Below are positions 1 to 64,000 of a stretch of DNA of 64,000 nucleotides, in pieces (positions within the stretch are counted from its first letter, which is position 1; each line of letters begins with the position of its first letter). Source of the stretch: Leclercia sp. S52 (lineage in GTDB: Bacteria > Pseudomonadota > Gammaproteobacteria > Enterobacterales > Enterobacteriaceae). Position numbers and translations under genes: made by a program. The notes under the pieces were generated by a model, which saw only the letters and a list, made by a program, of their open reading frames with translations, was not told the DNA's origin and ran no database searches. Location: the NCBI RefSeq assembly GCF_039727615.1, contig NZ_CP152474.1:372001-436000 (forward strand), read 5' to 3'.

Positions 1-105
1 CCATAGCGGCCAGAGAGGGGTTGGTAACAGTTTGAAAAGAAATGCTCAGGCTGGAAGCCATAAACAGGGCTGTGACAGAAGCGACCAGAAATCTACCGGA
101 ACCCC
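1..105 (-). other. unresolved left edge
   Basis: No gene can be supported. On the minus strand a frame is open from the terminator to the window edge and reads as a hydrophobic stretch (FLVASVTALFMASSLS), like the start of a membrane or exported protein. The only ATG in it is at 61 and has no clear ribosome-binding site. It lies beyond the tRNA-Phe 3' end, where integrated elements usually sit, so it may be the edge of an island that continues outside the window. Confidence 0.2.
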
Positions 106-158
106 AAAAGCAAAAAAACCCGCCATAGGCGGGTTCTTCTAAATAGTGGTGCCCGGAC
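106..158. repeat. duplicated tRNA-Phe 3' end plus terminator (copy A)
   Basis: This 53-base stretch repeats the organisation and most of the sequence of 269-321: an A-rich run, a GC-rich hairpin (AACCCGCC, loop, GGCGGGTT), a short spacer and then TGGTGCCCGGAC. That last motif is the complement of the last 12 bases of the tRNA-Phe gene at 310-385. A partial copy of a tRNA 3' end beyond the intact gene is the usual scar of site-specific integration. No integrase gene is visible in the window. Confidence 0.6.
112..135 (-). terminator. terminator-like hairpin in copy A
   Basis: Minus-strand hairpin AACCCGCC-TAT-GGCGGGTT followed by a run of T residues. It is a second copy of the terminator that follows tRNA-Phe at 275-298. 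Confidence 0.6.
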
Positions 159-268
159 CCGGACTAACGCCGAAGGCGTTGAACAGCGCGCTTGACGCGC
201 TGGCCCCGAAGGGGTGAGCTGCTTGCAGCGAATAATCGAACGGTGTTCGATGAAGAGTCCGCTTCTCG

Positions 269-321
269 AAAAGCAAAAACCCGCCTTTTGGGCGGGTTCT
301 TTAGAATAGTGGTGCCCGGAC
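269..321. repeat. tRNA-Phe 3' end plus terminator (copy B, intact gene side)
   Basis: Partner of the repeat at 106-158. This copy contains the genuine 3' end of the tRNA-Phe gene and its terminator. About 110 bases of unassigned sequence separate the two copies. Confidence 0.6.
275..298 (-). terminator. tRNA-Phe terminator
   Basis: On the minus strand AACCCGCC, a five-base loop, GGCGGGTT and then a T-rich tail, beginning 12 bases after the tRNA 3' CCA. This is a standard intrinsic terminator. Confidence 0.75.
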
Positions 322-385
322 TCGGAATCGAACCAAGGACACGGGGATTTTCAATCCCCTGCTCTACCGACTGAGCTATCCGGGC
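310..385 (-). tRNA. pheU: tRNA-Phe (GAA)
   Basis: A 76-base minus-strand gene beginning GCCCGGATAGCTCAGTCGG and ending with an encoded CCA. The anticodon loop TTGAAAA carries GAA. The acceptor stem GCCCGGA pairs with TCCGGGC and the T arm contains GGTTCGATTCC. In E. coli the pheU copy lies next to yjdC-dsbD, as here. tRNA-Phe genes are common integration targets, which fits the duplicated 3' end at 106-158. Confidence 0.95.
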
Positions 386-558
386 AACGGGGCGCATTAA
401 ACCGCAATCACGTACGGTCGTCAACCTTATTTCGGGAAAAGCTGTTCAACTGCTTAAGATTGCGGCAATCTGTCGGTTTGCGCGTCGATTTTGCACAAAT
501 CTTCCAGACAGGAAGATAAGCTCAGGCAATGCTGACAGCGAAAAAGGGGGGCGCGACA

Positions 559-1402
559 GTGAACGACTGGCTTGAGCTGCGACAGCATGCGGATACAGGA
601 ATTGAAACCATCAAGGCGCACTTTGAAGGGCACGCCTACGATCCGCATTGGCACGACAGCTATCTGGTGGGGATCACCCTCAGCGGCACCCAGCAGTTCC
701 ATTGCCGCCGTGAGCGCCACCGTAGCCATCCGGGGGGATGCGTTCCTGCTTGAGCCGGGCGAGATCCACGACGGCGATGCGCCCGTTGCCGGCGGCTTCA
801 CCTATCTGACGTTCTACCTCGACGAGCGCTGGCTCACTGACACCCTGCATGGCCTGTATGACTCGACGCCCGGCAGCTACTCCCTGCATTTTAAGCAAAC
901 CCTGACCCGCGAGCCGCAGCTGGTGCGCACCATTGGCGACACCTTTGCGACCCTGCACAATGACGAGATGAAGATCGTCCAGCAAAGCACGATGGATAAT
1001 CTGCTGGCACAGCTCACCTCCCATTGCCACTGGCGCAAAAAATTACCCTCACAATTGCAGAGCGCGGCGGTGGCGCACCGGGCCCGGGACTATCTTTACG
1101 CCCATCTGGGCGACAACATCGGCCTCTCCGACCTGGCCCGGGAGACCGGTACCGATCGCTTCACGCTCACCCGCTGCTTCAAGCGCGAGTTCCACCTGGC
1201 ACCACATGCCTGGCTTATTCAGCTGCGGCTGGCCAAAGCGCGGCAGTTTCTGGCGCGCGGGGATCAGCCCGTCGACGTGGCGGCGGCGCTGGGGTTTGCC
1301 GATCAAAGCCATTTAGGGCGCTGGTTCCAGCGGGCCTACCGGATCACCCCAGCCCACTACCGTCGGTTGTGCACAAACCTTCCAGACGTTTCCAGAAAAT
1401 AG
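559..1402 (+). CDS. AraC-family transcriptional regulator, frameshifted in this assembly
   Basis: Cytoplasmic DNA-binding regulator of about 280 residues once repaired. The N-terminal part holds a cupin-like sensor (HAYDPHWHDSYLVG, then FLLEPGEIHDG) and the C-terminal 100 residues hold the two AraC helix-turn-helix units (ARETGTDRFTLTRCFKREF, AAALGFADQSHLGRWFQRA). The frame breaks in a run of six G at 733-738. Removing one G joins HRSHPG to DAFLLEPGEI, as in relatives. I chose the GTG at 559 because an AGGGGGG Shine-Dalgarno lies 8 bases upstream; an ATG at 529 is also possible. A LysE-type exporter follows 36 bases downstream, so it probably controls that gene. The effector is unknown. Confidence 0.75.
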
Positions 1403-1438
1403 CGGCAATGTCAGGGCTCTGATAAAAAGGAGCTACCT

Positions 1439-2029
1439 GTGAACCTGATGCCGTTTCTGTTATTTGCCTTTGTCGCCTCGATAACGCCGGGGCCCACCAA
1501 TATTCTTGTTCTGACCAACAGCCAGCACTATGGCGTGAAGGCTACTCTGCCTGCGCTGGTGAGTGCCTGTGCGGCGGCCAGCGCCATTGTGCTGATTTCG
1601 GGTGCCGGGGCGGGGGAGTTGCTGCGCCAGTATCCGCTGGTGCGTCAGGTGATGAGCTGGGCCGGGGTACTGTGGTTAAGCTGGATGAGCTGGCAGCTGT
1701 TTTGCGCGCCCGCGGCAAACCTCTCCCGCCATACGCATACCCGCTTTACCGCACGCGCGGCGGCGTTACTGCAGGTGATCAATCCTAAAACCTGGATGAT
1801 GGCGCTGGCGGTCGTCAGCCTGTTTTCCCCGGCGGGAGAGCATGCGTTACGTGATATCGCGCTGATGGCGCTGTGGTTTTTGCTGATCTCCATTGCCTGC
1901 CTGCTGTGCTGGGCATGGCTGGGACAGGCGGTAAACAGGCTGTTTCGGACCACTACGGCGATGGTGCGTTTTCAGCGCCTGATGGCGCTGTGTCTCTTCA
2001 TTTCTGCCTGGGCGGGGATGCTGGCTTAA
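1439..2029 (+). CDS. LysE/RhtB-family amino-acid exporter
   Basis: A 196-residue inner-membrane protein with about six hydrophobic segments. The N-terminal family signature [18 protein letters not shown] is present, and [12 protein letters not shown] is the conserved mid-protein motif. Members export amino acids or related metabolites; the substrate cannot be told from the sequence. It starts at GTG 1439 behind an AAAGGAG ribosome-binding site, 36 bases after the AraC-type gene, an arrangement typical of a regulator-exporter pair. Its stop overlaps the convergent yjdC stop by four bases. E. coli K-12 does not carry this pair beside yjdC, so it is an accessory insertion next to the tRNA gene. 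Confidence 0.85.
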
Positions 2030-2601
2030 GTCAGCGCGCCACCTTTGCGACACTGCGCGAAATGCAGGATATCTTCCGCCAGCCGCTGTGCCGTATCGAC
2101 ATCGGCCTGGCTGCGGTTCACCAGCATCCGGCTGAGGCACCCCTCCATGATCAGATCCATCTGCTTAGCCACCATCGCCGGATCGTCCACTTCCAGGGTG
2201 GTCAGCAGCTCATGGGTAAAGTCATGCGAGGCGCGCTTTTGCTGATCGGCAAGCTGGTGGATCGGATGGCCCGGATCCGGGAAAAAGGTACAGGCGGCAA
2301 TAAACAGGCAGCCCGGATAGCGGTGGTTACGCACACATTCGGTGAGCGCAGAGTAGCGCGCCAGTAACTTTTGCTCTGCCGAAAGCTCGGTGTTGAGCAT
2401 CAACTGCCTGCGCCAGGTATCCACCTGCTGGCTGAGATAACGCAGGGAATCGTACAGCAGCGCCTCTTTATCGGGCCAGAAACGGCGCAGTTCATCCAGA
2501 GGATAATTAATACGTTCGGCAACCATCTCCAGCGAGGTGCTGGCTATCCCTTGAATTTCAAGCAATTTCAGGGTTGCGCTCAGAACATCTTCACGTTGCA
2601 C
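2026..2601 (-). CDS. yjdC: TetR-family regulator YjdC
   Basis: A 191-residue cytoplasmic TetR-type repressor. The N-terminal helix-turn-helix (about residues 1-50, with [21 protein letters not shown]) is followed by the all-helical ligand and dimer domain. Sequence and place, directly downstream of dsbD, match E. coli YjdC closely, including [19 protein letters not shown]. It reads in the same direction as dsbD after a 48-base gap, so it is likely co-transcribed with cutA-dsbD. Its ligand and targets are not visible here. Confidence 0.85.
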
Positions 2602-2649
2602 GGTTTTCTCCTCCGTTTACTTTCGTACTTTCCCGCTTAAAAGTGTCGC

Positions 2650-4347
2650 TTACGGTTGGCGATCGCGCAAATGCGCACTGAACGATGCGGCGTCCATAAA
2701 ACCGGTTACCCGCTGTGCGGGCTGCTCTTCACCTTGTGCGTTGAAAAACAAGATGGTGGGCAGGCCGAGCACGTTAAGCGCCCTCAGCAGGGCCTTATCC
2801 TGCTCGCTGTTCGCCGTAACGTTGGCCTGCAGCAGGACGGTATCTTTCAGGGCATTTTGCACCTGTGGGTCGCTGAAGGTGTATTTTTCGAACTCTTTGC
2901 AGGCGACGCACCAGTCGGCGTAGAGGTCCAGCATCACCGGTTTCCCCTCTGCCTGCGCCAGCGCGCGATGTAACCCGTCGATGTTTTCGATCGGCGTGAA
3001 ATTCAGGTGCGCCTGGCTTTGCGCGGCAGGTGCGCCAAAGACCCAGTCCTGCAGTGGGCGTACGCTGACCAGCGCGGCGGCCAGCAGCAGGATCTGCACG
3101 ATGCGGATCCACGGCTTGCTGGCGTTCAGGCTGCTGATAAAGGCCCAGCTAAAGAAGGCGACGCCCAGCATCGCCCACAGGCGCAGGCCCCAGACATCGC
3201 CGATCACCCGCTCAAGCAGGAATACCGGCAGCGCCAGAATGACAAAACCAAAGGCGGTTTTTACCGTCTCCATCCACGGGCCGCTCTTCGGCAGCAGGCG
3301 GTTGCCAAATACCGTCACCAGGATCAGCGGCAGACCCATCCCGAGGGCGTAGAGATAAAGCGTGCCGCCGCCGAGCCACATATTCCCGCTCTGGGCGATA
3401 TAGAGCAGGATCGCGCTGAGCGGGGCGGTGGTGCAGGGCGAACAGATCAGCCCGGCGATGGCACCCATCGCAAAGACGCCGCCCACCGATCCGCCCTGCT
3501 GGCGATTGCTCATCAGCGTTAAGCGGGTTTGCAGGGAGGAGGGCAATTGCAGACTAAACAGGCCAAACATCGACAGCGCCAGCAGGATAAAGACCGCCGA
3601 CAGACCGATCAGCACCCAGGGGTGCTGGAGCGCCGCCTGGAACTGCAGCCCGGCCGCCGCGACCACCAGACCGAGCGCGGTATAGGTGAGCGCCATCCCC
3701 TGAACGTAGATAAACGCCAGCAGCAGCGCACGGCCGGTGGAGAGCCGCTGTTGACCACCGAGAACGATGCCTGAGATCAGCGGATACATGGGCAACACGC
3801 AAGGGGTGAAGGCGATACCAATGCCAATCAACAACGCCCAGAAAGCGGAGAAGGGCAGTTCGCCTCTTTCACCGGTCTTCTCCTCTGTGGGGAGAGGGGA
3901 AACTGCAGGTACGGCGGCCGCTTTCACTTCACTAAGCGGAATGACTTTAGTTTCGGGCGGATAGCACAGACCGGCGTCGGCACAGCCTTGATAGGTCACT
4001 GTCAGCGTAGCGCCTTTATCCGCCTGCGCGACGGTGACGGGCACCGAAAGCTGACCGCGGTAGATTTCGCTTTTGCCGTAGAATTCATCTTCGTGCGCCA
4101 CCCCGGCGGGCAGCTGAAGTGCGCCGACCTGCGCCTGAGCGGGCGTGATCGCGATCTGCTTGCGATAGAGGTAATAGCCCTCCTTCACATTCCAGTTGAG
4201 ATTCAGTTCATGTTGGTTTTGCTGAAAGTCGAAGACAAAAGCCTGGTCGGCAGGCGTGAAATTCGAGCGGCCGGGTGCATCAAACAACCCGGCAAAGACT
4301 GATGTGCTGCACAGCAGCAGGATCAGCGTAAGGAAGCGTTGAGCCAT
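2650..4347 (-). CDS. dsbD: thiol:disulfide interchange protein DsbD
   Basis: Inner-membrane reductase that moves electrons from cytoplasmic thioredoxin to periplasmic DsbC, DsbG and CcmG. At 565 residues it is the usual length. It has a signal peptide (about 1-19), a periplasmic N-terminal domain with the cysteine pair in [11 protein letters not shown], eight membrane segments with the redox pair in TPCVLPMYP and ICSPCTTAP, and a C-terminal thioredoxin domain with WCVACK. The linker before the first membrane segment contains an insert-like palindrome (see findings). The gene overlaps the end of cutA by 25 bases, as in E. coli. Confidence 0.96.
3874..3905. repeat. palindromic CTCTCCCC-type element inside dsbD linker
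   Basis: The bases TCTCCTC-TGTG-GGGAGA form an imperfect hairpin within the dsbD reading frame, encoding [14 protein letters not shown] between the periplasmic domain and the first membrane segment. The core resembles the intergenic palindrome at 56975-57005 (CCCTCTCCC-TGT-GGGAGAGGG). This looks like a dispersed intergenic repeat tolerated inside a flexible linker; that is an inference from similarity and position. Confidence 0.4.
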
Positions 4348-4646
4348 GAGAGATAGTCGTTATCGCCGTGGAGCACTGGCAGCACCAGCAGCTCCGGGGT
4401 CTTGTAAGGATGATGCGATTTGAGGCAGTCGAGGAGTGCTTGCTGATGGGCCACGCTGGATTTAAGCAGCATCTGCACTTCATACTCCTGCTCCAGCTTG
4501 CCTTCCCAGTAGTAAAGGGAGGTGGCGCCGGGGAGGATGGTCACGCAGGCAGCGAGTTTATCTGCCAGCACTTTGGCGGCAAGATCCTGGGCGGTAGCTT
4601 CATCGGGAGCGGTACACAGAACAACAACAGTGTCGGGCGTATTCAC
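4323..4646 (-). CDS. cutA: divalent-cation tolerance protein CutA
   Basis: A small trimeric cytoplasmic protein of 107 residues linked genetically to copper tolerance. It has the family signatures [20 protein letters not shown] and [15 protein letters not shown]. It starts at GTG 4646, with GAGG eight bases upstream. The E. coli form has a slightly longer N-terminus. It is the first gene of a cutA-dsbD-yjdC unit and its end overlaps the dsbD start. Confidence 0.93.
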
Positions 4647-4708
4647 AAGTCGACCTCGGTATCGCGAAAAAAATCACTATATCACGACCGGCCGTTGCTC
4701 ATTAATGA

Positions 4709-4731
4709 ATCGGGCCGCTAAGCGGCCCGAC
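4709..4731. terminator. hairpin between cutA and dcuA
   Basis: TCGGGCCGCT and AGCGGCCCGA form a near-perfect stem between the dcuA stop and the cutA start. The T tail is poor in the dcuA direction, so termination is likely but not certain. Confidence 0.45.
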
Positions 4732-4759
4732 TTTAACTCTTTTTACAACCAAAAGCGGT

Positions 4760-6062
4760 TTACAGCACAATCCCGCCAATGATGAAGCCGAGGATCACAC
4801 ACAGGGTAATAGCAATCACGCCCGGGATCAGGAAGGCGTGGTTAAACACATACTTACCAATACGGGTGGAGCCAGTGTCATCCATCTCTACCGCGGCCAG
4901 CAGGGTCGGGTAGGTTGGCAGAACAAACAGCGCGGAAACGGCAGCAAAAGAGGCAATCGCGGTCAGTGGAGAGACGCCCAGCATCAGTGCCGCAGGCATC
5001 AGCGCTTTGGTGGTTGCCGCCTGGGAGTAAAGCAGGGTCGCAGCAAAGAACAGCACTACCGCCAGCAGCCACGGATAGTTATGCAGCAGATCGCCCGCCA
5101 CGGTCTGGATATCGGTGATATGGGCTTTCACGAAAGTATCGCCCAGCCAGGCCACACCCAGTACGCAGACGCAGGCGCTCATACCGGATTTGAAGGTGCT
5201 GGCGTTGAGCACTTCGCTGGTGTCGATTTTACAGGTAATGCTAATCAGCGTGGCGATGGTCAGCATGAACACCACGATCGCTTCGTTACGCGGCAGGACC
5301 GGGTTCTGAATCAGCCCTACGGTATCGCTGATGGCGGTGGCGTAGAACATCACCGCGATAATCCCGATCAGGAACAGCAGCACGGAGCGTTTAGCGTGTG
5401 GCTTCAGGACAAAGGCCTGGCTGCCGCGCAGTTTCACTTCACCTTTCGCCAGACGTTCCTGATAGACCGGATCGTCTTTCAGCTCGGCGCCGAGGAAGTT
5501 ACAGAACACCGCAGTGATCATCACCGCAATCAGGGTGACCGGAATACAGATCGCCAGCAGCGTCAGGTAGCTTACGCCCAACGGCTCAAGGATCCCGGCA
5601 AAGAACACCACCGCGGCGGAGATAGGTGACGCGGTGATGGCAATCTGCGATGCGACCACGGCGATGGAGAGCGGACGAGATGGACGGATGCCCTGCTCTT
5701 TCGCCACTTCGGTAATCACCGGCAGGGTGGAGAACGCGGTATGGCCGGTACCGGCCAGGATGGTCATAAACCAGGTGACCAGTGGGGCAAGGAAGGTGAT
5801 GTATTTCGGGTGGCGACGCAGCATACGCTCCGCCAAACTTACCAGGTAGTCCATACCGCCCGCGACCTGCATGGCGGCGATGGCGGCGATAACCGCCATG
5901 ATGATCTCAATGACGTCGAACGGGATAGCGCCGGGTTTAATTTGAAAAAAGAGAGTAAGTACAAGCACGCCAAGTCCACCGGCGAAACCGATACCGATCC
6001 CCCCCGAGTCTTGCGCCTAAGTATATCGCCAACAGGACGACGACGAGTTCTGCTCCAAACAT
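4760..6062 (-). CDS. dcuA: anaerobic C4-dicarboxylate transporter DcuA, frameshifted in this assembly
   Basis: Inner-membrane antiporter that exchanges aspartate, fumarate or malate for succinate in anaerobic growth. The ATG at 6062 opens MFGAELVVVLLAIYLGARLGG, which matches the DcuA N-terminus. A run of seven G (minus strand, 5996-6002) then shifts the frame. Six G would give GGIGIGFAGG and continue into the remaining 402 residues (FDVIEIIMAVIAAIAAMQVAGG). The full span is 433 codons, a stop and one surplus base, and E. coli DcuA is 433 residues. The break is therefore probably a sequencing error. It lies downstream of aspA in the same direction, the usual aspA-dcuA pairing that couples aspartate uptake to fumarate formation. 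Confidence 0.9.
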
Positions 6063-6121
6063 GAGTGCCTACCTTGCTTATTAACAAGTTGATATTGAAT
6101 TGTTGTGGTTTGGTAACGCCT

Positions 6122-6155
6122 AAAAACAAAAAAGGCACGTCAAGTGACGTGCCTT
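6122..6155 (-). terminator. terminator between aspA and dcuA
   Basis: On the minus strand AAGGCACGTCA-CT-TGACGTGCCTT is followed by TTTTTGTTTTT. It ends the aspA message. dcuA must be transcribed by readthrough or from its own promoter in the 70 bases that follow. Confidence 0.8.
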
Positions 6156-6176
6156 CATGAAGTTTAACCTGAACTG

Positions 6177-7613
6177 TTATTGTTCACTTTCATCCGTGTA
6201 TCTTTTTGCTTTATAGGCCGGGTGCATTAAGTTTTGTGCCGAGAAGATATCATCCAGCTCGGCTTCTGTCAGCAAGCCACGCTCAAGTACGACCTCTCGT
6301 ACGCTCTTACCGGTTTCGGCACAGATCTTACCGACGATGTCGCCGTTGTGGTGACCGATGAACGGGTTGAGGTAAGTCACGATGCCGATGGAGTTATAGA
6401 CGTAGCTTTCACAGACCGCTTTGTTGGCGGTGATGCCGTTGATGCATTTTTCCAGCAGGTTGTAGCAGGCGTTGGTCAGAATGTGAATCGACTCAAACAT
6501 CGCCTGGCCAATCACTGGCTCCATCACGTTCAGCTGCAGCTGACCCGCTTCAGAGGCCATGGTGACGGTAATGTCGTTACCGATGACTTTGAAGCACACC
6601 TGATTGACCACTTCTGGCACGACCGGGTTCACTTTGGCTGGCATGATGGACGAGCCCGCCTGCAGTTCCGGCAGGTTGATTTCGTTCAGACCCGCACGTG
6701 GGCCCGAAGAGAGCAGGCGCAGGTCGTTACAGATTTTGGACAGCTTCACCGCCAGACGTTTCAACGCGCTATGCACCATCACGTAAGCGCCGCAGTCGGA
6801 GGTGGCTTCAATCAGGTCTTCTGCTGGCACAACCGCCAGGTTGGAGACTTCGGCCAGCTTCTGCACTGCCAGCTGCTGATAGCCATCCGGGGTATTCAGG
6901 CGCGTACCAATCGCCGTTGCCCCGAGGTTTACCTCCAGCAGCAGTTCAGAGGTGCGCAGCAGGTTACGGGTCTCTTCATTCAGCAGCACGTTAAACGCGT
7001 GGAACTCCTGACCGAGGGTCATCGGCACCGCGTCCTGCAGCTGGGTGCGGCCCATTTTCAGGATGTCCTGGAATTCGACGGCTTTGTTCTGGAAACCTTC
7101 GCCGAGCTGGTTAATAGCATCCACCAGCTTCACCACGGAGGCGTAGACGGCGATACGGAAGCCGGTCGGGTAGGCGTCGTTGGTGGACTGGCATTTATTG
7201 ACGTGATCGTTCGGGTTCAGGTACTGGTACTCGCCCTTCTGGTGACCCATCAGCTCGAGACCGATGTTGGCCAGTACCTCGTTGGTATTCATGTTCACCG
7301 ATGTACCCGCGCCGCCCTGATAGACGTCGACCGGGAATTGATCCATGCACTTGCCGTTGTTCAGCACTTCATCGCAGGCGGCGATGATGGTATTGGCGAT
7401 GCTTTTCGGAATGGTTTGCAGCTCTTTGTTTGCCATGGCTGCGGCTTTCTTCACCATCACCATGCCACGCACAAACTCAGGGATGTCGCTGATTTTGCTG
7501 TTGCTGATGTAGAAGTTTTCAATCGCTCTCAGAGTGTGAACACCATAGTAGGCATCCGCTGGAACTTCCCTGGTACCCAACAAGTCTTCTTCGATACGAA
7601 TGTTGTTTAACAT
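6177..7613 (-). CDS. aspA: aspartate ammonia-lyase
   Basis: Cytoplasmic tetrameric enzyme that converts L-aspartate to fumarate and ammonia. It is 478 residues from the ATG at 7613, the same as E. coli, with AAGAAGGTTCAC as ribosome-binding region. The superfamily signature [11 protein letters not shown] (flexible loop with the catalytic serine) is present, as are [15 protein letters not shown] and [14 protein letters not shown]. With dcuA and fumarate reductase (frdABCD, also in this window) it makes up the aspartate-to-succinate anaerobic respiration route. Confidence 0.97.
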
Positions 7614-7949
7614 GTGAACCTTCTTTTCAAGCTGCCGATTGATTGTACTAAACACACAGTACATCTGTGGTTATGTCTATTTTCTGACCGACGATTATCC
7701 CCTGAATCGGCCAGATACCCGGAATGATATGCTGATGATAGCGAAATGCCGTAACCTGGATCACTTATTATCGACCCGGTGACATGATATTTATCAATCT
7801 GTGAAATGAATCACCGCTTTAATATTTCCAGAAAAAATATCCGTGCAAACCGATTGAATTTTGACTAAACGCCTCCATTTCTGACAGACGCGAATCGCAA
7901 ATTGATACCGACAGGGGCCACAACGGCGTCTGCCACACAGGAGAAGCCA
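7614..7949. promoter_or_regulatory. aspA/fxsA divergent control region with CRP-type site
   Basis: This AT-rich 336-base region lies between divergent aspA and fxsA. TGTGAAATGAATCACC at 7800-7815 matches the CRP consensus (TGTGA, six bases, TCACA) at all but one base. Catabolite control of aspA is established in E. coli. No gene is visible in the region. Confidence 0.5.
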
Positions 7950-8420
7950 GTGCGCTGGATACCGTTAGTTGCCATCTTTCTCTATGTTTATATAGAGATT
8001 TCTATTTTTATTCAGGTCGCCCATGTGTTTGGCGTCCTGCTGACCCTGATACTGGTGATTTTCACCTCGGTCATTGGCATGTCGCTGGTGCGCAATCAGG
8101 GTTTCAAAAACTTCCTGTTAATGCAGCAGAAAATGGCCGCAGGCGAGAGTCCGGCGGCGGAGATGGTCAAAAGCGTGTCGCTGATTATTGGCGGTATCCT
8201 CCTGATTATTCCCGGATTTTTTACCGATTTCCTCGGCCTGTTGCTGCTCGTCCCGCCAGTGCAGAAGCTTCTGACGCTGAAACTGATGCCGCATTTGCGG
8301 TTTAACCGGATGCCGGGCGGCGGATTCAGCGCCGGAACGGGCGGTGGCGAGACCTTTGACGGGGAGTATCAGCGTAAGGATGACCAGCGCGACCGTCTGG
8401 ATCATAAAGACGACCGTTAA
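7950..8420 (+). CDS. fxsA: FxsA family membrane protein
   Basis: A 156-residue inner-membrane protein whose overproduction in E. coli lets female-specific phages such as T7 escape F-plasmid exclusion. It has two to three hydrophobic segments (IPLVAIFLYVYIEISIFI, LLTLILVIFTSVIGM, IIGGILLIIPGFFTDFLGLLLL) and a hydrophilic, charged tail. I chose the GTG at 7950 because it gives the family N-terminus (MRWIPLVAIFL) and has ACAGGAG just upstream; an in-frame ATG upstream would add 16 atypical residues. Confidence 0.92.
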   Translation: MRWIPLVAIFLYVYIEISIFIQVAHVFGVLLTLILVIFTSVIGMSLVRNQGFKNFLLMQQKMAAGESPAAEMVKSVSLIIGGILLIIPGFFTDFLGLLLLVPPVQKLLTLKLMPHLRFNRMPGGGFSAGTGGGETFDGEYQRKDDQRDRLDHKDDR

Positions 8421-8428
8421 GAGAAATT

Positions 8429-8493
8429 GCCCGGCGGCGCTGCGCTTGCCGGGCCTACGGATGTAGGCCGGATAAGCGCAGCGCCATCCGGCA
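8429..8493. repeat. REP/BIME-type element
   Basis: Two facing palindromic units (GCCCGGCGGCGCTGCGCTTG and GTAGGCCGGATAAGCGCAGC) lie between the convergent ends of fxsA and yjeH, the usual setting for these repeats. Confidence 0.75.
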
Positions 8494-8504
8494 TTTACAC
8501 CGGG

Positions 8505-9734
8505 CTACGCTTCGGTAAAAAAGACCCACAACCCCGCCAGCATCACAATGGCGTACAGACTCTTCCATCCCACCATCGCCAGCAGCAGTAAGCAGAGCAC
8601 CCCACCGATGACGGCCAGCGCCTTATAGCGGCCTTTCAGCAGCCGGCAGCCCGCCAGCATGCACAGCAGATAGATCATGATAAATATGCCGTTGGCATAG
8701 ACAATCAGCGCATCGAGGTTGATATCCAGCCAGTAGATTGCCAGCGTGCTCAACACGCAGCAGCCCAGCACGGTATTCAGCGCGTTGAGCGGCAGCTGAC
8801 GTCTGGACAGGCGTGCGAGGCGGCTTTCCGGCTTATACAGTGCCTGGGACCACACCAGTCGGGCAAAGCTCTGGATGTAAATATTGAGGCTGGCGAAGCA
8901 GGCGAGGTAGCCAATAACGCAGGCGATCCACAATGCCTTCACGCCAAACAGCTGCACCACAATGGCTGGCAGCGAGGCTGCCGCCGCCATATCGGCACCA
9001 TAGGCGGTGAAGTGGAGGACCAGCACCGTACAGGCCCAGTAGACTGTGCCCGCCAGCAGCAGGCCGATCATCAAAGCCCGCGGGAAATCGCGCTCCGGCT
9101 GTTTAAATTCCGACGCCAGATGAGCAAAGGCTTCGAGGCCGACAAAACACCAGAACATAACGGAAAGCGCGGCGGAAAGCTGCGAATGGTCAACAGCGGT
9201 TACGGCAGGGAAGGGGATCTCTGTGACCTGAATATCGCCTGCCCACCAGATGGCGGCAATCAGCGCCACAATCAGCACCGCAACAAGAGTTTGCAGATTG
9301 GCGCTGGAACTGGCCCCGCGTGAGCCAACCCACCAGACGATGGCCAGCGTACCCAGTTCGGCCAGCAACAGCTGCGCATCATGCCAGCCAAACAGCGCCT
9401 GGCCAAAACCCGTCGCAATATGCAGGGCGGCAGGCAGACCCACGGGGATCACCGAGAGAAATAACCAGCCGGTGACGCGCTCCAGACGCGGGCCAAATGC
9501 CATCCCGACAAAATGCGCCACGCCACCGGCACTCGGGAAATGTCGCCCGAGAATGGCAAAGACAATCGCCACCGGGAACACCAGGACTATTAATACTGGC
9601 CATGCCCACAGACTGTTATCCCCCGCGACTAAGGCAGCCAGCGCCGGCACGGCAAACACCCCCGTGCCTAATAAAGAGGTAGAAAGTAAGCCAACACCCT
9701 GCGCGAGTCCCAGCTCCTGTTTGAGTCCACTCAT
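8505..9734 (-). CDS. yjeH: APC-family L-methionine/branched-chain amino-acid exporter YjeH
   Basis: A 409-residue inner-membrane transporter of the amino acid-polyamine-organocation superfamily with about twelve hydrophobic segments. The first segment carries the helix-break motif LSTSLLGTGVFAVPALAAL. E. coli YjeH exports methionine and branched-chain amino acids. Placement directly upstream of, and divergent from, groES matches E. coli. Confidence 0.9.
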   Translation of the reverse strand: MSGLKQELGLAQGVGLLSTSLLGTGVFAVPALAALVAGDNSLWAWPVLIVLVFPVAIVFAILGRHFPSAGGVAHFVGMAFGPRLERVTGWLFLSVIPVGLPAALHIATGFGQALFGWHDAQLLLAELGTLAIVWWVGSRGASSSANLQTLVAVLIVALIAAIWWAGDIQVTEIPFPAVTAVDHSQLSAALSVMFWCFVGLEAFAHLASEFKQPERDFPRALMIGLLLAGTVYWACTVLVLHFTAYGADMAAAASLPAIVVQLFGVKALWIACVIGYLACFASLNIYIQSFARLVWSQALYKPESRLARLSRRQLPLNALNTVLGCCVLSTLAIYWLDINLDALIVYANGIFIMIYLLCMLAGCRLLKGRYKALAVIGGVLCLLLLAMVGWKSLYAIVMLAGLWVFFTEA

Positions 9735-9802
9735 TCCGTTGTCCTGCCACCATCAAAAGAGAGGCGATGGTAACACTTTCGCAAATTTTTTTTCGACTAC
9801 CC

Positions 9803-10205
<403 letters not shown>

Positions 10206-10222
10206 TCCGCGAACGACACTGA

Positions 10223-11896
<1,674 letters not shown>

Positions 11897-11923
11897 TCAT
11901 GTTGTTCTGCTCCTCGCAGAAAT

Positions 11924-11960
11924 AAAAAAACCCCCGGTCAGAAATGATCGGGGGGTTTTT
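11924..11960 (+). terminator. groESL terminator
   Basis: CCCCCGGTCA-GAAA-TGATCGGGGG hairpin followed by a T run, 30 bases after the groEL stop. Confidence 0.9.
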
Positions 11961-12034
11961 CTTTTGGTCATCTTTTTAGTATAAGGTTTAGACGCGGGCA
12001 GCACCTGCCCAGCTTATTGAAAACGAGGAATAAC

Positions 12035-12388
12035 ATGCGCGTTAACGTTTGTGCAGGGATTGTGGGAGCAGCGCTGCTGCTGGCGGGTTGCAGCTCCGGC
12101 AATGAGCTGTCTGCAGGTGGGCAGAGCGTTCGCTTTGTAGAAGATAAGCCGGGAAGCGAATGTCAGCTGGTTGGCACCGCAACGGGCAAGCAAAGCAACT
12201 GGCTCTCAGGTCAGCATGGCGAAGAGGGCGGCTCAATGCGTGGTGCGGCGAATGGCCTGCGTAACCAGGCTGCCGAAATGGGCGGAAACGTGATTTATGG
12301 TGTGAGCAGCCCGACCCAAGGTTTGTTATCAAGCTTTGTTCCGACCGCCAGTGAAATGCAGGGCCAGGTTTATAAGTGCCCGAATTGA
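12035..12388 (+). CDS. yjeI: DUF4156 lipoprotein YjeI
   Basis: A 117-residue lipoprotein. The signal peptide ends in a lipobox (LLLAGC, cysteine at residue 19), and the rest is soluble with a conserved cysteine pair (SECQLVG and the near-terminal YKCPN). It starts at the ATG 12035 preceded by ACGAGGAA. It follows groEL as in E. coli. Function is unknown. Confidence 0.9.
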   Translation: MRVNVCAGIVGAALLLAGCSSGNELSAGGQSVRFVEDKPGSECQLVGTATGKQSNWLSGQHGEEGGSMRGAANGLRNQAAEMGGNVIYGVSSPTQGLLSSFVPTASEMQGQVYKCPN

Positions 12389-12400
12389 TATAGCCAAGGT

Positions 12401-12426
12401 AGCCCTCTTCAGAAGAGGGCTATTTC
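12401..12426 (+). terminator. yjeI terminator
   Basis: AGCCCTCTT-CAGA-AAGAGGGCT hairpin directly after yjeI, with a short T-containing tail. It separates yjeI from the convergent yjeJ operon. Confidence 0.65.
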
Positions 12427-12436
12427 AGTACCGATG

Positions 12437-13300
12437 TTATGCATTAACGGCTGGCTGCATTTCAAGACAGAATGCGTGCAGGGCACGGAGGTATTCTTCT
12501 TTTGACAGCACCCCTTCCTGAGCCGTAGCTACTGGCCGATAGAATGTCTGGCAAACGCGGAACTTCTGCTGAATGGCCTGAAGCCCAGGGGTCAATGACG
12601 CGACCCGACTGATAAGGTTTTCAATTTCTGCGGTACCCGGCGTAATATTGGTCTTAAGTACAGTACCGGCCATAATTTGTTTGCCTTTATCCGTTTCGAA
12701 AACATACAGAACCAGCATATGGTTTAAGAATAAATTCTGTTTCCATACCTCATGTTCGACATGGCGATAATTCAAATATTCAAGATTCGTTAAGTCAACG
12801 AAATAAAGCATAATAAAGTCGAGTAGGGAACCTATCACTTGCATCGTCTCTTTATCACCACTGGTATTAAGTGCCTGGTTCAGTGCCAGCAAAAGAAACT
12901 CTACTTGTGTATCTTCAATATGAAGAGTCACGACGCTATTGTTTTGTAACATAACAATTAGCGTAAAATGTTCGTCACTGAATTTTGGCGCTAACGATGC
13001 GATTTGATCCTGTAAGTCAGGTTGTTCTAATTCTTCTAATTTTATTTCTGGTGTGTTTTGCAGCATTAGTTCGCTGTCAGCCTGAATTTGTGACTTATAA
13101 ATATCACCTTTATCTTGTAAACGCTGTACCGTAATCATCATACGGTGTCGAAGGATAGAAAGTAAATCCACAAGCGTATTTACAGATAAATATAAATTCT
13201 GAATTTCATTAGAGTCAGATTTAACCTTTAACATCATTAACGCCAGACGATTATTATACTTAATCGATGCTGTATTCAATCCTTGTACTTTAATGGTCAT
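12437..13300 (-). CDS. yjeJ: YjeJ family protein, last gene of the microcin export operon
   Basis: A 287-residue protein that resembles E. coli YjeJ and sits in the same slot between yjeI and epmB. It has no signal peptide or membrane segment; it looks like a soluble, leucine-rich, mixed alpha/beta protein (SVNTLVDLLSILRHRM, DEHFTLIVMLQNNSVVTLHI). It starts at ATG 13300 with AAAAGGAA upstream, only 25 bases after the exporter stop and on the same strand, so it is almost surely co-transcribed with the secretion genes. That suggests a role in peptide maturation, export control or self-protection; none is proved. In E. coli K-12 it is an uncharacterised orphan. Confidence 0.75.
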   Translation of the reverse strand: MTIKVQGLNTASIKYNNRLALMMLKVKSDSNEIQNLYLSVNTLVDLLSILRHRMMITVQRLQDKGDIYKSQIQADSELMLQNTPEIKLEELEQPDLQDQIASLAPKFSDEHFTLIVMLQNNSVVTLHIEDTQVEFLLLALNQALNTSGDKETMQVIGSLLDFIMLYFVDLTNLEYLNYRHVEHEVWKQNLFLNHMLVLYVFETDKGKQIMAGTVLKTNITPGTAEIENLISRVASLTPGLQAIQQKFRVCQTFYRPVATAQEGVLSKEEYLRALHAFCLEMQPAVNA

Positions 13301-13325
13301 AACTAATTCCTTTTAATTTAGTGTG

Positions 13326-15455
13326 TTACGCTGCAGGAGCGTGCTTAGACAGATCGATAATACGGTCTGCGGAAGCGATAGTAGATGGCCGGTGTGCAAT
13401 AATGATACGCGTTATGCTCAAACCAGATATAGCCTTGTTAATGCTGGCTTCGTTATTAAGATCCAGATGACTTGTTGCTTCATCCATAAACAAAATGCTT
13501 GGCTTACGGTAGAGCGCACGGGCAATAAGCACACGCTGTTTTTGTCCGCCGGAAATCCCTAACCCAAGCTCTCCTATAAGCGTTTCATAACCCATCGGCA
13601 TATTCATAATTTCATCATGAATATTACTTCTACGTGCGCACTCTTCGATGAATGACTGATCCGGATTATCGTCGAAACCGCTGATATTTTCAGATATAGA
13701 ACCTGAGAACAGTCGATCTTCCTGAAGCACGCAGGCCGTACAAAGGCGGAAGTTATTCAGGCCAATTTTATCTATCTGTAGGTTATTTGCCAGAACATCA
13801 CCATGCGTAGGCGCTAGCAGGCCACTCATCACCTTAAGCAATGTCGTTTTACCAATACCTGACGGACCTACGAGCGCGACTGATTCGCCTGGGGCCACTG
13901 TAATATTCAAATTTGAAAATATGGGCTGAGCGAAAGGATCATACTGATAAGTTAAATTTTTAACTTCAAGCTTAACGCCATGATTTTCTTCAAATACCCG
14001 ACGTAAAGGCATCTCCTTTTCAGGTTCATTAAAAGCGATTTCTGAGAGACGTTCGTTATGCAAAGATAACATACGCAGCTGCATGAAGAGATCTATCAAG
14101 CCGCTAGCCCGTTGCGAAAACTGCCCACGATAGGCATTAAAGGCCATGAACATACCGAGTGTCATTTTGTTATCAATGACCATCAAAGCACCCAGCCCCA
14201 GTATGACCACCTGATCAATGGACGAAATGAAGGTATTGATGCCGCTGAATAACATATCGAAACGCGTTTGCTTTATACCTGCATTACAGGCATCAATATT
14301 TATGTTGAGCCAGTGCTGGGAACGACGCTCTCTCAGGTTTAATGCTTTAATCGTTGCGATACCGTAAAGCGACTCCATAAAATGTGAATTGGAACGGGCG
14401 CCTTTGACCACCTGTTCTTCTGAGACACGACGGTAAAAACGGTAGGTTGCCAGGCGCATAACGGCATAACAGGTTGTAAAACCGACAACCACCCACACTA
14501 ACCAGCCACCATAAAGCGTCAGCATGATGAGAAGGCCAATGGTCATAATGGTGTCGATAACACCGCTAACGATACTGTTCGTGAAAGTAGAACGAATAGT
14601 ATCTAACGATGAAAAGCGAGACTGTATATCGCCCAGTTGCCGTTTTTCGAAAAACGACAGTGGCAAGCTGACCAGGTGATCAAACAGGGAGGTTTTCCAT
14701 TGGATATTAGTAAGTGTGTTTAATGTGAGTGAAGTCCACGCTCGTAACATACTAATAAAGGCGCGAAAAAGCGTGAATGAAACCAATCCGATACAGATTA
14801 CGGCTAAAAGATTTTGGTCGTGCGCAATGATTACGTGGTCCGTCACTAATTGCGTACCGACGGGAATCAACAGGCCGATAGCCTCGATTACAACAGATAA
14901 AGCAAATATTTTTACTAGCGCAGCTTTTAAACCAACGATATTACGCATCAAATCAAGTAAGCGAAGTCTTGATTTGACCTTTTCTTGCTTGAAATTGTGA
15001 TCGGGCCAGAGTTCTAAGGCAATACCCGTAAAATGATTAGACATTTCCTGCATGCTAATAATGCGCTTACCAAGCGCAGGATCATGCACGACAAAACTGG
15101 ACTTACGAACTTTGGTTAATACAACGTAATGGTTCATTCCCCAATGAATGATACAGGGCAATTTGAGTTGATTAATTTCATCAAGATCTAAGGACAGTGC
15201 CCGGTTTTTCAGTCCCGCATATTCAGCTGTTTTGCTCAACGACAAAAGTGTCACGCCGTGGGAAGGGCTGCCATATTTATTACGGAAGTTAAATAAATCA
15301 ATGCTATAACCATAATAACCAGAGATCATCGCCAGGCAGGCGATGCCACATTCTGCCGCCTCTGATTGAATGATTACCGGCGTTTTTCTTCTCAACGAAA
15401 AATTGAGTTTAGAAACAATACTTTTGAATAAAGTCTTATCCATGAATTGGTCCAC
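13326..15455 (-). CDS. C39 peptidase-containing ABC exporter (CvaB-like)
   Basis: A 709-residue inner-membrane protein that removes double-glycine leaders and exports the peptide. Residues about 25-150 are a C39 peptidase with the catalytic cysteine in QSEAAECGIACLAM (C36), the histidine in GMNHYVVL and the aspartate in HDPALG, so it should be active. A membrane domain of about six segments follows (about 170-440), then the ATPase with Walker A GPSGIGKTT, signature ISGGQKQR and Walker B ILFMDEATSHLD. Its start overlaps the adaptor gene by 20 bases. It is the only such exporter visible in the window, so it presumably serves both precursor genes (16922-17284 and 51089-51379). Confidence 0.93.
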   Translation of the reverse strand: MDQFMDKTLFKSIVSKLNFSLRRKTPVIIQSEAAECGIACLAMISGYYGYSIDLFNFRNKYGSPSHGVTLLSLSKTAEYAGLKNRALSLDLDEINQLKLPCIIHWGMNHYVVLTKVRKSSFVVHDPALGKRIISMQEMSNHFTGIALELWPDHNFKQEKVKSRLRLLDLMRNIVGLKAALVKIFALSVVIEAIGLLIPVGTQLVTDHVIIAHDQNLLAVICIGLVSFTLFRAFISMLRAWTSLTLNTLTNIQWKTSLFDHLVSLPLSFFEKRQLGDIQSRFSSLDTIRSTFTNSIVSGVIDTIMTIGLLIMLTLYGGWLVWVVVGFTTCYAVMRLATYRFYRRVSEEQVVKGARSNSHFMESLYGIATIKALNLRERRSQHWLNINIDACNAGIKQTRFDMLFSGINTFISSIDQVVILGLGALMVIDNKMTLGMFMAFNAYRGQFSQRASGLIDLFMQLRMLSLHNERLSEIAFNEPEKEMPLRRVFEENHGVKLEVKNLTYQYDPFAQPIFSNLNITVAPGESVALVGPSGIGKTTLLKVMSGLLAPTHGDVLANNLQIDKIGLNNFRLCTACVLQEDRLFSGSISENISGFDDNPDQSFIEECARRSNIHDEIMNMPMGYETLIGELGLGISGGQKQRVLIARALYRKPSILFMDEATSHLDLNNEASINKAISGLSITRIIIAHRPSTIASADRIIDLSKHAPAA

Positions 15456-16722
15456 TCACGCTTTGTGAAATTTTAATCAGTGGGGTAAACATCCACATAT
15501 AGAGAGGTCTTTCCTCAAGAAAAACTATTGCCTGGGCTTTAAGCCCATTTGTTAGCGTGAGTTCTTTTCCATTGTATTTAAATGCCGTATCTTTAATTTT
15601 AACAATGCACTTATAAAGTGCTAATTCCTGCTGATTCATACCAGATGAAACATTCGTATATTCACCCATTTCTTGCCGGGATGCGGGTACTGATGAAATT
15701 GATACGATTTCGCCCGGGAACTGCCCGAATTTATCGGAAGGAAACGCATCATAACGTATGTTCATTATGTCACCCGGCTTGACATACGGAAGGCTGTTGT
15801 TTGGCAGCCAAACAACTAAAAAATATTCAACGTTTTCGATTGGCTTGATTTGAACGAGGCTGCTGCCCTTGTCCACCATCTGGCCAACAGTGACGGTCAG
15901 TGATTCAATTCTTCCGTCTGTAGTTGCTTTGATGACTAAATGGCCGTTAGCGTTAGACTCAACCTTCTGATTTTTGTAATCATTAATCGTGTTTTTTTGG
16001 CTTGAGATTTGATTGTCAAAATCGGCTCCCTTGACGACCAGATCGCTTTTCAACTGGGTAAGCTGTGTTTCGAGTTGCATTCTTTGGCTGACAAGCGACT
16101 GATAAGTACTCTGCTGCTGAAAATAAAGGGAATGCTGATAATTATATTGGTCTTTAGTTATAAGACCTTTCTTGAGATACGTATCGTAGCTGGAAAGGTT
16201 TTCGCGCATTTTTTGCAGCCCTTTGCCAGTGTCCAATAACATTGTTTTAGTCTCTTTAAGAGAATCTTCATATTGCTTTTGTTGCTTAGCTAATGCTTCA
16301 AGCGTCTCTTCTTTATTTTTCAGCGTCTTACTGACTATTTCATCTGCGTTGGCAATTTTTTCATTGATGACCTGAGACATTGCCTCGTTGACATTTTCAT
16401 AAAGCGTAGAGCGTGAAACATCCAGTTCGTAGAGTGGCGTTCCTTTTTTTACAATTTCGCCATTTTCCACAAATTTATTAGTGATGAAGCCTTGTTGAGG
16501 TGCAAAAACATTAATAGAATGCGGCAGGGTAATGACCTCGCCTCTGACATCTATACGTTGAGTATATTTGCACTTGGTTAAAGTCAATATTAGTATGAAT
16601 AAAAATAAAAATGAAAATGCAACAATATATCTGGTTGGCATGCCAGCTAAAAGCAAAGCCTTCCCTTTCCAGTAATTCTTTTTATATTCAATCGCTTCCT
16701 TTCGATATAATTTATTTGTCAT
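15436..16722 (-). CDS. HlyD/CvaA-family membrane-fusion adaptor
   Basis: A 428-residue periplasmic adaptor linking the ABC exporter to an outer-membrane channel, probably TolC encoded elsewhere. A short cytoplasmic N-terminus and one membrane helix (YIVAFSFLFLFILILTL, about 31-48) are followed by a biotinyl-lipoyl half (PQQGFITNKFVENGEIVKKG), a long coiled coil (about 110-240), the second lipoyl half and a beta-barrel region. It is the length and layout of CvaA of colicin V. The upstream 200 bases hold a terminator-like hairpin that should lower its expression relative to the precursor. Confidence 0.92.
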   Translation of the reverse strand: MTNKLYRKEAIEYKKNYWKGKALLLAGMPTRYIVAFSFLFLFILILTLTKCKYTQRIDVRGEVITLPHSINVFAPQQGFITNKFVENGEIVKKGTPLYELDVSRSTLYENVNEAMSQVINEKIANADEIVSKTLKNKEETLEALAKQQKQYEDSLKETKTMLLDTGKGLQKMRENLSSYDTYLKKGLITKDQYNYQHSLYFQQQSTYQSLVSQRMQLETQLTQLKSDLVVKGADFDNQISSQKNTINDYKNQKVESNANGHLVIKATTDGRIESLTVTVGQMVDKGSSLVQIKPIENVEYFLVVWLPNNSLPYVKPGDIMNIRYDAFPSDKFGQFPGEIVSISSVPASRQEMGEYTNVSSGMNQQELALYKCIVKIKDTAFKYNGKELTLTNGLKAQAIVFLEERPLYMWMFTPLIKISQSVSGPIHG

Positions 16723-16851
16723 CGGTGATCACTTTTATATAGCTGCCAGAATTTAACCGTTATCAGTGGAGTAATCGATCTGAACGGGGCGCAACTTATT
16801 TATTACAATCCTTATAATTTAGAAAATAAGTTGTTGATTAGCTAAAACGTA

Positions 16852-16894
16852 TGTTATATCAAGAAAAACATACAGGACCATATGGTCCTGTATG
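16852..16894 (-). terminator. hairpin attenuator after the microcin precursor
   Basis: CATACAGGACC-ATAT-GGTCCTGTATG is a perfect 11-base stem, followed on the minus strand by TTTTTCTT. It lies between the precursor stop and the adaptor start, so most transcripts should stop after the precursor and a minority should read on into the export genes. Confidence 0.8.
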
Positions 16895-16921
16895 CAAAGT
16901 CATTAGTCAATGTAGTATTGA

Positions 16922-17284
16922 TTAATAAGGTTTAAAGCCGCCCGCAGTACCATCGAGGATACCGTCGATCAGACGAGTGATCTGGCCGTTGATATAGTCA
17001 GCGCCGTTATAAACGCCCATGATGCCGCCAAACAGAGCACCCTGGATACCGCCCCACAACGCACCTACACCGATTGCGATGTTAGCGAAACCGAGAAGGT
17101 CGCCGGAGCTGCCTGAAGCCAGACCGCCCTGCAGCGCACCACCGGAAGCGTACCCGATCAAACCGATGGCACAACCAACAACACTGTCAACGATACCAGC
17201 AAACAGGCCCTGAGAACCATCCAGAATCTGGCGTACACCTGCACCGGAAACATTGTTCATTTCTACGACTGTTAATTCTTTCAT
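16922..17284 (-). CDS. class II microcin-type secreted peptide precursor, glycine-rich
   Basis: A 120-residue precursor. The first 15 residues (MKELTVVEMNNVSGA) have the length and pattern of double-glycine-type leaders such as that of colicin V: hydrophobic residues at set spacings and V-S-G-A before the cut. Cleavage after GA would give a 105-residue product beginning GVRQIL. The product is hydrophobic and very rich in glycine and alanine (GLIGYASGGALQGGLASGSSG, GALWGGIQGALFGGIMG), like the glycine-zipper membrane-active microcins, with one cysteine. It is preceded by AAAGGATT. Export genes follow on the same strand. No classical small immunity gene is beside it. Antibacterial activity is inferred, not shown. 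Confidence 0.85.
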   Translation of the reverse strand: MKELTVVEMNNVSGAGVRQILDGSQGLFAGIVDSVVGCAIGLIGYASGGALQGGLASGSSGDLLGFANIAIGVGALWGGIQGALFGGIMGVYNGADYINGQITRLIDGILDGTAGGFKPY

Positions 17285-17644
17285 TTTTTAATCCTTTAAA
17301 ATTTGTTAGGCAAAACTTTATTCTCTGAACAGGTCTTTATCCAATAAAGTTCTACGAAGAAATAATCACCCTACCACTTATCGCTTTATGGGCAACTTTC
17401 GAAAACGATTGTAGCCAAAAAAATAAATTTCCCAATAATGATTTCGTATAAATCATGTTTTTTTAGTATTCATTTATCTGAAGTCATCACTTTCATATCT
17501 AAAAAATGTTAATGACAAAATAGTCTCGTTCTGGATAGGTGAAAGATTGTGATTAAATCTTTAATTTATTTAAGTAAGGCTTAACTTCTGCTTTGCCAGA
17601 AGGTGCTTCATAAATACCAATACGAGTACACAGGATGGCTGTTC
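17285..17644. promoter_or_regulatory. AT-rich leader region upstream of the microcin precursor
   Basis: This 360-base AT-rich stretch holds no open frame of useful length on either strand. It must contain the promoter of the leftward precursor operon. I looked here for an immunity gene and found none. Confidence 0.5.
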
Positions 17645-17682
17645 ATAAAAATGAAATCAGCCAGGACAAACCTGGCTGATTT
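17645..17682 (-). terminator. terminator of the fimbrial operon
   Basis: AAATCAGCCAGG-TTTGT-CCTGGCTGATTT on the minus strand is a perfect 12-base stem followed by CATTTTTATG. It ends the fimbrial operon just after the adhesin stop. Confidence 0.8.
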
Positions 17683-17712
17683 AGTATAAGCAATACAGTT
17701 GCTATTAAATGA

Positions 17713-18744
17713 CTATCTTTCTTGCAGTACGATTTCGAACATGGCCCTAACCTGACCAACCGTTACCGTTTCTCCAGTACGAATATAATCGGCATTGAAC
17801 GTCAACTGCTGAGTTGCCTTCGCACTTAAAATTGAGTAACTCGTATAATCATAGAATTTAATCGGTGACATATCCTGTTTAAGGATGAAGCCTGTCCCCC
17901 CAGCACCACCAGCGGTCGTAGGTATGGAGTTGAGTAATACGCCATTTTTTGAAGATGAGTTTTCAGTCAATGGGTTAAACCAATAGATAAATGAATTCCC
18001 TACAGATGTTTTAGGACAATCGACCTGCATCGTGAATGATTTTTGATTACCCGTTGCTGTACCAGAAAGAGTAGCCACAAGCTTCGATACTTTGATTTTG
18101 TCCAGCGTAATGGTGCTACCACCCACGGCTTTTATATCGCATGATGTCTGTCTAAAAGTAAAGGGACCAAAAGTCAGGTTCGCCCTTAACAGCCTTGCGG
18201 TTGTAGAGTTACTTTCCACCTGTGACACTGAACCTGCTCTGTACGAAACTGCCAGCGTTTTTGCAGTCGTAACACTGGTATCAATATCTTCATTAGTTTT
18301 GATTAACCATACGATAAGCTGCTGTACAGCCGAAGACGTTGAATTGAGCTTCCAGGCATTTACTGTGCCAAATTCCACTGGGCTAGGGCGGAAGTTTGTT
18401 CCTTTGATAGCATCTGAAATTTGAAAACCAATACCTGGAATCCCCGTTTCATAGACTTTACCGCCCTGAATACCTTTAACGCCAACAGCTTCTGCCGTTG
18501 GTGTCATTGGAAGCACAGCATAAACATCGCTTGGGCCACAATTATAAAAAGTTTTCATATTTGCGACGTTACCGCCGATTTTTTTGGCGGCTAAAACGGT
18601 ACCAGTGGGTATAGTCGCATCTGATAAAATTTTCATGCCACTCAAGTTAAAGCCCACCGACTGCTCTGAGCCTTTATATTCGCATGTGGCGCTGGCTTGA
18701 TGATAAAAACACATTAAGCCAATAAGAGTAATGATTTTTCTCAT
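17713..18744 (-). CDS. fimbrial tip adhesin
   Basis: A 343-residue exported protein in two parts. A signal peptide (about 1-20, ending HQASA) precedes an N-terminal putative receptor-binding domain (about 21-190). A C-terminal pilin domain (about 205-343) carries a cysteine pair (TSCDIKAVG and MQVDCPKTS) and a beta-strand end (VRAMFEIVLQER) of the kind that binds the chaperone and usher. It is the last gene of the operon, where tip adhesins usually sit. I chose the ATG at 18744 because AAGGAAAT precedes it; the longer frame would overlap the usher. The receptor is unknown. Confidence 0.8.
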   Translation of the reverse strand: MRKIITLIGLMCFYHQASATCEYKGSEQSVGFNLSGMKILSDATIPTGTVLAAKKIGGNVANMKTFYNCGPSDVYAVLPMTPTAEAVGVKGIQGGKVYETGIPGIGFQISDAIKGTNFRPSPVEFGTVNAWKLNSTSSAVQQLIVWLIKTNEDIDTSVTTAKTLAVSYRAGSVSQVESNSTTARLLRANLTFGPFTFRQTSCDIKAVGGSTITLDKIKVSKLVATLSGTATGNQKSFTMQVDCPKTSVGNSFIYWFNPLTENSSSKNGVLLNSIPTTAGGAGGTGFILKQDMSPIKFYDYTSYSILSAKATQQLTFNADYIRTGETVTVGQVRAMFEIVLQER

Positions 18745-18761
18745 GATCTTATATTTCCTTA

Positions 18762-21302
18762 TTATCGGCAAACGACGGTTGATTGCGCAATATTCCCTGG
18801 TACCATCGACAGACTATATGTCGCTGAGCACTGCTGCTCAGGTTTGCTTCCCCATTGAGCATATACCTGACCGTTATCTTTCAGGCCAGACATATAAACC
18901 ATGCCGCCGTCAGAGACGATACTCGCCTGGGAGTCTTTCCTGGTGTCTGTTGTTACCGTTGAACCATAAGGAACAAATCCACCTGTAGGCAGTTTTAAGA
19001 TAAGGAATGCACGATGTCCTATATTACCTTCGAAGTTAGCCCGTGTGATTGCGCCACGTGTCGGAACGATCTTCTTAGTGGTTTTTGGCAGTTCCATATT
19101 TTCAGCCAGCGTCGTGCTATCCAATGAAACACTGGTACGACGATAAGGATTCAGGTAAGGAACAATAGCGTAACCACGATAATCGGTTTCAATACTTGGA
19201 TCATTTTCCAGACGAACATGACTCAGCCCTGGAGCCTTAACTAATGCAGCTGTGTCTGACATTTCTTGCCCAAGCGTAATACCATCAGCATGAACAAGAA
19301 CCCCACCACTGGCACCATAGTTGATCAACTGGCTCTCTTTATTGTAGCTATAGCCAGCATTAACGGAGCCTAAAGAACCTTTATAAGTGCTGGAAACTCC
19401 GCCGCTTGCGCTTTCGCGATTGCTATAACCCTGCTGCACGTTCCAGTCGAGATTATTATTCTCCAGTGCAACGCCACCCAATGATACGTACTGTTCAGTC
19501 GAGCCTGGGTTACTGTTGTTCAGAGCATAAGTAGCATAGGTGTTCGGAATCCAATCACCCAGTGGAACAGAAACTGACAATGAGAACAGATGGTCATCTT
19601 CTTTAACACGATCGGACCGGCTGTTTTCCCATGAATAACGGTTGTAACTATAACCTAAGTAATAGTTAAGGCGTTTCCAACCGCCATTATAGCCAACGCT
19701 AAGCGAACTGTTACGTCTCTTATTATTCCAGTAATCTTCAAAGACGCCTGAAATTGAAATACTTCCCAACCCTTCACCGAGGCTTTGGTTTACAGTGAGG
19801 TTTGTTCTGTTACGCACCGACCTTGTCGACGAGTTGGAAATATTATTATTATAGGAATCGAACACTTCTGCTAAAGTATTAAATCCTTCAGTCGAATAGC
19901 GATAACCTGCTACTGTAATATTCGTGCCGGTTTCAAGAATATTTTTACCGTAGCGAATACGCCAGGATTGACCTGACGTTTTAGCAGCATTTTTTAATTG
20001 GGACCATGCCTGGGTAATGTCCGCCGAAATCGCCCCGAACTCTGCCAGGTTATGACCTATACCAAGCGCGATTGATTTATACTTCGAAGCAGCCTGTAGG
20101 CCACTATAAAATGTTGTGTTAGTGAGGGCACCATAAGTGATTGTCGCCTGGGTAAAGGGCGTTTCATCGGTGGCTTTATCATAAGGGCGGTACTTCCCGC
20201 TCGTGATTTCATATTGCATTTGCCCTTCACGAAGCATCAATGGCAGAGAAGCAAAAGGCACGATAAATCTTTGCTGAGTACCATCTGACTCTTCTACAGT
20301 AACATATAAGTCACCATTACCGCCGGTAGCGTACATGTCGCTGATTTCAAATGCGCCTGGTGCCACGAAAGCCTGGTACACTTGATAACCATTTTGCTTA
20401 ACCACAACGCGGGCGTTTGTTTTTGCGATACCGCGAATGACTGGTGCATAGCCACGCTGGCTTTCAGGAAGCATCTCATCATCGGAGGCTAATTGAATAC
20501 CGGTGAAAGGAACACCATCAAAAATCGTTGATAGGGATGAACTTTCACCAACGACTAATGAGCTTTTAAGAGGAATGATGTTCCTCTGGGCGTACAAATA
20601 AACGGAATCCCATTTCCCTTTTCCGCCCGCTTCTTTACTCCATGCGCCAAGGTTTCTGAGACGCCACGCTCCAACGTTTAAGCCGGACTGAAGGTTAAGA
20701 TTGTAGTTTTCATCTTTAGTCTTAAAGTCCTGACCGCCAGTAAACTGATAGTTCGCAAGTAAAGCGTTGATACCTTCGTCATACTCTTCAGGCGAAATAG
20801 TGCCTTGTGCGATGTTAACAAGCGCAGCTTGAGGTATGGAAATAAAGAGCTGCTGCGTATTAAAGTTAAATTCAGTTTTGAAATCAGGGATGCTGCTGGT
20901 ATTAGTGCAACCATTAGCATCCTCTTTCAGACCAGGGAAAGCGGCGATCCGCACACCATAGCTTTCTAATTTCTTAATACTCAGGCATGGAACAAGGGTT
21001 GCCCCCTCGCTGCCGCTGGCTTCTACGAAGCGTATTGTACTGGATTCCTGAAAGTCATTATTCAGTAATACTTCAACACGGTATTCTCCCGGCGCCTGGG
21101 AGTCTTTATTGGAATATGCCGATAAATCGAGCGGCGAAGTTGAGTCACTTTGACCCACTGATTTTATAAATGCAGGATCAAAAAAATCTCGAGCCAGGGC
21201 ATTATTATTACTTAAGCTGATAATCAAAGCCGGTACCAGAGCGACGTATTTAGGCGTATTTCCGGTAAATAAATAAGTTTTTTTCTTATTTTGCAGAGAC
21301 AT
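18762..21302 (-). CDS. fimbrial outer-membrane usher
   Basis: An 846-residue outer-membrane pore that assembles chaperone-bound pilins. It has a signal peptide, an N-terminal chaperone-binding domain opening FFDPAFIKSVGQ, a 24-strand barrel with plug (PVIRGIAKTNARVVVKQNGYQ), and C-terminal domains with TRGAITRANFEGNIGHRAFL and a closing cysteine pair (EQQCSATYSLS, TVVCR). It starts at the ATG 21302 behind AGGGTG. It is complete and intact, so the fimbria is likely functional. Confidence 0.95.
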   Translation of the reverse strand: MSLQNKKKTYLFTGNTPKYVALVPALIISLSNNNALARDFFDPAFIKSVGQSDSTSPLDLSAYSNKDSQAPGEYRVEVLLNNDFQESSTIRFVEASGSEGATLVPCLSIKKLESYGVRIAAFPGLKEDANGCTNTSSIPDFKTEFNFNTQQLFISIPQAALVNIAQGTISPEEYDEGINALLANYQFTGGQDFKTKDENYNLNLQSGLNVGAWRLRNLGAWSKEAGGKGKWDSVYLYAQRNIIPLKSSLVVGESSSLSTIFDGVPFTGIQLASDDEMLPESQRGYAPVIRGIAKTNARVVVKQNGYQVYQAFVAPGAFEISDMYATGGNGDLYVTVEESDGTQQRFIVPFASLPLMLREGQMQYEITSGKYRPYDKATDETPFTQATITYGALTNTTFYSGLQAASKYKSIALGIGHNLAEFGAISADITQAWSQLKNAAKTSGQSWRIRYGKNILETGTNITVAGYRYSTEGFNTLAEVFDSYNNNISNSSTRSVRNRTNLTVNQSLGEGLGSISISGVFEDYWNNKRRNSSLSVGYNGGWKRLNYYLGYSYNRYSWENSRSDRVKEDDHLFSLSVSVPLGDWIPNTYATYALNNSNPGSTEQYVSLGGVALENNNLDWNVQQGYSNRESASGGVSSTYKGSLGSVNAGYSYNKESQLINYGASGGVLVHADGITLGQEMSDTAALVKAPGLSHVRLENDPSIETDYRGYAIVPYLNPYRRTSVSLDSTTLAENMELPKTTKKIVPTRGAITRANFEGNIGHRAFLILKLPTGGFVPYGSTVTTDTRKDSQASIVSDGGMVYMSGLKDNGQVYAQWGSKPEQQCSATYSLSMVPGNIAQSTVVCR

Positions 21303-21335
21303 GTGTTCACCCTGAACATTCAATAAAAAAATAAA

Positions 21336-22031
21336 TCATCTAATTGATGATGTGTTTATGGATCCCATGCCCCCATGCTCGGTAGCGATTCTCCACTCTA
21401 TTTGTTTTCCGCTAACGTCGAAGGGCAACTTATAATCTTGTGTGGAATAAGGCCCAATGTGGGGTATGGCGTTCATAAATTCTTTGTTATTGATCTTAAC
21501 GGATTTAAAATAAATAAAAAAAGGAGTCGGGTTTTTTAGAGTGATAGTCGTCCCGCTTTTTTTCCACTCCAGTTTTTTTACTTCATCATTAATATTGATG
21601 TTCTGAATGGCTTTTGGCCGATAGATCAGTCTCATTCTGTGACGCACTGCCAGTTGCAGCGTATTTTCGCCATCAACGCTATCGCTCGATGGTGGAATCG
21701 ACATAATGTTGAAGAAATAAAGTGAGTCACGATCCTTCGGTGCGTTTGAGATATAAGCGTTAGGAAAAACCCTTACGGTATTCCTCTGCTTAGCTTCCAG
21801 ACGGAAAAGGGGTGGGGTAACCATGAAATAACTATTGCTGGCGCCTTCAGGAGGCTCAATCCATGATTTCATTAAATACGGCGTATCATCTTTATTTTCA
21901 TACTGAGCACTGATTTCTCGTGCGCCTTCTTTATAAAGATAACGAGTTGATTCGACGACAACACCTGCGTTAGCCATATAGCTAACGGATAAGACTAAGG
22001 TAGCCGATAATTTAAGTAATGACTTCCACAT
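21336..22031 (-). CDS. periplasmic fimbrial chaperone
   Basis: A 231-residue PapD/FimC-type chaperone with two immunoglobulin-like domains. The signal peptide is about residues 1-22. Family marks include VVVESTRYLYKEGAREIS near the N-terminus, PPLFRLEAKQRNTVRVF (with the conserved arginine and strand), LRLIYRP-type sequence at MRLIYRPKAI, and a C-terminal PYSTQDYKLP. It is separated from the pilin gene by a terminator, so it should be made in lower amounts than the pilin. Confidence 0.94.
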   Translation of the reverse strand: MWKSLLKLSATLVLSVSYMANAGVVVESTRYLYKEGAREISAQYENKDDTPYLMKSWIEPPEGASNSYFMVTPPLFRLEAKQRNTVRVFPNAYISNAPKDRDSLYFFNIMSIPPSSDSVDGENTLQLAVRHRMRLIYRPKAIQNININDEVKKLEWKKSGTTITLKNPTPFFIYFKSVKINNKEFMNAIPHIGPYSTQDYKLPFDVSGKQIEWRIATEHGGMGSINTSSIR

Positions 22032-22045
22032 GATGATATCTCTAT

Positions 22046-22084
22046 ATAAAAAAAAGAGCCCCCCCGCGCAAGCAGGTGGCTCTT
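22046..22084 (-). terminator. terminator between pilin and chaperone genes
   Basis: On the minus strand AAGAGCCACC pairs with GGGGGGCTCTT across a short loop and is followed by a run of T. It lies directly after the pilin stop and should raise the pilin:chaperone ratio. Confidence 0.75.
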
Positions 22085-22093
22085 TTGGAAAAC

Positions 22094-22654
22094 TTAGTAA
22101 GTGATAGTAAAGGTAGCTACGCCTTTAACATCATCTGGGGTAACACCTTCAGCAGTTTTAACGTATGCTGCTTTGTAGTTCAGCATAGTTGGGGTGCCAG
22201 CGGTGTAAGAAACAGTTTTAGAACCGGTGCCGTCGAATTTAACGCGGGTAGAGTCGCTGTGAATCATTGCAATAGCAGCGTTGGTTGCTGGGCTTGCAGC
22301 TTCGTTGCTCAGTACATCCGGGGTACCAGAAATGTAGTTGCCGGTAACGTTCACGCTCAGGTCACCAGTAAAGTCTTCGCCTGCTTTTTTGCAGTCTTCA
22401 ACTTTATAAGTAATGTTTTTTGCTGAAGCCATTGCCGGGGTATTGATAGCCAGAGCTTCCAGTGCAGATGCTTTGATATCATCCAGAACTACGGTGCCGC
22501 CAGTGATAGCGCCGCCTGGGGTCACGTTACAGGACTCGTCAGTATCAGTAACGGTACCGTTAATAACCAGCTGAGCATTGTTACCGGCGGCGAAAGCCTG
22601 AACGCTCAGTACGGATGCTGCTGCAACAATAACTGCCAGAATATTCTTTTTCAT
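22094..22654 (-). CDS. major fimbrial subunit (type 1 pilin family)
   Basis: A 186-residue exported pilin. The signal peptide is MKKNILAVIVAAASVLSVQAFA. The mature protein has the N-terminal donor strand (AQLVINGTVTDTDESC), two cysteines that should form the pilin disulfide (ESCNVT, VEDCKK), and the C-terminal chaperone-binding strand GVATFTITY. First gene of a four-gene operon of usual order: pilin, chaperone, usher, adhesin. No minor subunit gene is present. Confidence 0.92.
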   Translation of the reverse strand: MKKNILAVIVAAASVLSVQAFAAGNNAQLVINGTVTDTDESCNVTPGGAITGGTVVLDDIKASALEALAINTPAMASAKNITYKVEDCKKAGEDFTGDLSVNVTGNYISGTPDVLSNEAASPATNAAIAMIHSDSTRVKFDGTGSKTVSYTAGTPTMLNYKAAYVKTAEGVTPDDVKGVATFTITY

Positions 22655-23491
22655 TTGCTAAATCCATATTTAACTAAATTTCAATTCCCATTTTAAATAG
22701 AAAGCCTTGTAAGGTGATCTATGCAGTCTTTCTATTTGTCTTTGGCTCTATGAGTCCGTTTGTTTCTTTTCGCTATCTCAAAAAAACAAAGCCTATTACC
22801 TAGCACGCCGTAGGAATAAGCATTAAATCGAGACGCATTGAGCTGAGAAGGAATTTATAGATTCGACTGGCAATATGCATGTGAATTATTTTGAATTTAA
22901 CTTCACTTTTTGTGCTGCTACGCCTATTCATTTTTATATGTTTTTTAAATGTGGGTGTACATTTTGTTTGTGAATTTAATATGTGTTGTGAATTTTGATT
23001 TTTCACTTATATGTTTAGCGTATGATTTTCTACCGCAAAGACAGATAAGCCGCTATTGTTATTAAAATGTTATTTATTCGATAGGGTTCAATGTGCTATT
23101 CGTGTTAGCGCCTTCTCTGGGATTTGAGAATCTTGCGATAAATTATTCAATATCTATATGGGCGAGAAAAATAGGCTCAGAAGCGAGAAGTCTATCCTAA
23201 TCTATTGAATTTTAAGAATTATGGTAATCAATCCTTCCGTCAATATTTAATCTGACAATATTCTCATTTTAGTATTAATAAAAGGTGAATACTTGTGTCA
23301 TCATCTCTTTTTCGCGACAGTAGAAGGTCTACCGCAAGGAAAAACACTTATGGTATGATTCTTTTTTCAAAGTATGAATAGTATGAAGTTAAGCTGTACT
23401 TGCGGTTCTTTACTGGCTGGATGCCAAACGAACTTCAGGGCGTACTTACTATTATTGTCAGTATTGAACGTACAAGGAAGGTAAGCGAACA
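22655..23491. promoter_or_regulatory. long AT-rich divergent control region
   Basis: This 837-base region lies between the divergent pilin operon and its probable regulator. It is strikingly AT-rich and carries no convincing gene; a 68-codon minus-strand frame at 22800-23006 is low-complexity and unsupported. The motif TACCGCAA followed by A/G-rich sequence occurs at about 23030 and 23330. Such regions are typical H-NS-silenced, ToxR/CadC-type-activated control regions; that is an inference. Confidence 0.45.
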
Positions 23492-24070
23492 ATGATATGT
23501 AATTTATTTATTATTAATGAAGAAGTCATTTTTAATGCGAATGTTTTCGAATTAAGACCGATTAACAATCGAGATGAGGTGATCACCTTAAATGCACCCA
23601 CTGCTCGATGCTTAAAACTTCTGCTTGAGAGAGTGGGGCAAGTTGTATCGCGTGAAGACTTTATGCAAGAGGTATGGCAGGCCCGGGGAATCGTCGTATC
23701 ACAAAATACGTTTTATCAAAACATATCCTTGCTTCGTAAATCACTTCAGCAAGTAGGATTAAACGCAGATATTATCGCTACCGTACGTGGAGTGGGATTC
23801 ATTTTCTCACCTGATGCTCGTGTACAGTTTGTGGAAGATGAAAAGTCTCCGGCTTATGTTGCTGTAAATATGAATTCCGATCGTGCTGAGCCCCATTTAA
23901 ATACGGGAGTCATTAATAGCACGTTGCTACTTAATAATGAAAATACTAATAAAAATTTATCGGTTCATTTGGAAAAGACACATCTTAAAATTCCAAAATG
24001 GGTCATCGTTTTAATAATTTTCTGTGTTGCTCTTGAGATTTTTTCGTTAATTTTACGCTATATCGAATAG
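23492..24070 (+). CDS. membrane-tethered winged-helix (CadC/ToxR-type) regulator
   Basis: A 192-residue protein with an OmpR/CadC-type winged-helix domain (about residues 15-105; VITLNAPTARCLKLLLER, VVSREDFMQEVWQ, QNTFYQNISLLRKSL, ATVRGVGFIF). After a polar linker of about 60 residues there is one membrane helix (WVIVLIIFCVALEIFSLIL) and only about four residues beyond it. It therefore has the DNA-binding and anchoring parts of CadC/ToxR but no periplasmic sensor domain. It starts at the ATG 23492 behind AAGGAAGG. Transcribed divergently from the fimbrial operon, it is the likely regulator of that operon. Confidence 0.85.
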   Translation: MICNLFIINEEVIFNANVFELRPINNRDEVITLNAPTARCLKLLLERVGQVVSREDFMQEVWQARGIVVSQNTFYQNISLLRKSLQQVGLNADIIATVRGVGFIFSPDARVQFVEDEKSPAYVAVNMNSDRAEPHLNTGVINSTLLLNNENTNKNLSVHLEKTHLKIPKWVIVLIIFCVALEIFSLILRYIE

Positions 24071-24117
24071 CTGGTTTACATCTCATGTCTGGTTTGAATC
24101 AAACCAGACATGAAACA

Positions 24118-25146
24118 CTATTGCTGCTTCAATCCCAGATCCAATGGCGTCTTACTCGGTTCCCCACCAATCTCACGTGCGAGTTTAGGGACCATGTAAC
24201 CGGAGACCAGCGTCAGCAGTTCACGCATGATCGCGCGGGCTTCCTCATCGTTCACCATAAAGTGTGCGGCACCCTGAACTCTGTCCAGCACATGAATGTA
24301 GTAAGGCATCACGCCGGCATCAAACAGAGCATTGCTCAGGTTGGCGAGCGTTCGGGCATTATCATTAACGCCGCGCAGCAACACGCTCTGGTTGAGCAGC
24401 GTTACGCCTGCCTGACGCAGAAGCGCCATTGCCGCGCGGAATTCTTCATTTATCTCGTTAGCATGATTGATATGGTTAACCAACAAGATTTGCAGCGAAG
24501 AGCGCGCCAGCCTTGCGCTGAGCGCTTCAGTAATACGCGCCGGGATCACAATGGGTAAACGGCTATGGATACGTAACCGCTTAATATGCGGAATTGCTTC
24601 CAGCTGGGTGATGAGCCAGTCCAGTTCGTGATCTTTCGCCATCAAGGGATCGCCGCCGGAAAAAATAATCTCATCCAGCTCAGGATGATCGGCAATGTAG
24701 TCGAGTGCCGCCTGCCAGTTGCGCTTGTTGCCCTGATTTTCCGCATACGGAAAGTGACGTCGGAAACAATATCGGCAATTCACCGCGCAGCCGCCCTTCA
24801 CCAGCAGCAACGCGCGATTGCGGTACTTATGCAGTAAACCGGGAACCACACTGTTCTGTTCTTCAAGGGGATCGGTGCTGAAACCGGGGGCAGCGATAAA
24901 CTCGTCCTGTGCGGTAAGCACCTGTTTTAAGAGCGGATCGTCAGGGTTGCCCTTTTCCATACGTGCCGCAAACGCACGCGGAACACGCAGGGCAAACAGG
25001 CGTTTCGCATCACGTCCGGCGAGGAGTTTTTCATCAGCGTCCAGATTTAAAAGACGCAGGAGTTCATCAGGACTGGTGATTACATCGGCAAGTTGCAATA
25101 ACCAATCTTCTCTGGATGGGGTGTTTAGGGTTACAATATGCGCCAT
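24118..25146 (-). CDS. epmB: EF-P-(R)-beta-lysine ... lysine 2,3-aminomutase EpmB
   Basis: A 342-residue radical-SAM, PLP-dependent enzyme that turns (S)-alpha-lysine into (R)-beta-lysine for attachment to elongation factor P. The radical-SAM cysteines are C120, C124 and C127 in [13 protein letters not shown]. The motif [11 protein letters not shown] is also intact. It is divergent from efp with a 40-base gap, as in E. coli, and its partner epmA lies at 31642-32619. It marks the right end of the accessory block. Confidence 0.95.
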
Positions 25147-25186
25147 TTTGTGGCTTAGCTACCAGTTAACAATTTCAGAGGGCCTT

Positions 25187-25753
25187 ATGGCGACTTACTA
25201 TAGCAACGATTTTCGTGCCGGTCTTAAAATCATGATGGACGGCGAACCGTACGCGGTTGAAGCCAGCGAATTCGTTAAACCAGGTAAAGGTCAGGCATTC
25301 GCACGCGTTAAGCTGCGCCGCCTGCTGACCGGTACCCGTGTAGAGAAAACCTTCAAATCCACCGACTCCGCTGAGGGCGCAGACGTTGTAGATATGAACC
25401 TGACCTACCTCTACAACGACGGTGAATTCTACCACTTCATGAACAACTCCACTTTCGAGCAGCTGTCAGCTGACGAGAAAGCGGTTGGTGACAGCGCTAA
25501 ATGGCTGCTGGATCAGGCGGAGTGCATCGTGACCCTGTGGAACGGCCAGCCTATCGCTGTGACCCCGCCAAACTTCGTTGAACTGGAAATCGTAGAAACC
25601 GATCCAGGTCTGAAAGGTGACACCGCAGGTACTGGCGGTAAGCCAGCCAAGCTGTCTACCGGTGCAGTGGTTAAAGTTCCGCTGTTCGTTCAGACCGGCG
25701 AAGTCATCAAAGTGGATACCCGCTCTGGTGAATACGTTTCTCGCGTGAAGTAA
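25187..25753 (+). CDS. efp: translation elongation factor P
   Basis: A 188-residue cytoplasmic factor that relieves ribosome stalling at polyproline. The modified lysine is K34 in VKPGKGQAF, consistent with beta-lysylation by EpmA/EpmB. The three beta-barrel domains are complete, and the C-terminus [11 protein letters not shown] is normal. The ATG at 25187 gives the exact E. coli length; frames reading upstream of it are not needed. CAGAGGGCC precedes the start. Confidence 0.98.
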
Positions 25754-25819
25754 TTCACTTCGGGATGAGAGGCGCAGTGTTGTGCTGCGCCTTATCAATC
25801 TAAAGAAGGTTCATGGACG

Positions 25820-25951
25820 ATGCCGCGCACAATCAAAATTCTTCTACTGATGATTCTTGCCAGCTCACTGCTTTCCGGATGCAATACCGCCCGTGGCGTC
25901 GGGGAAGACATCAGAAGCCTGGGTCATGCTATTTCGCACGCCGCCTCCTGA
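25820..25951 (+). CDS. ecnA: entericidin A lipoprotein
   Basis: A 43-residue lipoprotein: signal peptide, lipobox LLSGC and the entericidin core NTARGVGEDIRSLGHAIS. Entericidin A is the antidote-type partner of entericidin B, a membrane lipoprotein linked to stationary-phase lysis. It is shorter than usual gene-calling thresholds. It starts at ATG 25820 with GAAGGT upstream. Confidence 0.9.
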   Translation: MPRTIKILLLMILASSLLSGCNTARGVGEDIRSLGHAISHAAS

Positions 25952-26056
25952 TATTTCTACTTTTCCTAAAAATTCTTCCTTTTCCGTCACTCGCCAGGAT
26001 CCTGGCTATGCTTATGTAGCTGTACACAATAACTTTGGCTAAAAAAGGAAGACATT

Positions 26057-26203
26057 ATGCTTAAGAAAACATTTGTAGCGATCTTTTCTGTTTTGGTGCT
26101 TTCGTCAGTACTAACTGCCTGTAATACCACTCGCGGCGTCGGCGAAGATATCTCTACTGGCGGCAGCGCGATCTCTGGTGCGGCAACTAAAGCACAGCAG
26201 TAA
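26057..26203 (+). CDS. ecnB: entericidin B lipoprotein
   Basis: A 48-residue lipoprotein, the same length as the E. coli protein. Signal peptide, lipobox VLTAC, then [30 protein letters not shown] sequence (only the core motif [10 protein letters not shown] is diagnostic). AAAAAGGAAG precedes the start. Its 105-base gap from ecnA probably contains its own promoter; in E. coli that promoter is sigma-S dependent. Confidence 0.92.
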
Positions 26204-26252
26204 TCTTGGGCGGTACGGGGCTGAATATGTCTCCGTACCCTCAGTTTTCTGC

Positions 26253-26831
26253 TCAGGGCAGCGACAGGAAAGGCGAGTATCGCGTATCCATGTGCAATTT
26301 CATCCGAATATTGCGTTTGTAGGTGTAGACCGTTTTCCCATGAATGCTCAATTTGCTGGCAATTTTCTGGTTGCTTGCACCCTCCATCCACAGCGTTAAC
26401 ACTTTCTCTTCCTGGCGTGTCAGCAATGGCGTAGCGGCAGGTGCAGGCTCGTTGATTCCCTTTGAAGCTAACGCGGCATTAATTGTTTGCGCCAGTAGCT
26501 CAAGCGATGTCGTTTTGGCTAACGATGCCCACAGAGGAAATGTATTCATAAATGCCGATACTTCAGGTTGCTCTTCTGCATGTAGCAAAACAAAAGGCAC
26601 GGTTTCACTGGCGCTCATCAGAATAGAGAGCTGCTGGATGTCTGACGTAAATCCCTGCAAATCTGCAATCACCAGCGTGGGTTTCCACTGCAGAATATGT
26701 TCCCTGGCCAGAAAGAGATTGTTTAGGCCCGTCACCAGTACCGGGGAGGGGAACAGCCCTGAATGATTGATCCACATTTCCAGGCCCATGCGGGTGTAAT
26801 GACACCGGTCAATCAAAAGAATTTTGAACAT
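26253..26831 (-). CDS. ecnR: EcnR-like LuxR-family regulator
   Basis: A 192-residue protein from the ATG at 26831 (MFKILLIDRCHYTRMG). The N-terminal half resembles a response-regulator receiver but lacks a clear acidic phosphorylation cluster. The C-terminal half is a LuxR helix-turn-helix (LTRQEEKVLTLWMEGASNQK, KLSIHGKTVYTYKRNIRMKL). A gene of this kind, ecnR, lies between ecnB and sugE in Citrobacter freundii and is absent from E. coli K-12, so position supports the name. It converges on ecnB. The frame is open for 50 codons upstream of my start. Confidence 0.7.
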   Translation of the reverse strand: MFKILLIDRCHYTRMGLEMWINHSGLFPSPVLVTGLNNLFLAREHILQWKPTLVIADLQGFTSDIQQLSILMSASETVPFVLLHAEEQPEVSAFMNTFPLWASLAKTTSLELLAQTINAALASKGINEPAPAATPLLTRQEEKVLTLWMEGASNQKIASKLSIHGKTVYTYKRNIRMKLHMDTRYSPFLSLP

Positions 26832-27030
26832 TAGGTTTTCACAATCGGCAAAGTGTAGTCGCTTCCTGCATTCAGAAAGTGCCTCAATAATAAAGAAGTC
26901 GGATGAGTGATAAATGATGGAATTTCGCTGCGAATTACGTCTATTTCTTGCTTTCAATCGCTTAACTGGGGGCTGAAACAAACAGGTTGAAAAATGAATT
27001 CATGCTCTTCACAATAAGCAATTCATCTGT

Positions 27031-27075
27031 CTTATGGGACGACCCATAAGCACTTCTTTCATCGGGGACGGCCCC
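27031..27075 (+). ncRNA. guanidine-II (mini-ykkC) riboswitch
   Basis: Two short GC-rich hairpins each carry the diagnostic ACGR loop: CTTATGGG-ACGA-CCCATAAG (27031-27050) and GGGG-ACGG-CCCC (27064-27075). They lie just upstream of the AAGGAG site of sugE. This is the mini-ykkC architecture, which turns on guanidinium exporters when guanidine is present. Confidence 0.93.
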
Positions 27076-27103
27076 AGACTGTTGTTTAAGTTAAGGAGCC
27101 TGT

Positions 27104-27421
27104 ATGTCCTGGTTTATTCTTGTTATTGCCGGTTTACTCGAAGTAGTGTGGGCCATTGGCCTGAAATATACTCACGGGTTTACGCGTCTCACGCCGAGCA
27201 TTATTACCGTTTCTGCCATGATCGTGAGCATTGTGCTGCTCTCATGGGCCATGCGTTCGCTGCCCGTGGGGACGGCGTATGCGGTGTGGACGGGGATTGG
27301 TGCGGTAGGGGCAGCCATTACCGGCATTTTACTGCTGGGTGAGTCTGCGAGCCTGGCGCGTATTGCCAGCCTCGCATTAATTGTCGCCGGTATTATTGGA
27401 CTTAAACTTAGCACCCACTAA
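27104..27421 (+). CDS. sugE: guanidinium exporter (SugE/Gdx)
   Basis: A 105-residue small-multidrug-resistance family inner-membrane protein with four helices. It has the conserved glutamate in [20 protein letters not shown] (E13), [14 protein letters not shown] and the C-terminal GLKLSTH. Members with an upstream guanidine riboswitch export guanidinium in exchange for protons. Its stop overlaps the convergent blc stop by four bases. Confidence 0.95.
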
Positions 27422-27948
27422 TGGGGCTGTTCAATCCAGACCAACTGGCTGACATCAAAGCCCTGCCGGATGGCAGAATCCAGTAATCTCTGTTTCATCT
27501 CATCTGAAATCGTTGGTGTGCGGGAGAGGATCCACAGGTAGTCACGATTGGGCCCGCACACCAGCGCATGCTGGTAATCCTTATCCAGCGCAATCACGTT
27601 ATAGCCGCCATAAAAAGGACCGATGAAAGAGACTTTCAACGCTGCGGTGTCAGACGCGCCGGTAAAGTAGGCTTTCCCCGTCACTTTTTGCCACATGTCG
27701 CGTTCAGGGTTATAGCCCCGGTTGATAACCTGGATCCCGCCGTCGCTCATCAGGCTGTAGTGGGCCGTCACCTTTTGCAGGGCGCTTTCAAAGCGGTGGT
27801 CAAAACGGGCAATTTCATACCAGGTGCCCATGAATTGCCGGGCGTTGAAGGGGCGGACGACGGTCACGCCAGGGGGCGGGGTGGGAGCACTACAGGCAAC
27901 AACCAGAAATGCAGCGGCAACGGCGGCGATGACGGGCAGGATGCGCAT
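27418..27948 (-). CDS. blc: outer-membrane lipocalin Blc
   Basis: A 176-residue lipoprotein. The lipobox VVAC puts the lipidated cysteine at residue 19. The lipocalin fold shows the GxW motif [15 protein letters not shown] (about residue 40), GYNPERDMW and the closing WILSRTPTI. Blc binds lysophospholipids at the outer membrane in stationary phase. It lies between sugE and frdD as in E. coli. Confidence 0.95.
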
Positions 27949-27989
27949 AGGCGTTTCCTTACAGGATTTTTGTTAAGTGTAGAACCTGT

Positions 27990-28036
27990 CAGGAATTTTG
28001 CTCTCCCACCGGCAGGCGGGAGAGCGGGGGGAGAGA
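27990..28036. repeat. short palindromic CTCTCCC-type repeat
   Basis: CTCTCCCACCGGCAGGCGGGAGAG forms a hairpin in the blc/frdD gap. It resembles the element at 56975-57005 and could also act as the frd terminator. Confidence 0.45.
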
Positions 28037-28396
28037 TCACATAAAGACCACGGCAACCAGGGTGACCACGCTCAGAATGGCCGCCAGTCCGTAGAACACC
28101 CATTTCCCGTTAGGGACGTGGATCTTCAGGTCGTGCATGGCGTGATGGATACGGTGCAGACCACACCACAGCGGCAGAACAATCATCAGGAAGATGAATA
28201 CCCGACCAATAAAGCTGTGGGCAAAGGCCAGTACCCGCTCATAGCTCAGCGCATCGCCAGGGTAGAGCCCCAGCGGCAGCATAATGCCCACCAGCAGAAT
28301 AATGACCGGCGCGATAATGGCGCACCACATGCCACCTGCCCCAAAGAGTCCCCAGAAGACGGGCTCGTCAGAACGTTTTGGAGTTGGATTAATCAC
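28037..28396 (-). CDS. frdD: fumarate reductase membrane anchor FrdD
   Basis: A 119-residue inner-membrane anchor with three helices that, with FrdC, holds the FrdAB dimer and forms the menaquinol site. It opens [23 protein letters not shown] and ends in VTLVAVVFM. Length equals E. coli. Last gene of frdABCD, 10 bases after frdC. Confidence 0.96.
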
Positions 28397-28406
28397 AGTG
28401 GTCTCC

Positions 28407-28802
28407 TTACCAGAACAGGGCTACGCCAAGAATTACCACGGTCACGACCGCAGTTACCGCCCAGAGCCCTTTAATGATTGGCTCTGGCCCCAGTTTTTCG
28501 TTTTTGACGATAATATTTGCCGCTTTCGGCGCCAGTTCAAACCAGGTTTTGGTATGCAACAGCGCTGCCGCCAGCACGATGATATTCAGGATCACCACAA
28601 TCGGATTCTGCAGGAACCCAACGAAGCCGGCCCAGGTTTCCGGACCGTGCTTAAGGGCAAACAGGCCGTACATCAGTTCGATGCTGAACCACACCGCCGG
28701 CACTGCCGTGCTTTCACGCAGCATATAGAAGCGATAAAACGGCAGATTTTTCCACCAGGTGGACGGCATTGGCCGTACATAGGCTTTGCGTTTAGTCGTC
28801 AT
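28407..28802 (-). CDS. frdC: fumarate reductase membrane anchor FrdC
   Basis: A 131-residue inner-membrane anchor with three helices. Family sequence includes [29 protein letters not shown] N-terminus and the quinol-site region near [16 protein letters not shown]. The second ATG (28802) gives the E. coli length. It follows frdB by 10 bases. Confidence 0.95.
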
Positions 28803-28812
28803 CATGCACTCC

Positions 28813-29547
28813 TTAGCGTGGTTTCAGGGTGGCGATAAGAAAGTCTTTCGAGCTTTCTACTTTGCCCTGTTGGATCGCGGCGGCAGGGTCGACGTGCTTC
28901 GGACAGACTTCCGAGCAGTAGCCGACAAAGGTACAGGTCCAGACGCCGTTCTGGCCGTTCAGCTGCGCCATACGTTCTTTCTTACCATGATCGCGGCTGT
29001 CTTCGTTATAGCGGTGCGCCAGGGTAATAGCGGCCGGGCCGATAAACTCCGGATTCAGGCCAAACTGCGGGCAGGCGGCATAGCACAGGCCACAGTTGAT
29101 ACAGCCGGAGAACTGGTGATACTTGGCCATCTGCGCCGGGGTCTGCTTGTTCGGCCCCTGATCTGGTGTGCGCGGATTGCCAATGATGTACGGCTTAATG
29201 GCTTCCAGGCTTTCGATAAAGTGGGTCATGTCGACCACCAGATCGCGCTCAATCGGGAAGTTAGCCAGAGCTTCGACCTTCATCCCTTTCGGATATTCAC
29301 GCAGGAAGGTCTTGCAGGCCAGCTTAGGCACCTTGTTGACCATCATCCCGCAGGAGCCGCAAATCGCCATCCGGCAGGACCAGCGGTAGCTCAGGTCCGG
29401 CGCCAGGTTGTCTTTGATGTAGCCCAGCGCGTCCAGCAGAGAGGTCTGCTCATCGTAAGGGACTTCATAGAACGTGCTGTGCGGCGCGCTGTCCACTTCC
29501 GGGTTGTAGCGCACCACTTCTACTTTCAGAGTTTGCATCTCAGCCAT
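28813..29547 (-). CDS. frdB: fumarate reductase iron-sulfur subunit FrdB
   Basis: A 244-residue cytoplasmic-face subunit carrying electrons from menaquinol to FrdA. The 2Fe-2S ligands are in [11 protein letters not shown], the 4Fe-4S ligands in [13 protein letters not shown] and the 3Fe-4S ligands completed by [14 protein letters not shown]. The ATG at 29547 ([10 protein letters not shown]) matches the family start. It overlaps the frdA stop by eight bases, which suggests translational coupling. Confidence 0.97.
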
Positions 29548-31331
29548 TTGTCGTCTCCTTCTTCTCGGCTGCTTCCGCTTCTGCACCGTAAACGCGTTTC
29601 GCTGGTGCCAGCGTGGTGATCTTCACGTCGCTGTAGTCCAGACGGGTAGTGCCGTCTGCGTCGCGATAAGCGAGGGTGTGCTTGAGGAAGTTAACGTCGT
29701 CACGCTCCGTACAGCCTTCGTCCAGACGCTGATGTGCGCCGCGCGACTCTTTACGCGCCATGGCGGAGTGCGCCATACATTCGGCAACGTTCAGACCGTG
29801 GCCCAGCTCAATGGTGTAGAGCAGATCGGTATTGAAGACGCTGGAGGTGTCCGTCACACGCACGCGCTTGAAGCGCTCCTGCAGCTCAGCCAGCTTGTCG
29901 ATGGTTTTCTGCATCAGCTCCGGCGTACGGTAAATACCGCAGCCTTCTTCCATGGAAAGCCCCATCTCATCGCGGATCTTCGCCCAGCTCTCACTGCCTT
30001 CCTGATTGACCAGATTCTTCAGGCGCTGCTCGATATCGGCAACCTGCGCATCAAGCGCGGCACCGTTAGCGGCACCGGCAGTCGCGGCGCGCGCCATGGC
30101 CTGCTCGCCCGCCAGGCGGCCAAACACCACCAGCTCGGCCAGCGAGTTAGATCCCAGGCGGTTAGCGCCATGCAGGCCGACGGAGGAGCATTCGCCCACC
30201 GCAAACAGGCCTTTAATACGGGTTTCGCACTGCTGATCGGTTTCGATACCGCCCATGGTGTAGTGCGCGGTTGGACGTACCGGAATTGGATCTTTAACCG
30301 GGTCGACGCCGACATAGGCTTTCGACAGTTCACAGATGAACGGCAGACGTTCCAGCAGTTTTTTCTCACCCAGGTGGCGCAGGTCGAGATAGACCACATC
30401 GCCGCGTGGCGTAGGGATGGTGTTGCCTTTGCGCCACTCATGCCAGAAGGCCTGAGAGACTTTATCGCGCGGGCCAAGCTCCATATATTTGTTCTTCGGC
30501 TCACCCAGCGGCGTTTCCGGGCCCATGCCGTAATCCTGCAGATAGCGATAGCCATCTTTATTGACCAGAATTCCGCCTTCACCGCGGCAACCTTCGGTCA
30601 TCAGGATCCCGGAGCCCGGCAGGCCGGTCGGGTGATACTGTACAAATTCCATATCGCGCAGCGGAACGCCGTGTTGCAGCGCCATGCCCATCCCGTCGCC
30701 GGTCACGATGCCGCCGTTGGTGTTGTAGCGGTAAACGCGGCCGGCACCACCGGTCGCCATCACCACGGCATTGGCGCGGATCTGAACCAGCGTGCCTTCC
30801 ATCATGTTCATCGCCACCAGGCCGCGGGCCTGGCCGTCGTCAACCAGAATGTCGAGGACGAAATGTTCGTCGAAGCGTTGGATCTGGGGGAACTGCAGTG
30901 AGGTCTGGAACAGGGTGTGAAGCATATGGAAGCCGGTCTTATCGGCGGCAAACCAGGTACGCTCAATTTTCATGCCGCCGAAGCGACGCACGTTGACGCT
31001 GCCGTCATCACGGCGGCTCCACGGACAGCCCCACTGCTCCAGTTGGGTCATCTCCGTCGGGCAATGATGTACGAAATAATCAACGACATCCTGTTCGCAA
31101 AGCCAGTCGCCACCGGCTACGGTGTCGTGAAAGTGATATTCAAAGCTGTCATGATCCTGCGCGACTGCGGCGGACCCCCCCCTCTGCGGCGACCGTGTGG
31201 CTGCGCATTGGATAGACTTTTGAAATCAGGGCAATTTTAGCGGTTGGGTTAGCCTGGGCTGCAGCAATTGCTGCGCGTAATCCCGCTCCGCCAGCGCCAA
31301 TAATGGCAAGATCGGCTTGAAAGGTATGCAC
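29540..31331 (-). CDS. frdA: fumarate reductase flavoprotein FrdA, frameshifted in this assembly
   Basis: Catalytic subunit that reduces fumarate to succinate. It starts at the GTG 31331 ([20 protein letters not shown], the FAD-binding motif) behind GGAGG. The flavinylated histidine is in [11 protein letters not shown]. Directly after that a run of eight G (31175-31182, minus strand) breaks the frame. Seven G would give [18 protein letters not shown] and rejoin the remaining 500-odd residues, giving 596 in total. The catalytic region ([15 protein letters not shown]) is intact. Loss of frdA with frdBCD fully intact is unlikely, so I read this as a sequencing error. Confidence 0.92.
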
Positions 31332-31439
31332 GACATTCCTCCAGATTTTTGATATTTCGCATCTCACCTACCTTAAGGTAGTGCACGGCCCGGGAGGGCA
31401 AATGCGAAAGCGATTCCACTGCTCCTTTATGGGTAACGC

Positions 31440-31482
31440 AGTATAGCCGTAGGAAAGGAAGGGAAATTTGACGTGTTCGATT
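31440..31482 (-). promoter_or_regulatory. frd promoter with FNR-type site
   Basis: On the minus strand a -10 element TATACT (31440-31445) has an FNR-like site AATCGAACACGTCAAA (about 31466-31482) centred roughly 41 bases upstream of the expected transcript start. That is the class II activation geometry known for E. coli frd, whose site has a very similar sequence. The site is a weak match to the symmetric consensus. Confidence 0.6.
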
Positions 31483-31641
31483 TTTTTGCGGTTCTTTCCT
31501 TCGATTTATCATTCCAATTGATGAATCACGTCACGAAATTATTGGAAGTTATAAAAACCCCAAAATTGACTGTGCAAAATTTGTCTCTGCCATGGGTTAC
31601 GAGTAGACTTCGTCCCCTTGTCTGAAATCGGAGAAATTCTC

Positions 31642-32619
31642 ATGAGCGAAACGGCCACCTGGCAGCCGAGCGCATCCATCCCCAATCTGTTAAAACGCGC
31701 AGCAATTATGGCGGAGATTCGCCGCTTCTTTGCCGACCGCGGTGTGCTGGAGGTGGAAACGCCCTGCATGAGCCAGGCGACGGTAACGGATATTCATCTG
31801 GTGCCGTTTGAAACCCGTTTTGTTGGCCCTGGTCACTCCCAGGGAATGAATCTCTACCTGATGACCAGCCCGGAATACCACATGAAGCGCCTGTTGGCGG
31901 CGGGATGTGGGCCGGTGTATCAGCTGTGCCGCAGTTTCCGCAATGAAGAGATGGGGCGTCATCACAACCCGGAATTCACCATGCTGGAGTGGTACCGCCC
32001 GCACTATGATATGTATCGCCTGATGAATGAGGTGGACGATCTGCTGCAGCAGGTGCTGGAGTGCCCGGAAGCCGAAACTCTCTCTTATCAGCAGGCTTTC
32101 CAGCGCCATCTGGAGATTGATCCGCTCTCGGCGGACAAAACCCAGCTGCGCGAAGCGGCGGCAAAACTGGATCTCAGCAACGTTGCCGATACAGAAGAAG
32201 ATCGCGACACGCTGCTGCAGCTGCTCTTTACCTTTGGCGTTGAGCCGCAGATTGGCAAAGATCGCCCGACCTTTGTCTATCACTTCCCGGCAAGCCAGGC
32301 GTCACTGGCGCAGATCAGCACCGAAGATCACCGCGTGGCGGAGCGTTTCGAGGTTTACTTTAAAGGTATTGAGCTGGCGAATGGTTTCCACGAACTGACC
32401 GACGCCCGCGAACAGCAGCAGCGTTTCGATCAGGACAACCGCAAGCGTGCCGCACGCGGCCTGCCGCAGCAGCCTATCGACCACAATCTGCTGGGCGCGT
32501 TAAAAGCCGGTTTGCCGGACTGCTCCGGCGTGGCGCTGGGTGTCGATCGTCTGGTGATGCTGGCGCTGGGCGCCGAACAGCTGGGTGATGTGATTGCGTT
32601 TACCGTAGATCGCGCTTAA
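31642..32619 (+). CDS. epmA: EF-P lysyltransferase EpmA
   Basis: A 325-residue class II lysyl-tRNA-synthetase-like enzyme that attaches (R)-beta-lysine to K34 of EF-P. It lacks the N-terminal tRNA-anticodon domain, so it is short. Class II motifs are visible: [17 protein letters not shown] (motif 1), [20 protein letters not shown] (motif 2) and [14 protein letters not shown] (motif 3). I chose the ATG at 31642 because it gives the E. coli length. It is divergent from frdA. Confidence 0.95.
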
Positions 32620-32623
32620 GCGT

Positions 32624-32693
32624 TTGCCGGGTGGCGCTGCGCTTACCCGGCCTACTAAATCGTAGGCCTGTGCAAGCGAAGCGCCGCCGGGCA
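32624..32693. repeat. REP/BIME-type element
   Basis: Two facing units, GCCGGGTGGCGCTGCGCTTA and GTGCAAGCGAAGCGCCGCCG, between the convergent ends of epmA and mscM. Confidence 0.75.
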
Positions 32694-32700
32694 CGCAGAC

Positions 32701-35700
32701 TTACAAACTCCCCGCCGGGCGCTTCTTCGCCGCCGACGTTAAGGTTCTTCCCGTCTTACGCCCGTCCAGACTTTCCAGACGCATCTGGAACGGTGGGAAC
32801 GGCAGGTCGATACCGTGTTCACGGAAGCCCGCCAGAATCAGCTGGTGGATCTCATGGCGCAGCGGCATACGATGACCCATCTCGGCCGCGTAAATACGCA
32901 GCTCGAAAATCTGGATCCCCTGCTGTAAATCCACCAGGAACACTTCCGGCTCTGGTGTGCTGATCACCAGCGAGCAGCGCTCGGCCGCCGTATAGAGGAT
33001 CTGCGTCACCTCTTCGCTGTTGGCATCCGACGGGGCCGGTACGGTCAGCACCACACGCGTCACGGAGTCCGACAGCGACCAGTTAATAAACTGCTCAGTG
33101 ATAAACGCCTTGTTGGGGACGATGATCTCTTTACGATCCCAGTCGCTGATGGTGGTGGCACGGGTGTTGATCTTCGTAATGCTGCCGGTCAGATCGCGGA
33201 TCGTCACGGTATCACCAATACGGATCGGCTTTTCAAACAGGATGATCAGGCCAGAGATAAAGTTGGCAAAGATCTCCTGTAAACCAAACCCGAGCCCGAC
33301 CCCGAGTGCTGCCACCAGCCACTGCAGTTTCGACCACTCAATGCCGATCATCGAGAAGCCGACCAGCCCGCCAAACAGCATCAGCAGGTATTTGGTGATG
33401 GTGGTGATGGCATATCCGGTGCCAGGGGTTAAATCCAGATGCTGCAACAGGGCAAGCTCCAGCAGCGCCGGGAAGTTACGGATCAGCTGGGTGGTGATGA
33501 TGAACACCAGAATGGCGATCAGCACCGCCCCGAGCGTGATCGGCTCCAGGCTCTCCACCCCCCTGCACCGTCGAGGTCACATCCCAGAGGGTGATGTTTT
33601 CCAGGAAGCCAAACGCCGAATGAATTTCCGACCACAGCACAATCACGGACAGCAGGGCGATCAGCATCAGAATGGAACGGACCAGGCGCAGGGACTGGGT
33701 ACTGATGGCATCCAGATCCAGCTCCGTTTCATCGACGTCCACCACCCCTTCGGTGCTGAGCATGTGGGCGGGCTCTTCTTCACCGCGCGCGCGCTGAGCG
33801 AGGATTTCGGCCCGGCGGTTTTTCGCCCGGTCGAAGGCCAGACGACGCCGCTGAATTAGCATCCAGCGGCGGATAACGTGGTAGACCACCAGCAGCAGGA
33901 ACCAGATCGCCACCGAGGTTTCAAGACGCGCCAGCAGCGCCTGGGCGGTGGCCAGATAGCCAACGGCTGCCGCCAGAATCGCCGCCAGCGGGGCGCTAAG
34001 CAGCAAGTTCCACAGCATATGGTTGACCATGTTGTCGCCGCTGCCCTCTTTGTCGAGATAGAGCGGGATCCCGGCTTTTTTCAGGCTCAGCGTCACCACC
34101 GCCAGCGCACCGCAAATCAGGATAAAGCACAGACGACCGAGCGAGCCGGAAAACTCCCGATCGTTCAGGTTATCAAACATGATCAGGGCCATGATCAGCG
34201 GCACGATAAGCCCGATGCTCATCAGGTAGTAGCGCATTGCCCGCGCCACGCGATTGCGCGGCCAGCCAAAGTGGGCGACAAACAGGCCATTCGGACGGGC
34301 GAAGGTGGCGCAGATCATCACCACCCACAGCAGCGGCACGGTGGCCGTCACCCCGGCGCCGATGGCCACCGCCAGCGGATAAGGCCAGGCCTCGCGCAGG
34401 CCATAGCCGAGGGTCATCCACAGCACCGGCAGCGGGGAGGCGACCAGAATCGACCAGAAGACCGTGCGCAGCGTGAGCCAGAAATGGTCCTGTGTCACCT
34501 TACCGACGCGCGCGCTGGAGCGGTCGAGGAAGCGGGTGAAGTGACGGCGGGAGTAAATACTGAACCCGACCAGAATCAGCGCCCCCAGCAGCGGGAAAAT
34601 CGTCTCCTTGCTGGTGAGCATCATCACGCTGGCTTTGCCGAGCTGGCTGAAAGTATCCAGCGAAATCAGACGCCGCAGATCCTGAACAATATCAATCGGC
34701 CAGGAGAAGGAGATCGGCCGCACGTCCGAGGTCCAGAACAGGTAGCGGTGCGTGGCCTCGTTAACCTCTTTTAACGCATCTTCCAACTGGCTGTTGGAGA
34801 CCTTGAGTTTGGTCAGCTCGAGCAGCAGCGTATCGCCACCCTGGAGCAGGGAGTTCAGCAGCTCGCGTTGCGTTCTTAACTGGGCTTCGAGGATCCGGTT
34901 CTGCTCGGCGGTCAGCGGCTTGCCGTCCGGCTGGTGGATCTGGCGCAGCTGGGGCTGCTTATTGAGCAGATCTTCAAAGCGCAGACGCTGCACACGCAGC
35001 TGCGCCATTTCGGTATCAAGCTGCTGCGGTTTCGGCATTTCTGGCAGGCGGGCAACCTGGGCACGCAGGGCTTCACCCAGCAGGTTCGACGAACCCAGCC
35101 ACTGCGACTGCTCGCGCAGCGTATTCAGTGCCTGACGCACCTGTAGGGTTTGATTGGTGGCCTGACGTTGCTGGGAGGCCACCAGATCCATACGCTGGGC
35201 CTGCTGGTTGAGGGCAGCAGAAAGCTCACGGTTGACCTTAAACTGCTCGACGATCCCGGTAGGCAGGTTCTCGCTGTTCTCTGCCAGCAGTTCTGTGCTC
35301 TCCAGCGCCCGCTCGGCTTCACGCTGGCGCTGGCTGTTGAGCTGATTGCGCAGCGCCTGAAGATAAGCATCGAGCTGCTCGCCCTGTTTTTTCGCCAGCT
35401 CAGAGCGCATCCGCGCCAGCTCCTGGCGATTGTTGGCCGAGAGCTGGGCCAGCTCCAGCTCATCCACCAGGGCTTTTAATCTGGCCGATTCTGCCTGTAT
35501 ACCCAGATTTTGTGCCTGGCTGAGGGCGGTATTGCCGGTTTGCGAACCGGCCCGGCGTTCAACCTCATTGAGCTGACGGCGGGCATCGGTTTGCTGCTGA
35601 GGCAGCTGGTTGAGGGAGTCAGCGATATCGCGGGCGCGCTCCTGCTCCTGCTGCGCCTGGCGGGTTTTTTCCAGCAACTGGCTGCTGACCTGCAGGATCT

Positions 35701-36025
35701 CCTGATTGAGGGTGTCAGAGGTCATGCCCGCAGGCACCTGGCGCGGCTCTTCACGCAGATCGCTCAGCTGCGCGCGCAGGGTTTGTGACAGTTTGGGGAA
35801 GTTATCGATGACCTGCTGATACTGCGTGGCACGCTCGAGGGAGCCTTTACGCTCCTCAAGCGCGTTAAGCGCAGCCTCGAGCGCCTCAACGGTTTCCGGC
35901 TGGGCGGGCTTTGCCGCCTTCGCCTGCTCCAGTTCCTGTGAGATTTGTTTGCTGTCGGGGGCCGTCGCTGCGTACGCCCCCGTACTGAGGCACCAGGCCA
36001 TCAGCAAAGTGATAATCAGGCGCAC
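32701..36025 (-). CDS. mscM: miniconductance mechanosensitive channel MscM (YjeP), frameshifted in this assembly
   Basis: A large MscS-superfamily inner-membrane channel that opens on hypo-osmotic shock. It has a signal peptide, a long periplasmic coiled-coil region (about 25-480), about eleven membrane helices and the C-terminal MscS core (GVGLGFGLQEIFANFISGLIILFEKPIRIGD is split across the family pore helix). A run of six G (33558-33563, minus strand) breaks the frame after LWDVTSTVQG. Five G would give QGVESLEPITLGAVL and restore 1107 residues, the E. coli length. The break is probably a sequencing error. It lies downstream of psd, transcribed with it. Confidence 0.92.
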
Positions 36026-36041
36026 GTCAGTTTACCTTTGC

Positions 36042-37010
36042 TTAGCTTTCGTCTTTTTTGTCATCAACCAGTGGGCTGGCGTCGAGCTCGGCAGTGATCT
36101 CTTCTGCAGTCAGCGGGGCAGGCTCTGCGTCCGTTGTCACGAAGGGCTCTGTCGACACCGCCAGCGGCTGGCCGAGTTTGGTCACGGACAGGCTTTCGAG
36201 CTGCTCAACCAGCTGCACTTTACCCGGGGCAAACAGGTTGATGACAGTCGATCCGAGCTTGAAGCGGCCCATCTCCTGACCCTTCAGCAGCGCCACTGAG
36301 CCTTCGCTTTCACCCGCAGGCCAGGTCCAGCGTTTGATTACGCCTTCGCGCGGCGGCGTAATGGTGCCGGCCCAGACGGTCTCAATGCTGCCGACAATGG
36401 TGGCACCCACCAGAATCTGCGCCATCGGGCCAAACTCGGTGTCGAACAGGCAGATAACGCGCTCGTTACGGGCGAAAAGGTTCGGTACGTTTTGCGCGGT
36501 CAGGTGATTTACCGAGAACAGATCGCCCGGCACGTAGATCATCTCCCGCAGAATGCCGTTGCACGGCATATGTACGCGGTGATAGTCGCGCGGCGACAGG
36601 TAGGTGGTGGCAAAAGAACCATTGCGGAACAGATCCGCCATCAGGTAGTTACCGGCCAGCAGGGCTTCCAGGCTGTAGTTGTGGCCTTTGGCCTGCAGGA
36701 TCTTGTCGTTTTCGATCGCGCCAAGCTGGCTAATCACGCCGTCAGCAGGCATCACCAGCACGTTCGGGTCGGTATTCAGCGGACGCACTTCATCGCGCAG
36801 TGAACGGACAAAGAAATCGTTGAAGGTGCGGTAGCTGGCGGTATCCGGCTTCTGCGCTTCCTGCATATCGACCTTGTAGTATTTCACGAACAGATCGATC
36901 ACCAGCTTGGTCAGCCAGCCCGCTCGTTTGCTCGCGCCCCAGCCCGCCAGGCGAGTGAGCCACAGTTTTGGCAGAATGTATTGAAGCGAAAGTTTAAATG
37001 AGTTTAACAA
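36042..37010 (-). CDS. psd: phosphatidylserine decarboxylase proenzyme
   Basis: A 322-residue inner-membrane enzyme that makes phosphatidylethanolamine. The self-cleavage motif LGST (in [16 protein letters not shown], about residue 252) generates the pyruvoyl cofactor. The conserved [14 protein letters not shown] is present. It precedes mscM by 16 bases on the same strand, the psd-mscM operon known in E. coli. Confidence 0.97.
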
Positions 37011-37110
37011 GGTAGCCTCCAGGCCATTGTTTTTGTCGTTCCTGATCCGGCTGTCAGACAGCCGGAACCTGAAAAAAGGGGGACGATTTTAGCGACGCTT
37101 AGCTTAGTTG

Positions 37111-38163
37111 TCAGTCATCAGATTCAGAAAAGCTTTTACGCGTTTTTACCTGCGCCATGCTTTCAAGAATATGGTGATAGTTCGCAAAACGGGTTTCCGC
37201 AATTTCACCGTTTTCGACCGCGGCACGAATGGCGCAGCCAGGGTCGTTATCGTGCTTACAGTCGCGGTATTTACACGCGCCTAAATAGTCGAGGAATTCG
37301 ACAAAGCCGTTAAAGATTTGGTCGGGTTCGAGATGCCACAGGCCAAATTCACGCACCCCCGGGGAGTCGATCACATCGCCGCCGTGCGGGAAGTGATACA
37401 GGCGCGAAGCGGTGGTGGTGTGCTGACCGAGACCGGAGTTATCAGAGACGTCGTTGGTCAGGATCTCCTGCGGCAGACCGAGCAGGTTGTTCAGCAGGCT
37501 GGATTTACCCACCCCGGACTGACCGGCAAAAATACTGATGCGATCGGTCAATGCCTCTTCGAGCGGCTTCAGGCCATTCTGCGTCCGGCTCGAGACCATC
37601 AGTACGCGATAGCCAATCTTGCGATAGATATCCATCTGCTCATTAACAAAGTCCATGCCTTCGCCGTCGAGCAGGTCAATCTTGTTCAGGACAATCAGCG
37701 GTTCAACCTGCAGGGTTTCGCAGGCGACGAGATAGCGGTCAATAATGTTCAGCGACAGTTCGGGCAGGATCGCTGAGACAATCACGATCTGATCGATATT
37801 GGCGGCAATAGGTTTTACGCCGTCGTAGAAGTCGGGGCGCGTCAGAACCGACGTGCGCTCATGCACGGCTTCTACGATACCTTTCACCGTCACACCTTCT
37901 GCTGCGGCTTTACCCGGACGCCATACCACGCGATCGCCGGTCACCAGCGAGCGGATTGTGCGGCGGATATTACAGCGGTGAACGTCGCCATCGCCTGATT
38001 CCACGTCGGCATGCATACCGAAGCGGCTAATCACGATGCCTTCCGCGGGCTCGCCAAACAGGTTGTCGTCGTAATCGACCTTCTCCGAAGTGGTTTTAAG
38101 ACGGCGCTGGTGATTGGCTTTCACGCGGCGCTGCTGCCCTTTGGAGAGTTTATTTTTACTCAA
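37111..38163 (-). CDS. rsgA: ribosome small-subunit GTPase RsgA
   Basis: A 350-residue circularly permuted GTPase that checks late 30S subunits. It has an N-terminal OB fold, NKIDLL (G4) before [12 protein letters not shown] (G1) and [11 protein letters not shown] (G3), and a C-terminal zinc site [14 protein letters not shown]. The TTG at 38163 gives the family start [13 protein letters not shown] with AGGAG nine bases upstream. An ATG at 38187 is an alternative. Divergent from orn. Confidence 0.94.
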
Positions 38164-38270
38164 TCGTGCTGGCTCCTGGTCGCCCATATTGGGCAAAACC
38201 TCTATGATACACACTAATTAATACTAGTTAACCTGCCACGGCCGGTTATGCGAGAAGGGTGGAAAATAAC

Positions 38271-38816
38271 ATGAGTGCAGATGAAAACAATCTGATTTGG
38301 ATCGATCTGGAGATGACCGGACTGGATCCCGAGCGCGATCGCATTATTGAGATCGCCACGCTGGTGACCGACGCGCACCTGAATGTGCTGGCGGAAGGGC
38401 CAACGATTGCCGTGCACCAGTCCGATGCGCAGCTGGCGCTGATGGACGACTGGAACGTGCGCACCCACACCGGCAGCGGGCTGGTGGATCGCGTTAAAGC
38501 CAGTCAGCTTGGCGATCGTGAAGCCGAACTGGCCACGATTGAGTTCCTCAGGCAGTGGGTGCCGCAGGGCAAGTCACCGATCTGCGGCAACAGCATCGGC
38601 CAGGATCGCCGCTTCCTGTTTAAGTACATGCCGGAGCTGGAAGCGTATTTCCACTACCGTTACCTTGATGTCAGCACCCTGAAAGAGCTGGCCCGTCGCT
38701 GGAAACCGGAAATACTGGATGGCTTTAAGAAGCAGGGCACTCATCAGGCCATGGACGATATCCGCGAGTCGGTGGCGGAACTGGCTTACTACCGCGAACA
38801 TTTTATTAAATTATAA
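38271..38816 (+). CDS. orn: oligoribonuclease
   Basis: A 181-residue DEDDh exonuclease that degrades di- to pentanucleotides, including pGpG from cyclic di-GMP breakdown. Catalytic acidic residues are in [10 protein letters not shown] and the third and fourth positions in [11 protein letters not shown] and [10 protein letters not shown]. The ATG at 38271 gives the E. coli length. Confidence 0.97.
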
Positions 38817-38818
38817 GC

Positions 38819-38851
38819 GGCAGGCCCGGCGGGGCAGCACTTGCCGGGTCT
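38819..38851. repeat. REP-type palindrome after orn
   Basis: GGCAGGCCCGGCGGGGCAGC pairs with TTGCCGGGTC; it lies directly after orn and could also act in transcript 3'-end protection. Confidence 0.5.
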
Positions 38852-38938
38852 AAACTGTTAAAACGATTTAAAAATGCGCAATGTGACGAATATTGCAGCA
38901 CTTGAACTAAATTTATAAAAAAACGCTTTTGGGGGGGG

Positions 38939-38966
38939 TTGCAGCAGAAAGGATTTCTCGTATAAT
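38939..38966 (+). promoter_or_regulatory. promoter of the glycine tRNA operon
   Basis: A -35 TTGCAG (38939-38944) and a perfect -10 TATAAT (38961-38966), 16 bases apart, are followed by the GC-rich discriminator GCGCCTCCC, typical of stringently controlled stable-RNA promoters. A run of eight G lies just upstream and its length may be misread. Confidence 0.85.
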
Positions 38967-39015
38967 GCGCCTCCCGTAACGACAGAGAATTCATCGTTAC
39001 GACAGCACAGATTTT

Positions 39016-39091
<76 letters not shown>

Positions 39092-39121
39092 AATCTTTCG
39101 CTGCGCAGTAAGACCACCCAA

Positions 39122-39197
<76 letters not shown>

Positions 39198-39282
39198 AAA
39201 TTTGAAAGGTATCGCAAGATACGCACCACCAAAATCGCAGGATTTCAGGTTGCAACAAAGCGGCTTGAAAGACGAAGATTAA

Positions 39283-39358
<76 letters not shown>

Positions 39359-39628
39359 AATTTTTTCTCCTCCTCCAGATATCCACCGCGGAAAGCCCCG
39401 CCGGGGATGATTTGTTTCATTTCTGACAAACTCTTCTTAACAGACTTATCCACAGCTTTGTCTTTTTTCAGCGAATAGCCAAATACTTCGCCTGATGAAT
39501 AGTAACTTTATAATTTGTTGAAAATAATAAAGAAAATTTCATTTCAAAATGTTAAGCCGATCACTTGACCTGTAGCCGGGCCCGGACTAACTCTGGCTTT
39601 TAAATTTTATTCACAGCCTGTGGAAACA
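39359..39628. other. gene-free gap between tRNA-Gly operon and queG
   Basis: About 270 bases, AT-rich in the middle, with no open frame on either strand that resembles a protein. It ends the tRNA operon and converges on queG. No clear terminator stem was seen. Confidence 0.4.
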
Positions 39629-40766
39629 TCATGCATCCCGCGGCAGCCCTTTTTCCACCACCCGTACCAGCCTGATTTTCTGCGGTAATTGCACCTCGAC
39701 GACGCAGGCATTTCGCTTGGCGATTTGCTGCGCAACCGCCCACTCTATGTGTTCATCAAGAAGTGGGTGCTCACCTCGGCGACTTTCCAGGGCCTGAATA
39801 TTGGCTTCGTCCCAGGGGGCATTTCCCAGCGCGACCGCGACATTTCGCAGCCAGCGCAGATGCCCGATGCGGCGAATCGCCGATCCCTCCGTTACCTTCA
39901 GAAACCAGGCTTCGCTCCAGGCAAACAGCTCGATGAGCGGCGGCGCGTGCAGGGCCTTACGCGGGCTGAAGTCGTCCTCCTCCGTTAACTGCGAATAACG
40001 GTTCCACGGGCAGATCAGCTGACAATCATCGCAGCCATAAATGCGATTGCCGATTAACGGCCGAAACTCTTCCGGGATCGCCCCTTCAAGTTCTATGGTC
40101 AGGTAGGAGATGCAGCGTCGGGCATCGACGGTGTAAGGCTCAACGATGGCCCCGGTAGGGCAGATAGTCATGCAGGCCACACAGCGCCCGCAGCCGTCCT
40201 CGACCGGCTTATCCACCGGCAGGGGAAGATCAATCAGCAGTTCACCGAGGAAGAAGAAGGAGCCGGCGTCACGGCTGAGGATAAGTGAGTGCTTACCTGT
40301 CCAGCCAAGCCCCGCTTTTTCAGCCAGCGGGCGCTCAAGTACAGGCGCGGAATCGACAAAGGGTCTAAAATTCAGCGTGGCGCACTGCTGCTGGATCATT
40401 TCCCCGAGCTTTTTGAGCCGGTTACGCAACAGTTTGTGGTAATCACGCCCCAGGGCATAACGGCTGACGTATCCCAGCGTGGGGTCTTTCAGCGTACTGG
40501 CAAAGGCGGCCCGGGCGGGAAGGTAGTTCATACGTACGCTGATCACGCGCAGGGTCCCTGGCAACAGTTCATGCGGACGGGCGCGCATCATGCCGTGACG
40601 CGCCATCCACTCCATCTCGCCGTGGTATTGATTATCCAGCCATGCCTGGAGCTTAGGCTCGCTGGCAGAGAGATCGGTATCGGTGATACCCACGTGTTGA
40701 AAACCAAGCTCAGCGCCCCACTGTTTAATGTTTTGCGCTAACTGATTGAGATCGAGGGGCTGTGAC

Positions 40767-40768
<2 letters not shown>
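39629..40768 (-). CDS. queG: epoxyqueuosine reductase
   Basis: A 379-residue cobalamin and iron-sulfur enzyme for the last step of queuosine synthesis in tRNA. Two 4Fe-4S sites are visible: CGRCVACMTICPTGA and CDDCQLICPWN. The ATG at 40768 (MSQPLDLNQLAQ) gives the E. coli length; the frame is open further upstream but only into the neighbour. Its start overlaps the start of the divergent nnr gene by two bases. Confidence 0.96.
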
Positions 40769-42747
<1,979 letters not shown>

Positions 42748-42763
42748 AAGAAGAGATAACGGG

Positions 42764-44098
42764 ATGATTAATCGCGTTAAGAGTTGGTTGATGGCTGCAA
42801 CGGTGCTGTTTTGTGCGCAGGCCGGGGCGGCAACCTTGTCCGATATTCAGGTATCCAACGGCGACAATCAGGCCAGGATCACCTTCAGCTTTATGGGCGA
42901 TCCTGAGTATGCGTTTTCGCAGGACGATAAACGCAGCGTCGCGCTGGATATTAAACAGACCGGTGTCATTAAAGGACTGCCGCTCCAGTTCAGCGGCAAC
43001 AACCTGGTGCACAGCATTCGTTCCGGCACGCCGAAAGACGATCAGTCCCTGCGCCTGGTGGTCGATTTAACACAGAACGGCAAGACCCGGGCGGTGAAGC
43101 AGCAGAACGGCGCGAACTATATGGTGATCTTTACCATCAACGCTGATGCACCGCCGCCGCCTCCGCCACCGCCGGTGGTGGTGAAGCGGGTGGAAGCGCC
43201 TGTTGTGGCACAGCGCCCTTCAGAGCCGGCCCGCAATCCGTTTAAATCCGGCAGCGATCGTATTACCAGCGTCACCAGCAGCAACACGGTGACCCGTCCG
43301 GCGGCACAGGCGCGCCAGGTCAACGGCGATAAAGTCATTATTGCGATTGATGCCGGACACGGTGGCGATGATCCGGGCGCTATCGGGCCGGGCGGGACGC
43401 GTGAGAAGAACGTGACCATCGCCATTGCCCGTAAGCTGCGGACGTTGCTGAATGACGACCCGATGTTTAAAGGCGTCCTGACCCGCGACGGCGATTATTT
43501 TATCTCGGTCATGGGCCGTTCTGACGTGGCGCGTCAGCAGAACGCTAATTTCCTCGTCTCTGTGCATGCCGATGCGGCTCCCAACCGCAACGCGACGGGG
43601 GCATCCGTATGGGTGCTTTCCAACCGTCGTGCTAACAGCGAAATGGCAAACTGGCTTGAGGAACATGAAAAACAATCCGAGCTGTTAGGCGGGGCAGGTG
43701 ATGTGCTGGCAAACAGCCAGTCGGATCCCTACCTGAGCCAGGCGGTACTGGATTTACAGTTCGGCCATTCTCAGCGCGTCGGGTATGATGTGGCGACTAA
43801 TGTCCTGAATCAGCTGCAAAGTGTCGGTTCCCTGCACAAGCGCCGCCCGGAACATGCCAGCCTGGGCGTTCTGCGCTCGCCGGATATCCCGTCCATCCTG
43901 GTGGAAACGGGCTTTATCAGTAATAACGGCGAAGAGCGTCTGCTGGGCAGCGACAGCTACCAGCAGCAGATTGCCGAAGCAATTTACAAAGGCCTGCGTA
44001 ACTATTTTGATACGCATCCGCTCCAGTCTGCACCGCAGGGTGGCGCGGGGCAGACCGCCAGCGCCGTTTTACCGGGCGAGTCGACCTCGACCAACTAA
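42764..44098 (+). CDS. amiB: N-acetylmuramoyl-L-alanine amidase AmiB
   Basis: A 444-residue periplasmic zinc amidase that splits septal murein at division under EnvC control. It has a signal peptide, an AMIN domain (about 25-125), a linker with a proline run (PPPPPPPP), and the Amidase_3 domain with [23 protein letters not shown] and [12 protein letters not shown]. No LysM domain is seen. Length fits the family. Confidence 0.96.
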
Positions 44099-44107
44099 GG
44101 AGATTTC

Positions 44108-45961
44108 ATGCCGATTCAGGTTCTGCCGCCGCAGCTTGCGAACCAAATCGCCGCCGGTGAGGTGGTAGAACGCCCTGCGTCGGTAGTGAAAGAGCTGGTG
44201 GAAAACAGTCTCGATGCGGGCGCGACCCGCATCGACATTGATATTGAACGCGGCGGTGCGAAGCTCATTCGGATCCGCGATAACGGCTGCGGCATCAAAA
44301 AAGAGGAGCTGGCGCTGGCGCTGGCCCGTCACGCGACCAGCAAAATCGCCTCCCTCGACGATCTCGAAGCCATTATCAGCCTCGGTTTTCGCGGCGAAGC
44401 GCTGGCCAGCATCAGCTCCGTCTCCCGCTTAACGCTCACCTCCCGCACCGCAGAACAGCCGGAAGCCTGGCAGGCTTATGCCGAAGGCCGGGATATGGAC
44501 GTGACGGTGAAACCTGCCGCGCATCCGGTGGGCACCACGCTGGAAGTGCTGGATCTCTTCTACAACACCCCTGCGCGGCGCAAATTTATGCGCACCGAGA
44601 AAACCGAATTCGGCCATATCGACGAGATTATTCGCCGCATCGCGCTGGCGCGTTTCGATGTCACCATCAACCTGAGCCATAACGGCAAGATGATGCGCCA
44701 GTATCGCGCCGTGGCGCAGGGTGGACAGAAAGAGCGCCGGCTGGGTGCCATCTGCGGTACGCCGTTTCTGGAACAGGCGCTGGCCATTGAGTGGCAGCAC
44801 GGCGATCTGATCCTGCGCGGCTGGGTGGCGGACCCCAAAGCAAGCAGTGCAGCGTTTGCGGAGATCCAGTATTGCTACGTCAACGGGCGCATGATGCGTG
44901 ACCGCCTGATCAACCATGCCATCCGACAGGCGTGCGAGGATAAACTCGGTGCCGGGGAGCAGCCCGCTTTTGTGTTGTATCTGGAGATCGACCCGCATCA
45001 GGTGGATGTGAATGTCCATCCGGCGAAGCATGAAGTGCGTTTTCATCAGTCGCGGCTGGTGCATGATTTCATCTACCAGGGCGTGCTGAGCGTATTGCAG
45101 CAGCAGGCCGAGCCAACCCTGCCGCTGAGCGACGTGGAGCCTGCGCCGCGTCCGATCCCGGAAAACCGCGTTGCGGCGGGCAGAAACCAGTTTGCTGAAC
45201 CGGCAGTCGCCCGTGAACCGGCGGCGCCGCGCTTTGCCTCCGGCGGCACAACTTCTCGTGCATCGGGTGCCAGCTATCCCCATGCCCAGCCGGGCTATCA
45301 AAAACAGGCGGGCGCGGTCTATCGCACGCTGCTGGATACCCCAGCCCAGGCCCCGGTACAGAAAACAGAAGAGGTTGCGCCTGCGACCTCTGGATTGGTG
45401 GGACATAGCCAGAGTTTTGGCCGGGTGCTGACCATCGTAGCGCCGGATGCGGCCCTGCTGGAGCGTGATGGCCAGCTGGCGCTGCTATCCCTACCAGTGG
45501 CCGAACGCTGGTTGAAACAGGCGCAGCTTGCGCCCGGTCCGCATCAGGCCTGCGCCCAGCCGCTGTTGATCCCGGTGCGGATAAAAATCTCGCCGCAGGA
45601 GACGCAGGTTATCCAGCGCTATCAAAAGGCGCTGGCTGAAATGGGCATCGAAGTAGTGACCGAAGCGCACCATGTCACGCTTCGGGCGGTGCCTTTACCC
45701 TTACGCCAACAAAATTTACAAAACTTGATTCCTGAACTGATAGGCTACCTGGCGCAACAAACGACGTTTGATGCCGCCAACACCGCGCAGTGGATCGCCC
45801 GCCAGCTGGCCAGCGAACATTCGGCGTGGAGTATGGCGCAGGCGATCACGGTGCTGGCGGAGGTCGAACGCCTCTGTCCGCAGCTTGTGAAAGCACCGCC
45901 GGGTGGTTTGTTGCAACCTGTAGATCTACATTCGGCGATGAACGCCCTGAAAAATGAGTGA
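44108..45961 (+). CDS. mutL: DNA mismatch repair protein MutL
   Basis: A 617-residue GHKL ATPase linking MutS mismatch recognition to MutH cutting. The N-terminal domain has [23 protein letters not shown] and [11 protein letters not shown] long proline/alanine linker (about 340-430) leads to the C-terminal dimer domain. It lacks an endonuclease DQHA motif, as expected where MutH is present. It overlaps miaA by eight bases. Confidence 0.97.
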
Positions 45962-46904
45962 CTTGAGTAATACCAGCCTGCCTAAGGCGATATTTTTGAT
46001 GGGGCCAACGGCCTCCGGTAAAACCGCGTTAGCCATTGAGTTACGTAAAGTTTTGCCAGTAGAGTTGATTAGCGTTGATTCCGCCCTTATTTATCAGGGG
46101 ATGGATATTGGTACGGCAAAGCCTAACGCGGATGAATTACGCGCGGCACCGCACCGATTACTGGATATTCTCGACCCGGCACAGGCTTACTCAGCGGCAG
46201 ATTTTCGTCGCGATGCGCTGGCAGAGATGGCAGAGATCACTGCAGCAGGGCGTATTCCCCTGTTAGTGGGTGGAACAATGCTCTATTTCAAGGCCTTACT
46301 GGAAGGGTTATCGCCGTTGCCATCGGCGGACCCGGCGGTAAGAGCAAAAATTGAGCAACAGGCGGCAGAGCAGGGATGGGGTGCGCTGCACGAGCAACTG
46401 GCTGAAATCGATCCTGTTGCCGCAGCACGTATTCATCCAAATGATCCGCAAAGGCTTTCCCGGGCACTGGAAGTTTTTTTCATTTCGGGTAAAACTTTAA
46501 CGGAACTGACGCAAACGTCAGGAGAGGCTCTGCCGTATCAGGTGCATCAGTTCGCCATCGCCCCGGCGAGCCGTGAACTGCTCCATCAGCGAATTGAGCA
46601 GCGTTTTCATCAGATGTTAGCTTCAGATTTTGAAGCAGAAGTGCGGGCGCTATTTGCCCGTGGAGATTTGCATACGGATATGCCTTCCATTCGTTGTGTG
46701 GGTTATCGCCAGATGTGGTCATACATTGAAGGTGAGATTTCACATGATGAAATGGTTTATCGAGGTATTTGCGCCACGAGACAGTTGGCGAAGCGCCAGA
46801 TAACCTGGTTGCGCGGTTGGGATGGTGTTCACTGGTTAGACAGTGAAAAGCCACAACAGGCGTTACATGATGTATTACAGGTTGTTGGTGATATCGCAGA
46901 CTGA
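45954..46904 (+). CDS. miaA: tRNA dimethylallyltransferase
   Basis: A 316-residue enzyme that adds dimethylallyl to A37 of tRNAs reading codons that start with U. P-loop [14 protein letters not shown] (about residue 17), [19 protein letters not shown] and the substrate motif [15 protein letters not shown]. hfq follows 85 bases downstream; in E. coli hfq promoters lie inside the miaA end. Confidence 0.97.
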
Positions 46905-46977
46905 ATGTGTACAATTAAGCCGTATCGTGCGCAATTTTTCAGAATCGCAAGGTTCTAAGTACAAAACAAGCATATAA

Positions 46978-47298
<321 letters not shown>

Positions 47299-47374
47299 GG
47301 TTACTGGCTGTTATTTCCATATCGGGGAGCCAGGTTTCTGCGTTCCCCGCTGATCTTTTTTGAGAGGTTTACGC

Positions 47375-48655
47375 TTGTTTGACCGTTATGATGCCGGTGA
47401 GCAGGCGGTGCTGGTACACATCTATTTTTCGCAAGACAAAGATATGGAAGATCTCCAGGAGTTTGAAGCTCTGGTCTCTTCCGCCGGTGTCGAAGCAATG
47501 CAGGTGATTACCGGTAGCCGTAAAGCGCCGCACCCAAAGTATTTTGTTGGTGAAGGTAAAGCAGTAGAGATTGCGGATGCCGTTAAAGCGACCGGCGCAT
47601 CGGTCGTGCTTTTTGATCACGCCCTGACACCGGCCCAGGAACGCAACCTGGAACGTCTGTGTGAATGCCGTGTTATCGATCGGACGGGTTTGATTTTAGA
47701 CATTTTTGCTCAACGTGCACGTACCCATGAAGGGAAACTGCAGGTTGAGCTGGCGCAGTTGCGCCATCTGGCGACGCGCCTGGTGCGTGGCTGGACACAC
47801 CTTGAAAGACAGAAAGGCGGGATTGGTTTGCGCGGCCCGGGTGAAACCCAGCTCGAAACCGACCGTCGCTTGCTGCGTGGCCGTATAACCCAGATCCTCT
47901 CTCGGCTGGAAAAAGTTGAGAAGCAACGTGAGCAGGGGCGCCGCTCCCGCCAGAAAGCAGACATCCCGACGGTGTCGCTTGTCGGTTATACCAACGCCGG
48001 TAAATCCACCCTGTTTAACCAGATAACTGAGGCCCAGGTGTATGCCGCAGACCAGCTGTTTGCGACCCTGGATCCGACGCTGCGCCGCATTGATGTGACG
48101 GACGTCGGTGAGACCGTGCTGGCGGATACCGTTGGGTTTATCCGTCATCTGCCGCACGATCTGGTGGCCGCGTTTAAAGCCACCCTGCAGGAGACCCGTC
48201 AGGCGACGTTGCTGTTGCACGTGATTGACGCTGCGGATGTACGCCTGCAGGAAAACATTGACGCAGTGAATATCGTGCTGGAAGAAATTGACGCGCACGA
48301 GATCCCGACGCTGCTGGTGATGAACAAGATCGATATGCTGGACGGTTTTGAGCCGCGTATCGACAGGAATGAAGAGAACATACCGATTCGGGTCTGGCTT
48401 TCTGCCCAGACCGGTGTCGGTGTACCACTGCTTTTCCAGGCCTTAACAGAACGTCTTTCCGGTGAAGTGGCCCAGCACACGCTGCGTCTGCCACCCGAGG
48501 AAGGCCGACTGCGCAGCCGTTTTTATCAGCTTCAGGCGATAGAAAAAGAGTGGATGGAGGATGACGGCAGCGTGGGGTTGCAAGTGCGTATGCCGATCGT
48601 TGACTGGCGTCGCCTCTGTAAACAAGAACCTGCGCTGGTCGACTACGTCGTCTGA
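47375..48655 (+). CDS. hflX: ribosome-rescue GTPase HflX
   Basis: A 426-residue GTPase that splits 70S ribosomes under heat or antibiotic stress. The N-terminal HflX domain contains [19 protein letters not shown]; the GTPase domain has [12 protein letters not shown] (G1), [10 protein letters not shown] (G3) and NKIDML (G4). I chose the TTG at 47375 because it gives the E. coli start [11 protein letters not shown] and length; TTGAGAGG is upstream. Confidence 0.95.
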
Positions 48656-48771
48656 CCGGAAAGGAGATGCCTGAAGGTTTTTGCCCTTTGGGATACCCGA
48701 ATCGCCATGGATGCTCCGGCATGCCAGGCGTTTGAAGGTATATCACCGCATAACAAATATGGAGCACATAC

Positions 48772-50030
48772 ATGGCGTGGAATCAGCCCGGTAATAACGG
48801 ACAAGACCGCGACCCGTGGGGGAGCAGCAATAATCAAGGCGGCAACTCCGGGGGGAAATGGCAACAAAGGTGGTCGCGAGCAGGGGCCACCCGATCTGGA
48901 TGATATCTTCCGCAAGCTGAGTAAAAAGCTGGGCGGTCTTGGCGGTGGTAAGGGCACTGGCGGCGGTACTGGCCAGGGGCCGCGTCCTCATATGGGCGGT
49001 CGTGTCGTTGGCATTGTTGCGGCAGCAGCCGTGATTATCTGGGCTGCCAGCGGGTTCTACACTATCAAAGAAGCCGAGCGCGGTGTTGTCACCCGTTTTG
49101 GTAAATTCAGCCATCTGGTTGAGCCAGGCCTGAACTGGAAGCCAACCTTTATCGATGACGTCACGGCGGTGAACGTTGAGTCGGTGCGTGAGCTGGCGGC
49201 GTCCGGCGTAATGCTGACGTCTGACGAAAACGTGGTGCGCGTTGAGATGAACGTGCAGTATCGCGTGACCGATCCACAGCACTATCTGTTTAGCGTGACC
49301 AGTGCCGATGACAGCCTGCGTCAGGCTACCGACAGCGCCCTGCGCGGCGTGATCGGTAAATACACTATGGACCGTATTCTGACCGAAGGTCGTACCGTTA
49401 TTCGTAGCGATACCCAGCGCGAGCTGGAAGAGACCATCCGTCCGTACAACATGGGTATCACCCTGCTGGACGTCAACTTCCAGGCTGCTCGTCCGCCGGA
49501 AGAGGTGAAAGCGGCGTTTGACGATGCAATTGCTGCCCGTGAAAACGAACAGCAGTACATCCGTGAAGCGGAAGCGTACATCAACGAAGTACAGCCGCGT
49601 GCAAACGGTCAGGCACAGCGTATCCTCGAAGAAGCGCGCGCCTATAAGACTCAGACCATCCTCGAAGCTCAGGGTGAAGTGGCGCGTTTCGCGAAGCTGC
49701 TGCCTGAATATAAAGCCGCGCCGGAAATTACCCGCGAGCGTCTCTATATCGAGACCATGGAGAAGGTGCTGAGCCATACCCGTAAGGTACTGGTGAATGA
49801 CAGCAAAAATGGCAACCTGATGGTTCTGCCACTGGATCAGATGCTGAAAGGCGGTAACGCCGCTGGCGCGAAGAATGACACCAGCGGGGCGAATAACCTG
49901 CTGCGTCTGCCACCGGCGTCAACAGGCAACTCCAGCGCAAATACCACCTCTTCTTCAAACGATGGTGACATCATGGACCAACGCCGCGCCAACGCGCAGC
50001 GTAACGACTACCAGCGTCAGGGGGGAATAA
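48772..50030 (+). CDS. hflK: FtsH regulator HflK, two frameshifts in this assembly
   Basis: Inner-membrane SPFH/band-7 protein that forms the HflKC cage around FtsH and restrains it. The true start is ATG 48772 (MAWNQPGNNGQDRDPWG). A G6 run at 48850-48855 breaks the frame: five G would give SGGNGNKGGREQGPPDL and join the rest. A second G6 run at 50020-50025 removes the stop: five G would give RQGE and a TAA at 50028, two bases before the hflC ATG. Repaired, HflK is 418 residues. The single membrane helix is at about 80-98 (VVGIVAAAAVIIWAASGFY), then the band-7 domain and a coiled coil. Confidence 0.93.
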
Positions 50031-50032
50031 CG

Positions 50033-51034
50033 ATGCGTAAGTCAGTTATTGCGATCATCATCATCGTGCTGGTCGTGCTTTATACCTCTATCTTTGTCGT
50101 CAAAGAGGGTGAGCGCGGAATTACCCTGCGTTTCGGCAAAGTCCTGCGTGACAGCGAAAACAAGCCGCTGGTTTACGAGCCGGGTCTGCACTTTAAGATC
50201 CCGATGATCGAATCGGTTAAAACCCTGGATGCGCGTATCCAGACCATGGATAACCAGGCCGATCGCTTCGTAACCAAAGAGAAGAAAGACCTGATTGTCG
50301 ACTCGTACATCAAGTGGCGCATCAGCGATTTCAGCCGTTACTACCTGGCGACCGGCGGCGGTGACGTCTCCCAGGCCGAAGTGCTGCTGAAACGTAAGTT
50401 CTCTGACCGCCTGCGTTCTGAAATTGGTCGTCTGGATGTGAAAGACATCGTTACCGATTCCCGTGGTCGTCTGACCCTGGAAGTGCGCGATGCCCTGAAC
50501 TCCGGCTCTGCAGGCACGGAAGATGAAGTGACCACCCCAGCGGCGGACGATGCGATCGCCAAAGCAGCTGAGCGTGTTCAGGCTGAAACCAACGGTAAAG
50601 TGCCGGTGATCAACCCGAACAGTATGGCAGCGTTAGGTATCGAAGTGGTGGATGTGCGTATCAAGCAGATCAACCTGCCGACCGAAGTGTCCGAAGCGAT
50701 TTACAACCGTATGCGCGCTGAGCGTGAAGCGGTAGCCCGTCGCCATCGTTCACAGGGTCAGGAAGAGGCTGAAAAGCTGCGTGCAACCGCAGACTATGAA
50801 GTGACGAAAACGCTGGCAGAAGCGGAGCGTCAGGGTCGTATCCAGCGTGGTGAAGGTGATGCCGAAGCGGCGAAACTGTTTGCTGATGCGTTCAGCCAGG
50901 ACCCGGACTTCTATGCCTTTATCCGTAGCCTGCGTGCTTACGAAAGCAGCTTCCAGAGCAATCAGGACGTAATGGTTCTGAGCCCGGATAGCGATTTCTT
51001 CCGCTATATGAAATCACCGACGACCAGCCGCTGA
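50033..51034 (+). CDS. hflC: FtsH regulator HflC
   Basis: A 333-residue partner of HflK with an N-terminal signal anchor (VIAIIIIVLVVLYTSIFVV), a band-7 domain and a coiled coil rich in alanine and glutamate. It starts at the ATG 50033 (MRKSVIAIIII). In the sequence as given it is fused in frame to hflK because of one surplus G just upstream; this is not expected to be real. Confidence 0.96.
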   Translation: MRKSVIAIIIIVLVVLYTSIFVVKEGERGITLRFGKVLRDSENKPLVYEPGLHFKIPMIESVKTLDARIQTMDNQADRFVTKEKKDLIVDSYIKWRISDFSRYYLATGGGDVSQAEVLLKRKFSDRLRSEIGRLDVKDIVTDSRGRLTLEVRDALNSGSAGTEDEVTTPAADDAIAKAAERVQAETNGKVPVINPNSMAALGIEVVDVRIKQINLPTEVSEAIYNRMRAEREAVARRHRSQGQEEAEKLRATADYEVTKTLAEAERQGRIQRGEGDAEAAKLFADAFSQDPDFYAFIRSLRAYESSFQSNQDVMVLSPDSDFFRYMKSPTTSR

Positions 51035-51053
51035 TTTTAACCGCGTGAAAAAT

Positions 51054-51087
51054 AAAAGGGCGCCTCGATGAGGCGCCCTTTTTTTAC
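51054..51087. terminator. bidirectional terminator between hflC and the orphan precursor gene
   Basis: AAGGGCGCCTC-GATG-GAGGCGCCCTT-type stem with T runs on both sides serves the convergent ends of hflC (+) and the peptide gene (-). Confidence 0.85.
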
Positions 51088-51088
51088 A

Positions 51089-51379
51089 TCAGTTACCCAG
51101 CCATTTATTCAGCAGGCTGCCAACAACCGGCAGACCCGCCAGGGCTGATTCAATCGTCCCACCCACGGTTGAACCAATTGTTTTGCCCACGGTTTCGCCC
51201 AGATCCGGGGCGATAGTGGTCAGATTAATGGTACCAATCAGTGGAACGTCGATATTCAGCAGGCTGCTGCTTTTTGACCATGCTGCCGCGCCGATTTTGC
51301 TGCCCAGAGACGCCAGGTTATCCTGCAACCAGCCGGCACCACTCACACATTCGAGTTCAAATGCTGTTAATTCTTTCAT
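51089..51379 (-). CDS. orphan class II microcin-type secreted peptide precursor
   Basis: A 96-residue precursor with the leader MKELTAFELECVSGA, which shares MKELT, the acidic residue, and VSGAG with the precursor at 16922-17284. Cleavage after GA would give an 81-residue product beginning GWLQDN, rich in glycine, serine and small hydrophobics (TVGKTIGSTVGGTIESALAG). I chose the second ATG (51379) because AGGATGATTAAC puts the Shine-Dalgarno at normal spacing. There is no exporter, adaptor or immunity gene beside it, so it presumably uses the exporter at 13326-15455. It lies where E. coli has yjeT, which is absent. Function as a bacteriocin is inferred. Confidence 0.82.
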   Translation of the reverse strand: MKELTAFELECVSGAGWLQDNLASLGSKIGAAAWSKSSSLLNIDVPLIGTINLTTIAPDLGETVGKTIGSTVGGTIESALAGLPVVGSLLNKWLGN

Positions 51380-53049
<1,670 letters not shown>

Positions 53050-53080
53050 TCCTTGTTAATGCTGGCCTGCGGGGTAACCC

Positions 53081-53111
53081 GTAGGCCGGATAAGCGTAGC
53101 GCCATCCGGCG
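53081..53111. repeat. REP-type element
   Basis: GTAGGCCGGATAAGCGTAGC followed by GCCATCCGGC, a typical REP unit, just after purA. Confidence 0.75.
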
Positions 53112-53241
53112 ATCGCCCTCTGATTCCCGCTTTTACCCCTTTCCGTTTAAATAAATTCGCCGTTGACTATCTGGCTGGTTTATCATCATTAATGAATATC
53201 TCTGCGGATATACCGCGATTTACCCTTTTCCTGAGGTTGAT

Positions 53242-53667
53242 GTGCAGTTAACAAGCTTCACCGATTACGGATTACGTGCGCTGATCTACATGGCGTCGTT
53301 ACCCGATGGACAGATGACCAGTATCTCTGAGGTGACAGAGGTCTACGGTGTGTCCCGTAATCATATGGTCAAAATAATCAATCAACTTAGCCGTGCCGGA
53401 TACGTTGCTGCCGTCCGCGGGAAAAATGGCGGGATTCGCCTCGGTAAACCGGCACAGACTATTCGTGTTGGCGATGTGGTACGTGAACTGGAGCCGTTGA
53501 CTCTGGTGAACTGCAGCAGTGCGTTCTGCCACATTACCCCTGCCTGTCGTCTGAAACAGGCGCTTTCTAAGGCCGTGCAAAGTTTTCTCATGGAGCTGGA
53601 TAACTACACGCTGGCCGATTTGGTTGAAGAGAATCAACCGCTGTATAAATTATTGCTGGTGGAATGA
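53242..53667 (+). CDS. nsrR: nitric-oxide-sensing repressor NsrR
   Basis: A 141-residue Rrf2-family regulator with a nitric-oxide-sensitive iron-sulfur cluster. Ligand cysteines C91, C96 and C102 lie in [16 protein letters not shown]. The winged helix is in residues about 1-75. It starts at GTG 53242 behind TGAGGTTGAT. Its stop overlaps an open frame leading into rnr, which starts 38 bases later. Confidence 0.96.
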
Positions 53668-53705
53668 AGAAAATTTCCACCGGAGATGACAACGGAGGAA
53701 CCGCT

Positions 53706-56147
53706 ATGTCACAAGATCCTTTCCAGGAACGCGAAGCTGAAAAATACGCTAATCCTATCCCAAGCCGCGAGTTCATCATTGAACACTTAACCAAACGCGA
53801 AAAACCCGCTAATCGTGAAGAACTTGCCGTTGAATTAAACATTGAAGGCGAAGAGCAAATTGAAGCCCTTCGCCGTCGTCTGCGCGCGATGGAGCGTGAC
53901 GGACAGCTGGTCTTTACCCGCCGTCAGTGCTATGCCCTGCCAGAACGCCTCGACCTGCTGAAAGGCATGGTGATTGGCCACCGTGATGGTTTCGGCTTCC
54001 TGCGCGTCGAAGGCCGCAAGGACGACCTGTATCTCTCCTCTGAACAGATGAAGATGTGCATTCACGGCGACCAGATCCTGGCCCAGCCGCTGGGTGCCGA
54101 TCGTAAAGGCCGTCGTGAAGCGCGCGTGGTGCGCGTACTGGTGCCAAAAACCAGCCAAATCGTGGGCCGCTACTTCACCGACGCTGGTGTCGGTTTTGTG
54201 GTGCCGGACGACAGCCGTCTGAGCTTTGACATCCTTATTCCACCGGAAGAGGTGATGGGCGCGCGGATGGGCTTTGTGGTGGTCGTTGAACTGACCCAGC
54301 GTCCAACCCGTCGTACCAAAGCGGTCGGTAAGATTGTCGAAGTGCTGGGCGATAACATGGGCACCGGCATGGCCGTGGACATGGCGCTGCGCACCCACGA
54401 AATCCCGTACGTCTGGCCAAAAGCGGTTGAAGAGCAGGTTGAAGGCCTGAAAGAGCAGGTGCCAGAGTCGGCAAAAGCAGGCCGTGTGGATCTGCGCAGC
54501 CTGCCGCTGGTCACCATCGATGGCGAAGACGCCCGTGACTTTGATGATGCCGTTTACTGCGAGAAAAAACGCGGCGGCGGCTGGCGGCTGTGGGTGGCGA
54601 TTGCGGACGTGAGCTATTACGTTCGCACGGGCACCCCGCTGGATGGCGAAGCGCGCAACCGCGGCACCTCGGTCTACTTCCCGTCCCAGGTTGTGCCGAT
54701 GCTGCCGGAAGTGCTCTCTAACGGCCTCTGCTCCCTGAACCCGCAGGTTGACCGTCTGTGCATGGTCTGTGAAATGACCATCTCCACCAAAGGACGTTTA
54801 ACCGGCTACAAATTCTATGAAGCGGTGATGAGTTCACATGCTCGCCTGACCTACACCAAAGTGTGGCACATGCTGCAGGGTGACCAGGATCTGCGTGAGC
54901 AGTATGCGCCGCTGGTGAAGCATATCGAAGAGCTGCACAACCTCTATAAAGTGCTGGACCAGGCGCGTGAAGAGCGCGGCGGTATCTCATTTGAGAGTGA
55001 AGAGGCGAAGTTCATCTTCAACGCCGAGCGCCGCATCGAGCGGATCGAACAGACCCAGCGTAACGATGCGCACAAGCTGATTGAAGAGTGCATGATCCTG
55101 GCCAACATCTCCGCGGCACGTTTCGTTGAGAAAGCTAAAGAGCCAGCGCTGTTCCGTATTCACGATAAGCCGACCACCGAAGCTATTACCTCGTTCCGTA
55201 CCGTACTGGCGGAGCTGGGCCTTGAGCTGCCGGGTGGCAACAAACCGGAGCCGCGCGATTACGCTGAGCTGCTGGAGTCCATCAGCGATCGCCCTGATGC
55301 CGAAATGCTGCAAACCATGCTGCTGCGTTCGATGAAGCAGGCAATTTACGATCCGGAAAACCGCGGCCACTTCGGCCTGGCATTACAGTCTTATGCCCAC
55401 TTTACCTCACCGATTCGCCGTTACCCGGACCTCTCTCTGCACCGTGCCATTAAGTATCTGCTGGCGCAGGAGCAGGGACACAAAGGCAACACCACGGAAA
55501 CCGGTGGCTACCACTACTCCATGGAAGAGATGCTGCAGCTGGGCCAGCACTGTTCGATGGCGGAACGCCGTGCGGATGAAGCGACCCGTGACGTCGCTGA
55601 CTGGCTGAAGTGTGACTTCATGCTGGATCAGGTTGGGAACGTGTTTAAAGGCGTGATTGCCAGCGTCACCGGCTTTGGTTTCTTCGTGCGTCTTGATGAA
55701 CTCTTTATTGATGGTCTGGTTCATGTTTCCAGCCTGGACAATGACTACTACCGTTACGATCAGGTTGGACAGCGTCTGACTGGCGAATCCAGCGGCCAGA
55801 CTTATCGTCTGGGCGATCGCGTGGAAGTGAAAGTTGAAGCAGTCAATATGGACGAGCGCAAGATCGATTTCAGCCTGATCTCCAGCGAACGTGCGCCGCG
55901 CAACGTGGGTAAAACCGCGCGCGACAATGCGAAGAAAGGATCCGCCGGTAAAACCAGCGGCAAACGCCGTCAGACGGGTAAGAAGGTAAACTTCGAGCCG
56001 GACAGCGCCTTCCGTGGCGAGAAAAAACAGAAGCCGAAGGCCGCTAAGAAAGAAGCCAGAGCAGCGAAAAAGCCGTCGGCTAAAACCCAGAAAATCGCCG
56101 CCGCGACCAAAGCGAAGCGCGCAGCGAAGAAAAATGTGGCGGAATAA
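53706..56147 (+). CDS. rnr: ribonuclease R
   Basis: An 813-residue 3'-5' exonuclease that degrades structured RNA and takes part in tmRNA quality control. Winged-helix and cold-shock domains (about 1-220), RNB catalytic domain with [16 protein letters not shown] (about 272-285), S1 domain (about 645-725) and a lysine-rich tail ([16 protein letters not shown]). The ATG at 53706 gives the E. coli length; the frame extends 14 codons further but ACGGAGG lies just before 53706. Confidence 0.97.
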
Positions 56148-56212
56148 TCTCCCCCCTGACCTTGATCCTCTCCCTTTTGGGAGAGGAGATCAGTTATTAA
56201 TGAGAATCATCA

Positions 56213-56947
56213 ATGAGTGAAATGATTTACGGCATCCACGCGGTGCAGGCCCTGCTGGAGCGCGCACCGGAGCGTTTTCAGGAAGTTTTTATTCTGAAAG
56301 GGCGTGAAGACAAACGCCTGATGCCGCTGATCCACGCCCTGGAAGCGCAGGGTGTGGTGATCCAGCTGGCGAACCGTCAGTACCTGGATGAGAAAAGCGA
56401 AGGTGCGGTGCACCAGGGGATCATCGCCCGCGTCAAACCGGGTCGCCAGTATCAGGAAAACGATCTGCCGGATCTCATCGCTTCTCTGGATAACCCGTTC
56501 TTCCTGATCCTCGACGGCGTGACCGATCCGCACAACCTTGGTGCCTGCCTGCGTAGCGCCGATGCGGCGGGCGTGCACGCGGTGATCGTGCCGAAAGATC
56601 GCTCCGCACAGCTCAACGCCACGGCCAAAAAAGTGGCCTGCGGCGCGGCGGAAAACGTCCCGCTGATCCGCGTGACCAACCTGGCGCGCACCATGCGTCA
56701 GCTGCAGGAAGAGAATATCTGGATCGTCGGCACCGCCGGTGAAGCGGACCATACCCTGTTCCAGAGCAAAATGACCGGCCGTCTGGCGCTGGTGATGGGT
56801 GCGGAAGGGGAAGGGATGCGTCGTCTGACCCGCGAGCACTGCGACGAGCTGATCAGCATTCCGATGGCGGGCAGCGTCTCGTCCCTGAACGTCTCCGTAG
56901 CAACCGGCATCTGCCTGTTTGAAGCGGTGCGCCAGCGCGGGAAATAA
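56213..56947 (+). CDS. rlmB: 23S rRNA (G2251-2'-O)-methyltransferase RlmB
   Basis: A 244-residue SpoU/TrmH-family enzyme. The N-terminal substrate-binding domain opens [24 protein letters not shown] motifs are [30 protein letters not shown] and [22 protein letters not shown]. It follows rnr by 65 bases. Confidence 0.97.
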
Positions 56948-56952
56948 ACAGC

Positions 56953-56980
56953 AAGGCCTTCTTTGAAGGCCTTTAGTGTT
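56953..56980 (+). terminator. rlmB terminator
   Basis: AAGGCCTTC-TTT-GAAGGCCTT stem followed by TAGTGTTTTC. It directly follows the rlmB stop. Confidence 0.75.
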
Positions 56981-57019
56981 TTCTCCCTCTCCCTGTGGGA
57001 GAGGGTTGGGGTGAGGGCA
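56975..57019. repeat. CCCTCTCCC palindromic repeat
   Basis: CCCTCTCCC-TGT-GGGAGAGGG is a perfect palindrome followed by TTGGGGTGAGGGC. This is a dispersed intergenic element in enterobacteria and resembles the sequences at 3874-3905, 27990-28036 and 56166-56186. Confidence 0.6.
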
Positions 57020-57037
57020 CCAGACGGTGATCGTCCT

Positions 57038-57065
57038 GGCCGGGTAAGCGTAGCGCCACCCGGCA
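57038..57065. repeat. REP-type element
   Basis: GGCCGGGTAAGCGTAGCGCC followed by ACCCGGCAC, between the convergent ends of rlmB and the MFS gene. Confidence 0.7.
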
Positions 57066-57071
57066 CATAAC

Positions 57072-58361
57072 TCACTCCTCCAGCGACCGCAAATGGTCAT
57101 CCTTTCTGAGCGTCATCAGCGCAAAAATACTCACCACCGCCGTCGCCATCACGTAATACGCTGGAATATCCAGGTTTCCCGTCTCTTTGATCAGCCCGGT
57201 AATGATTAACCCCGCACAGCCCGAGAAGATGGCATTCGACAGCGAATAGGCCAGCCCCAGCCCGGTATAGCGCACCCGCGTCGGGAACATCTCTGACAGC
57301 ATGGCCGGCCCAGGCCCTGCCAGCATCCCCACCAGACCACCGGCAATCAGCACCACAATCGCTTTTATCGCCAGAGTGCTGGACTCCGCCTGCAAAATTT
57401 TCAGCAGCGGCAGGGCAAGGATCAGCAGCAGGGCGGCGGCAATCACCATTACCGTGCGCCGTCCAATGCGGTCGCTCAACATCCCGGAGGGAATAATGGT
57501 CAGCGCAAAGCCGATATTGGAGATCACCGCAATCAGCAGCGCCTGGTTAAAGCCGGTATGCAGGGCCGATTGCAGGTAGGCAGGCATGATCACCAGATAG
57601 GTATAACCTGCGGCAGACCACACCATCACCCGGCCAATCCCCATCACGATGGCTTTCAGCGTGTCGCGGGTTCGGGCCTTCGCCACCACCGGTTTGGTTT
57701 GTTGCTGCACGAAGCTCGGCGTCTCTTCCATGCTTACCCGCAGCCACAGAGCCACCGCCCCCAGCGGCAGGGCGATAAAGAACGGGATGCGCCAGCCCCA
57801 GTCATGCAGGGCTTCTGGCGTCAGCAGTGCCGAGAGCAGCGCCACGATCCCCGCCCCGGCCAGCAGACCCAGCGCAACGGTAAAGGACTGCCAGGCGCCG
57901 TACAGCCCGCGTTTGCCGCGCGGGGCGAACTCGGTCATCAGCGACACCGCACCGCCATACTCGCCACCGGCGAACAGCCCCTGCAGGATCCGCAGACCGG
58001 TGATCATCAGCGGGGCGGCAATGCCGATGCTGGCATACACCGGCACCAGGCCAATCGCCGCGGTGGCGAGGGTCATCATCACCAGCACGACGATCAGCGT
58101 AGGCTTGCGCCCGATACGATCGCCGATCCGCCCGAAGACGATGGCACCCAATGGACGAAAGAAAAAGGCGATGGCAAACGAGGCGTAGGTGAGGATCAGA
58201 CTGGTCAGCCCCGCCTCACCGCTGAGCTGGAAAAAGTTTTTCGCAATCACGGTGGCCAGAAAACCGTACACCGCAAATTCGTACCATTCGATAAAGTTAC
58301 CAATTGAGCCCGCGATTAACGCGCGCTTATGGGCATCCGGCGCCCGGTGAATGTTTTGCAT
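57072..58361 (-). CDS. MFS transporter, metabolite:H+ symporter (MHS) family
   Basis: A 429-residue inner-membrane symporter with twelve predicted helices. It has the MHS signatures GSIGNFIEWYEFAVYGFLA near the N-terminus, GRIGDRIGRKPTLIV between helices 2 and 3, and GGEYGGAV in helix 4. Relatives are ProP, KgtP and ShiA; the substrate is not clear, an organic acid or osmolyte being likely. GGAGAG seven bases before the ATG at 58361 sets the start. E. coli has yjfI-yjfC in this place, so this is an accessory replacement, divergent from aidB. Confidence 0.85.
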   Translation of the reverse strand: MQNIHRAPDAHKRALIAGSIGNFIEWYEFAVYGFLATVIAKNFFQLSGEAGLTSLILTYASFAIAFFFRPLGAIVFGRIGDRIGRKPTLIVVLVMMTLATAAIGLVPVYASIGIAAPLMITGLRILQGLFAGGEYGGAVSLMTEFAPRGKRGLYGAWQSFTVALGLLAGAGIVALLSALLTPEALHDWGWRIPFFIALPLGAVALWLRVSMEETPSFVQQQTKPVVAKARTRDTLKAIVMGIGRVMVWSAAGYTYLVIMPAYLQSALHTGFNQALLIAVISNIGFALTIIPSGMLSDRIGRRTVMVIAAALLLILALPLLKILQAESSTLAIKAIVVLIAGGLVGMLAGPGPAMLSEMFPTRVRYTGLGLAYSLSNAIFSGCAGLIITGLIKETGNLDIPAYYVMATAVVSIFALMTLRKDDHLRSLEE

Positions 58362-58543
58362 TGTTATTCTCTCCATGAGGTGTGAATAAATTATTCACTA
58401 TAAATGCAGATAAGAAATTTATTATTCGTTCGTTATGTGACCAGATTCACGCTTGTAGATGGCGAAATTTTGCGCCCGCTTCCGTGCAGCGTCTGCCCGG
58501 TCTGTCCATAATTACCTCATTGCCATAGAAGGAGGGATACATA

Positions 58544-60166
58544 ATGCACTGGCAGACGCACACTGTTTTTAACCAGCCTGCGCCACTCACCAACAGCAAC
58601 CTTTTCCTTTCCGATCGTGCCCTGTGCGAAGCGGTCAACCGTGAAGGCGCCGACTGGGACGCCGAGCTGCTCGCCAGCATCGGTCAGCAGCTGGGCACCG
58701 CAGAATCGCTGGAACTGGGCCGCCTCGCCAACGTCAATCCACCCGAACTGCTGCGCTTTGACGCCAGCGGTGCCCGGCTGGACGACGTGCGCTTCCATCC
58801 CGCGTGGCACCTGCTGATGCAGGGACTCTGCGCCAACCGTGTGCATAACCTGGCGTGGGAAGAGGAGGCGCGCAAAGGGGCCTTCGTGGCCCGGGCGGCG
58901 CGTTTTATCCTGCATGCGCAGGTGGAAGCCGGCACGCTCTGCCCGATCACCATGACCCATGCTGCCACGCCGCTGCTGCTGCAGGCGCTACCGCGCGCTT
59001 TCCATGACTGGCTGACGCCGCTCCTTAGCGACCGCTATGACTCCCATCTGGCGCCGGGCAACCAGAAGCGCGGTCTGTTGATTGGTATGGGGATGACGGA
59101 GAAGCAGGGCGGATCGGATGTCCTCAGCAACACCACCCGGGCAGAGCGCTGCAGCGACGGTAGCTACCGGCTGGTGGGCCATAAATGGTTTTTCTCGGTG
59201 CCGCAGAGTGATGCGCACCTGGTGCTGGCGCAGGCCAAAGGCGGCCTGTCGTGCTTCTTCGTTCCGCGTTTTCTGCCTGACGGCCTGCGCAATGCCGTGC
59301 ATCTGGAGCGGCTGAAAGACAAGCTGGGCAACCGCTCCAACGCCAGCAGCGAAGCTGAGTTCCTTGAGGCGACCGGCTGGCTGCTGGGGGAAGAGGGGGA
59401 AGGGGTACGCCAGATCCTGAAAATGGGCGGCCTCACCCGGTTCGACTGCGCGCTCGGCAGCCACGGCCTGATGCGCCGGGCGTTCTCGGTGGCGTTATAC
59501 CATGCCCACCAGCGGCAGACCTTCGGCAAAAACCTGATCGATCAGCCGCTGATGCGCGACGTGCTCAGCCGCATGGCGCTGCAGCTGGAGGGGCAGACGG
59601 CGCTGCTGTTCCGTCTGGCGCGGGCCTGGGATCGCCGGGATAACGAGCATGAAGCCCTGTGGGCACGGCTGTTTACCCCGGCGGCGAAACTGACGATCTG
59701 TAAAGCGGGGATCCCGTTCGTCGCCGAAGCGATGGAGGTGCTGGGCGGTATCGGCTACTGCGAAGAGAGCGAGCTGCCGCGCTTGTACCGGGAGATGCCG
59801 GTCAACAGTATCTGGGAAGGTTCGGGGAATATCATGGGGCTGGACGTGCTGCGGGTGCTGGCGAAGCAGCCTGCGGTAATGGATCTGCTGGCCGATGATT
59901 TTGCCGGCGTGAAGGGACAGGATCGGCACTTCGATCGCAGCTGGCGTCAGTTACAGCAGAAGCTGCGTAAACCCCAGGAGGCGCAGGGCAGGGAGATCGC
60001 CCGGCAGATCTTCCTGCTGGGCGCGGGGGCACAGATGTTGCGCCATGCGTCACCGCCGGTGGCGCAGGCCTGGTGCCGTGAAATGCTCGATGCCCGTGGA
60101 GGTTCCCTGCTCAGCGAGCAGGTCCAGGACGACCTGCTGCTGCGCGCCACGGGCGGCGTGGCCTGA
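58544..60166 (+). CDS. aidB: adaptive-response flavoprotein AidB
   Basis: A 540-residue acyl-CoA-dehydrogenase-like flavoprotein induced by alkylation damage through Ada in E. coli and thought to protect DNA. Family marks include GMGMTEKQGGSDVLSNTT, VGHKWFFSVPQSDAHLVLAQ and NSIWEGSGNIMGLDVLR. It starts at ATG 58544 behind GAAGGAGG. Its end is followed after three bases by the convergent chemoreceptor stop. Confidence 0.95.
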   Translation: MHWQTHTVFNQPAPLTNSNLFLSDRALCEAVNREGADWDAELLASIGQQLGTAESLELGRLANVNPPELLRFDASGARLDDVRFHPAWHLLMQGLCANRVHNLAWEEEARKGAFVARAARFILHAQVEAGTLCPITMTHAATPLLLQALPRAFHDWLTPLLSDRYDSHLAPGNQKRGLLIGMGMTEKQGGSDVLSNTTRAERCSDGSYRLVGHKWFFSVPQSDAHLVLAQAKGGLSCFFVPRFLPDGLRNAVHLERLKDKLGNRSNASSEAEFLEATGWLLGEEGEGVRQILKMGGLTRFDCALGSHGLMRRAFSVALYHAHQRQTFGKNLIDQPLMRDVLSRMALQLEGQTALLFRLARAWDRRDNEHEALWARLFTPAAKLTICKAGIPFVAEAMEVLGGIGYCEESELPRLYREMPVNSIWEGSGNIMGLDVLRVLAKQPAVMDLLADDFAGVKGQDRHFDRSWRQLQQKLRKPQEAQGREIARQIFLLGAGAQMLRHASPPVAQAWCREMLDARGGSLLSEQVQDDLLLRATGGVA

Positions 60167-60169
60167 TCC

Positions 60170-62096
60170 TTACAGGCGGAACAGGCTGACCAGCTCGGTC
60201 AGGTGAGAACCTTTCCCACGCAGAACCTGCGCCGTCTGTTCACTGCGCGAGACGCGGTCGGCGTTGATATGCGACGCTTCGCCAATATGCGTCATCGCCA
60301 GGTTCACCTGACCAATGCCTGCCGACTGCTCGCGGGAGGCATGGTTAATCTCCGTGACCAGCTGGTTGATATTGTCGATATGCTCGATGATGCTCTCCAT
60401 TGCATGCCGGGTCTGCTCCGACAGGGCGTGGCCCTCGCTCACTTTGCTGAGCGTATCGCCAATCAGCTGTTCAATCTCCTTCACCGCGTTGGCGCTGCGC
60501 GCTGCCAGGGCGCGGACTTCCTGAGCCACCACGGCAAAGCCTTTACCGTGCTCGCCCGCCCGGGCGGCTTCTACGGCGGCGTTCAGCGCCAGGATATTGG
60601 TCTGGAAAGCGATACCCTCAATCACCCGCGTGATGGCTTCGATACGTTTCGATGCCTCGCGAATATCATCCATGGTGGCGACAGCATTGCTGACGGTCTC
60701 CCCGCCCTGATGCACCGCCCGGGAGGTCTCGCCCACCAGCTGCTGGGTCTGCTCCATATTGGCCGCATTCTGCTGCACGCTGGCTGCCAGCTGCTCCATG
60801 CTGGCGGAAGTCTCTTCCACGCTGCTGGCCTGCTTGTTGATCTGCTCGGAGATCTCGCCGGTATCCGCCGCCAGGGCGTTGGTGCCCAGATGGATATCCC
60901 CTGCGGCTTCGCGCACCTGCAGCACAATTTTTTTGCAGCCCGCCGCCAATGCCGTTGATGGCATTGATTAACTGACCCACCTCATCCTGACGGCTAGCAG
61001 GCAGGGTTGCACGCAGATCCCCGGCGGCATACTGCTCTGCCAGACCAATCACATCGCGCAGCGGGCGTGAAAGCCAGCGGCGAATAATAAACACGAACAG
61101 CATGGCGAAGAGCGCGGACAGGACGACACCGGCCAGCAGGAAGCGATCGCGCAGGCTGGTCACATCGGCCAGCAGGACGGATTTATCCACCTCGCCCACG
61201 ATGGTCCAGTTCCAGCCCGGCAGCGGCGTCCAGGCCATAATCAGCGTACGACCCTCGGCGCTCTGACGCTCCAGGGTGCCGGATTTATCCCCCAGCAGCA
61301 GCAGCTGAACATCGTTCTCCCATTTCGGCAGTTGCCCCTCTTCTGCGCTATGGAACAGGTACTGACCGTGATTTTTGCCATTGCTGCGGTCCAGCACAAA
61401 GAAGTGGCCGCTCTCGCCCAGACGGCGGCTGAGGATCTTCTCACGCATGACGTTCCAGGAGTGGGTAATGTCGACCCCAACGAAGATAATGGCGATCACC
61501 TGTCCGCCCGCGTCTTTTACCGGCTGATACTGGGTGATGTAGCGTTTGCCGAACAGCAGGGCAAGGCCGCGATAAACTTCACCTTTGCTGACCACCGCCC
61601 AGGCCGGGCTGGCATGATCCAGTACCGTGCCGATGGCCCGATCGCCGTTCTCTTTACGCAGTGAAGTCGCCACGCGGACGAAGTCGTCGCCGCTGCGGAC
61701 AAACAGCGTGGAGATGGCCCCGGTGCGATTCAGAAAATCATCGGGCGTGGTGTTGTTCTCATGGAGTTCCGTATCCCCGCCCTTCAGCAGCGGGACGTTC
61801 TGACCGTTGATGGTGCGGGTCTGGCTGGCGTCAATATTCAGCGGCTGTGGCAAAAAGGTGGTGAACAGGCGAGTGTAGCTCTCCACCTCTTCGGTGAGGC
61901 TGGTATTGAACATTTGCACCATGTCGACCACGCCGGTGGACTGGTTATGCAGGTCTTCAATGGCCAGCGCTTTGAGTTTTTGACTGGTGTTATAGCTCAG
62001 GAGAAAAGTGAAAAGCAGAAAAAGAGTGGCAACACTCAAGCCGGTAAGCAGCGATAGCTTTGTGCCCAGACCTGCACGGCGAAAAAAGTTGATCAT
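60170..62096 (-). CDS. methyl-accepting chemotaxis protein, frameshifted in this assembly
   Basis: Inner-membrane chemoreceptor. It has an N-terminal helix ([17 protein letters not shown]), a periplasmic Cache-type sensor (about 40-320), a second helix, a HAMP domain and the cytoplasmic signalling hairpin with [20 protein letters not shown] and [21 protein letters not shown] run of seven A (60928-60934 on the plus strand as T) breaks the frame after GGGLQK; six A would give [14 protein letters not shown]. Repaired, it is about 641 residues. The end LVSLFRL lacks the NWETF receptor pentapeptide. The ligand is unknown. E. coli has no receptor here. Confidence 0.88.
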
Positions 62097-62228
62097 AAAT
62101 TGCTCATTGCTAAAAAGGTAACGCTTTTCAACGGCAGAGCGGGGATAACATTTATGGGGTTTATGTAACAAAATGTTACAAGATTGTCTCGGGGTAGTAA
62201 CGGCAAGGATAATAGAATTGTAAATATT

Positions 62229-62257
62229 AAAAAGCCACTCTTTTTTAGTGGCTTTTT
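62229..62257 (-). terminator. yjfN terminator
   Basis: AAAAAGCCACT, an A/T loop and AGTGGCTTTTT form a stem with a T run; it lies between yjfN and the chemoreceptor gene. Confidence 0.8.
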
Positions 62258-62268
62258 ATTGGCGCTTT

Positions 62269-62544
62269 TCAGGCGTAGAGAATGGCTTGTACCCGCCAGC
62301 GATCAACATGGCTGTCTTCCTGCATAGTTATGATGCGATACCAGGACGCTCCCTGTTCATCTGCTTTAAGCGCGACCACGCGCTCTACATCCTGCGGACT
62401 CCCGGAGATATCACTCACCGAAATCAGTCCTATTTCATTTAAACCCGTCACACAATCAGCGCTGGCAAATTCGGCTGACTGTGCGGCAGTACTCACCAGA
62501 CCGGCTGAGAGTAACAGTGAGGTCAAAGCAAGAGATCGTTTCAT
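62269..62544 (-). CDS. yjfN: DUF1471 periplasmic protein YjfN
   Basis: A 91-residue exported protein: signal peptide about 1-22, then the YdgH/BhsA-type DUF1471 domain (SADCVTGLNEIGLISVSDISGSP, DEQGASWYRIITM, WRVQAILYA). E. coli YjfN is reported as an activator of the DegP protease. GGAGC before the ATG at 62544 sets the start. It is downstream of bsmA, same strand. Confidence 0.93.
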   Translation of the reverse strand: MKRSLALTSLLLSAGLVSTAAQSAEFASADCVTGLNEIGLISVSDISGSPQDVERVVALKADEQGASWYRIITMQEDSHVDRWRVQAILYA

Positions 62545-62692
62545 CGTCAGCTCCATTTTACGTGTCCCCGGTATCCGCCGGGCAATCCTTCGCTAATAAA
62601 CTCGCTTCCATTGCCGCAGGCATGGAGTTTATTGTGGACAGGAAAACGTCTATGGACGCAAAGCAGTGTAAATGTCGTTTAAATACCGCTCG

Positions 62693-63022
62693 TTATTTAC
62701 GGTATAAAATGGCCTGCGAATACCATTGTCCCGTCACGATAGTTTCATCGATAAGGACAATGACGTAATAATCAGCTTTCGCGGCGACGGCTTTTGCTTT
62801 AATGGCATCTTCCACATCATCGGGAGAGCCTCGCTCAAGTGCGGTGACGGTACCCATCCGCTGTAATCCTTCCGTCTGATTACGACGAATTTCTTGTGGG
62901 TGGTCGGCAACCGGAGGTGCAGGCTGTGGCGTGCCTTCCAGGACGCTACATCCGCCCAACACCAGCATCAGCAATAAAGCAGCAAACCTTCGCATAACCA
63001 TATCTCGTTTCCTGATAGCCAT
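62693..63022 (-). CDS. bsmA: biofilm peroxide-resistance lipoprotein BsmA
   Basis: A 109-residue DUF1471 lipoprotein. Lipobox VLGGC (cysteine at about residue 25), then DHPQEIRRNQTEGLQRMG and the family C-terminus TGQWYSQAILYRK. Implicated in stress tolerance of biofilms. Divergent from yjfP. Confidence 0.94.
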   Translation of the reverse strand: MAIRKRDMVMRRFAALLLMLVLGGCSVLEGTPQPAPPVADHPQEIRRNQTEGLQRMGTVTALERGSPDDVEDAIKAKAVAAKADYYVIVLIDETIVTGQWYSQAILYRK

Positions 63023-63160
63023 AGTGTAGAACTCTGTTGATTTAGGATTGGGGGAATGTTCCCAAATTGTTAGCTGTGGCGTAAATTTCGAATGAAAATT
63101 GTGCGAAAGCGTAATCCAGTTCTCAACATTTTAAATCACCCTTTAGCATGAGGCCCAGTG

Positions 63161-63892
63161 ATGATTGAACTTGAAATACGACAATTTGGCGACCATGAGA
63201 GTGTACACGCCGTTCCGGCGGGAAAACGGTCTCAACCGTTGCCGGTTGTTATTTTTTATCATGGATTTACCTCATCAAAGCTGGTTTACAGCTATTTTGC
63301 GGTGGCCCTGGCGCAGGCCGGTTTTCGGGTGGTCATGCCGGACGCACCGGATCACGGCGCCCGCTTTACGGGGGATGAGCAGGCTCGTCTGGGGCAGTTC
63401 TGGCCGATCCTGCATGGCAACCTCACCGAATTTGCCGCGCTGCGGGATGGGTTGTATCAGGCCGGGCTGGTGGCGGATGAGCGCCTTGCGGTCGCCGGAG
63501 CTTCGATGGGCGGGATGACCGCACTGGGTATCATGGCGCGCCATCCGGAAGTGAAATGCGTGGCAAGCCTGATGGGCTCGGGCTACTTTACCTCCCTGGC
63601 CCGCACGCTGTTTCCGCCGCAGCCACCGGCGGACTTCGCGGCAATGGTCTCTCCGCTTGCCGAATGGGAGGTCACGACCGCGCTACCCCGGCTGGCCGAC
63701 CGCCCGCTGCTGCTGTGGCATGGGGAGGAGGATGATGTGGTGCCAGCCGCGGAGACCTTCCGTCTGCAGCAGGCTTTGCAGCGGGAAGGGCTGGATAAAA
63801 ATCTGACCTGTCTGTGGGAAGCGGGCGTCAAACACCGCATCACGCCGACCGCCCTTGATGCCACGGTGGCGTTTTTCCGCCAGCACCTTTAA
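63161..63892 (+). CDS. yjfP: alpha/beta-hydrolase esterase YjfP
   Basis: A 243-residue cytoplasmic esterase with the nucleophile elbow [11 protein letters not shown], oxyanion-region [16 protein letters not shown], the catalytic aspartate near [11 protein letters not shown] and the histidine in GVKHRITP. The ATG at 63161 has GAGG nine bases upstream. It matches E. coli YjfP in sequence and place. Confidence 0.94.
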
Positions 63893-64000
63893 ACGCGCAG
63901 GATTTTCACCCCCCTGATCTTCCAGTTTCTGGAGGATCTGTGGGTCAGCACTTTTACCGGTGATCACCAGATCAATTTGCTCGGCGCGGCTGAACAACAT
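63889..64000 (-). CDS. ulaR: ascorbate-utilisation repressor UlaR, C-terminal end only, frameshifted
   Basis: The last 36 residues of a DeoR-family repressor of the ula regulon; the rest lies outside the window. [20 protein letters not shown] matches the UlaR C-terminus. A run of six G (63909-63914 region, minus strand) shifts the frame; five G would give EDQGVKILRV and a TAA at 63889-63891. It overlaps the yjfP end by three to four bases. Confidence 0.85.

What the first reader, a model, noticed from the sequence alone, without database searches (positions are those of the whole stretch)
51089..51379. Orphan second precursor between hflC and purA with the same leader as the microcin gene 34 kb away
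Seen: MKELTAFELECVSGAG here and MKELTVVEMNNVSGAG at the export operon, both with 15 residues before the GA cut site and a glycine-rich, small-residue product. The gene fills the E. coli yjeT slot and has no exporter, adaptor or immunity gene near it. Known: C39 peptidases recognise such leaders. Inference: one exporter serves two unlinked peptides, possibly a two-peptide or multi-effector system. Such genes are easily missed because they stand alone inside core gene clusters.
Basis: partly seen in the sequence, partly recalled or inferred. Interest (0 to 1): 0.85.

Follow-up and report, generated by a model that had tools for sequence, protein, structure and literature searches.

The report
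Stand-alone precursors share one peptide exporter
A small gene wedged between two housekeeping genes very probably makes a secreted, membrane-active peptide that uses an export machine encoded far away on the same chromosome, and the same genome holds at least one more such stand-alone gene, so searches that look only beside exporters would miss them.

Summary
The ORF is real: 96 codons, minus strand, 51089-51379, between hflC and purA, with a double-glycine-type leader (MKELTAFELECVSGA|G). It is a conserved gene: orthologues at this slot occur in Leclercia, Silvania, Enterobacter, Entomohabitans and Klebsiella, including the K. pneumoniae type strain, under purifying selection and with a covarying 5' hairpin. 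Among 80 genomes of two genera, 16 of 18 carriers have the groEL-locus C39 exporter; the exceptions are a 79%-complete MAG and one genome without any C39 match, whose copy has a changed C-terminus. One draft Enterobacter genome has exporter and adaptor but no detected exporter-linked precursor, only this gene. An obligate two-peptide toxin is not supported. I saw no convincing immunity gene, so killing is unproven. The co-occurrence is strong but not independent of phylogeny. New variant of a known kind.

The parts
51089..51379 (-). stand-alone precursor gene (96 aa) between hflC and purA
   Evidence: orthologues; dN/dS 0.09-0.31 in 10 pairs
51335..51379 (-). double-glycine-type leader MKELTAFELECVSGA, predicted C39 cut after Ala15
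   Evidence: sequence; invariant M1 L4 E8 V12 G14 A15 G16 in the 13 aligned relatives; PF17508 MccV matches residues 1-33 below cut-off, 20.4 vs 27 bits
51092..51334 (-). predicted mature peptide (81 aa, GWLQDNLASLG...), glycine zipper GETVGKTIGSTVG at residues 61-73, C-terminal NKWLGN
   Evidence: model helix 17-39, short strands 42-52, helix 60-82, mean pLDDT 69
51410..51427 (-). covarying 6-bp hairpin in the 5' leader (CGTCTC/GAGACG), 30 nt between it and the ATG
   Evidence: 90.3% of cells paired, covariation 0.484 vs 0.219 shuffled (0/500), slid controls <=0.137
51054..51082 (-). terminator-like hairpin just after the orphan's stop
16922..17284 (-). exporter-linked precursor (120 aa), leader MKELTVVEMNNVSGA
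15436..16722 (-). HlyD-type membrane fusion protein of the exporter
13326..15455 (-). C39 peptidase-containing ABC exporter (709 aa), Cys/His/Asp motifs intact
12437..13300 (-). yjeJ, directly downstream of the exporter here; matched beside the exporter in 21 of 23 exporter loci read

Best explanation
The gene encodes the precursor of a secreted, glycine-zipper, bacteriocin-like peptide. Its 15-residue leader is recognised and cut after Gly-Ala by the C39 domain of the groEL-locus ABC exporter, 36 kb away, which with HlyD and host TolC sends the 81-residue product out of the cell. The exporter is a hub for a dispersed set of precursors: variable ones beside it, this conserved one at hflC-purA, and another at cyoE. 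SHOWN: ORF, conservation and purifying selection, leader, hairpin, co-occurrence, second stand-alone family. INFERRED: cleavage site, export route, TolC use, and membrane action by oligomerising helices, either as a killing peptide of class II microcin/Cdz type or as a surface-active accessory peptide.
For: Orthologues in 10 of 60 window-genus and 8 of 20 Klebsiella-genus genomes (flanks). Exporter of >=78% identity in 16 of these 18 versus 5 of 62 non-carriers, Fisher p 1e-10, not corrected for phylogeny. G046 (draft, 130 contigs): intact exporter, HlyD and yjeJ, no linked-type precursor in the locus or elsewhere at E<=0.5, orphan intact. G027: no C39 match, no exporter or HlyD match between yjeJ and epmB, and the NKxLGN end of the orphan replaced. 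Leaders of most linked, hflC and cyoE precursors follow M-K-E-L-[TS]-x2-E-[ML]-x2-[VI]-S-G-[GA]. A cyoE-type precursor is in the window's own genome (G000:C1:1058638-1058967) and in 19 of 21 exporter genomes versus 1 of 59 others; in the Klebsiella genus the two sets are identical, 11 of 20. The own genome has two C39-family matches; in the weaker one (L002) I see, by eye, no Q-x5-CG motif like that of the window's exporter.
Against: On a gyrB tree of 30 of the 60 window-genus genomes the exporter changes 3 times, the hflC gene 5 and the cyoE type 4; the independent-pair test, run for hflC versus exporter only, has too few pairs (median p 0.5), so shared ancestry may explain much of the association. 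The exporter and the hflC slot lie 36 kb apart and could move together; the cyoE locus is not open to that objection. G027 keeps hflC, cyoE-type and two mpl-side precursors with no C39 match. No convincing immunity candidate at either stand-alone locus. No shared upstream element with the linked precursor (nhmmer). Pfam MccV is below cut-off, and 2 of 13 aligned relatives reach E 0.01.
Confidence: 0.72

Rival explanations
1. Same export route, but the product is not a killing toxin: it is a surface, aggregation, biofilm or signalling peptide, which is why it needs no immunity gene and is so conserved.
For: No convincing immunity candidate at the hflC or cyoE loci; hflC orthologues 60-79% identical over their length (41% in G061), against 27-73% for linked precursors. 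The review PMC10233263 (passages) notes that roles in communication or biofilm formation have been found.
Against: Glycine-zipper composition and leader resemble class II microcins and Cdz proteins; [quoted passage not shown]
Confidence: 0.35
2. Obligate two-peptide bacteriocin made of the orphan and an exporter-linked peptide.
For: Similar leader and composition; Cdz needs two proteins (PMC5380434 passages).
Against: G046 has the orphan and no detected linked partner; G031, G036, G346 and G500 have linked precursors but no orphan.
Confidence: 0.12
3. Association by shared ancestry only; the peptide stays in the cell or leaves by another route.
For: Few independent changes on the gyrB tree; G027 keeps precursors without any C39 match.
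Against: Two unlinked precursor loci track the exporter; altered C-terminus in G027; the leader is of the kind C39 exporters cut.
Confidence: 0.13
4. Relic of a former microcin cluster, no longer functional.
For: Stands alone without exporter or immunity gene.
Against: dN/dS 0.09-0.31, covarying 5' hairpin, conserved slot across genera.
Confidence: 0.04

Closest known systems
Class II microcins (microcin V type) with PCAT/MFP/TolC export
   Same: Double-glycine-type leader, small glycine-containing product of about 80 aa, C39 ABC exporter plus HlyD adaptor in the genome
   Different: Precursor far from the exporter in a core-gene slot, no convincing immunity gene nearby, conserved across genera; PF17508 score below its cut-off. 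[quoted passage not shown] Cdz-like systems noted in K. pneumoniae, PMC5380434 passages)
   Same: Small glycine-zipper proteins exported by a type I secretion system; exporter-linked precursors here are rich in GxxxG
   Different: That search looked at small proteins within ~10 kb of the exporter; this gene is 36 kb away, the cyoE one 671 kb; zipper spacer residues are polar as well as hydrophobic; no CdzI-like gene recognised
Shared export of several microcins in one cluster (PMC10233263 passage; microcins M and H47 as the example are recalled)
   Same: One PCAT/MFP serves more than one precursor
   Different: There the precursors share a cluster; here they are dispersed over the chromosome
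Prochlorosin-type dispersed precursors with one processing/export route (recalled; no call tested it)
   Same: Many precursors, some unlinked to the enzyme
   Different: Lanthipeptides of cyanobacteria; no modification enzyme noticed here

Membership tests
Class II microcin | N-terminal leader ending in GG or GA | tested here: met
Class II microcin | C39 ABC exporter and membrane fusion protein in the genome | tested here: met
Class II microcin | precursor encoded close to exporter | tested here: not met
   36 kb apart
Class II microcin | cognate immunity gene nearby | tested here: not met
   ORFs of 30 aa or more between hflC and purA: only one hydrophobic one, antisense to the orphan itself; an unusual immunity gene elsewhere is not excluded
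Class II microcin | Pfam MccV (PF17508) above gathering score | tested here: not met
   20.4 bits vs 27
Class II microcin | antibacterial activity | not testable with these tools
   needs an assay
Cdz | extended GxxxGxxxG zipper of small hydrophobic residues | tested here: inconclusive
   GETVGKTIGSTVG: zipper present, spacers partly polar
Cdz | toxin genes next to CdzAB-like exporter with an immunity gene | tested here: not met
   orphan has no neighbouring exporter, partner or recognised immunity gene
Cdz | cell-surface aggregates and contact-dependent killing | not testable with these tools
   needs an assay

The most novel reading that the evidence does not exclude
Klebsiella, Leclercia and relatives carry a dispersed secretion regulon: one C39 exporter at groEL serves constant stand-alone peptides in core-gene slots (hflC-purA, cyoE, in some genomes mpl) together with variable peptides beside the exporter, acting as a combinatorial surface or contact weapon without dedicated immunity genes that cluster-based mining misses.
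Probability: 0.33. Interest if true: 0.8.

Novelty: new variant of a known kind. Interest (0 to 1): 0.6.

Why it matters
Microcin mining leans on closeness to the exporter: one paper suggests that future searches could be restricted to ORFs near PCAT/MFP genes (PMC11494933, first part of the discussion), another searched within ~10 kb (PMC5380434 passages). Here conserved precursors, annotated as hypothetical proteins in the two K. pneumoniae records read, sit tens to hundreds of kilobases away. If they are exported, an abundant opportunist secretes uncharacterised peptides by a route that one exporter deletion can test.

Tried and rejected
A shared promoter or upstream element with the exporter-linked precursor: an nhmmer model of the orphan's upstream block found itself and one sub-threshold match (E 1.5) in 15 sources. 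Rfam: no match at gathering score in window 50800-51800. G504 as a second orphan-only genome: rejected, its linked-type precursors lie about 7 kb beyond the exporter, outside the stretch I had read. E. coli, DNA searches only: flanks matched in 5375 of 5426 genomes, none covering 80% of the query, so no sign of the orphan; no exporter match covering 80%, best mchF at 63.5% over 61%. Fold search: model mean pLDDT 69, no PDB match with E<=0.001. Covariation of the cyoE 5' hairpin: weak, 84% of cells paired, but 25 of 500 shuffles reach its covariation score (17 rows chosen from 25). RNA folding z-scores of the 5' leaders are modest: mean -1.1 for 19 hflC, -2.0 for 25 cyoE-type, -1.2 for 22 linked. 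A precursor next to mpl in the window's genome: none found by a leader pattern scan of the 40 kb read there (the scan requires M, so a GTG-started leader, such as the cyoE one in the third stretch, escapes it). Paper searches for microcin with hflC (3 papers, seen as a listing only) and for unlinked or shared-exporter microcins (listings) showed no description of this gene. Supplements of PMC9746304 and PMC11494933, which list putative Klebsiella microcins, could not be opened, so the sequences may already be listed there; one UniRef name for a cyoE-type relative is 'Bacteriocin' (P0103).

Full report
OBSERVATION. The window is C1:372001-436000 of a 4.93-Mb genome. The ORF at 51089-51379 (-) encodes 96 aa. 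It is convergent with hflC (50033-51034 +) and divergent from purA (51751-53049 +). The exporter operon lies near groEL: precursor, HlyD, C39 ABC exporter, yjeJ. A leader pattern finds only the two named places in the window and none in 20 shuffles.

A CONSERVED GENE. Thirteen relatives align over almost their full length, with invariant M1 L4 E8 V12 G14 A15 G16 Q19 and G61/65/69/73, the last four a glycine zipper (one of the 13, L014 of G062, is not at this slot). In 118 relatives 12 have a match; ten of the twelve loci show hflC and purA in their flanks, L007 only purA (its contig ends), L014 neither. Named carriers: two Leclercia MAGs, K. grimontii, K. pneumoniae ATCC 13883, K. spallanzanii, Silvania confinis, Enterobacter asburiae and Entomohabitans teleogrylli. 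One protein cluster named after K. pneumoniae lists 619 member sequences and 1000 contigs; a 49% relative is named Morganella morganii. In two K. pneumoniae records the gene is annotated 'hypothetical protein'. dN/dS in 10 of the 66 possible pairs of 12 sequences is 0.09-0.31. A DNA search of 5426 E. coli genomes found the flanks in 5375 and no match covering 80% of the query.

5' REGION. About 140 nt upstream are partly conserved. A 6-bp hairpin, 30 nt before the ATG, keeps pairing through sequence change: 90.3% of cells paired, 18 double-change cells, covariation 0.484 against 0.219 in shuffles (0 of 500), slid controls at most 0.137 (19 distinct rows). The upstream block is not shared with the exporter-linked precursor.

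CO-OCCURRENCE. Exporter of >=78% identity: 10 of 60 window-genus and 11 of 20 Klebsiella-genus genomes. hflC orphan: 10 of 60 and 8 of 20 (in one search a ninth genome, G497, matches weakly at E 2.5e-5 and is not counted). Both: 16; orphan only: G027 and G032; exporter only: G031, G036, G346, G498, G500; neither: 57. Three Klebsiella-genus genomes with 70-71% exporters (G412, G499, G505) are counted as without. G032 is 79% complete. G027 has no C39 match; between its yjeJ and epmB there is no exporter or HlyD match, and its orphan ends in LFRANVSPTA instead of NKxLGN. In G498 the hlyD gene runs into what looks like an IS5-type transposase start (recalled likeness). Fisher p is 1e-10 over 80 genomes, but on a gyrB tree of 30 genomes the traits change only 3-5 times and the independent-pair test has no power. 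In the wider family search 48 of 392 genomes match the profile at E<=0.001, many only in the leader. Some of the stronger matches lie beside an exporter match (G199, G311, G384), others far from one (G327, 46 kb; G192 has its only C39 match 2.8 Mb away). Of 20 genomes chosen for a C39 search 17 match; G027, G032 and G060 do not.

G046. This draft genome has exporter, HlyD and yjeJ, with only a regulator-like gene between epmB and HlyD. A profile of 18 linked precursors finds no match there at E<=0.5, while the 11 other genomes searched match; the cyoE-type search is also empty. The orphan is its only detected precursor.

SECOND STAND-ALONE FAMILY. The linked-precursor profile also found unlinked ORFs with the same kind of leader beside cyoE. 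A profile of five of these (two subtypes: a 110-aa form with roughly 11-residue repeats, and a 108-aa form) matches 20 of 80 genomes, the window's own included. There it is a 110-aa GTG-started ORF just after cyoE, VKELSLNEMHYISGG-FNLFGAATGFTSFV..., 671 kb from the exporter. Nineteen of the 20 genomes have a member within about 1.5 kb of cyoE (in G031, G036 and G045 this is the 108-aa form; G031 and G045 have the repeat form about 20 kb off); G498's diverged copy showed no cyoE in its flank and is flagged with a stop in the matched stretch. The family is in 19 of 21 exporter genomes and 1 of 59 others (G027); in the Klebsiella genus both sets are the same 11 of 20. Every one of the 21 exporter genomes has at least one of the two stand-alone genes. 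Because cyoE is far from groEL, linkage does not explain this, though ancestry may. G027 has a third type beside what looks like mpl (name recalled), and G035 has three similar matches.

MECHANISM. PCATs cut double-glycine leaders with their C39 domain (PMC9746304 passages). The window's exporter has QSEAAECGIAC, HWGMNHYVV and DPALG motifs. The other C39-family match in the genome (L002, E 1.3e-8) shows by eye no such Cys motif, as in type I systems with inactive C39-like domains (recalled). The simplest reading is that this exporter handles all three precursors. The predicted model (mean pLDDT 69) has a helix 17-39, a short strand pair and the zipper helix 60-82; no PDB match is significant. 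Membrane insertion or aggregation is inferred from composition and from Cdz. A scan of small hydrophobic ORFs found only frames overlapping the precursors themselves at the hflC, cyoE and groEL loci, so immunity, and with it killing, is open.

LITERATURE. Seen: passages of PMC9746304, PMC5380434, PMC8386478, PMC13174018, PMC13101503 (89, one passage), PMC10233263 and PMC11494933; section 9 of PMC9746304; the first part of the discussion of PMC11494933. PMC9746304 reports microcin hits in nearly 100% of K. pneumoniae assemblies; which genes these are is in supplements I could not open. I saw no text describing stand-alone precursors at hflC or cyoE in the listings and passages; cyoE was not itself a search term.

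Noticed in passing
G000:C1:1058638-1058967 (-), L259: Second stand-alone precursor after cyoE with ~11-residue repeats and GTG start; its family tracks the exporter.
   Followed up: yes
L230 and L236 (G027), G035:C1:459578-460864: Two leader-bearing ORFs (MRELNIMEMQVVSAAAG...) beside what looks like mpl in G027; three similar matches in G035: a possible third dispersed precursor locus.
   Followed up: partly
L276 (G027:C1:1496626) and L279 (G346:C1:3255360): A 75-aa leader-bearing ORF (MREL...VSGGFGLLS...) shared by a window-genus and a Klebsiella-genus genome.
   Followed up: no
L219:11517-11813 (G496): Extra leader-like ORF (MKELTNQEMDSVGGG...) next to yjeJ.
   Followed up: no
window 12437-13300: yjeJ lies directly downstream of the exporter, in 21 of 23 exporter loci read, and survives without it in G027; its role is unknown.
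   Followed up: partly
window about 51465-51480 (-): Palindrome TGAATTAAAATTCA upstream of the orphan, like an ARG box (recalled consensus); conserved in part among orthologues.
   Followed up: no
L083:6150-6675 (G062): Two tandem leader-bearing ORFs with no exporter-like entry among the ORFs over 250 aa listed in that 13-kb stretch.
   Followed up: no
NZ_CP129856.1 and CP125156.1 (PLSDB): K. pneumoniae 'plasmid' records that hold chromosomal core genes (groEL, hfq, mutL); probably chromosome or chromosome pieces.
   Followed up: no
window 17713-21323: Fimbrial-type genes (adhesin-like and usher-like) flank the precursor; the same pair recurs near the exporter in many of the loci read.
   Followed up: no
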